Origin: Candidatus Mediterraneibacter surreyensis
GTDB taxonomy: Bacteria; Bacillota; Clostridia; Lachnospirales; Lachnospiraceae
Direction: 5' to 3'
DNA length: 33,971 nt
Assembly (NCBI GenBank): GCA_019118885.1
Contig: DWYB01000011.1
Location: forward strand, 1 to 33,971
Shown here: positions 1 through 33,971 of the stretch, piece by piece
Numbering within the stretch: position 1 is the stretch's first letter
How the letters are laid out: each line of letters opens with the position of its first letter
Notes under the pieces: generated by a model
Databases searched by the model: none
Told to the model about the DNA's origin: nothing
Seen by the model: the letters and a program-made list of their open reading frames with translations, nothing else
Position numbers and translations under genes: made by a program

Positions 1-396
1 TGCCACCAGACAGAAAGAGATGATACTATCATATACTGATTGAAGGAGATGTGAAAGGATAACTTCTACTTGTGAAAGAGTAAAGTCTATCTCATGTCAG
101 TGAACTAGAATTTAAAATTTCATTTTACCAATGACTTATACGCTTTATATATGTCTGGCATTTTCATCCCGCCTGTGGTATCATGAACAAAAGCATTACA
201 TTTCCAGCATGTTCTATTCTTAGGCGGCGTCACTGTCTGCATCAACAGTTCTATTACATTCAGGAAAATCTCGATGCTTTTCATTCCCTATTAACAGCAG
301 AGAGACCTTGGATGCAAAAGAACAGCGGGCAGAAAATATTGTCTTGCCGCCGGCATCGCCAGTCTCTTTGCACTACATTTCAAAGGAGGCTGAAAT
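1..396. other. Intergenic stretch with no recognised gene
   Basis: No reading frame here has a ribosome site or a recognisable protein. It is AT-rich to about 180 and then carries the leader of the gene at 397, ending in a strong AAAGGAGG ribosome site at about 384-391. I see no clear promoter, tRNA or terminator. The left edge may belong to a feature outside the window. Confidence 0.5.
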
Positions 397-1383
397 ATGG
401 CGAACGAAATAAAGACGACAAACTCGGAAAACACAGTAAACTCAGCAAACTCAGTAAATTCAGCAAACACAGCAGTCACTGTGCCGGTCAACCGGATGTA
501 CAAGTCCACCTTGTTCATCATGCTGTTTCAGGACAAGAAAAACCTGCTGGAACTGTACAATGCAGTAAGCGGAAAACATTATACCGATCCGGAAGTCCTG
601 GAGATCAACACCCTGGAAAACGCGATCTATATGACAGTCAAGAACGATATCTCTTTCCTGATTGACGGGCGGATCTCCCTGTATGAGCACCAGTCCACCT
701 ACAACCCCAACCTGCCTTTGCGGTTCCTGCTTTATATCGCAAAGCTGTACTCAAGGATGACGCGGAACGCGAACCTGTACGGAACAAAAGTGATCCGGAT
801 CCCGCCGCCGGAGTTCCTAATCTTCTACAATGGAAAGGAAGAACTTCCGGAGCGGACAGTTCTGAAACTGTCAGACATGTATGAAAAGGAAGATCCCCGT
901 GCAGGATTGGAACTAGAAGCAGTGATGCTGAATATTTCAGGAAAGCATAACCAGAAGTTGAAAGATGCCTGCAGGACACTCAAGGATTACGCAATCTATA
1001 CGGACAAAGTCCGGGAATACGCGGAAGAGATGGAACTTGCGGACGCAGTGGAGCGGGCAATCCGGGAGTGTATCGCGGAGGATGTGCTGAAGGACTTTCT
1101 GGAGAAGCATAGAGCGGAGGCGAAAGAAATGAGTATATTCGAATATGATCAGGAAAAGCATATGAGACAGGAACGGGAAGAAGCCTGGACGGAGGGGCAT
1201 AGCGCCGGATTGGAAGAGGGCGTGGAAAAAGGAATTGCCAGAGGAGAAGAGCAGATGCTCATGACGCAGATACGCAAAAAGCTATCCAGGGGAAAGAATG
1301 CCTCGGTGATCGCAGAAGAGTTGGAGGAGACAGAAGAGCGCGTCAGAAAGCTGATCGATAAGATTGATGAAGGAGAGTCATAA
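397..1383 (+). CDS. Rpn-family / PD-(D/E)XK nuclease-like protein
   Basis: The 328-residue protein resembles the Rpn (recombination-promoting nuclease, formerly transposase_31) group, which is widespread and often multicopy in Clostridia. Residues 1-30 are low-complexity Asn/Ser/Ala encoded by a nonamer repeat. The fold starts near MYKSTLF (residue 34). The likely nuclease core is Asp90 in FLIDGRISLYEHQ with Glu97-x-Gln99, followed by the conserved LPLRFLLYIAKLY helix. The C-terminal third is charged and helical, with a Gly/Glu-rich segment (AGLEEGVEKGIARGEE) common in this family. The start is fixed by AAAGGAGG 5 nt upstream of ATG 397. Known Rpn proteins are Mg-dependent DNases linked to recombination and, in some cases, phage defence. 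Function here is inferred from family only. Confidence 0.75.
   Translation: MANEIKTTNSENTVNSANSVNSANTAVTVPVNRMYKSTLFIMLFQDKKNLLELYNAVSGKHYTDPEVLEINTLENAIYMTVKNDISFLIDGRISLYEHQSTYNPNLPLRFLLYIAKLYSRMTRNANLYGTKVIRIPPPEFLIFYNGKEELPERTVLKLSDMYEKEDPRAGLELEAVMLNISGKHNQKLKDACRTLKDYAIYTDKVREYAEEMELADAVERAIRECIAEDVLKDFLEKHRAEAKEMSIFEYDQEKHMRQEREEAWTEGHSAGLEEGVEKGIARGEEQMLMTQIRKKLSRGKNASVIAEELEETEERVRKLIDKIDEGES
421..474 (+). repeat. Six in-frame 9-bp tandem repeats
   Basis: Six consecutive nonamers with consensus AACTCAGYA lie in the Rpn-like gene and encode Asn-Ser/Thr-Ala/Val/Glu triplets (residues 9-26). Changes in copy number would keep the reading frame and only lengthen or shorten the N-terminal linker. 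Confidence 0.85.
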
Positions 1384-1514
1384 GCAGATTATAATGCATG
1401 CACAGAGCGGAGACGAAGGAAAGAAGATATCTCCCTTGTGGCAGAAGCCTCAATGGAAGAGATAAGAAAAGCAAAGAGTCTGTCCTGAACACAGGAACGC
1501 AGGATCAACGCTGA

Positions 1515-1545
1515 ATCGGCAGGGCTAGCGTAAAATTTTTGTAGG
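1515..1545 (+). repeat. Left target duplication and left inverted repeat of the IS
   Basis: The 9-bp target duplication ATCGGCAGG occupies 1515-1523. The 22-bp left terminal repeat (1524-1545) contains GCGTAAA and TGTAGG, and matches the reverse complement of 3195-3216 at 16 of 22 positions (15 of 18 in the inner part). Confidence 0.85.
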
Positions 1546-3216
1546 GCATATAGAAAAGGGAACGCCAGTTTTGTGTTATTATATTAGTCGACCAAAACCA
1601 ATAGCACAAAGGAAGGTGTTCCCTATGATTAAGAGTATACAACAGTTTGAAGAGTCTGGCATTAAAAAATTAGAGAAGATAATTGAAAGTTTTATGAAAG
1701 ACCCTAAGGATATGGCATCCTTTGTTTATGGAATCCGCGATGAGGTGATTGCTCTGGGGCTGGATCTCATAAAAGAGACATTAGAAGACTGCAACCAGAT
1801 GCTCCGTGATAGTGCAAAAAGGAAGCAGTCCTGGGAAGTGGTAAGGACCGATGGGAAAAAGCTGACAACATGTCTTGGGACTGTTTGCTTTGAAAAGACG
1901 TTGTTCCGGAATAAACAGACCAGAGAAAGCGCTTATCTGCTGGATCGGATCATAGGGATAGAAAGCCATGAGCGGCTGACAGAAGACGCTGAAGCGAAAC
2001 TGCTGGAGGAGGCAGTTCAGACTTCATACCGGAAAGCAGGGGAAGAAACAAGCCTGACAGACCAGGTGAGCAAACAAACCGTCAAGAATAAACTGCATAA
2101 ACTGGCATTCCCGCAACAGAAGGAAGAAAAGCCGGAGAAAAAGGCAGTTGAGTTTCTGTATATTGATGCGGATGAAGACCATGTATCCCTGCAGTTCAAA
2201 GAGATGAAAGGGGACCTAGAGACTGGAGAGAATAACTGGAAGAATAACTGTGTTCTGGCAAAGCTGGTGTATGTGTATGAGGGGATTGAGCCGGAATCTC
2301 CAAAGAGTAAAAGGCATAAGCTGGTCAATCCCCACTATTTCAGCGGAGTCTACGATGGAGCAGATAACGCAAAGCTGTGGGACGAGGTATATGCATATCT
2401 GGACAGCCATTATGATCTGAAAAAAGTGAAGAAGATATATCTGAATGCAGATGGAGGGACATGGATCCAGAGCGGGAAAAAGAGGATTGCAGGGATCACC
2501 AGTGTATTGGATGGATTTCATCTGCAAAAGTATCTGCTGAAAATGACAAGCCACATGAAAGACAGCGTGGATGATGCACGAAAAGAACTCTGTGATGCGA
2601 TCAAAAGCGGAACCAAGGCAGATTTCCAAAGTGTAGTTGAACGGCTGAAAGTCTGCGCAGGAACAGAAGCGACAGAAAAACGGATTGAAGAAAGCGGGGC
2701 CTATATCCTCTCGAACTGGATAGCAGCAAAAATCCGTTTAAAGGATCGAGAGACAGTAAAGGGATGCAGCGCAGAAGGGCATGTGAGCCATGTATTGTCC
2801 TCGCGGATGAGTTCCCGTCCTATGGGCTGGAGCCGGACAGGAGTAGATAAAATGGCGCATTTAAGGGCGTATTATTGGAATGGCGGGGATATGCTGGAAC
2901 TGGTCAGACAGCAGGAGCGGGAATTTCCGGTAGCAGCCGGCGCAGAAAATGAAGTGCTGAGTTGCGAGAGTATGCTGCGATGGGAGAGACATCGTCACAA
3001 TAAGCTCGGGAAATATATAGAGAGCATAAACCACAGTGTCAGTACAGAAGTGAAAAAGTATGCATGGTTTAACGCGCATATCTGGGGATTATAAAAGCAA
3101 AGGACTTGCAAGGAGAAAACAAAGGAAGTATAGTATAAAAAGGTATTGAACTGATATATCTGAAACACATCTGGCAGTTTCTGCCACTATAATTCCTACA
3201 GTAAATTTACGCCGCC
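1524..3216 (+). mobile_element. Complete ISLre2-family insertion sequence (1693 bp)
   Basis: One transposase gene fills the element. Its ends carry 22-bp imperfect inverted repeats, and it is bracketed by a perfect 9-bp direct repeat ATCGGCAGG (1515-1523 and 3217-3225). ISLre2-family elements are known for a single UPF0236-type transposase gene and about 9-bp duplications, which fits. The intact frame, ends and identical duplications suggest a fairly recent, potentially active insertion. The right end lies 8 bp upstream of the -35 box of the ileS promoter, so ileS keeps its promoter but has lost its native upstream DNA. Confidence 0.85.
1625..3094 (+). CDS. ISLre2-family (UPF0236) transposase
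   Basis: The 489-residue protein begins MIKSIQQFEESGIKKLEKI and ends near HSVSTEVKKYAWFNAHIWGL, both typical of UPF0236/ISLre2 transposases. The mid-region segments VEFLYIDADEDHVSLQ and KKIYLNADGGTWI carry acidic residues that are plausible catalytic-core positions. ATG 1625 is preferred over the in-frame codon at 1571 because AAGGAAGG lies about 8 nt upstream and the protein then starts like the family. Length is normal and there is no frameshift or internal stop. It should catalyse cut-and-paste movement of the element between its inverted repeats. Confidence 0.9.
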   Translation: MIKSIQQFEESGIKKLEKIIESFMKDPKDMASFVYGIRDEVIALGLDLIKETLEDCNQMLRDSAKRKQSWEVVRTDGKKLTTCLGTVCFEKTLFRNKQTRESAYLLDRIIGIESHERLTEDAEAKLLEEAVQTSYRKAGEETSLTDQVSKQTVKNKLHKLAFPQQKEEKPEKKAVEFLYIDADEDHVSLQFKEMKGDLETGENNWKNNCVLAKLVYVYEGIEPESPKSKRHKLVNPHYFSGVYDGADNAKLWDEVYAYLDSHYDLKKVKKIYLNADGGTWIQSGKKRIAGITSVLDGFHLQKYLLKMTSHMKDSVDDARKELCDAIKSGTKADFQSVVERLKVCAGTEATEKRIEESGAYILSNWIAAKIRLKDRETVKGCSAEGHVSHVLSSRMSSRPMGWSRTGVDKMAHLRAYYWNGGDMLELVRQQEREFPVAAGAENEVLSCESMLRWERHRHNKLGKYIESINHSVSTEVKKYAWFNAHIWGL

Positions 3217-3225
3217 ATCGGCAGG
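3195..3225 (+). repeat. Right inverted repeat and right target duplication of the IS
   Basis: The right terminal repeat is 3195-3216, followed by the second copy of the 9-bp duplication ATCGGCAGG at 3217-3225. A tenth base (G) also matches on both sides, so the exact cut could shift by one. Confidence 0.85.
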
Positions 3226-3233
3226 GAAACCTC

Positions 3234-3262
3234 TTGACGAACTCTGCCTTATTCTATATAAT
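3234..3262 (+). promoter_or_regulatory. Vegetative promoter of the ileS leader
   Basis: TTGACG (3234-3239), a 17-bp spacer and TATAAT (3257-3262) form a near-consensus sigma-A promoter. It sits just upstream of the T-box, as expected for a T-box operon. Confidence 0.9.
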
Positions 3263-3284
3263 TACCTTTGTATGAATTTCAACA

Positions 3285-3604
3285 GCAAAGGTGATGACGG
3301 AGACAGTAGGTCATATCCGAACATTCCAGCGAGCCGGGAAGGGTGCGAGCCCGGTATCAGTAGAATATTTCCGAATATCACTCCCGAACCGCAGCCCCCA
3401 ACGCATACAGAAGAAGCATGAATGCATGAGAGAGTAAGGGCTGACGCGGATCCCGCGTTAGAGGATACCATATGCGAACTGAATTGCTTTTATCACGGAA
3501 TCAGACAGTGTGTATACGGGTGAAGGAAGTTCAAGTATGTTGTAACAGGTGGTTAAAACGAGAGAAATGGCTTTCGTCCTTTTACAGGACGGGAGCCTTT
3601 TTTT
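3285..3604 (+). promoter_or_regulatory. T-box leader, isoleucine specificity
   Basis: The leader has the T-box order. A stem I region carries AGTAGG and the GAGCCGGG...CCCGGT hairpin. A specifier segment CCGAATATCACTCC contains the Ile codon ATC (3377-3379). The antiterminator sequence AGGTGGTTAAAACGAGAG (from about 3547) is followed by an intrinsic terminator. The antiterminator bulge TGGT (3550-3553) can pair with an ACCA tRNA end, which fits tRNA-Ile with discriminator A. Uncharged tRNA-Ile should stabilise antitermination and raise expression of ileS. Unusually, the terminator lies 513 nt before the ileS start. Confidence 0.9.
3569..3604 (+). terminator. T-box intrinsic terminator
   Basis: GGCTTTCGTCC and GGACGGGAGCC form the stem around a TTTTACA loop, followed by seven T. 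This is the regulated off-state of the T-box. Confidence 0.9.
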
Positions 3605-3639
3605 GTCAGATCTTAGAAAACAAGATTTGGACACCGCCA

Positions 3640-3769
3640 GACCGATCGATATGTCCATTGCGGACGCGCTTTCGCTCGGGCCGTAACGCAGCGGACACAT
3701 ATGGCTGCAAAGGACGCAGCCTTAGTGCCGGCGTTACTCTACGGTCCTTAATAGACATATCAATCGGTC
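3640..3769 (-). repeat. Structured repeat family 1, copy A (inverted)
   Basis: This 130-bp element folds on itself. The terminal arms (3640-3655 and 3754-3769) are complementary at 15 of 16 positions. Read on the minus strand it contains ATTAAGGACCGTA, AACGCCGGCACT, a hairpin GGCTGC/GCAGCC, an inner helix GTAACGC/GCGTTAC, a GCGAAAGC GNRA-type tetraloop and GCGTCCGCAAT. The single arm mismatch becomes a U-G wobble if the minus strand is the RNA. Copy B shares the loop blocks but has different, still complementary, helices. I do not recognise the family. Confidence 0.75.
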
Positions 3770-3963
3770 CGACTCCGCGAAATCAGCAGTTTATTAAAAT
3801 CCGACAGAAAAAAGGGCTCCCGGGATGTCGGCTCAGGCCGGCAGGTGCTTCAGATCCGTTGGAAAACATATATGCTTCCAGGACAAGAAAGCGCTCCAAT
3901 AAAAGGTAAGAAAGCCCCCATCTCTCCCGGTTTTGATTCAGGTTCCGTTCTGGGCAGGTCTGA

Positions 3964-4088
3964 CGCAGCTATGTGTCGATTAAGGACCGTAAAGGAACGC
4001 CGGCACTTAGATCGCGTTTTTTGCGATCTTATGTACCGCAGCGTTCCGTCCCGGGCGAGAGCGCGTCCGCAATCGACACATAGCTGCG
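3964..4088 (+). repeat. Structured repeat family 1, copy B
   Basis: The 125-bp element has perfect 18-bp terminal inverted repeats (3964-3981 and 4071-4088). Inside are ATTAAGGACCGTA, AACGCCGGCACT, a hairpin AGATCGC/GCGATCT, an inner helix GGAACGC/GCGTTCC, a GCGAGAGC tetraloop and GCGTCCGCAAT. Against copy A the unpaired blocks are nearly identical, while the arms, hairpin and inner helix differ by compensatory changes. It ends 29 nt before the ileS start, inside the transcribed leader. Confidence 0.8.
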
Positions 4089-4117
4089 GCGGACCAGAGA
4101 CAGAAAGGAAAATCAGT

Positions 4118-7100
4118 ATGTATAAGAAAGTTCCCACAGATATGAATTTTGTCGGCCGTGAGAAGGAAGTCGAGAAGTTCTGGGACGAGAACCACATCTT
4201 CGAGAAGAGTATCGAAGAGCGTGAGGGATGTCCGGAATATATCTTCTACGACGGACCGCCGACTGCAAATGGAAAACCGCACATCGGACATGTGCTCACC
4301 CGTGTCATCAAGGATATGATCCCGAGATACCGCACGATGAAGGGCTACATGGTCCCGAGAAAAGCCGGCTGGGATACCCACGGTCTTCCGGTAGAGCTGG
4401 AAGTGGAGAAATCCCTCGGCCTCGACGGCAAGGATCAGATCGAGGAATATGGTCTGGAGCCGTTTATCAAAAAATGTAAAGAAAGCGTTTGGAAATACAA
4501 AGGAATGTGGGAGGATTTCTCCGCTACCGTCGGTTTCTGGGCTGATATGGAGCATCCTTATGTAACATACCACAATACATTTATCGAGTCTGAGTGGTGG
4601 GCGCTGAAACAGATCTGGGACAAAGGCCTGCTCTACAAGGGCTTTAAGATTGTTCCCTACTGCCCGCGCTGTGGTACGCCGCTGTCCGCACAGGAAGTAG
4701 CTCAGGGCTACAAGGATGTGAAAGAGCGCTCCGCAGTTGTAAGATTTAAAGTAAAGGACGAGGATGCATATATCCTTGCATGGACGACCACCCCGTGGAC
4801 ACTGCCGTCCAACCTCGCACTCTGTGTAAACCCGAACGAGGATTACGCGAAAGTAAAGGCAGCAGACGGATACACCTATTATATGGCGTGCGCTCTTCTT
4901 GATACAGTTCTGGGAAGACTGGCAGAGGAAGGAAAGCCGGCATATGAGATCCTTGAGACATACAAAGGTACAGATCTTGAGGGCAAGGAGTACGAGCCGC
5001 TCTACCAGTGTGCCGCAGATGCTGCTGCAAAACAGAACAAGAAGGCATTCTATGTGACATGTGACACATATGTTACCCTGACGGATGGTACCGGAGTCGT
5101 ACACATCGCGCCGGCATTCGGTGAAGATGATGCGAATGTGGGAAGAAAATATGATCTTCCGTTCGTACAGCTTGTAGATGAAAAAGGAAACATGGCGGAG
5201 TCCACTCCGTTCGCAGGGCTGTTTGTAAAGAAAGCAGATCCGGAAGTATTAAAGAATCTGGATGGCAGAGGACTTCTCTTCGACGCACCGAAGTTCGAGC
5301 ACAGCTATCCTCACTGCTGGAGATGTGACACACCGCTGATCTATTATGCGCGCGAGTCATGGTTCATCAAGATGACAGCAGTACGCGATGACCTGATCGC
5401 AAATAACAACACGATCAACTGGATCCCGGAGAGCATCGGAAAAGGACGTTTCGGCGACTGGATCGAGAATGTTCAGGACTGGGGCATCAGCCGTAACCGT
5501 TACTGGGGTACTCCGCTCAATATCTGGGAGTGTGAGTGCGGACATATGCACTCCATCGGAAGTATTGCAGAGCTGAAGGAAATGTCCGACAACTGTCCGG
5601 ACGATATTGAGCTGCACCGTCCGTATATCGACGCAGTGACCATCAAGTGTCCGAAGTGCGGCAAAGAGATGCACCGTGTGCCGGAAGTGATTGACTGCTG
5701 GTTTGACAGCGGTTCCATGCCGTTTGCACAGCACCATTATCCGTTTGAGAATCAGGAGCTGTTCGAGCAGCAGTTCCCGGCAGACTTTATTTCCGAGGCA
5801 GTGGACCAGACAAGAGGATGGTTCTACTCCCTGCTTGCGATCTCCACGCTGATCTTCAACAAGGCTCCTTACAAGAACGTTATTGTCCTCGGACACGTTC
5901 AGGATGAGAACGGACAGAAGATGAGCAAGTCCAAGGGCAATGCGGTGGATCCGTTCGACGCTCTTGAGAAATACGGCGCTGACGCGATCCGCTGGTACTT
6001 CTACATCAACAGCGCACCGTGGCTGCCGAACCGTTTCCACGGGAAAGCCGTGACAGAAGGACAGAGAAAATTCATGGGAACTCTGTGGAATACCTATGCA
6101 TTCTTTGTTCTCTATGCGAATATCGATAATTTTGACGCGACAAAATATACACTGGAATACGATAAACTTACTGTAATGGATAAATGGCTTCTGTCCAAAA
6201 TGAACACCATGGTGAAAGATGTAGATAACAATCTGGCGAACTACCGTATTCCGGAGGCGGCACGTGCCCTTCAGGAGTTTGTGGACGACATGAGCAACTG
6301 GTACGTAAGAAGAAGCCGTGAGCGTTTCTGGGCAAAGGGCATGGAGCAGGATAAGATCAATGCATACATGACACTGTATACAGCGCTTGTGACCGTATCC
6401 AAGGCGGCTGCCCCCATGATTCCGTTCATGACAGAGGAAATCTATCAGAACCTTGTCCGCAGCATTGACAAGGATGCACCGGAAAGTATCCACCTGTGCC
6501 TGTTCCCGGAGGTGAATGAGGATCAGATCGATCCGGAGCTGGAGCAGAACATGGACAATGTCCTGAAGCTTGTCGTTATGGGACGTGCCTGCAGAAACAC
6601 ATCCAATATCAAGAACCGTCAGCCGATCGGTCAGATGTTCGTGAAAGCCGCGTTTACCCTGCCTGAGTTCTATCAGGAGATCGTGGCAGACGAGCTGAAT
6701 GTGAAGAATGTTAAATTTACGGAAGATGTAAGAGACTTTACTTCATACAATTTTAAACCTCAGTTAAAGACAGTGGGCCCGAAATATGGTAAAATGTTAG
6801 GTGGCATTAAGGCTGCCCTTGATTCTGTGGACGGTAACGCTGCAATGGATGAGGTCAATGAGACCGGAGCTCTTAAGCTCGATGTGAATGGTCAGGAGAT
6901 CACACTGTTCCGCGAGGATCTGCTGATCGAGACCGCACAGATCGAAGGGTATGTGTCAGAAAATGACAACGGAATTACCGTAGTCCTCGATACAAATCTG
7001 ACGCCGGAGCTCCTGGAGGAAGGATTCGTCCGTGAGATCATCAGCAAGGTACAGACCATGAGAAAAGAGGCAGACTTTGAAGTGATGGACCGTATCCGCG

Positions 7101-7273
7101 TAACTTATGACGGCAGTGACAAGGCAGAGACGATCTTCGCAAAATATGCCGATGAGATCGCCGGGGAAGTGCTCGCCAATGAAGTGGCGAAGGCAGAGCC
7201 GGCAGGCTATGTAAAGGAGTGGAAGATCAACGGTGAAACAGTTACAATGGGTGTGGAAAAGGAAGGAAAATAA
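4118..7273 (+). CDS. ileS: Isoleucyl-tRNA synthetase
   Basis: This class I synthetase (1051 residues) charges tRNA-Ile in the cytoplasm. The ATP-site motif HIGH is at residues 55-58 (GKPHIGHVL) and KMSKS at 601-605 (KMSKSKGN). The editing (CP1) domain lies between them, with TTTPWTLPSN. Paired cysteines in CPRCG, HCWRCD and CPKCG suggest bound zinc. The length and the KMSKSKGN and AGWDTHGLPVE wording match the longer, eukaryote-like bacterial class (IleS2) rather than the E. coli class. ATG 4118 is chosen because GAAAGGAA lies just upstream and the product then begins as the family does. The Ile T-box upstream fixes both identity and regulation. glgP follows 4 nt after the stop. Confidence 0.97.
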   Translation: MYKKVPTDMNFVGREKEVEKFWDENHIFEKSIEEREGCPEYIFYDGPPTANGKPHIGHVLTRVIKDMIPRYRTMKGYMVPRKAGWDTHGLPVELEVEKSLGLDGKDQIEEYGLEPFIKKCKESVWKYKGMWEDFSATVGFWADMEHPYVTYHNTFIESEWWALKQIWDKGLLYKGFKIVPYCPRCGTPLSAQEVAQGYKDVKERSAVVRFKVKDEDAYILAWTTTPWTLPSNLALCVNPNEDYAKVKAADGYTYYMACALLDTVLGRLAEEGKPAYEILETYKGTDLEGKEYEPLYQCAADAAAKQNKKAFYVTCDTYVTLTDGTGVVHIAPAFGEDDANVGRKYDLPFVQLVDEKGNMAESTPFAGLFVKKADPEVLKNLDGRGLLFDAPKFEHSYPHCWRCDTPLIYYARESWFIKMTAVRDDLIANNNTINWIPESIGKGRFGDWIENVQDWGISRNRYWGTPLNIWECECGHMHSIGSIAELKEMSDNCPDDIELHRPYIDAVTIKCPKCGKEMHRVPEVIDCWFDSGSMPFAQHHYPFENQELFEQQFPADFISEAVDQTRGWFYSLLAISTLIFNKAPYKNVIVLGHVQDENGQKMSKSKGNAVDPFDALEKYGADAIRWYFYINSAPWLPNRFHGKAVTEGQRKFMGTLWNTYAFFVLYANIDNFDATKYTLEYDKLTVMDKWLLSKMNTMVKDVDNNLANYRIPEAARALQEFVDDMSNWYVRRSRERFWAKGMEQDKINAYMTLYTALVTVSKAAAPMIPFMTEEIYQNLVRSIDKDAPESIHLCLFPEVNEDQIDPELEQNMDNVLKLVVMGRACRNTSNIKNRQPIGQMFVKAAFTLPEFYQEIVADELNVKNVKFTEDVRDFTSYNFKPQLKTVGPKYGKMLGGIKAALDSVDGNAAMDEVNETGALKLDVNGQEITLFREDLLIETAQIEGYVSENDNGITVVLDTNLTPELLEEGFVREIISKVQTMRKEADFEVMDRIRVTYDGSDKAETIFAKYADEIAGEVLANEVAKAEPAGYVKEWKINGETVTMGVEKEGK

Positions 7274-7277
7274 GACA

Positions 7278-9752
7278 ATGTTCAGCAAAGGATTTGAGAA
7301 AGAAACATTTAAGCAGACGGTAAAGGATAACATCAGAACCCTTTACAGAAAAACAATCGAGGAAGCGACGCCGCAGCAGCTTTTTCAGGCTGTATCCTAC
7401 GCGGTAAAGGACGTGATCTTTGACGACTGGTTCGCAACACAGAAAGCGTATGACGAAGCAGATGCCAAGACAGTTTACTATATGTCAATGGAATTCCTGA
7501 TGGGCCGTGCGCTGGGAAACAACCTGATCAACATGAGAGCTTACAAAGAAGTTCAGGAAGCGCTGGATGAGATGGGCATTGACCTGAATGTCATCGAGGA
7601 TCAGGAGCCGGATGCGGCACTTGGAAACGGCGGTCTGGGAAGACTTGCAGCCTGCTTCCTCGACTCACTGGCTACTCTGAACTATCCGGCATACGGATGC
7701 GGTATCCGTTACCGCTACGGTATGTTCAAGCAGAAGATCGAGAACGGATACCAGAAAGAAGTACCGGATGACTGGTTAAGAGAGGGCAATCCGTTTGAGT
7801 TGCGAAGAGAAGAGTATGCAAAAGAAGTACGTTTCGGCGGAAATATCCGATTTGAAAAAGATCCTGAAACAGGAAAGGATATCTTTATTCAGGAGAACTA
7901 CGAGTCTGTACTTGCAATCCCGTATGATATGCCGATCGTCGGATATGGCAACCATGTAGTAAATACACTGCGTGTGTGGGACGCCAAGGCGATCACGGAC
8001 TTTAAGCTGGATGAGTTCGACAGAGGAAATTACCATAAGGCAGTAGAGCAGGAGAACCTTGCAAAACTGATCGTTGACGTCCTCTACCCGAACGATAACC
8101 ACTATTCAGGAAAAGAGCTCCGTCTGAAACAGCAGTACTTCTTCATCTCTGCAAGTCTTCAGGCGCTGATCGCAAAATATAAGAAGAAACACAGCGATGT
8201 CCGCAAGCTTTATGAGAAAGTCGTGATCCAGATGAACGATACACATCCGACAGTTGCGGTTCCGGAGCTGATGCGTCTTCTGATCGACCAGGAAGGACTG
8301 AACTGGGATGAGGCATGGGATGTAACGACAAAGACCTGTGCATATACGAACCATACGATCATGGCCGAGGCTCTTGAAAAATGGCCGATCGACCTGTTCT
8401 CCAAACTGCTTCCGCGTATCTACCAGATCGTACAGGAGATCGACCGCCGCTTCCTCATCAAAGTCCGCGAGATGTATCCGGGTAACGAGGAGAAGGTTAA
8501 GAAAATGGCGATCCTCATGGACGGACAGGTGCGCATGGCAAATATGGCGATCATCGCAGGCTTCTCTGTAAACGGTGTTGCAAAACTCCACACAGAGATC
8601 CTGAAGCATCAGGAGCTGAAAGATTTCTATGAGATGATGCCGGAGAAGTTCAATAACAAGACAAACGGTATTACACAGAGAAGATTCCTCGCTCACGGCA
8701 ATCCGCTGCTTGCAGACTGGATCACAAATAAGATCGGAGACGGCTGGGTTACAGATCTTTCACAGATCGCTAAACTGAAACCGTATGTGGATGACGACAC
8801 TGCAAGACGCGAGTTTATGGAGATCAAGTATAAGAACAAAGTACGTCTTGCAAAATATATCAAAGAGCACAACGGAATTGATGTGGATCCGCGTTCTATC
8901 TTTGACGTACAGGTAAAACGTCTCCATGAGTATAAGCGTCAGCTTCTTAATATCCTGCATATTATGTATCTGTACAATCAGATCAAAGAGCATCCGGAAC
9001 GGAGCTTCTATCCGAGAACATTTATCTTCGGAGCCAAAGCGGCAGCAGGATACTTAAGAGCAAAAGAGACGATCAAGCTGATCAACTCTGTGGCAGAGGT
9101 TGTTAACAATGACCGCAGCATCAACGGCAAACTGAAAGTCGTATTTATCGAAGACTACCGTGTATCCAACGGAGAGATCATCTTTGCGGCGGCAGATGTC
9201 AGCGAGCAGATCTCAACAGCTTCCAAGGAGGCGTCAGGTACAGGCAACATGAAGTTCATGCTGAACGGTGCGCCGACACTGGGAACAATGGATGGAGCAA
9301 ATGTAGAGATCGTACAGGAAGTCGGCGAAGAGAATGCATTCATCTTCGGACTGAGCTCGGAAGAAGTTATCAACTACGAGAAAAACGGCGGCTACAATCC
9401 TCAGGATATCTATTTCAATGACTGGGAGCTGAAACGTGTGGTAGACCAGCTGATGGACGGCACATATTCTCACGGCGACCATAATATGTATATTAACCTG
9501 TACAACTCACTGCTCAATACACAGTGCACAGACAGAGCGGATATGTACTTTATCCTTAAAGATTTCCGCTCTTACGCAGAAGCGCAGAAGAGAGTAGAAG
9601 AGGCTTACAGAGACCAGCAGAGATGGTCAAGGATGGCTATGATGCAGACTGCATGCAGCGGCAAATTCTCATCCGACCGTACCATCGAGGAATATGTAAG
9701 AGACATATGGCATCTTGAAAAAGTAGAGGTTCCGGCAGGAGAGGACGAATAG
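7278..9752 (+). CDS. glgP: Glycogen/maltodextrin phosphorylase
   Basis: The 824-residue GT35 enzyme releases glucose 1-phosphate from alpha-1,4-glucans using pyridoxal phosphate. Family signatures visible are YYMSMEFLMGRALGNNL near the N-terminus, NGGLGRLAACFLDS, TNGITQRRFL, and the PLP motif EASGTGNMKFMLNGAPTLGT, whose lysine is residue 659. Length is normal. ATG 7278 follows a GGAAGG ribosome site inside the end of ileS and gives the usual N-terminus; the longer in-frame start at 7233 would overlap ileS. The 4-nt gap suggests cotranscription with ileS, an unusual pairing for a storage-polymer enzyme, so a separate internal promoter is possible though not obvious. Confidence 0.96.
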   Translation: MFSKGFEKETFKQTVKDNIRTLYRKTIEEATPQQLFQAVSYAVKDVIFDDWFATQKAYDEADAKTVYYMSMEFLMGRALGNNLINMRAYKEVQEALDEMGIDLNVIEDQEPDAALGNGGLGRLAACFLDSLATLNYPAYGCGIRYRYGMFKQKIENGYQKEVPDDWLREGNPFELRREEYAKEVRFGGNIRFEKDPETGKDIFIQENYESVLAIPYDMPIVGYGNHVVNTLRVWDAKAITDFKLDEFDRGNYHKAVEQENLAKLIVDVLYPNDNHYSGKELRLKQQYFFISASLQALIAKYKKKHSDVRKLYEKVVIQMNDTHPTVAVPELMRLLIDQEGLNWDEAWDVTTKTCAYTNHTIMAEALEKWPIDLFSKLLPRIYQIVQEIDRRFLIKVREMYPGNEEKVKKMAILMDGQVRMANMAIIAGFSVNGVAKLHTEILKHQELKDFYEMMPEKFNNKTNGITQRRFLAHGNPLLADWITNKIGDGWVTDLSQIAKLKPYVDDDTARREFMEIKYKNKVRLAKYIKEHNGIDVDPRSIFDVQVKRLHEYKRQLLNILHIMYLYNQIKEHPERSFYPRTFIFGAKAAAGYLRAKETIKLINSVAEVVNNDRSINGKLKVVFIEDYRVSNGEIIFAAADVSEQISTASKEASGTGNMKFMLNGAPTLGTMDGANVEIVQEVGEENAFIFGLSSEEVINYEKNGGYNPQDIYFNDWELKRVVDQLMDGTYSHGDHNMYINLYNSLLNTQCTDRADMYFILKDFRSYAEAQKRVEEAYRDQQRWSRMAMMQTACSGKFSSDRTIEEYVRDIWHLEKVEVPAGEDE

Positions 9753-9762
9753 GAGGCATCTT

Positions 9763-10566
9763 ATGGATTTTGGTTATAATTACGGATATGAGTATAACTA
9801 CGATTATCCCTCATATGTAAACAGTAACGGTTCATTATTTGCTGCACTGATGTATATTTATCTGATCATACTGACAGTGATCGCTATTTTTGCACTTGCA
9901 AGTTACATCTTTCATTCCATCGGGTTGTATACGATTGGAAAGAGGATGGGAAGAGAACATGCATGGCTGGCTTTCATACCGTATGCAAGAGATTATTTTC
10001 ACGGTGAACTTGCAGGCGAGATATCACTGAAGAATAAGAGTATTAAAAATCCTGGCATTTGGAAATTGGTTTTACCTATCATCTACAGCGCTGTGGCAGG
10101 TATCCTGATCGTGCTTGTGGTGATTGCCGGGATCGGAGCGGGCGTCGCAACGGGAACGAATCGCGGAATGGGCGGATTCGCCGCTATTATTTCCTCCTTG
10201 ATCGGCGTATATGTACTGATCCTTGTATTGGCTGTTGCATATACCGCGGTATATTCCGTGCTGAGAGTTCTGATAGACATTCAGATTTACGAGAGATTTA
10301 CTACACGTAATATGGCAGTGGTACACTCTGTTCTTTCGGCTATCTTACCGCTTTATGAATCAATCTGCTTCTTTGTTATGAGGAACAGAGATTTCAATCC
10401 GGGCATGAGACCGGCGCCGCATATCGCGCCGCCGCCTGTACCGCCTGTAACACCTGTGCCGCCGGAGAATCCGCTTCCTGTTCAAGGAGCTGATCCGGCA
10501 TCAGACAAGAAAGACGATGCGGCACAGCCTCCGATCGGGGAAGAAACAGATCATAAAACAGAATAA
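9763..10566 (+). CDS. Multi-pass membrane protein with proline-rich tail
   Basis: I do not recognise a named family. The 267-residue protein has a Tyr/Asn-rich N-terminus, then about four membrane segments (roughly residues 24-50, 100-125, 138-168 and 185-205), and a cytoplasmic-type segment IGKRMGREHAWLAFIPYARDYF between the first two. The tail from about 215 is Pro-rich (APPPVPPVTPVPPENP) and acidic at the end. AGGAGG lies 7 nt before ATG 9763 and only 10 nt separate it from glgP, so it is probably the last gene of the ileS-glgP transcript. A terminator-like hairpin follows at 10575. No catalytic motif is visible. Confidence 0.8.
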   Translation: MDFGYNYGYEYNYDYPSYVNSNGSLFAALMYIYLIILTVIAIFALASYIFHSIGLYTIGKRMGREHAWLAFIPYARDYFHGELAGEISLKNKSIKNPGIWKLVLPIIYSAVAGILIVLVVIAGIGAGVATGTNRGMGGFAAIISSLIGVYVLILVLAVAYTAVYSVLRVLIDIQIYERFTTRNMAVVHSVLSAILPLYESICFFVMRNRDFNPGMRPAPHIAPPPVPPVTPVPPENPLPVQGADPASDKKDDAAQPPIGEETDHKTE

Positions 10567-10574
10567 AGTCAGAG

Positions 10575-10615
10575 CAGCCTTTCATATATTTATTGATATA
10601 TGGAGGGCTGTTTTT
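10575..10615 (+). terminator. Terminator-like hairpin that contains the next gene's ribosome site
   Basis: Positions 10575-10589 and 10596-10610 can form a continuous 15-bp stem allowing two U-G wobbles, followed by five T (10611-10615). The 3' arm contains GGAGGG (10602-10607), the only Shine-Dalgarno sequence for the gene starting at 10616, whose ATG follows the T-run directly. Confidence 0.75.
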
Positions 10616-11605
10616 ATGAACCGGTATGCAATCGAACAGAAATTTAAATCCGTGGCAGCATTTCTTATAATCCTTATCCTGCTGCCCTATATTGTCTCTG
10701 TATTTGTAAACGGAGCCGACTTAAGAGAAGGGGATGGAGGCTCTTTTTATGTGAAAGTGAAAGTGCCCGAGACAGAAGAGGCGGACGGGGTGACAGAACT
10801 GAACTGGACGGATTATCTGGCCGGGATCCTGGCGGAAGAAATATCAAAGGACAGCGAACCGGAAGCCATGAAAGCTCAGGCAATCCTGATCCGTACCCAG
10901 ATATACAGGGCGGCGGATAATTCAGAAGATAAGATCCTTACGGAGAGCTATCTGTCCCGCGAGGAGATGGAAGATGAATGGGGATCAGAGAACTACCGGA
11001 AATATTATGACAAATATATCCGGGCGGTTGAAGAGACGGACGATACCGTACTTATGTATAATGACGCTTATGCATGGACTCCCTTTCATCAGTCCAGCTG
11101 CGGGAAGACAAGAAGTGCACAAGAAGTGATGGGAACAAAAGAATATCCTTATATAGCGGTCAGGGAATGCCCGGCTGACAAGGAAGCGGACAAGGAGATA
11201 CAGACCTTTGTATTTTCTTATCCGGAGATACAGAAATTGTGCAGAGATTTCCTTGTAGCGGAGGAAAACGGCGAGAAAGCCGCCCAGGGATATACGTTTG
11301 AGGATTTCGAGATCAAATCACAGGACTCGGCAGGATATGTGAGCGAATTGCGGATCGGGGAGACAATATGCACAGGGGATCAGTTCCGGGATGCGCTGTC
11401 GCTTCCGTCGAGCGCATTTTCTCTCAGTGAAGAGGGAGAAGACAGTATCAAGATCACGACGACCGGGAAAGGACACGGTCTCGGGATGAGTCTGTGGACG
11501 GCGGAACAGATGGCCGAGGAAGGAAAAAACTGCGAAGAAATCCTTGCTTTCTTTTTTGAAGGAACAGAATTAAGAAAAGATATTCAGGAGACGGAGATCT
11601 TCTGA
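10616..11605 (+). CDS. spoIID: Stage II sporulation protein D (SpoIID/LytB domain)
   Basis: The 329-residue protein has an N-terminal membrane anchor (about residues 13-32) and a SpoIID domain outside the membrane. SpoIID is the lytic transglycosylase of the engulfment complex that remodels septal peptidoglycan around the forespore. The SpoIID motifs are LAGILAEEISKDSEPEAMKA with the candidate catalytic Glu, ILIRTQIYR, TPFHQSSCGKT and the C-terminal GKGHGLGMSLWTAEQMAEEG. Length is normal. The start is fixed by GGAGGG and by the anchor. The spoIIQ-like gene follows, the usual clostridial order. The ribosome site is buried in a terminator-like stem, so translation probably depends on transcript form. 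Confidence 0.9.
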   Translation: MNRYAIEQKFKSVAAFLIILILLPYIVSVFVNGADLREGDGGSFYVKVKVPETEEADGVTELNWTDYLAGILAEEISKDSEPEAMKAQAILIRTQIYRAADNSEDKILTESYLSREEMEDEWGSENYRKYYDKYIRAVEETDDTVLMYNDAYAWTPFHQSSCGKTRSAQEVMGTKEYPYIAVRECPADKEADKEIQTFVFSYPEIQKLCRDFLVAEENGEKAAQGYTFEDFEIKSQDSAGYVSELRIGETICTGDQFRDALSLPSSAFSLSEEGEDSIKITTTGKGHGLGMSLWTAEQMAEEGKNCEEILAFFFEGTELRKDIQETEIF

Positions 11606-11694
11606 CAAAGTTACATGCAATTTTCATAAATCTTTTGAAAGACCCGGAATAATACGGTCATTTTCTGGCAAAAATATAGCCAGAGGTGATGACA

Positions 11695-12513
11695 ATGAAT
11701 AAGAATGAAAGACCGTCTTTCCTGAAGGGAAAGGGCGCTGCCGTCGGCATTGTGATCTGCTTTGTAGCTGTCATAGCACTGGTTGGGGCATATACGTTCA
11801 GCAACTATCAGAGAGATATTGATGAGCAGATGGCAAAAGCCGAGGAACAGGCGGAGAAACTTACAGAAGATATGGATACAGATACGGAAGATTCAACCGG
11901 AGAGACAACAGAAGAAACGACCACAGACGACATTGTTCTGCCGGAAACGGACACTGACTTGACGGATGATCCGGAAGGCGGGCAGCAGGGCGGCTCAGAG
12001 GAAAACGCAAACGGTACAGATTCACAGAACAGTACAGGAGAAAATGCCGGTGCTGGCGACGGATCATCGGTTACTGCCGGAAATACATCAGGCGTATGGT
12101 TCAGCGAGGACAGTACTCTCGCATGGCCCGCCAGCGGAGCAGTGATCATGAGCTACAGTATGGATCAGACAGTATTCTTCCAGACCCTGGAGCAGTATAA
12201 GTATAATCCGGCGATGATCATCAGCGGTGAAGTGGGAGAGACCATAGGCGCATCGGCAGCGGGGATCGTGACCAATATCGAGGAGACGGCGCAGACCGGT
12301 ACTACAGTTACCCTTGATATGGGAAATGGATACAGCGCCGTGTACGGTCAGCTCAGTGACGTACCTGTGGCTGTCGGCGATTATGTCGGGGCAGGCGAAT
12401 CCCTTGGCACATTGAGCGAACCTACGAAATACTACAGCGTAGAAGGACCGAATCTTTATTTTGAGGTGCTTAAAGACGGAGAACCGGTGGATCCGATGGA
12501 CTTTATGGAGTAG
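11695..12513 (+). CDS. spoIIQ: SpoIIQ-like protein with degenerate M23 (LytM) domain
   Basis: The 272-residue protein has one membrane segment (about residues 14-34), a long acidic Thr/Asp/Glu-rich linker (about 50-140) and a C-terminal LytM-like beta domain (about 145-272). In sporulating Firmicutes SpoIIQ is the forespore membrane partner of SpoIIIAH. The zinc ligands of active M23 peptidases appear lost: the first His/Asp motif reads NPAMIISG, the YGHL position is YGQL and the HLHFE position is NLYFE. The domain is therefore probably structural. AGAGG is 8 nt before ATG 11695. A possible sporulation promoter (TCATA at 11624, GGAATAATA at 11646) is weak. Position just after spoIID supports the call. 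Confidence 0.85.
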   Translation: MNKNERPSFLKGKGAAVGIVICFVAVIALVGAYTFSNYQRDIDEQMAKAEEQAEKLTEDMDTDTEDSTGETTEETTTDDIVLPETDTDLTDDPEGGQQGGSEENANGTDSQNSTGENAGAGDGSSVTAGNTSGVWFSEDSTLAWPASGAVIMSYSMDQTVFFQTLEQYKYNPAMIISGEVGETIGASAAGIVTNIEETAQTGTTVTLDMGNGYSAVYGQLSDVPVAVGDYVGAGESLGTLSEPTKYYSVEGPNLYFEVLKDGEPVDPMDFME

Positions 12514-12580
12514 AGGAATTCGTGTTTGTTCCAGAGATCATGTAATAATTCGAACAAAAAATGTCAGATGTAAAGCGGAC

Positions 12581-12768
12581 GCAGAAAAAAGGGGAACTGC
12601 ATCGCCATGCCGGCCCGCTCTACCTCAAAGATTTGAATGGATGTAACGGGGAAAGAAAATGCTCGTTCATTGGAACTCCCATCTCCTTTCCCCTAACATC
12701 CAGAACAAATGCTTTTCGGAACGCTCCTGCCTTGATGCATGGCTCACACAGTTCCCCTTTTTTTCTGC
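12581..12768 (+). repeat. Structured repeat family 2, copy 1
   Basis: This 188-bp foldback has terminal arms 12581-12599 and 12749-12768 (complementary except one bulge). Inner helices are GCCATGC/GCATGGC (12604-12610 and 12737-12743), GGATGT/ACATCC (12639-12644 and 12696-12701) and GGGGAAAG/CTTTCCCC (12648-12655 and 12686-12693). The apical loop includes CTCGTTCATTGGAACTC. The inverted copy at 12950 keeps the loop and flanking blocks but has different complementary helices. It lies in the 857-bp gap between spoIIQ and the ATPase gene. No family recognised. Confidence 0.75.
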
Positions 12769-12949
12769 TATTCCATCCAGTCTGAACATTTTTCTGTCCG
12801 GTCCTTACAAAGATTTCTAAACAAATACTCATAAAAACAAGACGAGAGCAGAGCTTAATCGAGAAAGCATCCTTTTCTTCCTGCTTTTATGAATGTTTGT
12901 TTATAGGATGTACTGCGGATAACCAGAAAATCTGACGTCTGATGCGCCA

Positions 12950-13135
12950 GCTGTGAGAAGCGGATACTGTATAAGCCATGCATTAAGGCAGGAGCGTTCC
13001 GAATACACCTGGTTCTCCCTGTTAGAAAAAGAAATACGAGTTCCAATGGACGAGTATTTTCTTTTTCGTTACAGGGATTCCAGGGGATGAGGAGGAGCGG
13101 GCCGGCATGGCGTTACAGTATCCGCTTTTCACAGC
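12950..13135 (-). repeat. Structured repeat family 2, copy 2 (inverted)
   Basis: This 186-bp foldback has 22-bp terminal arms (12950-12971 and 13114-13135, 21 of 22 complementary). On the minus strand it shares with copy 1 GCCATGCCGGCCCGCTC, CTCGTCCATTGGAACTC and CGGAACGCTCCTGCCTT, plus GCGGACGC just outside the arm. The inner helices differ: CCCTGT/ACAGGG replaces GGATGT/ACATCC, and GAAAAAG/CTTTTTC replaces GGGGAAAG/CTTTCCCC. The 181 bp between the copies hold no gene that I can support. Confidence 0.75.
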
Positions 13136-13233
13136 GTCCGCAATTCAAATTAGTTCGCTTTTCTGTCTTTTAGCAGAACAATCTATACAACAAACACGAA
13201 TTTCCATTGCCAAACCGGAACAAACAGGAAAGG

Positions 13234-13353
13234 CGAATCTCACGGAATAAAAATACAAAATCATACGGAATGAAAATAGAAAATTACTCGTAATATAAAT
13301 CAAAAATTTTACAGAATGAAATTGCAAAATCTCACGGAATGAATTATAATATA
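13234..13353 (+). repeat. Five imperfect 22-24 bp tandem repeats over a promoter
   Basis: Units start at about 13234, 13256, 13279, 13301 and 13325, with consensus near CAAAATCTCACGGAATGAAA. The spacing is about two DNA turns, so the core ACGGAATGA recurs on one face of the helix. The last unit lies across the -35/-10 region of the ATPase gene, which suggests an operator array. Confidence 0.75.
13322..13350 (+). promoter_or_regulatory. Promoter of the DUF4143-type ATPase gene
   Basis: TTGCAA (13322-13327), a 17-bp spacer and TATAAT (13345-13350) are followed by CAGGAGGA before ATG 13371. Repeat unit 5 occupies the spacer. Confidence 0.75.
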
Positions 13354-13370
13354 CACAGGAGGATTGCGTC

Positions 13371-14648
13371 ATGGAGAAGACAAGATATAGACCGCGCATC
13401 ATTGATAATAAGATTGAAGAGTATCTGGGTGTGTTCGGCGCACTCTGCATAGAGGGACCTAAGTGGTGCGGGAAGACGTGGACATCATCCTTTCACAGCA
13501 GAAGTGAGATTTATCTGGGAGATCCGGCGGGCAATTTTCAGAACAGGAGTCTTGCCGAGTTAAGCCCGGAGCTGGTTCTGCAGGGAGACGCTCCCCGTCT
13601 GATTGACGAGTGGCAGGAAGTGCCGCCGTTGTGGGATGCCGTGAGATTTCATGTGGATCAGAGCAGTGAGAAAGGACTTTTTATCTTAGCGGGATCATCA
13701 ACCCCGAATCACAAGGGGATACTTCACAGTGGCGCAGGGCGCATCGCAAGGATTCGAATGCGCCCCATGTCTCTGTATGAGTCTGGGGACTCCAGCGGTA
13801 AGGTTTCTCTGGAAGAACTGTGTGCAGACAGGATGGAGTCTGTTATGACAGGAGAAGTTCGGCTGACAGACCTGATCGGTTACATCCTGCGCGGGGGATG
13901 GCCGGCAGGCCTAGGCCTTCCGGTAAAAGAAGCGTCGCTTCTGCCCCAGCAGTATCTTAACGCTATTGTGGATGATGACGTGTACAGGATTGATGGGGTG
14001 AAGCGTGATACTACAAAGATCCGGCTGCTCCTTCGCTCCCTGGCGCGAAACGAGAGTACCACGGCGACGAACCGCTCGCTGAAAAACGATGTGAAAGAAA
14101 AAGACGACGAAGATATCGATGTGGATACGATCGCATCCTATCTGGATATATTCTCCCGGCTGTTCCTGATTGAGAATCAGCAGCCCTTCTCCTCGAAGAT
14201 CCGTTCATCAGTCAGAGTGAAACAGGCGGAGAAGCGACATTTTGCAGATCCGTCCCTTGCGGCGGCTCTTTTAGGCGCAACAGAGGAGAAACTTCTGGGA
14301 GATCTCAATACACTTGGATTTTTATTTGAGGCATTGTGCGAGAGAGATCTGAGGATTTACGCCGATGCATTTGGGGGGAGGCTTTACCACTATCAGGATT
14401 ATCGGAACCGTGAAATTGACGCGGTGATACAGCTTCCGGGCGGAGAATGGTGCGCATTTGAGATAAAGCTTGGCGCGAACCAGATTGACGAGGCGGCGGC
14501 AGTTCTGGTGAAATTGAAAAATGATATTGCAAAAGAGCCGGGAGGCATACCGCCGAAGGTCCTCTGTGTGGTGTGCGGAATGAGTAATGCGGCCTACAAA
14601 CGCGCTGACGGGGTATATGTAGTTCCTATAACGGCGCTTCGCGAGTAA
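13371..14648 (+). CDS. AAA_14 / DUF4143 ATP-binding protein
   Basis: The 425-residue protein belongs to the large family of ATPases with an N-terminal AAA_14 domain and a C-terminal DUF4143 region related to restriction-like nuclease folds. Walker A is GPKWCGKT (residues 29-36), Walker B is RLIDEW (about 76-81) and LFILAGSST fits the sensor strand. The C-terminal REIDAVIQL ... CAFEIKLG resembles the D...ExK core of PD-(D/E)XK enzymes. The role of the family is poorly known; it is common in gut and oral anaerobes, often as multiple paralogues with variable neighbours. CAGGAGGA is 9 nt before the start. The upstream tandem repeats suggest tight, possibly self-made, control. Confidence 0.85.
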   Translation: MEKTRYRPRIIDNKIEEYLGVFGALCIEGPKWCGKTWTSSFHSRSEIYLGDPAGNFQNRSLAELSPELVLQGDAPRLIDEWQEVPPLWDAVRFHVDQSSEKGLFILAGSSTPNHKGILHSGAGRIARIRMRPMSLYESGDSSGKVSLEELCADRMESVMTGEVRLTDLIGYILRGGWPAGLGLPVKEASLLPQQYLNAIVDDDVYRIDGVKRDTTKIRLLLRSLARNESTTATNRSLKNDVKEKDDEDIDVDTIASYLDIFSRLFLIENQQPFSSKIRSSVRVKQAEKRHFADPSLAAALLGATEEKLLGDLNTLGFLFEALCERDLRIYADAFGGRLYHYQDYRNREIDAVIQLPGGEWCAFEIKLGANQIDEAAAVLVKLKNDIAKEPGGIPPKVLCVVCGMSNAAYKRADGVYVVPITALRE

Positions 14649-14663
14649 GAAGAGGTGGCGGAC

Positions 14664-14909
14664 GTGAATTATACATATATTGTCAAATGCAGTGACGGTT
14701 CGCTCTACACCGGCTGGACGAATGATCTGGAGAAGAGGATCAAAGCCCACAACGACGGAAAAGGCGCGAAATATACAAAATCCCGCAGGCCGGTAGTTCT
14801 GGCTTATTATGAGGAATTTCACACGAAGGAAGAAGCGATGCGCCGGGAGTGGGAGATCAAGCAGATGACGAGAGAGCAGAAAATGAAAATGATCCGGGAA
14901 GACCATTGA
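14664..14909 (+). CDS. GIY-YIG nuclease-superfamily protein (UPF0213/YhbQ type)
   Basis: The 81-residue protein is a single GIY-YIG domain. The two sheet motifs read YTYIV and SLYTGWTND, followed by the catalytic-type Arg in LEKRIKAHN, KYTKSRRPV, and Glu in the EAMRREWEIK helix. These all match the small YhbQ/UPF0213 group, thought to act on damaged or structured DNA. The GTG at 14664 is preferred over GTG 14655 because AGAGGTGG then sits at ribosome-site distance and the protein starts as V/M-NYTYIVKC, usual for the family. It follows the ATPase gene by 15 nt and is probably cotranscribed. A short inverted repeat around the stop (ATGGTCTTCCCGG type, about 14890-14930) may act as terminator. 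Confidence 0.9.
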   Translation: MNYTYIVKCSDGSLYTGWTNDLEKRIKAHNDGKGAKYTKSRRPVVLAYYEEFHTKEEAMRREWEIKQMTREQKMKMIREDH

Positions 14910-14978
14910 CCAAATGGCTTTCCGGATCATTTTTACTGCTCTGCCATATAAATTACATTGGTAGAGAGAAGATTGCAA

Positions 14979-16073
14979 TTACATCAGTCCGAGACCTTTT
15001 GCCACGATCATGATGAAATCCTGTACATTCGTGACGATCGTGGTTGCGGCAAGGCTTCCGCGGTCCAGAAGCTTGTTGACTACAAACTCATCGGCGTCCA
15101 CTGTATAGAGGAATACCGGGCGCACAGTACCGTCTTCAAGTACGCGGTAGGACGGAGTCATATTTCCCGTAGCGATCGTGTGGAGCATGGTTGCAAGACA
15201 GATGACCGTGGTAGATTTTTTGATCATGCCGCGCATTGCGGTCTGTCCGTCATAAGCGTTTCCAATGACTTCCGGGAGCGGTCCGTCGTCACGGATAGAT
15301 CCGGTAAGGACGAAGGGGACGTTATTTTTGACACAGCTGTACATGATTCCGTTATCAATCTTGTAGTCGTCAATGAACTGCGCGATGGAACCGCTCTTCC
15401 TCACGCGGTTGATGACGTCAAGATGATTGTAATGTCCGTTCGGCTGTGATTTCTGTGTATAGATATCCTGCCCGAGTGCGGTGTGGAACATAGCGCCTTC
15501 AAGGTCGTGGGTTGCCAGTGCGTTTCCGGCCATCAGACCGTCTACATAGCCGTTTTCTACCATAGCCTGCATGGCGCGTCTTGCATCTGCGTCAAAAGAG
15601 AACGCAGGCCCCATGACCCAGATAATGTTCCCATGATCTTTCTCGTATTTTAAAAGCTCAAAGAGACGGTCATAGTCTCTGGCATAGGATGTCTCGCGGC
15701 TTCTTCCCTGGCGGAAGACGAACTGGTCGCCCTCTTCCTCTTCCGGATCTTCAAATCCGGTGGAGTGCAGATAGATGCCTTCTTCAGCGTTTTCCGACCG
15801 GCCGAGGATGACTTTGTCTCCGATTTCCAGGTTGCGGTTTTCCACGACTTTTAAAGTTCCGTCGTCGCAGAGCACGACGCTTGAGTCCATGCGGCTCTCT
15901 TCGGCAAGCGTCCATTTTCCGTTTATTTTAAAGTATTCCGGATACATGGAAGTGCTGTGATAATTTTCGGGAGCAACTCCTTTGATCGTTACTTTTTCCC
16001 ACGCCGCATCCGGGGCTTTGACAAAACGCTCCTGTGTGAAATCAGGTTCTCTGTATTCTGGTAAATGAAACAT
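14979..16073 (-). CDS. LOR/SDH-type (TIGR00300-like) protein, ornithine cyclodeaminase-related
   Basis: The 364-residue cytoplasmic protein resembles the LOR/SDH conserved-domain group. Archaeal members are ornithine cyclodeaminases, and the same domain forms the C-terminal part of the cyanobacterial arginine enzymes AgrE/ArgZ. The diagnostic stretch is VMGPAFSFDADAR with GYVDGLMAGNALATHDLEG and FHTALGQDIY. Later come FVLTGSIRDDGPLPEV, ATMLHTIATGNMTPSY and TIVTNVQDF. AGAGGA lies about 10 nt before the start. The amidohydrolase gene ends 40 nt upstream, so the two form a minus-strand operon. Ornithine to proline plus ammonia is the best guess from relatives; the substrate is not provable here. 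Confidence 0.65.
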   Translation of the reverse strand: MFHLPEYREPDFTQERFVKAPDAAWEKVTIKGVAPENYHSTSMYPEYFKINGKWTLAEESRMDSSVVLCDDGTLKVVENRNLEIGDKVILGRSENAEEGIYLHSTGFEDPEEEEGDQFVFRQGRSRETSYARDYDRLFELLKYEKDHGNIIWVMGPAFSFDADARRAMQAMVENGYVDGLMAGNALATHDLEGAMFHTALGQDIYTQKSQPNGHYNHLDVINRVRKSGSIAQFIDDYKIDNGIMYSCVKNNVPFVLTGSIRDDGPLPEVIGNAYDGQTAMRGMIKKSTTVICLATMLHTIATGNMTPSYRVLEDGTVRPVFLYTVDADEFVVNKLLDRGSLAATTIVTNVQDFIMIVAKGLGLM

Positions 16074-16113
16074 ATTTTATAATTCCTCTTTTCTGTAAAA
16101 TAATTGTGACAGT

Positions 16114-17760
16114 TTAGCGTTTATATACGCACCGACCGTCTGTATAGGTCCGGATGACCTTGACTTTATTGATATCTTCGGACGGGATATTCAGGATATC
16201 GTCGCTCAGTACGGCGAAATCCGCATGATATCCGGGAGCTAGCATTCCCGTATCGGGGAAACCTGCAGCCCTGGCAGAACCTATTGTATAGAGTCTGATC
16301 GCGGTTTCAATATCAACTGCCTGTTCTTTCCCGCAGTCCGTTCCATCAGCGGCGGTACGTGTCACCGCAAGCTTTAAACCCGGGAAAGGATCCGACGGAT
16401 CTGACCAGTAGGTAGCAGGGGCGTCGGTTGAAAAGCCCAGAGACACACCTGCCTCCAGCATATCCTTATAAGGATAGCACTGTTTTAACCAGTCCGCGCC
16501 CAGATTGGAGAGATAACTTTTGCTCTCCGCATACGGAAATATCGGCTGTGATACAAAGGAGATTCCGTGTTCCGCGGCTTTCCGTATACTGTCTTTGGAG
16601 GGATCCGTGACATGCTCCACCCGTACATACGGAATATCAGCTGTTGTCCATGGCTCTTCCTGACATGCCCGGTCAATCATCCTTGCGATTGCCTTTCCGC
16701 CCATGGCGTGCATGGAGAGCTGGCAGTGATTTTCTTTACAGAAAGCAATGGCAGTCTCCACCAGGTGATCGCTGCATACGGATATTCCATACTCATCTTC
16801 GGAACCGTAATAAGGACGGTTCATCCAGGCAGTCCTTCCGGAAATGCTGCCGTCGCCGATAAGTTTCAGTCCTGCGGCAAAGATCTGCCGGTTCCGGTCA
16901 AATCTCTCCGGCGGAATCCGGAAATCTTTATTATCTGCGAAGAAATCCCACATATAATAGACTCCGACCCTCTGGTGGAAGCCGCGTTTTACGGCTGCTT
17001 CATAGACCGGAATATTATCACTGTCATCCAGATTGCCCATATCACAGATCGTAGTGATGCCCTGGGATGTAAGGACCTCGCCCAGCTCCAGCAGGTTGTC
17101 TACATGCTGTTCGACAGATTCCTGCGGCATCAGAGGTGCGATCATATTGCGGGCGTTTTCCTTGAGAACTCCGGTGGGCTCGCCGTTCTCATCCCGTTCG
17201 ATCTCTCCGCCCGGCGGATCCGGAGTATTCCTGTCAATGCCTGCCAGCTTAAGAGCCATACTGTTGACGCAGCGTATATGTGCACATGTACGCATAATGG
17301 ATACGGGGGAATCACTGCATCCCCGGTCCAGATCATAGCGTGTGGGTGAGCGCTTTTCAAGAAATCCCTGTTCGTCATAGCCCCATCCTTCGATCCACTC
17401 TCCGGCAGTCTGCTGTTCGCGTCGCTTTCTGACAGCCTCGACAAGATCTTCTATAGAGTTAATCTCCGGCGGCATCGCCGTAATCTTTTTGCGGAAATCC
17501 GCAAGCATAACGGGATGCATATGAGTATCCGCAAATCCGGGGATCACACGCCTGCCTTGCAGGTCAGTCACAGAAGAACAGCCGTCCTCTGCGTGCGGCT
17601 GCTCCGAAATTATTTCCGCATATTCCTTTGGCATATCGGATTCTGTTCCGATCCAGACAATGCGTCCTTTTTCGACAACCATAGTGTCCGCGTAAGGACA
17701 GCTGTCATCTGATGTAAATATTTTCCCATTGATAAAAATATGTTTTTCAGGTTCTTTCAT
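16114..17760 (-). CDS. Amidohydrolase family 3 (YtcJ-like) metal-dependent hydrolase
   Basis: The 548-residue protein has the amidohydrolase_3 layout: an N-terminal beta domain (IFINGKIFTSDDSCPYADTM), the metal motif VIPGFADTHMHP, EWIEGWGYDE, GDGSISGRTAWM, QLSMHAMGG, VEHVTDP with a metal His, and FSTDAPATYWSDPFPGL-type end motifs with the metal Asp. The C-terminal LAPGYHADFAVLSDDIL closes the beta domain. Such enzymes cleave N-acyl or formyl amide bonds. AAAGGAG precedes ATG 17760 and a 17-bp-spaced promoter lies upstream. It shares a divergent region with an M20 amidohydrolase gene and precedes the OCD-like gene, which suggests N-modified amino-acid catabolism. The substrate is unknown. Confidence 0.88.
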   Translation of the reverse strand: MKEPEKHIFINGKIFTSDDSCPYADTMVVEKGRIVWIGTESDMPKEYAEIISEQPHAEDGCSSVTDLQGRRVIPGFADTHMHPVMLADFRKKITAMPPEINSIEDLVEAVRKRREQQTAGEWIEGWGYDEQGFLEKRSPTRYDLDRGCSDSPVSIMRTCAHIRCVNSMALKLAGIDRNTPDPPGGEIERDENGEPTGVLKENARNMIAPLMPQESVEQHVDNLLELGEVLTSQGITTICDMGNLDDSDNIPVYEAAVKRGFHQRVGVYYMWDFFADNKDFRIPPERFDRNRQIFAAGLKLIGDGSISGRTAWMNRPYYGSEDEYGISVCSDHLVETAIAFCKENHCQLSMHAMGGKAIARMIDRACQEEPWTTADIPYVRVEHVTDPSKDSIRKAAEHGISFVSQPIFPYAESKSYLSNLGADWLKQCYPYKDMLEAGVSLGFSTDAPATYWSDPSDPFPGLKLAVTRTAADGTDCGKEQAVDIETAIRLYTIGSARAAGFPDTGMLAPGYHADFAVLSDDILNIPSEDINKVKVIRTYTDGRCVYKR

Positions 17761-17785
17761 TCTGTTTTACACTCCTTTAGTGTCT

Positions 17786-17814
17786 ATGATAGCAGAATGG
17801 CATGTTTTTGTCAG
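17786..17814 (-). promoter_or_regulatory. Promoter of the minus-strand amidohydrolase operon
   Basis: On the minus strand CTGACA (17809-17814), a 17-bp spacer and TATCAT (17786-17791) lie 26 bp before the start codon at 17760. Confidence 0.65.
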
Positions 17815-17886
17815 GAAAAATCTTCAAAAACCTTGTAAAATACAGTGAAAAATGTTAGCATATAGAATATTTATGCAAACAGATAT

Positions 17887-17943
17887 TATAATTATGAACA
17901 GATGACTCCGAGGCTGGAACAAGAAGATGTCCGGAGTTTTTTC
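17887..17943 (+). promoter_or_regulatory. -10 box and short attenuator-like hairpin before the M20 gene
   Basis: TATAAT (17887-17892) is followed 12 nt later by ACTCCG (17905-17910), which pairs with CGGAGT (17932-17937), then six T. Both flanking genes are transcribed away from this region, so the hairpin is not ending an upstream gene. It may attenuate the plus-strand transcript. No clear -35 box is visible. Confidence 0.5.
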
Positions 17944-17988
17944 GTTTTATAAGGAGATATGTGAAGAAGTCGGAAAGGAGCATAAAAT

Positions 17989-19233
17989 ATGGCAATATCA
18001 GCCGAAGAGATAAAGAAGAGAGCATATGCGCTGAAGGATCAGATTACACAGGACAGAAGAATTCTGCATCAGATGCCGGAGATCGGAACAGATCTGCCGG
18101 AGACAAGCGCATACATCAAAAAGCGTCTGGATGAGATGGGAATTCCATGGAAAGACTGCGGGGGACCGCTCCCGGAAAAAATGACGGACGATTTTGTAGA
18201 AGCGGGATTTCCAAGAATGGAGAAGGAGACCGGTGTTACCGCCGTGATCGGACACGGAAGCCCGTGTATCCTTCTAAGGGCAGACATGGATGCGCTGCCG
18301 GTCAGAGAGGACAATGATCTGGATTATAAATCATGCAATGGAGCCGGTCATATGTGCGGACATGACAGCCATGCAGCTATGCTGCTCGGAGCGGCGCAGA
18401 TTTTAAAGGATATGGAAAGTGAGCTTAAGGGTTCCGTAAAACTTATGTTCCAGCCGGGAGAAGAAACCGGAGCAGGCGCGCGTGTCATGGTGGAAAACGG
18501 CGCGCTTCAGGATCCGCCGGTGGATGCGGCGTTCGGACTGCATGTCCAGCCTACAGATGAGACCGGGAAAGTCGGCTATGCGGTAGGCGTAAATTCCGCT
18601 TCTCTTGATTCCTTTATCCTGAAGATCCACGGAAGAGGAGGACACAGTTCCCAGCCCCAGCTTTGCACGGATCCGCTGATGATCATGAATCAGGTGTATC
18701 AGGCGGTTAATCTGCTGGCAACACGGGAAGCTGATCCTGCGGCAATGGTGGCCCTGACCTGCGGCGTGGCAAAGGGAGGCACGGCGGTTAATATCATTCC
18801 GGACGAGGCGGAACTCCACATCGGACTGCGCACACTGGATATAGAGGCAGCCGAGCATCTGAAACAGCGTATTCCCGAAGTGATCGATCACTATGTGAAA
18901 GCGTGGAACGGTGAGTATGACCTGACTATATTCCACACACCCTGTACATATTCAAATGAAGAACTGTGCAGAGATATCGTCCCGCATATCGGGGAGATCG
19001 TCGGAGTAGAGAAAGTACATCAGATTCCGCCAATGACAGGGACGGAGGATTTCGGATATGTGACAACCGAAGTTCCCGGTATGTTCGTATTTATCGGAGC
19101 AGGCAAGCCGGGCAATGCACCGCTTCACAGCCCGAAGATGATGCTGGACGAAGAAGTGCTGCCTCTCGGAGCAGCAGTCCATGCAAATGTTGCGATCACG
19201 TGGCTTGAGGAACACGGAAAGGAGAACCATTAA
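17989..19233 (+). CDS. M20-family amidohydrolase (amino-acylase / hippurate hydrolase type)
   Basis: The 414-residue zinc hydrolase is of the M20D group, which removes N-acyl groups from amino acids or related amides. The motifs are in order: LLRADMDALPV, HMCGHDSHAAMLLGAA (metal Cys/His pair), FQPGEETGAGARVMVENGAL (catalytic Glu-Glu), the lid-domain HGRGGHSSQPQ, TAVNIIPDEAELHIGLRT, and the C-terminal MTGTEDFGY with PLHSPKM. GAAAGGAG is at ribosome-site distance from ATG 17989. The YfcC-type carrier gene starts 3 nt after the stop, so uptake and hydrolysis are probably made together. Which acyl amino acid is used cannot be read from the sequence. Confidence 0.92.
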   Translation: MAISAEEIKKRAYALKDQITQDRRILHQMPEIGTDLPETSAYIKKRLDEMGIPWKDCGGPLPEKMTDDFVEAGFPRMEKETGVTAVIGHGSPCILLRADMDALPVREDNDLDYKSCNGAGHMCGHDSHAAMLLGAAQILKDMESELKGSVKLMFQPGEETGAGARVMVENGALQDPPVDAAFGLHVQPTDETGKVGYAVGVNSASLDSFILKIHGRGGHSSQPQLCTDPLMIMNQVYQAVNLLATREADPAAMVALTCGVAKGGTAVNIIPDEAELHIGLRTLDIEAAEHLKQRIPEVIDHYVKAWNGEYDLTIFHTPCTYSNEELCRDIVPHIGEIVGVEKVHQIPPMTGTEDFGYVTTEVPGMFVFIGAGKPGNAPLHSPKMMLDEEVLPLGAAVHANVAITWLEEHGKENH

Positions 19234-19235
19234 AA

Positions 19236-20633
19236 ATGAACGGAAAAACACAGAAGAAAGGCTTCCATATGCCTCATGTCTTCATTATATTACTTGTTAT
19301 CATGCTGTTTGTCGTCATTCTCTCTTATTTGATTCCGAGCGGGTTATATGAGCGGATTGAGGATGCTGCTGGGATCACTGTGATCGATCCGGATACATTC
19401 CAGTATGTGGAAAATGAGACGCCTATTACATTTATGGATTATTTTGAGGCTGTCTATACCGGATTCGTAAACGGCGCGACGATCATGGGAACGCTCTTTA
19501 TCAGTTCCGGCGTTATCTATCTGCTTGAAGTCAGCGGAGCATTTGGGGCCGGGATCAATATGATCCTGAAAAAGACAAAAGGGAAAGAATTTTCCGTTGT
19601 GTGCATTTTCTATACGATCTTTGTTGTATTCGGAGTGCTCGGATACGGAGAGGCGGCTTACCCGTTCTATCCTCTTGCAGTGACCATCGGTTTTGCTCTG
19701 GGATATGACCGCATGGTGGGTACTGCTCTTGCTATTGTAGGAAGCACCGTCGGGTTTACATCCGGTCTGATGAATACATTTACGACCGGAGTTGCACAGC
19801 AGATCGTGGGACTTCCGCTGTTTTCCGGTATCGGATTCCGTGCAGTCGGACTGGTCGTGTTCTATATCATCGGTCTGATCGGATTGTATACATACTGCCG
19901 TAAGATCAAGAAGAATCCTGCGCTCAGTCTGATGAGCGAAGAATATATGAACCAGAAGAAAGAAGAACATACAGAAGGCATGGAAGAGATGAATATCAGA
20001 AGAGCCCTCGGGCTTCTTGTATTCCTCGGAATCATTATCATACAGGGATTCGGATGTATCAGACTTGGATGGTCCTTCCCTCAGATTGCGGCAATCTACG
20101 TGATCATGGGAATCCTGCTTTCCATCATTTTCCGGATCGGACCAAGCGAGGCATGCCAGCTCTTCTGTAAGGGCGCTGTCCGCGTATTCGCCGCAGCTTT
20201 CGCGGTAGGACTGGCCCAGTCAGTCGTAGTGCTTATGAATCAGGCGTGCATCATGGATACGATCGTGCACGGCATGTCACAGCTGCTGGAGAACAGAAGT
20301 GCCATCCTCGCGCTTCTCATTATCTTCATCTTTGTGACACTGTTCAACTTCCTTGTTGTTTCGGGAAGCGGAAAGGCTGTCATTGTCATGCCGATCCTGC
20401 AGCCGCTCGGAAAGATACTGAACATCAACCAGCAGGTGCTCGTGCTCACCTATCAGTACGGCGACGGCATCACAAACAGCTTCTGGCCGGGAAGCTCTCT
20501 TGTCCAGCTGTCCATGTGCGGCGTGGACTACGGTTCATGGATTAAATTCTGCTGGAAGATATACCTTGGATTTATCGTCAGCGCGTTTGTGCTTGTCATG
20601 ATTGCATACGGGATCGGGTATGGGCCGTTCTAA
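19236..20633 (+). CDS. YfcC/DcuC-family membrane carrier
   Basis: The 465-residue protein has about 11-12 hydrophobic segments, starting at residues 11-31 (VFIILLVIMLFVVILSYLIP). The family-typical features are IPSGLYER after the first segment, VLGYGEAAYPFYPLAV, the central loop with charged residues (about 215-250), FLVVSGSGKAVIVMPIL and YQYGDGITNSFWPGSS. This superfamily transports dicarboxylates or amino acids, and some members exchange arginine and ornithine. ATG 19236 is preceded by GGAAAGGAG within the M20 gene. The coupling to an amino-acid amidase argues for an amino-acid or peptide-like substrate. A short TCCGA/TCGGA hairpin at about 20642 follows the stop. Confidence 0.85.
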   Translation: MNGKTQKKGFHMPHVFIILLVIMLFVVILSYLIPSGLYERIEDAAGITVIDPDTFQYVENETPITFMDYFEAVYTGFVNGATIMGTLFISSGVIYLLEVSGAFGAGINMILKKTKGKEFSVVCIFYTIFVVFGVLGYGEAAYPFYPLAVTIGFALGYDRMVGTALAIVGSTVGFTSGLMNTFTTGVAQQIVGLPLFSGIGFRAVGLVVFYIIGLIGLYTYCRKIKKNPALSLMSEEYMNQKKEEHTEGMEEMNIRRALGLLVFLGIIIIQGFGCIRLGWSFPQIAAIYVIMGILLSIIFRIGPSEACQLFCKGAVRVFAAAFAVGLAQSVVVLMNQACIMDTIVHGMSQLLENRSAILALLIIFIFVTLFNFLVVSGSGKAVIVMPILQPLGKILNINQQVLVLTYQYGDGITNSFWPGSSLVQLSMCGVDYGSWIKFCWKIYLGFIVSAFVLVMIAYGIGYGPF

Positions 20634-20669
20634 AGTAAAATTCCGATTTTTCGGACTGAATGCCAATGG

Positions 20670-20816
20670 GATAAGGTCCGAAATCAGACGGAGATGAGGC
20701 AATGAAATTCAGAGCCTTAACTTTTCCATCGAATTACTTCGAAGTCGCCTTCCTCACATACCAGTCATCTCTTTAAAGTCTTTCGATGCCTCGTCTCCAT
20801 CTGTTTCTGCTTTATC
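20670..20816. repeat. Foldback element E between yfcC-like gene and element D
   Basis: A left arm at 20670-20701 (GATAA...GATGAGGCA) pairs with 20787-20816 (TGCCTCGTCTCC...TTTATC). The pairing is strong over the inner 16 positions (14 matches) and again at the outer GATAA/TTATC. The 85-nt apical part contains smaller hairpins such as TCGAATTACTTCGA. No protein-coding frame is convincing. It may be a 3' untranslated structure of the carrier gene or another structured repeat; only one copy is in the window. Confidence 0.5.
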
Positions 20817-20911
20817 GGATTCGGCAGTCGCTCCGACGAAACTGAAAATCAAAGAAACCGGTTGAAATGGGGATGTAGTCTATAAAGCTTACCCGTTTAA
20901 CTGGTTTCTAT

Positions 20912-21285
20912 AAATTTTGTGATTATCGGGGAGACACTTCCGATTGGATGAACACAGAAAATCAGTCGGATACAGCCCTTTTGATGAACCTTTCGGGACG
21001 GGCGGGGATGGGATGCTGACGGTGACTGTGTCGGAATATTAGGCAAAGTTAAAGCCTGCGATGCGACGTTAATCAGGAAAATGAAGTTGTCTGAGCGAAG
21101 CGAGTTCTTCATTTTCCTGATTGCTTTTAGCCGTATCACAGGCTTGTTACTTTGCCTTATGTTCCGTAACCGGAGCCGGGAGCATCCCATCCCCGCCCGT
21201 CCCGGATACGTGAGTCAATACACTGTATCCGGTTGATTTTCGGACGTTTTACCGAGGAGATGTCTTTCCGGCGAACACAAAATTT
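20912..21285. repeat. Large nested foldback element D (374 bp)
   Basis: The helices nest cleanly from outside in: AAATTTTGTG with CACAAAATTT (20912-20921, 21276-21285); 20957-20975 with 21223-21241 (17 of 19); a perfect 24-bp GC-rich helix 20994-21017 with 21181-21204; AGGCAAAGT with ACTTTGCCT (21041, 21149); AAGCCTG with CAGGCTT (21052, 21139); and a perfect 16-bp helix 21071-21086 with 21107-21122, closed by a 20-nt loop containing GAGCGAAGCGAG. The outer end overlaps the rbr stop codon, so on the minus strand it forms the rbr 3' untranslated region. Short reading frames across it look spurious. Confidence 0.75.
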
Positions 21286-21820
21286 AATAGTTCTCAGCCT
21301 TTCTCTCGAAGTAAGCCTTCGGATGTGCGCATACCGGGCATACCTCCGGAGCCTCATCGCCTTCGTAGATGTATCCGCAGTTGTTGCATTTCCAGCCAAG
21401 AGGTGCATCGTCTTTAAAGGTCTTGCCTTCGCGATAGTGATCGAGCAGTCTCTGATAACGTCTCTCATGAGCGGCCTCTACTTTAGCTACACCGCGGAAT
21501 TTTGCAGCCAGTTCAGCGAATCCTTCTGCTTCAGCTTCTCCTGCCATACGTTTGTACATGTCTGTCCACTCGTAGTTCTCGCCTGCCGCAGCATCCTCAA
21601 GGTTCTCTTCAACATTTCCGATACCGTGGAATTCTTTAAACCACATTTTGGCATGCTCTTTCTCCTGGTTTGCGGTCTCCTCGAAAATATTAGCCATCTG
21701 TACAAATCCTGCTTTTCTTGCAGCAGATGCATAGTATGTATATTTGTTGCGCGCCTGTGATTCACCGGAAAAAGCATCCATCAGGTTCTGTTCCGTTTTT
21801 GTTCCTGCATATTTAGACAT
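21284..21820 (-). CDS. rbr: Rubrerythrin
   Basis: The 178-residue non-haem di-iron peroxidase reduces hydrogen peroxide in anaerobes. The four-helix domain shows [23 protein letters not shown] and [14 protein letters not shown] with the di-iron Glu/His ligands. The C-terminal rubredoxin domain has [20 protein letters not shown] for its Fe(Cys)4 centre. Length and domain order are those of classical rubrerythrin. The ribosome site AGGAGA lies just upstream. It lies downstream of revRbr and perR on the same strand, but a strong terminator at 21880-21947 separates it from them, so it probably has its own promoter within 21821-21880. Confidence 0.97.
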
Positions 21821-21875
21821 AAATCATCTCTCCTTTTCGCAAATATTCTGGTGTTCTACTGCTATTTTCAGTTAG

Positions 21876-21947
21876 AAAAAGACTGCCTCCGAATAGAATA
21901 TTTAATTTGCAACAGTACCCTGTTGCCTGGATCTTCAAAGGCAGTCT
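21876..21947 (-). terminator. Terminator of the perR-revRbr transcript
   Basis: Read on the minus strand, AGACTGCC (21940-21947) pairs with GGCAGTCT (21880-21887), followed by T residues. The long loop holds a second hairpin GCAACAG/CTGTTGC (about 21908-21926). Confidence 0.75.
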
Positions 21948-21989
21948 CAAATGTATTACTTATTCTACAGTTGTAATTATATTTCCGGA

Positions 21990-22532
21990 TTAGCCGAAGT
22001 ATCTCTTCAGAAGTCCTGCAAATGCTTTTCCGTGGCGAGCCTCATCTCTTGCCATCTCATGAACTGTATCATGAATTGCGTCAAGATTAGCTGCTTTTGC
22101 ACGTTTAGCCAGATCAAATTTACCAGCTGTAGCGCCGTTCTCAGCCTCTACACGCATCTCAAGGTTTTTCTTTGTGCTGTCTGTAACAACCTCACCGAGC
22201 AGTTCAGCAAATTTTGCAGCATGCTCAGCCTCTTCATAAGCAGCTTTCTCCCAGTAGAGTCCGATCTCCGGATATCCTTCTCTGTGAGCAACTCTTGCCA
22301 TTGCAAGATACATACCAACCTCAGAGCACTCGCCCTCGAAGTTTGCTCTTAAGTCTGCAAGGATATCCTCGCTTACGCCCTGAGCAACACCTACAACGTG
22401 CTCAGCAGCCCATGTCATTTCTCCAGACTGCTCCTGGAATTTCTCAGCTGGTGCATGGCATACCGGACATTCAGCCGGTGCAGCTTCTCCTTCATAAACA
22501 TAACCACATACTGTACATACCCATTTTTTCAT
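21990..22532 (-). CDS. Reverse rubrerythrin (NADH peroxidase-type)
   Basis: The 180-residue protein has the rubredoxin domain first ([20 protein letters not shown]) and the ferritin-like di-iron domain second, the opposite of rbr. Di-iron-type motifs are [37 protein letters not shown] and [13 protein letters not shown]. In clostridia such reverse rubrerythrins act as terminal components of NADH-dependent peroxide and oxygen reduction and are strongly PerR-regulated. It lies 35 nt downstream of perR, with AGGAGA before the start, so the two are an operon. The name revRbr is used in the literature; no firm symbol is assigned. Confidence 0.94.
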
Positions 22533-22557
22533 AATTCATGTCTCCTTTTCTTATAAA

Positions 22558-22569
22558 AATAATATTATT
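22558..22569. promoter_or_regulatory. AT-rich palindrome between perR and revRbr
   Basis: AATAATATTATT is a perfect 12-bp palindrome overlapping the perR stop codon. It resembles half of a PerR-type box and could be a second operator in the operon, but AT-rich palindromes arise easily. Confidence 0.25.
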
Positions 22570-22963
22570 AAGACTTTTTAATGCAGTCACTGCATTCACC
22601 ATAAAATAATGTAGAACTTGATTCGATCAGCCCGTCAAAATTTTCCGCTGCCAGGCGGTTGACTTCCTCAATGCTTTTCATATCCAGTTCCAGATCCAGT
22701 AATCGTCCGCATCTGGTGCAGAGAAAATGATTGTGCGGTTCAGTCCTTCCATCAAACCGGTCTCCTCCGTCAGGGGTGGAGATCTTTACTGCTTCACCGA
22801 TATCGGTCAGAAGATTTAAATTTCTGTACACGGTTCCGAGACTGATGTTCGGAAAATCTTTTTTTACGTGCATATAAACCTCGTCGGCTGTTGGGTGTTG
22901 TTTGGTTGTCATCAGGAAATGTTTGATGGATTCTCGTTGTCTACTGTATTTTAAAGTTGCCAA
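22568..22963 (-). CDS. perR: Fur-family peroxide repressor PerR
   Basis: The 131-residue regulator has a winged helix (HPTADEVYMHVKKDFPNISLGTVYRNLNLL) and a metal-binding half with DRFDGRTEPHNHFLC. The Asp/His pattern DG...PHNH fits PerR, in which metal-bound His are oxidised by peroxide. Structural zinc ligands are CTRC and CSDC. TTG 22963 is preferred over ATG 22981 because AAAGGGGG lies 7 nt before the TTG, while the ATG has no ribosome site; this also gives the usual N-terminus MATLKYSRQRE. The neighbouring rubrerythrins are its expected targets, and an operator-like site lies in its own promoter. Confidence 0.92.
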   Translation of the reverse strand: MATLKYSRQRESIKHFLMTTKQHPTADEVYMHVKKDFPNISLGTVYRNLNLLTDIGEAVKISTPDGGDRFDGRTEPHNHFLCTRCGRLLDLELDMKSIEEVNRLAAENFDGLIESSSTLFYGECSDCIKKS

Positions 22964-23007
22964 TGGGAATCCCCCTTTCATTGCTAAATGAGAACCGTTA
23001 TTAAAAT

Positions 23008-23026
23008 AATAATGATAACGATTACT
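23008..23026 (-). promoter_or_regulatory. Fur/PerR-like operator
   Basis: AATAATGATAACGATTACT matches the classical Fur box (GATAATGATAATCATTATC) at 14 of 19 positions. It lies 8 bp downstream of the perR -10 box, a position suited to autorepression. Confidence 0.65.
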
Positions 23027-23034
23027 GTGATTAG

Positions 23035-23063
23035 AATATAATATATTTCCAATCGGTTGTCAA
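23035..23063 (-). promoter_or_regulatory. Promoter of the perR operon
   Basis: On the minus strand TTGACA (23058-23063), a 17-bp spacer and TATATT (23035-23040). Confidence 0.8.
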
Positions 23064-23239
23064 CACATATTTTATAAAATAATTGTAAAATATAATAGTT
23101 TTATAAATCTTATAATAGGTAGGGATAATTCAAACAAAATATTACAAAATAGTTAACAATATAATGTAAAAAGACATGTTGTGACAAAACAGAAATTGTT
23201 GTGTGTCGACTGATGTATCCGAAAATATGGATAATTGAG

Positions 23240-23268
23240 TTGACATACGGCTGGTGAGTTGTTATAAT
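23240..23268 (+). promoter_or_regulatory. Promoter of the SH3-NlpC/P60 gene
   Basis: A consensus TTGACA (23240-23245), 17-bp spacer and TATAAT (23263-23268) lie 82 bp before the start codon. The sequence between perR and this promoter (23064-23239) is AT-rich with nothing else recognised. Confidence 0.88.
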
Positions 23269-23350
23269 ATCAACGTAACAAATTTAACAATTGTGTAACA
23301 TTTAGAACTTCCTACAAAAGATAAAGACACAGATATCAAGGAGGTTTTAT

Positions 23351-24466
23351 ATGGGTAAAACGCACATAGGTCAAAAAATGATCCTTTCCGCAGCAGTGGG
23401 AATGATCATGATTCCGGGGAGTACGCTTACTGTAACTGCGGCGGAAAATAAAGAAGAACAGCCGCTTATACAGACGTCAGGGATCGAATCGGTACTGGAA
23501 GAATGTTATGAGACAGAAGTAAAAGATAATATTAATCTCTATCTGGTGCCAACAGAAGAGGGTGAGTATTTGAATATGGCATTTTCTGATACAGGAGATT
23601 ATACCTATATCAGAAGTGCCCCGGATGAGGACAGTGACTGGGTCGGAAAGCTTTATAAAGATTCGGCGGCCCAGGTGCTGGAATATCTGGACGGCTGGAC
23701 AAAGATTCGTTCAGGCTCGGCTGAGGGATATGTTCCTGCAGATACGCTTATTACAGGAAATGAAGCTCAGGAACATGCAAAAGAGTATGAAAATAATAAG
23801 GTTACGGTTACGGCATCCGTTCTCAATGTCAGAGACGGACAGGGGACGGATGCAAATATCCTGACACAGATTGAGATGGACGAGCAGTATCAGGTAACCG
23901 GAGAAGCGGTTGATGGCTGGTATCCGGTTAAAGTAGGAGATATTGACGGCTGGGTATCAGGAAATTATGTAACGCAGGAAACTTCCTACTCCTATGGGGA
24001 GACAAAGGAGGAAGAAGAACAACGGATTGCGGAAGAAAAAGCAGAGGAAGAACGAAAAGAGCAGGAAGCAGCCAGGCAGGAGGCGGCAGAGGCTTCTGTG
24101 CTGAATGACAGCACGGGAGTGTCAGGACAGGCTGTGATAGATTATGCCTGTCAGTTTGTGGGAAATCCCTATGTATGGGGAGGAACAAGCCTTACAAACG
24201 GCGCGGACTGTTCCGGCTTTGTCCAGTCGGTATATGCATATTTTGGAATCAGTCTTCCAAGGACGACATATGATATGGTAAATTCCGGATATGCTGTAAG
24301 CTATGATGAAGCACAGCCGGGCGATCTGATTCTGTATGGAGATTGCAGCCATGTAGGGCTTTATATGGGAGATGGAAATATAGTAAATGCTCTCAACTCA
24401 GAAAAAGGAATCTGTATCTGTAGTGCCACATATACAAATATTTATGCGATCAGACGCGTGCTCTGA
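23351..24466 (+). CDS. Secreted SH3-domain NlpC/P60 peptidoglycan endopeptidase
   Basis: The 371-residue protein has a signal peptide (about residues 1-30, ending TVTAAE), two bacterial SH3 domains (about 75-135 and 152-208, each with a WxKxR/GYVxxxxL-like pattern), a charged coiled coil (about 215-245, EEEEQRIAEEKAEEERKEQE) and an NlpC/P60 domain. The catalytic Cys287 is in ADCSGF, His334 in CSHVGLYMG, and VNALN gives the third polar residue. Such enzymes cut stem peptides (gamma-D-Glu-diamino acid bonds), and the SH3 domains bind the wall. AAGGAGG precedes the start and a consensus promoter drives it. A terminator follows, so it is monocistronic. Confidence 0.95.
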   Translation: MGKTHIGQKMILSAAVGMIMIPGSTLTVTAAENKEEQPLIQTSGIESVLEECYETEVKDNINLYLVPTEEGEYLNMAFSDTGDYTYIRSAPDEDSDWVGKLYKDSAAQVLEYLDGWTKIRSGSAEGYVPADTLITGNEAQEHAKEYENNKVTVTASVLNVRDGQGTDANILTQIEMDEQYQVTGEAVDGWYPVKVGDIDGWVSGNYVTQETSYSYGETKEEEEQRIAEEKAEEERKEQEAARQEAAEASVLNDSTGVSGQAVIDYACQFVGNPYVWGGTSLTNGADCSGFVQSVYAYFGISLPRTTYDMVNSGYAVSYDEAQPGDLILYGDCSHVGLYMGDGNIVNALNSEKGICICSATYTNIYAIRRVL

Positions 24467-24506
24467 TACAGATCTATAGTACAAAGCGAAGATATATTAT
24501 AATAAG

Positions 24507-24552
24507 AACGGGAAGATTGTATTTTACTGAAAATGCAGTTTTCCCGTTTTCG
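24507..24552 (+). terminator. Terminator after the NlpC/P60 gene
   Basis: AACGGGAA (24507-24514) pairs with TTCCCGTT (24541-24548), followed by T residues. Confidence 0.75.
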
Positions 24553-24640
24553 ACATATAAGTCGATAAAATAAGCAAAATGCACAAAAATGTTTTTATTT
24601 GTAAAAAACCGTCGAAATGAAAAATCAGGAAGTTTTCAAC

Positions 24641-24712
24641 TTATCCACACTTTAAACAATGAAAAACGTGGAAAAAGTAAGGTTTTTTACAGAGTTATCC
24701 ACATTATCCACA
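24641..24712. promoter_or_regulatory. Cluster of three perfect DnaA boxes
   Basis: TTATCCACA occurs at 24641-24649, 24695-24703 and 24704-24712, the last two directly abutting. All are in the same orientation within a very AT-rich 500-bp non-coding stretch. Inverse copies occur at about 25298 and 33621. There is no dnaA or dnaN nearby, so this is not an obvious origin; it could titrate DnaA or regulate the next gene. Confidence 0.7.
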
Positions 24713-24918
24713 CAAAAACATATGTTTTTGGTGAATTACTCAACGATAAAAAAAGAACGAACGTTTTGGTGAGTTGTTATGAAAATGTAAAATTGTCGAA
24801 AAAAATCAGTTTGATTCTTGACTTTTAAGTATTCAAAAAAACAAAAAAATATGGCGAAACATGTCAGAAAATTCAGAAAAGGACATCAACTGCCATCTGT
24901 ATAAAATGGAAAACACTG

Positions 24919-24947
24919 TTGATAATTTAATTGACAGGGATTATAAT
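24919..24947 (+). promoter_or_regulatory. Promoter of the DUF1858 gene
   Basis: TTGATA (24919-24924), a 17-bp spacer and TATAAT (24942-24947) lie 49 bp before the start. Confidence 0.8.
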
Positions 24948-24996
24948 AAAAGCCATTGAAAGAATTCAATTAATTTTTAATAAGGAGGAAATAGAA

Positions 24997-25206
24997 ATGG
25001 CACAGATTTCTAAAGATACAAAAATCGGAGAACTGCTTAATATTTTTCCGGATTCAGCACCGATCCTGATGGAGATTGGAATGCATTGCCTTGGCTGTCC
25101 GGCATCTCAGATGGAGACACTTGAGGAAGCGGCTATGGTACATGGTATTGACAGCTCTCTTCTTGTGGAAAAAATTAATGCCGCTATGGCAGCAGCAGAG
25201 AAATAG
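24997..25206 (+). CDS. DUF1858 redox-disulfide protein
   Basis: The 69-residue protein is a stand-alone DUF1858 domain, a helical unit related to the hybrid-cluster-protein-associated disulfide domain. The signature is [22 protein letters not shown], with the CxxC pair at Cys31 and Cys34 after His30. It is presumed to act in thiol/disulfide or metal chemistry in anaerobes; no precise reaction is established. AAGGAGG is 9 nt upstream of ATG 24997, which excludes the longer in-frame start at 24931. It has its own promoter and a perfect terminator, so it is monocistronic. Confidence 0.9.
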
Positions 25207-25220
25207 GCTGGCGGAATACA

Positions 25221-25277
25221 AAAAGCCCCGGGATACACGTCAAATGTTTATCGGTTGTCGTGTATCCCGGGGCTTTT
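25221..25277. terminator. Bidirectional terminator
   Basis: A perfect 19-bp stem (25221-25239 with 25259-25277) containing GCCCCGGGATACACG has A and T tracts at its ends, so it serves both the DUF1858 gene and the convergent mecA gene. Confidence 0.92.
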
Positions 25278-25289
25278 ATTGTTTTATCC

Positions 25290-26015
25290 TTATAATGTGG
25301 ATAATTTTTGTACGGCATCTGCTGACACTACGATTTCGCAGTGTTCTTCCAGAAATGCAAGAACTGCGGAATCAGCTTTTTCAGGCGATCCATATTCAGA
25401 AAGCATATTACATATTTTATTAAATTCGTTGGTGGAATGCTCTGATGGTGCAAGAGCAAGAAGGAATACTCCTTCATCAGCATCCTTATACAGTGTGTTG
25501 GAACCTCTGTAAACCGGTGCGATAAGGCGTGATGCCCGTATCACCCCGTCCAGTGTTTCAAAGGAAAATATCCTGACAGAAAATGCCGGTGCATTTTGGG
25601 TTTCCTCATTATTAGTTGCCGTATGGGTACCCGTTGCAGCCTCTTTTACCTTATTTAAAAGATTCAGGAATTCATCGGCTCCCTCGAGCTTTTCCAAAGT
25701 TTCCAAATTGAGAGGATCATTTTCCTCTGCCGGTGTGAATTTGGAAAAACGTGTATCGAGTTCCTCGGGATCTTCTACCTTTGTGATAATCAGTACGATA
25801 GAATCTGAAGAAGAAGGAATCGCTTCTATCATAAGGGGGATGTTTTCCGCTTCAAAACCAAAGTCAAAGGAAGCTTGCTGCATCATATCACGAAATAAAG
25901 ATTTTGCTTTCTCAGTGCCATAGGCGAGCTCACTCAGTTTTAGGTGGCGCGCCGCCAGATCAGCGTGTGTCAACGTACAACGAATCTGATTTTCATTGAG
26001 TTTTTCAATCTTCAT
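25290..26015 (-). CDS. mecA: Adaptor protein MecA
   Basis: The 241-residue protein matches MecA, the adaptor that delivers substrates to the ClpC ATPase. The N-terminal substrate-binding region begins MKIEKLNENQIRCTLTHADL and includes LAYGTEKAKSLFRDMMQQA. A Glu/Thr/Asn-rich linker (about residues 110-140) leads to a C-terminal ClpC-binding domain with FSFETLDGVIRASRLIAP and SNTLYKDADEGVFLLAL. Length is typical. AAGGATG lies before the start. A short AT-rich leader carries no obvious strong promoter. It is convergent with the DUF1858 gene and shares its terminator. Confidence 0.93.
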   Translation of the reverse strand: MKIEKLNENQIRCTLTHADLAARHLKLSELAYGTEKAKSLFRDMMQQASFDFGFEAENIPLMIEAIPSSSDSIVLIITKVEDPEELDTRFSKFTPAEENDPLNLETLEKLEGADEFLNLLNKVKEAATGTHTATNNEETQNAPAFSVRIFSFETLDGVIRASRLIAPVYRGSNTLYKDADEGVFLLALAPSEHSTNEFNKICNMLSEYGSPEKADSAVLAFLEEHCEIVVSADAVQKLSTL

Positions 26016-26491
26016 ATAATCACATCCTTATACTATATAAGATAATATGCACATCAAATTGATTTAGATACATATTCTCACGATTAGTATAAACAAAAAA
26101 GATGACAATGTAAAGAAAAATTATGTGTTTGCATACTTATCAACAAATCTACACAGGTTATGAACAATAAACACATTGCAAAGGACAGGAGCACCACATA
26201 TAATGGCACTTACAAAAGACGGCAGTCCTGATAAATAAATACAAAGGCAAGGAGGTAAGAGAGAGTACGTTTCTACGATTTTCCATTCTTTTTGGATCTG
26301 ATGCCGGAGATCCCGGCAATTATTTCATTAAGCAGGAAAGGCGATTATATGATGGAAAGGCCCGATGCGGATTCTGTTGTCTTTTGCGCTGCCAGGTTAC
26401 CGACAGTATGTCACAGATACTTTCTTATGGTAATTAGAATGGTGTTACATATTTATCGTGGTCCGTATGGGGAAAGGAGAGTATACAACAG
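26016..26491. other. Intergenic stretch with no confident gene
   Basis: About 475 bp separate mecA from the next small gene. The left part is AT-rich and must hold the mecA promoter. AAGGAGG at about 26249 is not followed by a standard start at the right distance. A 67-codon frame (26292-26495) starts at TTG and overlaps the next start codon by four bases, but its composition is unlike a protein, so it is not called. Confidence 0.5.
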
Positions 26492-26731
26492 ATGAAAATG
26501 GATGAAACAGTTTATCGGAATTTGTTTACAGAGCTGGAACAATATGAACAGAAAGGCATTGATATTTCCATTGACGGATATCGGGCAAGCCCGCTGCAGA
26601 TTGTGACGGCTTACATGACAAAGGAAGAGGGAACCTATATGCGCGATTATGTTCTGAGCCGTGACGGATATATAGAAGCGCTTGCATTTACTGATATTAA
26701 TGACTGTCAGCAGGCGGAGAATACCCCTTAA
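26492..26731 (+). CDS. Small conserved-looking hypothetical protein
   Basis: The 79-residue, acidic, soluble protein begins MKMDETVYRNLFTELEQYEQ and continues with ISIDGYRASPLQIVTAYMTKEEGTYMRDYVL. It looks like a folded alpha/beta polypeptide with no membrane segment, signal or cysteine. I do not recognise the family. AAAGGAGA is 12 nt before the ATG, slightly long; the second Met (26498) is less likely. It is flanked by non-coding DNA and followed by a structured element. Codon use looks like that of its neighbours. Confidence 0.65.
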   Translation: MKMDETVYRNLFTELEQYEQKGIDISIDGYRASPLQIVTAYMTKEEGTYMRDYVLSRDGYIEALAFTDINDCQQAENTP

Positions 26732-26830
26732 TCCGCCGGACATCTCGAAAAAGACACATTTGTATATTGTTATAAAGCTGTTTAAAATCTCCTGAAACAG
26801 GCAAATTATTAATGAATCATAATGAAAATA

Positions 26831-26973
26831 TGGTATAATGATCGCGAAGAACGCGATCCGAAGCGATTACACCGCTTCGCCCTGTTACACAGGGATTATA
26901 CCGGCAACCCATGGCTTGGGAAGTAAATGGAGCTAAAGCTCCGCTTCCTTCCCTGTGCACGTGGTATAATGAT
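26831..26973 (+). repeat. Four-way-junction element flanked by a 12-bp direct repeat with an extended -10
   Basis: TGGTATAATGAT occurs at 26831-26842 and 26962-26973. Starting in the first copy, 71 nt (26832-26902) fold with no unpaired base between helices: outer stem GGTATAAT/ATTATACC and three hairpins, GATCGCG/CGCGATC, CGAAGCG/CGCTTCG with a 7-nt loop, and CCCTGT/ACAGGG. The second part holds GGAGC/GCTCC. Both direct repeats contain the extended -10 TGGTATAAT. The second probably drives the GH18 gene, giving a start at about 26980. It resembles a cloverleaf but lacks tRNA D-loop and T-loop sequences. Confidence 0.7.
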
Positions 26974-26992
26974 TCGTAATAGGAGGTACGGC

Positions 26993-28969
26993 ATGGACGA
27001 AAGAGAAAGAACGGGCGCGGAAAGACGGAGATCTGAAAGAGAAAGATCCCGCAGACAGCGCCCTGACAGATACGCCCACAGATCGCCAGGCGGCGGTTCA
27101 AGTCAAAGAAGACAAAAGCCGGGCAGACCGGAGCCGAACAGATCAGGATCGGGTAAGAGAAGCAGCAGAGCCAGGAGAAGACGACGCAACGCAGTGATAC
27201 GATGGCTCATATTTATCATATTGATTTTAGCGGTGATCGGAGGAATTCTGGTCTGGAAGAGATATGGTGCATCAAATGAGAAAGCAAATCTTGAACAATA
27301 TTATGGAATAGATCAGGAAGACGAGATTGCAGTTGTTGTCAATGAAGAAGTGGTCAGAGAAGACGACGAGGCGTCATCAGGTAATACAGAGCCGGCACCT
27401 GCACCCGGGAAAGTTTACGACGGACAGTATTATATTGAGTATTCTGTCGTACGAGAACGTATCAATAAGCGTTTTTATTGGGATCCGAATGAAAATATCC
27501 TGCTGTATACACTACCGGACGGCAATGTTTCGGCAGAGGTTGGAAGCAGCGAATATACAGATATAACAGAGAAAAAGAGCGTGGATTATACTATCCTGAA
27601 GACGGAGGGCAGAACTGCATATATCGCGCTGCCATTCATCCAGGAGTATACCAACATGGAGTATGAGGTGTATGATGATCCGGGGCCGAGCAGAGTTGTG
27701 ATCACATCCGTCTGGGGTGAGATACAGACGGCGGAGATAAAAAGAGATACCCAGGTCCGCTATCAGGGAGGCGTGAAGAGTCCGATCCTTACGGAGATAT
27801 CCGGTAATAGTAAAGTTGTTGTGCTGGAGGATGAAAACGACTGGATGAAAGTCGGCACAGAGGATGGATTTATCGGATATGTTAAGACAAATACGTTGAA
27901 GAATATTACTACCGAGACAAGATCGCGTGAATTTGAAGAACCGGTATATACAAATATTTCCAAAGATTATACGATCAATATGGCATGGCATAATGTTTCC
28001 AATAGCGATGCCAACAGCTATATCCTTGAGACAATAGCGGGAACGAAAGGGCTGACTACTATAGCTCCGACATGGTTCAGTCTTTCGGACACGGAAGGAA
28101 ATGTATCTTCCCTTGCGGATCCGGATTATGTGAATTATGCGCATCAGTCTAATCTGGAAGTATGGGCTGTGCTAAGAGATTTCCATGGAGGAATCAATTC
28201 CTATGATGAGACGTATGAGGTGCTCAGTTATACTTCCAAACGAACGAAAATCATAAATCAGGTGATTGACGAAGCAATCCAAAACGGAATAGACGGAATT
28301 AATCTGGACTTTGAACTTGTGTCGGCGGAATGTGGAGAGCACTATATTCAATTTGTGCGGGAGCTGTCCGTTCGCTGCAGACAAAATGGACTGGTGTTCT
28401 CGGTGGATAATTATGTGCCGCAGCCATATAATGAACATTATGACATTAAAGAACAGGGCAATGTTGCCGATTATGTTGTGATCATGGGATATGACGAACA
28501 TACGGACGGTTCGTATGAAGCCGGTTCGGTTGCATCTATCGGATATCTTGAAAATGGTATTACAGACGCTCTGAAATCCGTCTCAGCGGACAAACTGATT
28601 GCGGGAGTGCCATTCTTTACGAGGCTTTGGTTTGAAACCCCCAAAACACAGGAAGAGCTTTCTCAGGAGGCAGGAACCGAAGCTGCAAATTATCCGGACA
28701 AAGTAAGTTGTTCGGCATATAGTATGGATGAGGCGGCTCAGGTAGTGAAAGACGCCGGCGCGCAGGCACAATGGGATGAGGAAACCGGGCAGAATTATGC
28801 AGAATGGGAAGCTGACGGGGGCACTTATAAGATCTGGCTGGAAGACAATCGGTCTTTAGAAGAAAAACTGAAAGTGATTAAATCTAATAATCTGGCTGGG
28901 GTTGCTGAATGGAGCCTGGGCATGGAGAACTCAAGTGTATGGGATCTGATTCTGCAATATGTAAATTGA
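26993..28969 (+). CDS. Membrane-anchored SH3 and glycoside hydrolase family 18 protein
   Basis: The 658-residue protein has a very basic Arg/Ser-rich cytoplasmic N-terminus (1-67), one membrane segment (about 68-88), an extracellular region with an SH3-like domain (about 255-310, WMKVGTEDGFIGYVKTN) and a C-terminal GH18 barrel. The GH18 catalytic motif is DGINLDFE (residues 434-441, acid Glu441), followed by YVVIMGYDEH and the closing VAEWSLGMENSSVWDLI. The layout resembles spore-cortex or germination glucosaminidases of the YaaH/SleL type, but the membrane anchor and basic tail differ. ATG 26993 follows AGGAGG at good spacing; the in-frame ATG 26927 lies in the structured promoter element and is rejected. 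Confidence 0.9.
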   Translation: MDERERTGAERRRSERERSRRQRPDRYAHRSPGGGSSQRRQKPGRPEPNRSGSGKRSSRARRRRRNAVIRWLIFIILILAVIGGILVWKRYGASNEKANLEQYYGIDQEDEIAVVVNEEVVREDDEASSGNTEPAPAPGKVYDGQYYIEYSVVRERINKRFYWDPNENILLYTLPDGNVSAEVGSSEYTDITEKKSVDYTILKTEGRTAYIALPFIQEYTNMEYEVYDDPGPSRVVITSVWGEIQTAEIKRDTQVRYQGGVKSPILTEISGNSKVVVLEDENDWMKVGTEDGFIGYVKTNTLKNITTETRSREFEEPVYTNISKDYTINMAWHNVSNSDANSYILETIAGTKGLTTIAPTWFSLSDTEGNVSSLADPDYVNYAHQSNLEVWAVLRDFHGGINSYDETYEVLSYTSKRTKIINQVIDEAIQNGIDGINLDFELVSAECGEHYIQFVRELSVRCRQNGLVFSVDNYVPQPYNEHYDIKEQGNVADYVVIMGYDEHTDGSYEAGSVASIGYLENGITDALKSVSADKLIAGVPFFTRLWFETPKTQEELSQEAGTEAANYPDKVSCSAYSMDEAAQVVKDAGAQAQWDEETGQNYAEWEADGGTYKIWLEDNRSLEEKLKVIKSNNLAGVAEWSLGMENSSVWDLILQYVN

Positions 28970-29011
28970 TCATAATTCAATACCTGTAAAACTTCATATA
29001 TCTCAGAAAGA

Positions 29012-29064
29012 AACATCTCCTTTTTGCATATACATTTTATATATGTAGAAAAGGGGATGTTTTT
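29012..29064 (+). terminator. Terminator-like hairpin that contains the cwlD ribosome site
   Basis: AACATCTCCTTTT (from 29012) pairs with AAAAGGGGATGTT (to 29061), with an inner CATATA/TATATG helix, and T residues run to 29064. AAGGGG in the 3' arm is the only Shine-Dalgarno sequence for the gene whose ATG begins at 29065, directly after the T-run. Confidence 0.75.
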
Positions 29065-29754
29065 ATGCGCAGAAAAATGAGTATAATAGTCTCAATCATG
29101 GTATTGTTGGCGATGATTGCGGCCTGCTGCAGCTTTGGGGAAATGCTGCAGACAAATATTGCGCAGAGCAGAGAGTCATCGGCTTCGGTTTCGGATGGTG
29201 GACGACTGGTAATTCTGGATCCCGGACATGGCGGTATTGATGCGGGAAAGATTGGAGTAAACAATGCAGAGGAAAAGGAAATAAATCTAAAGATATCTTT
29301 AAAAATAAAAACATTGCTTGAACGTGAAGGGATATCTGTGATGATGACGCGAACAGATGATGAAAGGTTGTCAGATACACACAGAAGTGATCTGGAAGAG
29401 CGGGTGCGTATCATGAATGAGGAAAAACCGAGGCTTGTCGTGAGTGTTCATCAGAACAGTTATCAGAGTCCGGAAGTTAAAGGACCACAGGTGTTTTACT
29501 ATACGGGGTCCGTCGAAGGCAGAAAAGCTGCGGAAATCCTTCAGTCCGGGCTCAACGAGATTGATCCTTCATATTCGAGGACGGCAAAAGAGAATTCTTC
29601 TTATTATATATTAAAGAGAGCGGAGGTTCCGGTGGTTATTGTGGAATGTGGGTTTCTTAGCAATGCAGATGAGGCAGATAAGTTGATCAGCGATGAGTAT
29701 CAAGAGGTAGTAGCCAAAGCCATTGCGGAAGGAATTACAGGATATGTAAATTAA
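29065..29754 (+). CDS. cwlD: N-acetylmuramoyl-L-alanine amidase, CwlD-like
   Basis: The 229-residue amidase_3 protein has an N-terminal signal or anchor (about residues 5-25). Active-site motifs are complete: VILDPGHGGIDAG with zinc His, EEKEINLKISLKIK with zinc Glu, LVVSVHQNSY with zinc His, and VVIVECGFLSNADE with catalytic Glu. CwlD trims stem peptides so that muramic-delta-lactam forms in spore cortex, a step needed for germination. The short length with no binding repeats fits CwlD better than vegetative amidases. It follows the GH18 gene, a second probable cortex enzyme. The ribosome site is sequestered in the preceding hairpin. Confidence 0.85.
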   Translation: MRRKMSIIVSIMVLLAMIAACCSFGEMLQTNIAQSRESSASVSDGGRLVILDPGHGGIDAGKIGVNNAEEKEINLKISLKIKTLLEREGISVMMTRTDDERLSDTHRSDLEERVRIMNEEKPRLVVSVHQNSYQSPEVKGPQVFYYTGSVEGRKAAEILQSGLNEIDPSYSRTAKENSSYYILKRAEVPVVIVECGFLSNADEADKLISDEYQEVVAKAIAEGITGYVN

Positions 29755-29835
29755 CGTTATGTTATGGCACGATGAAAGATTAAACGACTGTAGCGCGGCA
29801 CACCAGACAAAGTGGTTTTTTTTTGATACGAATAA

Positions 29836-29844
29836 TGGTATAAT
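29836..29844 (+). promoter_or_regulatory. Extended -10 promoter just upstream of tsaC
   Basis: TGGTATAAT (TATAAT at 29839-29844) ends 7 nt before the ATG at 29852. Normal initiation would place the RNA 5' end at or next to the start codon. No good -35 box is visible, as is common with extended -10 promoters. Confidence 0.6.
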
Positions 29845-29851
29845 AGATTAC

Positions 29852-31396
29852 ATGGAGACATTAATCAGAAAAATAGATAAAAATCAAATAGATGAAGATA
29901 TTATAGAGGAAGCGGGAAAACTTCTGCGTGAGGGCAGACTGGTGGCATTTCCGACAGAGACCGTGTATGGACTTGGCGCAGATGCGCTGAAAGAGGAGGC
30001 GGCTAAGAAAACTTACGCGGCGAAAGGAAGACCTTCTGATAATCCGCTTATCGTACACATAGCCGATTATGAAGATCTGAAAAGGATTGCGGTAAATATT
30101 CCGCCGGAGACAGATATGTTGGCAGCACATTTCTGGCCCGGACCTCTGACTATGATATTTGAGAAGAGCGATATTGTTCCTTATGGAACTACTGGAGGGC
30201 TTGATACGGTTGCGGTGAGAATGCCGTCTGATCCGGTGGCTCAGGCGTTGATCAGGGCAGCAGGAGGGTTCGTTTCAGCGCCCAGTGCGAATACATCGGG
30301 AAGACCAAGTCCTACGACAGCGCAGCATGTAGAGGAAGATTTGAGTGGTAAAATAGATATGATCCTGGATGGTGGCGCTGTAGATATTGGTTTAGAGTCA
30401 ACAATACTGGATATGACAGTTATTCCCCCCATGATATTGAGACCTGGCGCGATTACAGCCGAGATGTTTGAAGAAGTCATAGGACCGGTAAATGTGGATG
30501 AGACACTGTTAAGTGATAAGAGTACACAGGCGCCGAAGGCTCCGGGGATGAAATACAGACATTATGCGCCGAAAGCAAAGCTGATGATCGTGGAAGGGGA
30601 TCTCCGGGAAGAGATACTTGCAATACGCCAGCTGGCGTATGAGGCTGACAGAAAAGGTCACCCTGTCGGCGTGATTGCAACGAATGAGACTCTTCCGTTC
30701 TATAATTATGGAATTGTCAAAAATATTGGTACAAGAGAAAATGAAAAGACCATCGCCAGAAATCTATACAAAGTACTGCGGGAATTTGATGAGGAAAATA
30801 TAGACACAATCTACAGCGAGTCTTTTGCAGTGCAGGGGATGGGAACGGCGATCATGAACCGATTGGAGAAAGCGGCCGGACATCTTATAATTCCGGCTAA
30901 AAATATCGTAAAGCTTCAGAAGTACAGGAGAATTACATTTGTAAGCGGTACGGATTCGGCCAGAGGGCCTATGGCGGCAGAACTTCTCAGACATTGCGAC
31001 CTGGAACAGGAATATGTGATAAATTCAAGGGGCATAGTTGTACTTTTCCCTGAACCGGCCAATCAAAAGGCTGAAGCGATAATGAAAAGCGCGCAGATGA
31101 CCCTGGAGAACCACAGTTCTCTTCAGTTTGACGGAGAGAATATTCAGGAAGATACTCTGATTCTTACTATTGATAAAAATCAGAAAGAAAAATTACTTGC
31201 GGAATACCCCCTTTTGGAAAATGTATATACTTTGAATGAGTTTATTGACGATGACACAGAGATCCCGGATCCGTATGGCAAACCATTGACTGCATACGGA
31301 GAATGTTATGAGGTGCTGGACAGGCTGATAAAAAAACTGGCAGATAAATTAAATTCATTAACGGAGGAAGAAAAATGGCAGGAAGAACAATGGTGA
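29852..31396 (+). CDS. TsaC/Sua5 threonylcarbamoyl-AMP synthase fused to a phosphatase-like domain lacking its Cys
   Basis: The 514-residue protein combines two domains. Residues 1-350 are a Sua5/YwlC enzyme, which makes threonylcarbamoyl-AMP for the t6A37 tRNA modification: the YrdC core has [29 protein letters not shown] and [12 protein letters not shown], followed by the Sua5 domain from about 240. Residues 358-510 match low-molecular-weight or arginine phosphatases (YwlE type), but the C-x5-R loop reads S-G-T-D-S-A-R, with Ser365 instead of the nucleophilic Cys (AGC codon); Arg371 and the acid Asp473 in DPYG remain. ATG 29852 gives the usual Sua5 N-terminus; no ribosome site precedes it. 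It overlaps upp by 22 nt. Confidence 0.9.
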
Positions 31397-32007
31397 TGGA
31401 TCATCCGCTGATCGCACATAAGATCAGCTATATTCGTCAGGAAAGTGTAGGAACAAAAGAGTTTCGAGAGGTAATAGGGGAGATTGCTCAGCTTATGTGT
31501 TATGAGGCGACACGTGATCTCAAAACAAAGGACGTGCAGATCAAAACACCTATTGCGGAGATGACAGGGAAGGTCCTTGCCGGGAAAAAACTTGCGATTG
31601 TACCGATATTAAGAGCCGGCCTTGGCATGGTGGATGGAATGTTGTCTATGATCCCGGCTGCCAAAGTGGGGCATATCGGACTTTACAGGGATCCGGAAAC
31701 ACTGGAACCAGTAGAGTATTATTGCAAGCTTCCGGCTGATTGTGGAGAAAGAGAGGTATTTGTAGTAGATCCGATGCTCGCTACAGGCGGATCCAGTGTG
31801 GCAGCAATCCGTATGCTGAAAGAAAAAGGAGTGAAGAATATCCGTTTCCTCTGTATCATAGCAGCTCCTGAGGGACTGAAGCGTATGCGGGAGGAGCATC
31901 CGGATGTAGATATTTATATAGGCGCTTTGGACGAAAAACTTAATGATCACGGATATATTGTTCCAGGACTTGGAGATGCAGGCGACCGTATATTCGGTAC
32001 AAAATAA
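31375..32007 (+). CDS. upp: Uracil phosphoribosyltransferase
   Basis: The 210-residue pyrimidine-salvage enzyme converts uracil and PRPP to UMP. Family motifs are [14 protein letters not shown] at the start, [14 protein letters not shown], the PRPP loop [11 protein letters not shown], and the uracil-site end [24 protein letters not shown] lies before ATG 31375 inside the end of the tsaC fusion gene, so translation is probably coupled. The dCMP deaminase gene follows 54 nt later, giving a small pyrimidine-nucleotide group. Confidence 0.97.
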
Positions 32008-32061
32008 AGATAATACGCAAGGCTGAAGCTTATAAAGGCGAATTGTAAAGGAGATATGAAG

Positions 32062-32550
32062 ATGTCAGGAAAAAGAACGGATTATCTATCGTGGGATGAG
32101 TACTTTATGGGGGTTGCGATGTTGTCCGGTATGAGGTCAAAGGATCCGAATACTCAGGTTGGCTGCTGTATTGTAAGTCAGGATAATAAGATATTGTCCA
32201 TGGGATACAATGGCTTCCCCATCGGCTGCTCGGATGATGAATTCCCCTGGGTGAGAGAGGGGGAAGATCCGTTGGAAACAAAATATGTATATTCCACCCA
32301 TAGTGAGTTGAATGCAATATTGAATTATAATGGTGGAAGTCTTGCCGGTGCAAAATTATATGTCACTCTCTTCCCGTGTAACGAGTGCGCTAAAGCCATT
32401 ATACAGTCGGGAATCAGAGAGGTGATTTATGATTGCGACAAATATGCTGAGACTGCAGGCGTGCAGGCTTCTAAACGTATGATGGACGCCGCGGGCGTGA
32501 GATATCATCAGTATCACCGGACAGACAGAAAGATTGAAATAAGTCTGTAA
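32062..32550 (+). CDS. Deoxycytidylate deaminase (ComEB-like)
   Basis: The 162-residue zinc deaminase converts dCMP to dUMP for thymidylate synthesis. The active site shows STHSELNAIL (zinc His and catalytic Glu) and PCNECAKAII (zinc Cys pair). The N-terminal WDEYFMGVAMLSGMRSKDPNTQVG and MGYNGFPIG are typical of dCMP deaminases. ATG 32062 is preferred to ATG 32056 because AAAGGAG is then 8 rather than 2 nt away. A hairpin terminator follows the stop. It probably shares a transcript with upp. Confidence 0.93.
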   Translation: MSGKRTDYLSWDEYFMGVAMLSGMRSKDPNTQVGCCIVSQDNKILSMGYNGFPIGCSDDEFPWVREGEDPLETKYVYSTHSELNAILNYNGGSLAGAKLYVTLFPCNECAKAIIQSGIREVIYDCDKYAETAGVQASKRMMDAAGVRYHQYHRTDRKIEISL

Positions 32551-32556
32551 TGTATG

Positions 32557-32580
32557 TGCTCCCCTGTGAGGGAGCATTTC
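32557..32580 (+). terminator. Terminator after the dCMP deaminase gene
   Basis: TGCTCCC (32557-32563) pairs with GGGAGCA (32570-32576), followed by TTTC; a compact stem with a short T-run. Confidence 0.7.
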
Positions 32581-32620
32581 TATGCGAAATAGAAATACCA
32601 AAGAATGAGGAGTATGTATC

Positions 32621-33340
32621 ATGAGACGCATTTTGATGATGGTGTTGAGAAATTTGCTTATGGTTCCGGTTGGCTGGATCCGTTTGTGTTATAGAGCCTC
32701 ACATGTTGATAAGTATAGTGAAGATAATATGTATTCATTTTTGAAATGGATTGATCTTCGGGCAAACAGAGGCGGAAATGTTCATATCGATGTGCATGGT
32801 GTGGAAAATCTTCCGGAGAAAAACGGTTTTATGTTTTTTCCGAATCATCAGGGGTTGTATGATGTCCTGGCTATAATTGAAGCGTCGCCAAGACCGTTCG
32901 CTGTTGTGGCAAAAAAGGAAATCGCGAATATTCCGTTTTTAAAACAGGTATTTGCCTGCATGAAAGCATATATGATTGACCGCGAGGACGTTCGACAGGC
33001 GATGCAGGTTATAATTAATGTTACAAAAGAGGTTAAAAAGGGAAGGAACTATCTGATTTTCGCTGAAGGAACACGCTCGAAAAACAGAAATCATGTCGGA
33101 ACCTTTAAAGGAGGCAGCTTTAAATCGGCGACAAAAGCGCAGTGCCCTATTGTACCGGTCGCTTTGATTGATTCGTTTAAACCATTTGATACGAATACAA
33201 TTAAACCGGTAACAGTACAGGTACATTTCCTGGAACCTATGTATTATGATGAATACAAAACTATGAAGACAACAGAGATTGCGGAGATCGTTCAGAATAG
33301 AATACAGAAAGTGATAGATGATAATATAGCTGCTGATTGA
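32621..33340 (+). CDS. plsC: 1-acyl-sn-glycerol-3-phosphate acyltransferase (PlsC family)
   Basis: The 239-residue membrane-associated enzyme acylates lysophosphatidic acid to phosphatidic acid in phospholipid synthesis. The catalytic H-x4-D is NHQGLYD (His76-Asp81), substrate binding is FAEGTRSKNRN, and the later PIVPVALIDS and KPVTVQVHFLEPM strands are typical. An N-terminal hydrophobic segment (about residues 5-20) should dock it to the membrane. AGGAG lies about 7 nt before ATG 32621. A terminator separates it from the dCMP deaminase gene; no strong promoter is evident in the short gap, so readthrough is possible. Confidence 0.92.
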   Translation: MRRILMMVLRNLLMVPVGWIRLCYRASHVDKYSEDNMYSFLKWIDLRANRGGNVHIDVHGVENLPEKNGFMFFPNHQGLYDVLAIIEASPRPFAVVAKKEIANIPFLKQVFACMKAYMIDREDVRQAMQVIINVTKEVKKGRNYLIFAEGTRSKNRNHVGTFKGGSFKSATKAQCPIVPVALIDSFKPFDTNTIKPVTVQVHFLEPMYYDEYKTMKTTEIAEIVQNRIQKVIDDNIAAD

Positions 33341-33369
33341 TGGGAATATCAAATTTTTTTAAATTTCCG

Positions 33370-33398
33370 TTGACATCAGGGCGCACGTTTAGTATAAT
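33370..33398 (+). promoter_or_regulatory. Promoter of tRNA-Ser
   Basis: Perfect TTGACA (33370-33375), 17-bp spacer and perfect TATAAT (33393-33398), typical of a stable-RNA promoter, 71 bp before the tRNA. Confidence 0.93.
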
Positions 33399-33469
33399 AA
33401 GTTTCGCACTATTGGTGCAGAACTGAATAATCTGCTGTGGTTAATAAGCTGCAGTCTCATTCAGAATCA

Positions 33470-33557
33470 GGAGAAATACTCAAGAGGCTGAAGAGGCGCC
33501 CCTGCTAAGGGTGTAGGTCGGGAAACCGGCGCGAGGGTTCAAATCCCTCTTTCTCCG
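33470..33557 (+). tRNA. tRNA-Ser, anticodon GCT
   Basis: The 88-nt cloverleaf has acceptor stem GGAGAAA/TTTCTCC, an anticodon loop CTGCTAA with anticodon GCT (reads AGC/AGU), a long variable arm (GTCGGGAAACCGGC type) as expected for Ser, the T-loop GGTTCAAATCC and discriminator G. CCA is not encoded. Confidence 0.95.
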
Positions 33558-33571
33558 TTCGATATTATTCG

Positions 33572-33604
33572 AAAAAACTACTGGAGAGTCCCAGTAGTTT
33601 TTGT
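33572..33604 (+). terminator. Terminator of tRNA-Ser
   Basis: AAAACTACTGG and CCAGTAGTTTTT form a strong stem with a T-run, 15 nt after the tRNA. Confidence 0.92.
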
Positions 33605-33703
33605 ATGTTCAAGGTAAACTTGTGGATAATATCGTGTAAAAATACCAGATATAGTGCTGAGATGACAACCGAGAAAAAAGTTGAAAAAACTTGTAAAAAA
33701 TGG

Positions 33704-33732
33704 TTGACATTAGCAGAAACGGATGGTATTAT
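33704..33732 (+). promoter_or_regulatory. Tandem stable-RNA promoter P1
   Basis: TTGACA (33704-33709), 17-bp spacer and TATTAT (33727-33732), preceded by A/T tracts. Confidence 0.85.
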
Positions 33733-33785
33733 ATTTAAGCTGACTCGTGAGGGACAGCAAAAAACAAAGAAAAATAAAAAAGTTC

Positions 33786-33814
33786 TTGACAAAGCGGAAC
33801 GGATTTGATAAAAT
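33786..33814 (+). promoter_or_regulatory. Tandem stable-RNA promoter P2
   Basis: TTGACA (33786-33791), 17-bp spacer and TAAAAT (33809-33814). Two strong promoters in tandem are the rule for rRNA operons. Confidence 0.88.
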
Positions 33815-33971
33815 ATCAAAGCTGTCGCTCGAGAAAGAATGACAGGAACCTTGATAACTGAACAATAGACAACAACCCTTGAAAATTTCTTTGAAGAGAT
33901 TTTTATGAACGGTTCATACGAACCAAACACAGTAAAAAAGGGAAGAATTAGCTAGTAGTTAGTTCTGAACT
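33815..33971 (+). other. Probable rRNA-operon leader, cut by the window end
   Basis: No protein frame is plausible. CTTGATAACTGAACAATAG and the following A-rich stretch resemble the leader that precedes 16S rRNA in Firmicutes. The 16S gene itself is not in the window, so this rests on the tandem promoters and on wording alone. Confidence 0.55.

Follow-up and report, generated by a model that had tools for sequence, protein, structure and literature searches.

A repeated structured module of Lachnospiraceae, found as two divergent copies upstream of ileS in a Mediterraneibacter genome

The two structured copies, A and B, that stand between the T-box leader and ileS in the window (the whole 33,971-nt stretch of Candidatus Mediterraneibacter surreyensis contig DWYB01000011.1 that was analysed) are, in our interpretation, a divergent pair of copies of the same module, which belongs to a non-autonomous, REP/BIME-like mosaic repeat found in Lachnospiraceae, a reading that we hold with a probability of about 0.6. 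The module is present in many copies, has its matches in the sampled genomes in one bacterial family and keeps its fold, on one strand. It lies against stop codons, pairs divergently, is part of elements with inverted ends and has been exchanged at one locus. Under this interpretation its own strand would be made as RNA, or else exposed as single-stranded DNA, the fold would be recognised by a putative trans-acting enzyme, and insertion or exchange would take place at the 3' ends of genes. The folded strand, probably RNA, would serve the element's own propagation, and the module seems to be one that spreads or is exchanged, not a control element of ileS.

Two divergent copies ahead of ileS

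From left to right, the ileS region consists of a promoter-like site (3234-3262, window scan), a T-box leader (3285-3584, plus; RF00230 with 59.6 bits against a gathering score of 93, E 3.4e-12), its intrinsic terminator (3569-3597, plus; window scan), copy A (3633-3774, minus), a 182-nt spacer (3775-3956), copy B (3957-4097, plus) and ileS itself (4118-7273, plus; PF00133 and PF08264). Just upstream of the T-box lies a UPF0236 protein (1571-3094; PF06782, 213.9 bits), a family that we take to belong to the ISLre2-type transposases. The 3' end of A is directed left, towards the T-box terminator, and that of B right, 20 nt ahead of the ileS start. The covariance model R1 scored A at 128.4 bits and B at 138.5 bits, and their fold energies gave z values of -8.60 and -8.50, with 0/200 shuffles as good for each. 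A T-box identity of the copies was rejected, the T-box match falling outside both.

Pairwise alignment and folding gave A and B one three-way-junction fold in common, with compensated helices. In the core, a long outer helix of free sequence (P1) leads to the junction; a central helix, conserved in its internal loops, and two hairpins, one apical and one of the GNRA type, complete it. In the minimum-energy fold of B, all on the plus strand, the arms of P1 occupy 3957-3981 (5') and 4071-4095 (3'), the apical hairpin AGATCGC/GCGATCT 4009-4029 and the GNRA-type tetraloop hairpin GC-GAGA-GC 4055-4062, while the conserved block ATTAAGGACCGTA, which spans the end of P1, the junction and the start of the GACC helix, is identical in the two copies (3979-3991 in B). 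Nearly all bases of the outer arms differ between A and B with complementarity kept, and the inner helix holds one compensated pair and the apical hairpin three. The initial annotation had placed both copies correctly, the limits of the model being slightly wider, and the shared blocks, the compensated pairs, the differing yet complementary arms and the GNRA-type tetraloop in each copy that it described are all present in our alignment.

Among the 58 genomes of the genus, 53 matched in a survey for ileS, from which 30 loci were fetched. Strong copies of both A and B were found in 17, B with a weak partial A in 1, B only in 5 and no match in 7. One of these seven was cut by a contig end, and its genome (G034) has a pair beside an ileS piece on another contig; by eye, the other six had kept T-box and terminator, with fragments of the module in four (L155, L165, L167, L170) and nothing recognisable in two (L157, L173). 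In the other pairs compared the spacer measured 83-207 nt. In a tree the A and B rows formed two groups, with two label changes needed and two long-branch B rows grouped among the A rows; the separate ortholog groups indicate that the ileS pair is old. It would have been inherited from the common ancestor of much of the genus, as a passenger past the T-box terminator, and there may be some local upkeep, the pair being old and its compensation retained in many species.

By eye, P1 arms at this place differ wholly between species while their pairing is preserved. The apical hairpin types of A and B were found swapped in sister genomes with the outer arms still matched (L145-L172): GGCTGC lies in A and GATCGC in B in G000, G015 and G009, and the reverse holds in G047, G032, G008 and G025 (by eye). 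Local conversion or template switching (PMC8794818) fits these patterns.

The earlier proposal of an element specific to the ileS leader was not supported by the comparison. B is one of 18 copies in this genome, leaving 17 others, all of which except A are at other loci. A switch linked to ileS is unlikely, because the T-box terminator precedes both copies, and six of the 30 loci hold only fragments or nothing. An ileS-specific regulator was rejected because of this dispensability and of the one-sided fold of the antisense copy A.

A family of Lachnospiraceae and the strand of its fold

The genome of the window (90 contigs, 2.93 Mb, Mediterraneibacter group) has R1 matches at 18 places, 12 further and weaker matches being readings of these places on the opposite strand. 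Within the genus 44/58 genomes carry R1 and 14/58 have no match, with up to 48 matches listed per genome (29 in G024, 16 in G030). Sampling one genome per genus, we found R1 in 105 of 299 genera of Lachnospiraceae, and a class-wide sample gave 11/391, all 11 within that family. E-values of R1 rest on a short calibration and its matches are not independent; most genomes are drafts in which repeats break contigs, so that copy numbers are lower bounds. A pattern scan of genome contigs found at least 112 stretches; among the 80 matches listed, one was titled Bacteroides and the others bore Lachnospiraceae-type or Clostridiales titles. Viral contigs gave no exact pattern match to the module, and plasmids and phages gave no blastn match. 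Copy number varies widely between genomes and partial copies exist. Groups of equal R1 scores comprise 5 copies in G047 and 6 in G094, and one locus (L144, G167:C21:12410-12926) holds three tandem copies at a spacing of 187 nt.

The region of A and B matched no Rfam family, at gathering or at E up to 5. Neither did 20 family loci on the R1 strand over the core at E up to 1; in this set two weak matches below the cut-off, those in L111 and L098, overlap the core on its opposite strand. The covariance search that had been suggested as a check on the structured repeat bore it out: further copies are numerous in intergenic regions, covariation is strong, and Rfam has no match for A or B. In the literature within our reach, which included few subscription papers, we found nothing relevant on structured repeats or MITEs of Lachnospiraceae. 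Our results add a structured family absent from Rfam 15 in the searches made, which occupies numerous spaces between genes in common gut bacteria, and whose copies annotators of Lachnospiraceae leaders and 3' regions would otherwise call riboswitches or terminators.

Covariation was assessed on an alignment of 16 copies from the window's own genome, from which the truncated copy L002 was omitted and a copy found later (C2:52414) is absent. Changes occurred on both sides in 33 of the 47 pairs, 97.6% of cells paired against 83.8% in shuffles, and all five covariation measures lay above all 500 shuffles, controls that are inflated by the relatedness of the copies. When the structures were slid by 1-3 columns, pairing fell to 26-50% of cells. 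In other genera the loops are kept and the stems changed, the internal-loop bases being invariant across genera.

The initial annotation had taken compensation between two copies as strong evidence of a selected fold. The fold is indeed conserved, but the inference was too strong: template switching makes and repairs perfect stems (PMC8794818), and compensation alone is therefore too weak an argument for selection. A better argument is the one-sided excess of G-U. Among 76 distinct sequences (3553 cells) we counted 130 G-U, 13 A-C and 41 other mispairs, with 65 of the 130 G-U cells in one loop-closing pair. Leaving out pairs whose commonest form is G-U, orthologs of A showed 35 G-U against 3 A-C and 9 other mispairs, and those of B 42 against 3 and 14. 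Since B is sense and A antisense relative to ileS and both show the same excess, it is the strand of the element itself that is constrained, a clear example of a fold preserved on a single strand regardless of how the host reads the locus. On these sequence counts the excess would be best explained by RNA, folded single-stranded DNA being possible too. A promoter scan of both strands of the window, which covers copies A and B, found no sigma-70-like match in the spacer reading into either copy, and the sole minus-strand match falls inside A.

Placement at gene ends and composite elements

The gene on the 3' side of the module faces it with its stop in 93 of 140 copies (median 26 nt) and with its start in 47, a count that combines 79 of 95 matches (cut-off, partial and contig-end ones left out) with 78 from a set of 73 loci (without L031, L034 and L036), some places being in both. 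Likewise, the 3' neighbour was stop-facing in 39/59 copies of a 20-kb set, 35 of them within 60 nt. A convergent stop lay 18-36 nt from the core in 31/59 copies, compared with 3.1% of 20,000 random placements in gaps of at least 181 nt, with ORFs called by length only. In G025 and G029, the two genomes used for this count, an end motif followed within 16 nt of the stop in 24/31 cases on the 3' side, 20/30 on the 5' side and 13/23 on both, against 0.7% of random 16-mers, the motifs having been chosen after inspection of the ends. The abutting stop is often a TAA completed by the first end bases, and TGA and TAG occur too; these noncoding elements meet stops on both sides and leave the protein unaltered. 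Copies less than 1 kb apart were divergent in 11/13 pairs and convergent in none, and orientation showed no bias with respect to the replication strand (29/60 copies; 60 of 73 matches used). At loci other than ileS the copies stand behind ordinary, unrelated genes.

The end of icd illustrates this placement: the gene ends at the same residue in 30/30 genomes and the noncoding sequence after the stop differs. R1 was found there by the model in four loci (L175, L185, L199, L201), contig-end pieces in L176 and L182 resemble R1 ends by eye, and in L192 and L194 the stops are separated by just a short hairpin or by 8 bp. On the reverse strand, Mediterraneibacter copies read as a terminator-like stem-TGCTTTCTTTC; no T-run was evident by eye next to the stems in other genera.

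Elsewhere the fold is one module of noncoding elements of 0.2-0.9 kb with inverted ends. In G047 an 873-bp stretch is common to two copies (98.97% identity), and internal deletions shorten the part shared by others; the element's right end lies about 27 nt past the core. Shared forms in G094 range from a minimal ~216 bp to a full 615 bp. In both genomes the fold is the right-hand part of the repeated element, whose ends are inverted repeats by eye, and the three elements that were read lack open frames of 100 codons or more. Among the findings named beforehand as speaking against a selected structured repeat was a match to a transposon end, and this one came half true, since the fold sits in repeated noncoding elements bounded by inverted repeats. 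At 20710-20866 the window itself matches a portion of the G047 composite (L143, positions 1544-1702) at 81%; to judge from this similarity, it probably holds there a second piece of the same element class.

Exchange is seen between a second pair of convergent genes, where R1 lies forward in G047 and reversed in G025 and G009, and where a different hairpin module takes its place in G032. An empty-site query at two loci showed module exchange at one and a clean empty/occupied pair of close relatives at neither, and no target-site duplication was recognised at the element ends inspected. A further noncoding hairpin that recurs, with a loop resembling CTCGCCTTYGGCTCAGACA, occurs in these composites as well as behind the icd stop of several species (L141 and L143 in G047; L181, L187, L188 and L199 at icd; L410 in G032).

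In the flanks of the fetched loci, ORF clusters beside the copies were ordinary genes, with no shared transposase, autonomous relative or partner enzyme. A nuclease-like ORF, at first sight an Rpn protein, recurs beside some copies (L085, L035, L113), but the one at L085 gave no Pfam family. A Y1/RAYT transposase was not supported as a required partner, as its occurrence does not track R1: in this survey of draft genomes, which counted RAYT together with other Y1 proteins, PF01797 was present in 38/44 genomes with R1 and 11/14 without, and in neither G024 nor G030.

Known systems and competing explanations

REP and BIME sequences are extragenic, high-copy imperfect palindromes with complementary changes and mosaic composites (PMC2817692, PMC3733652); REPs are RAYT-linked non-autonomous elements (PMC2817692) which in proteobacteria lie next to the 3' ends of ORFs, where their GTAG termini often supply a TAG stop, and which form pairs in opposite orientation and make use of G-T pairing (PMC3733652). 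The module is like them in being extragenic, numerous, mosaic and complementary in its changes, in its G-T (G-U) pairing, in the opposite orientation of close copies and in its position against the 3' ends of flanking ORFs. Yet its core is about 141 nt long and branched, with conserved loops, whereas REPs are palindromes of 20-40 bp; its ends start with AAATCTGAG, AATTCCGGATTT and the like (by eye) and not with the foot tag GTAG or CGTC; and, in Lachnospiraceae hosts, it shows no link to RAYT (Y1). As size, foot tag and RAYT link all fail, we do not file the module as a REP.

Miniature inverted-repeat transposable elements are short and noncoding, with inverted ends and deletion derivatives at many loci. 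The elements of G047 and G094 resemble them in their terminal inverted repeats (by eye) and the lack of a transposase gene (open frames of three elements), as well as in their short length, internal deletion derivatives and repetition at many loci, but their ends abut stops on both sides, their interior modules differ and invert at one site, and no target duplication was recognised. BOX and RUP of pneumococcus and Correia of Neisseria are intergenic repeats, likewise structured and interspersed, that are presumed to be mobilised in trans; going by such general descriptions, the module differs from them in sequence, host and fold. Integron attC sites, which have GTTRRRY core sites and are used by the integron integrase, share with it the logic of one folded strand and the position after a stop.

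Such sites suggest the most serious competitor, possible although clearly less probable than the reading that we prefer, namely that the working form is folded single-stranded DNA, as in attC or the hairpins of IS200/IS605 and REP, with an enzyme reading one strand of a cruciform. It would suit a fold that remains one-sided for either direction of host transcription, the equal G-U excess in antisense A and in B, the two thirds of loci (93/140) where the neighbouring mRNA would carry the opposite strand, and the promoter scan of A and B; yet G-U is ten times as frequent as A-C, as RNA pairing favours, and neither a replication-fork bias nor a Y1 distribution that tracks the element was seen. 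The tight placement against stops and between convergent genes, the terminator-like reverse strand in Mediterraneibacter and the variety of elements found behind the icd stop from one species to another could instead point to a device useful to the host, a two-way terminator or an mRNA 3' stabiliser for convergent genes. We consider this rather unlikely: the fold is one-sided on the strand opposite the abutting mRNA, other genera appear to do without the T-run and two icd loci with a short hairpin or 8 bp, and REPs are placed alike without needing such a role. A trans-acting or housekeeping RNA family of Lachnospiraceae that has multiplied appears more doubtful still. The invariant internal loops and RNA-like use of G-U agree with it, as does the presence of TwoAYGGAY (RF01731), a family annotated without a function, next to R1 in 2/20 family loci, but 14/58 genomes of the same genus have no match, copy number ranges widely, partial copies exist and no conserved flanking promoter was recognised.

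Very improbable, in our view, is a cis-regulatory RNA of the ileS leader. A and B orthologs do group apart, keep their fold at the same place despite wholly different arms and both persist when the spacer shrinks to 83 nt; against this stand the antisense position of A in the ileS transcript with a fold as one-sided as that of B, the 6/30 loci with fragments or nothing and the terminator retained, and the copies behind unrelated genes. We give even less credence to a palindrome held perfect by template switching alone, without selection. That process creates and repairs perfect stems (PMC8794818), P1 arms change wholesale and apical types swap between A and B in sister genomes (by eye), but it is the unpaired blocks that are conserved and mispairs are one-sided, neither of which strand-symmetric repair predicts. 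An extension of our preferred reading, the REP/BIME-like repeat, would be a previously undescribed kind of mobile intergenic element built of exchangeable structured-RNA modules (R1, TwoAYGGAY and others), with gene 3' ends as docking sites and the RNA guiding or licensing recombination by a putative enzyme; we regard it as speculative and improbable.

TwoAYGGAY and Clostridiales-1 are described as orphan structured RNAs of Clostridiales and the human gut (PMC2864571). R1 is like them in being structured and in occurring in such bacteria, but matches neither model. In the G094 element (L099/L133), and likewise in L102 from another genus, R1 is preceded by TwoAYGGAY in opposite orientation, the two diverging like A and B. 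The placing of TwoAYGGAY in the same kind of composite makes a mobility role for such orphans testable. The association is not general: above gathering, TwoAYGGAY was found in 2/20 family loci and in 1/19 longer loci, and a search of the 58 genus genomes gave no match, with the controls of that search unmatched as well. Beside R1 in L097, Clostridiales-1 (RF01699) was matched with 40.9 bits, short of its gathering score (48). The single TwoAYGGAY hit among the longer loci, on a Lachnospiraceae contig (L232, 7474-7640, minus; 125 bits), lies about 2 kb from the module copy.
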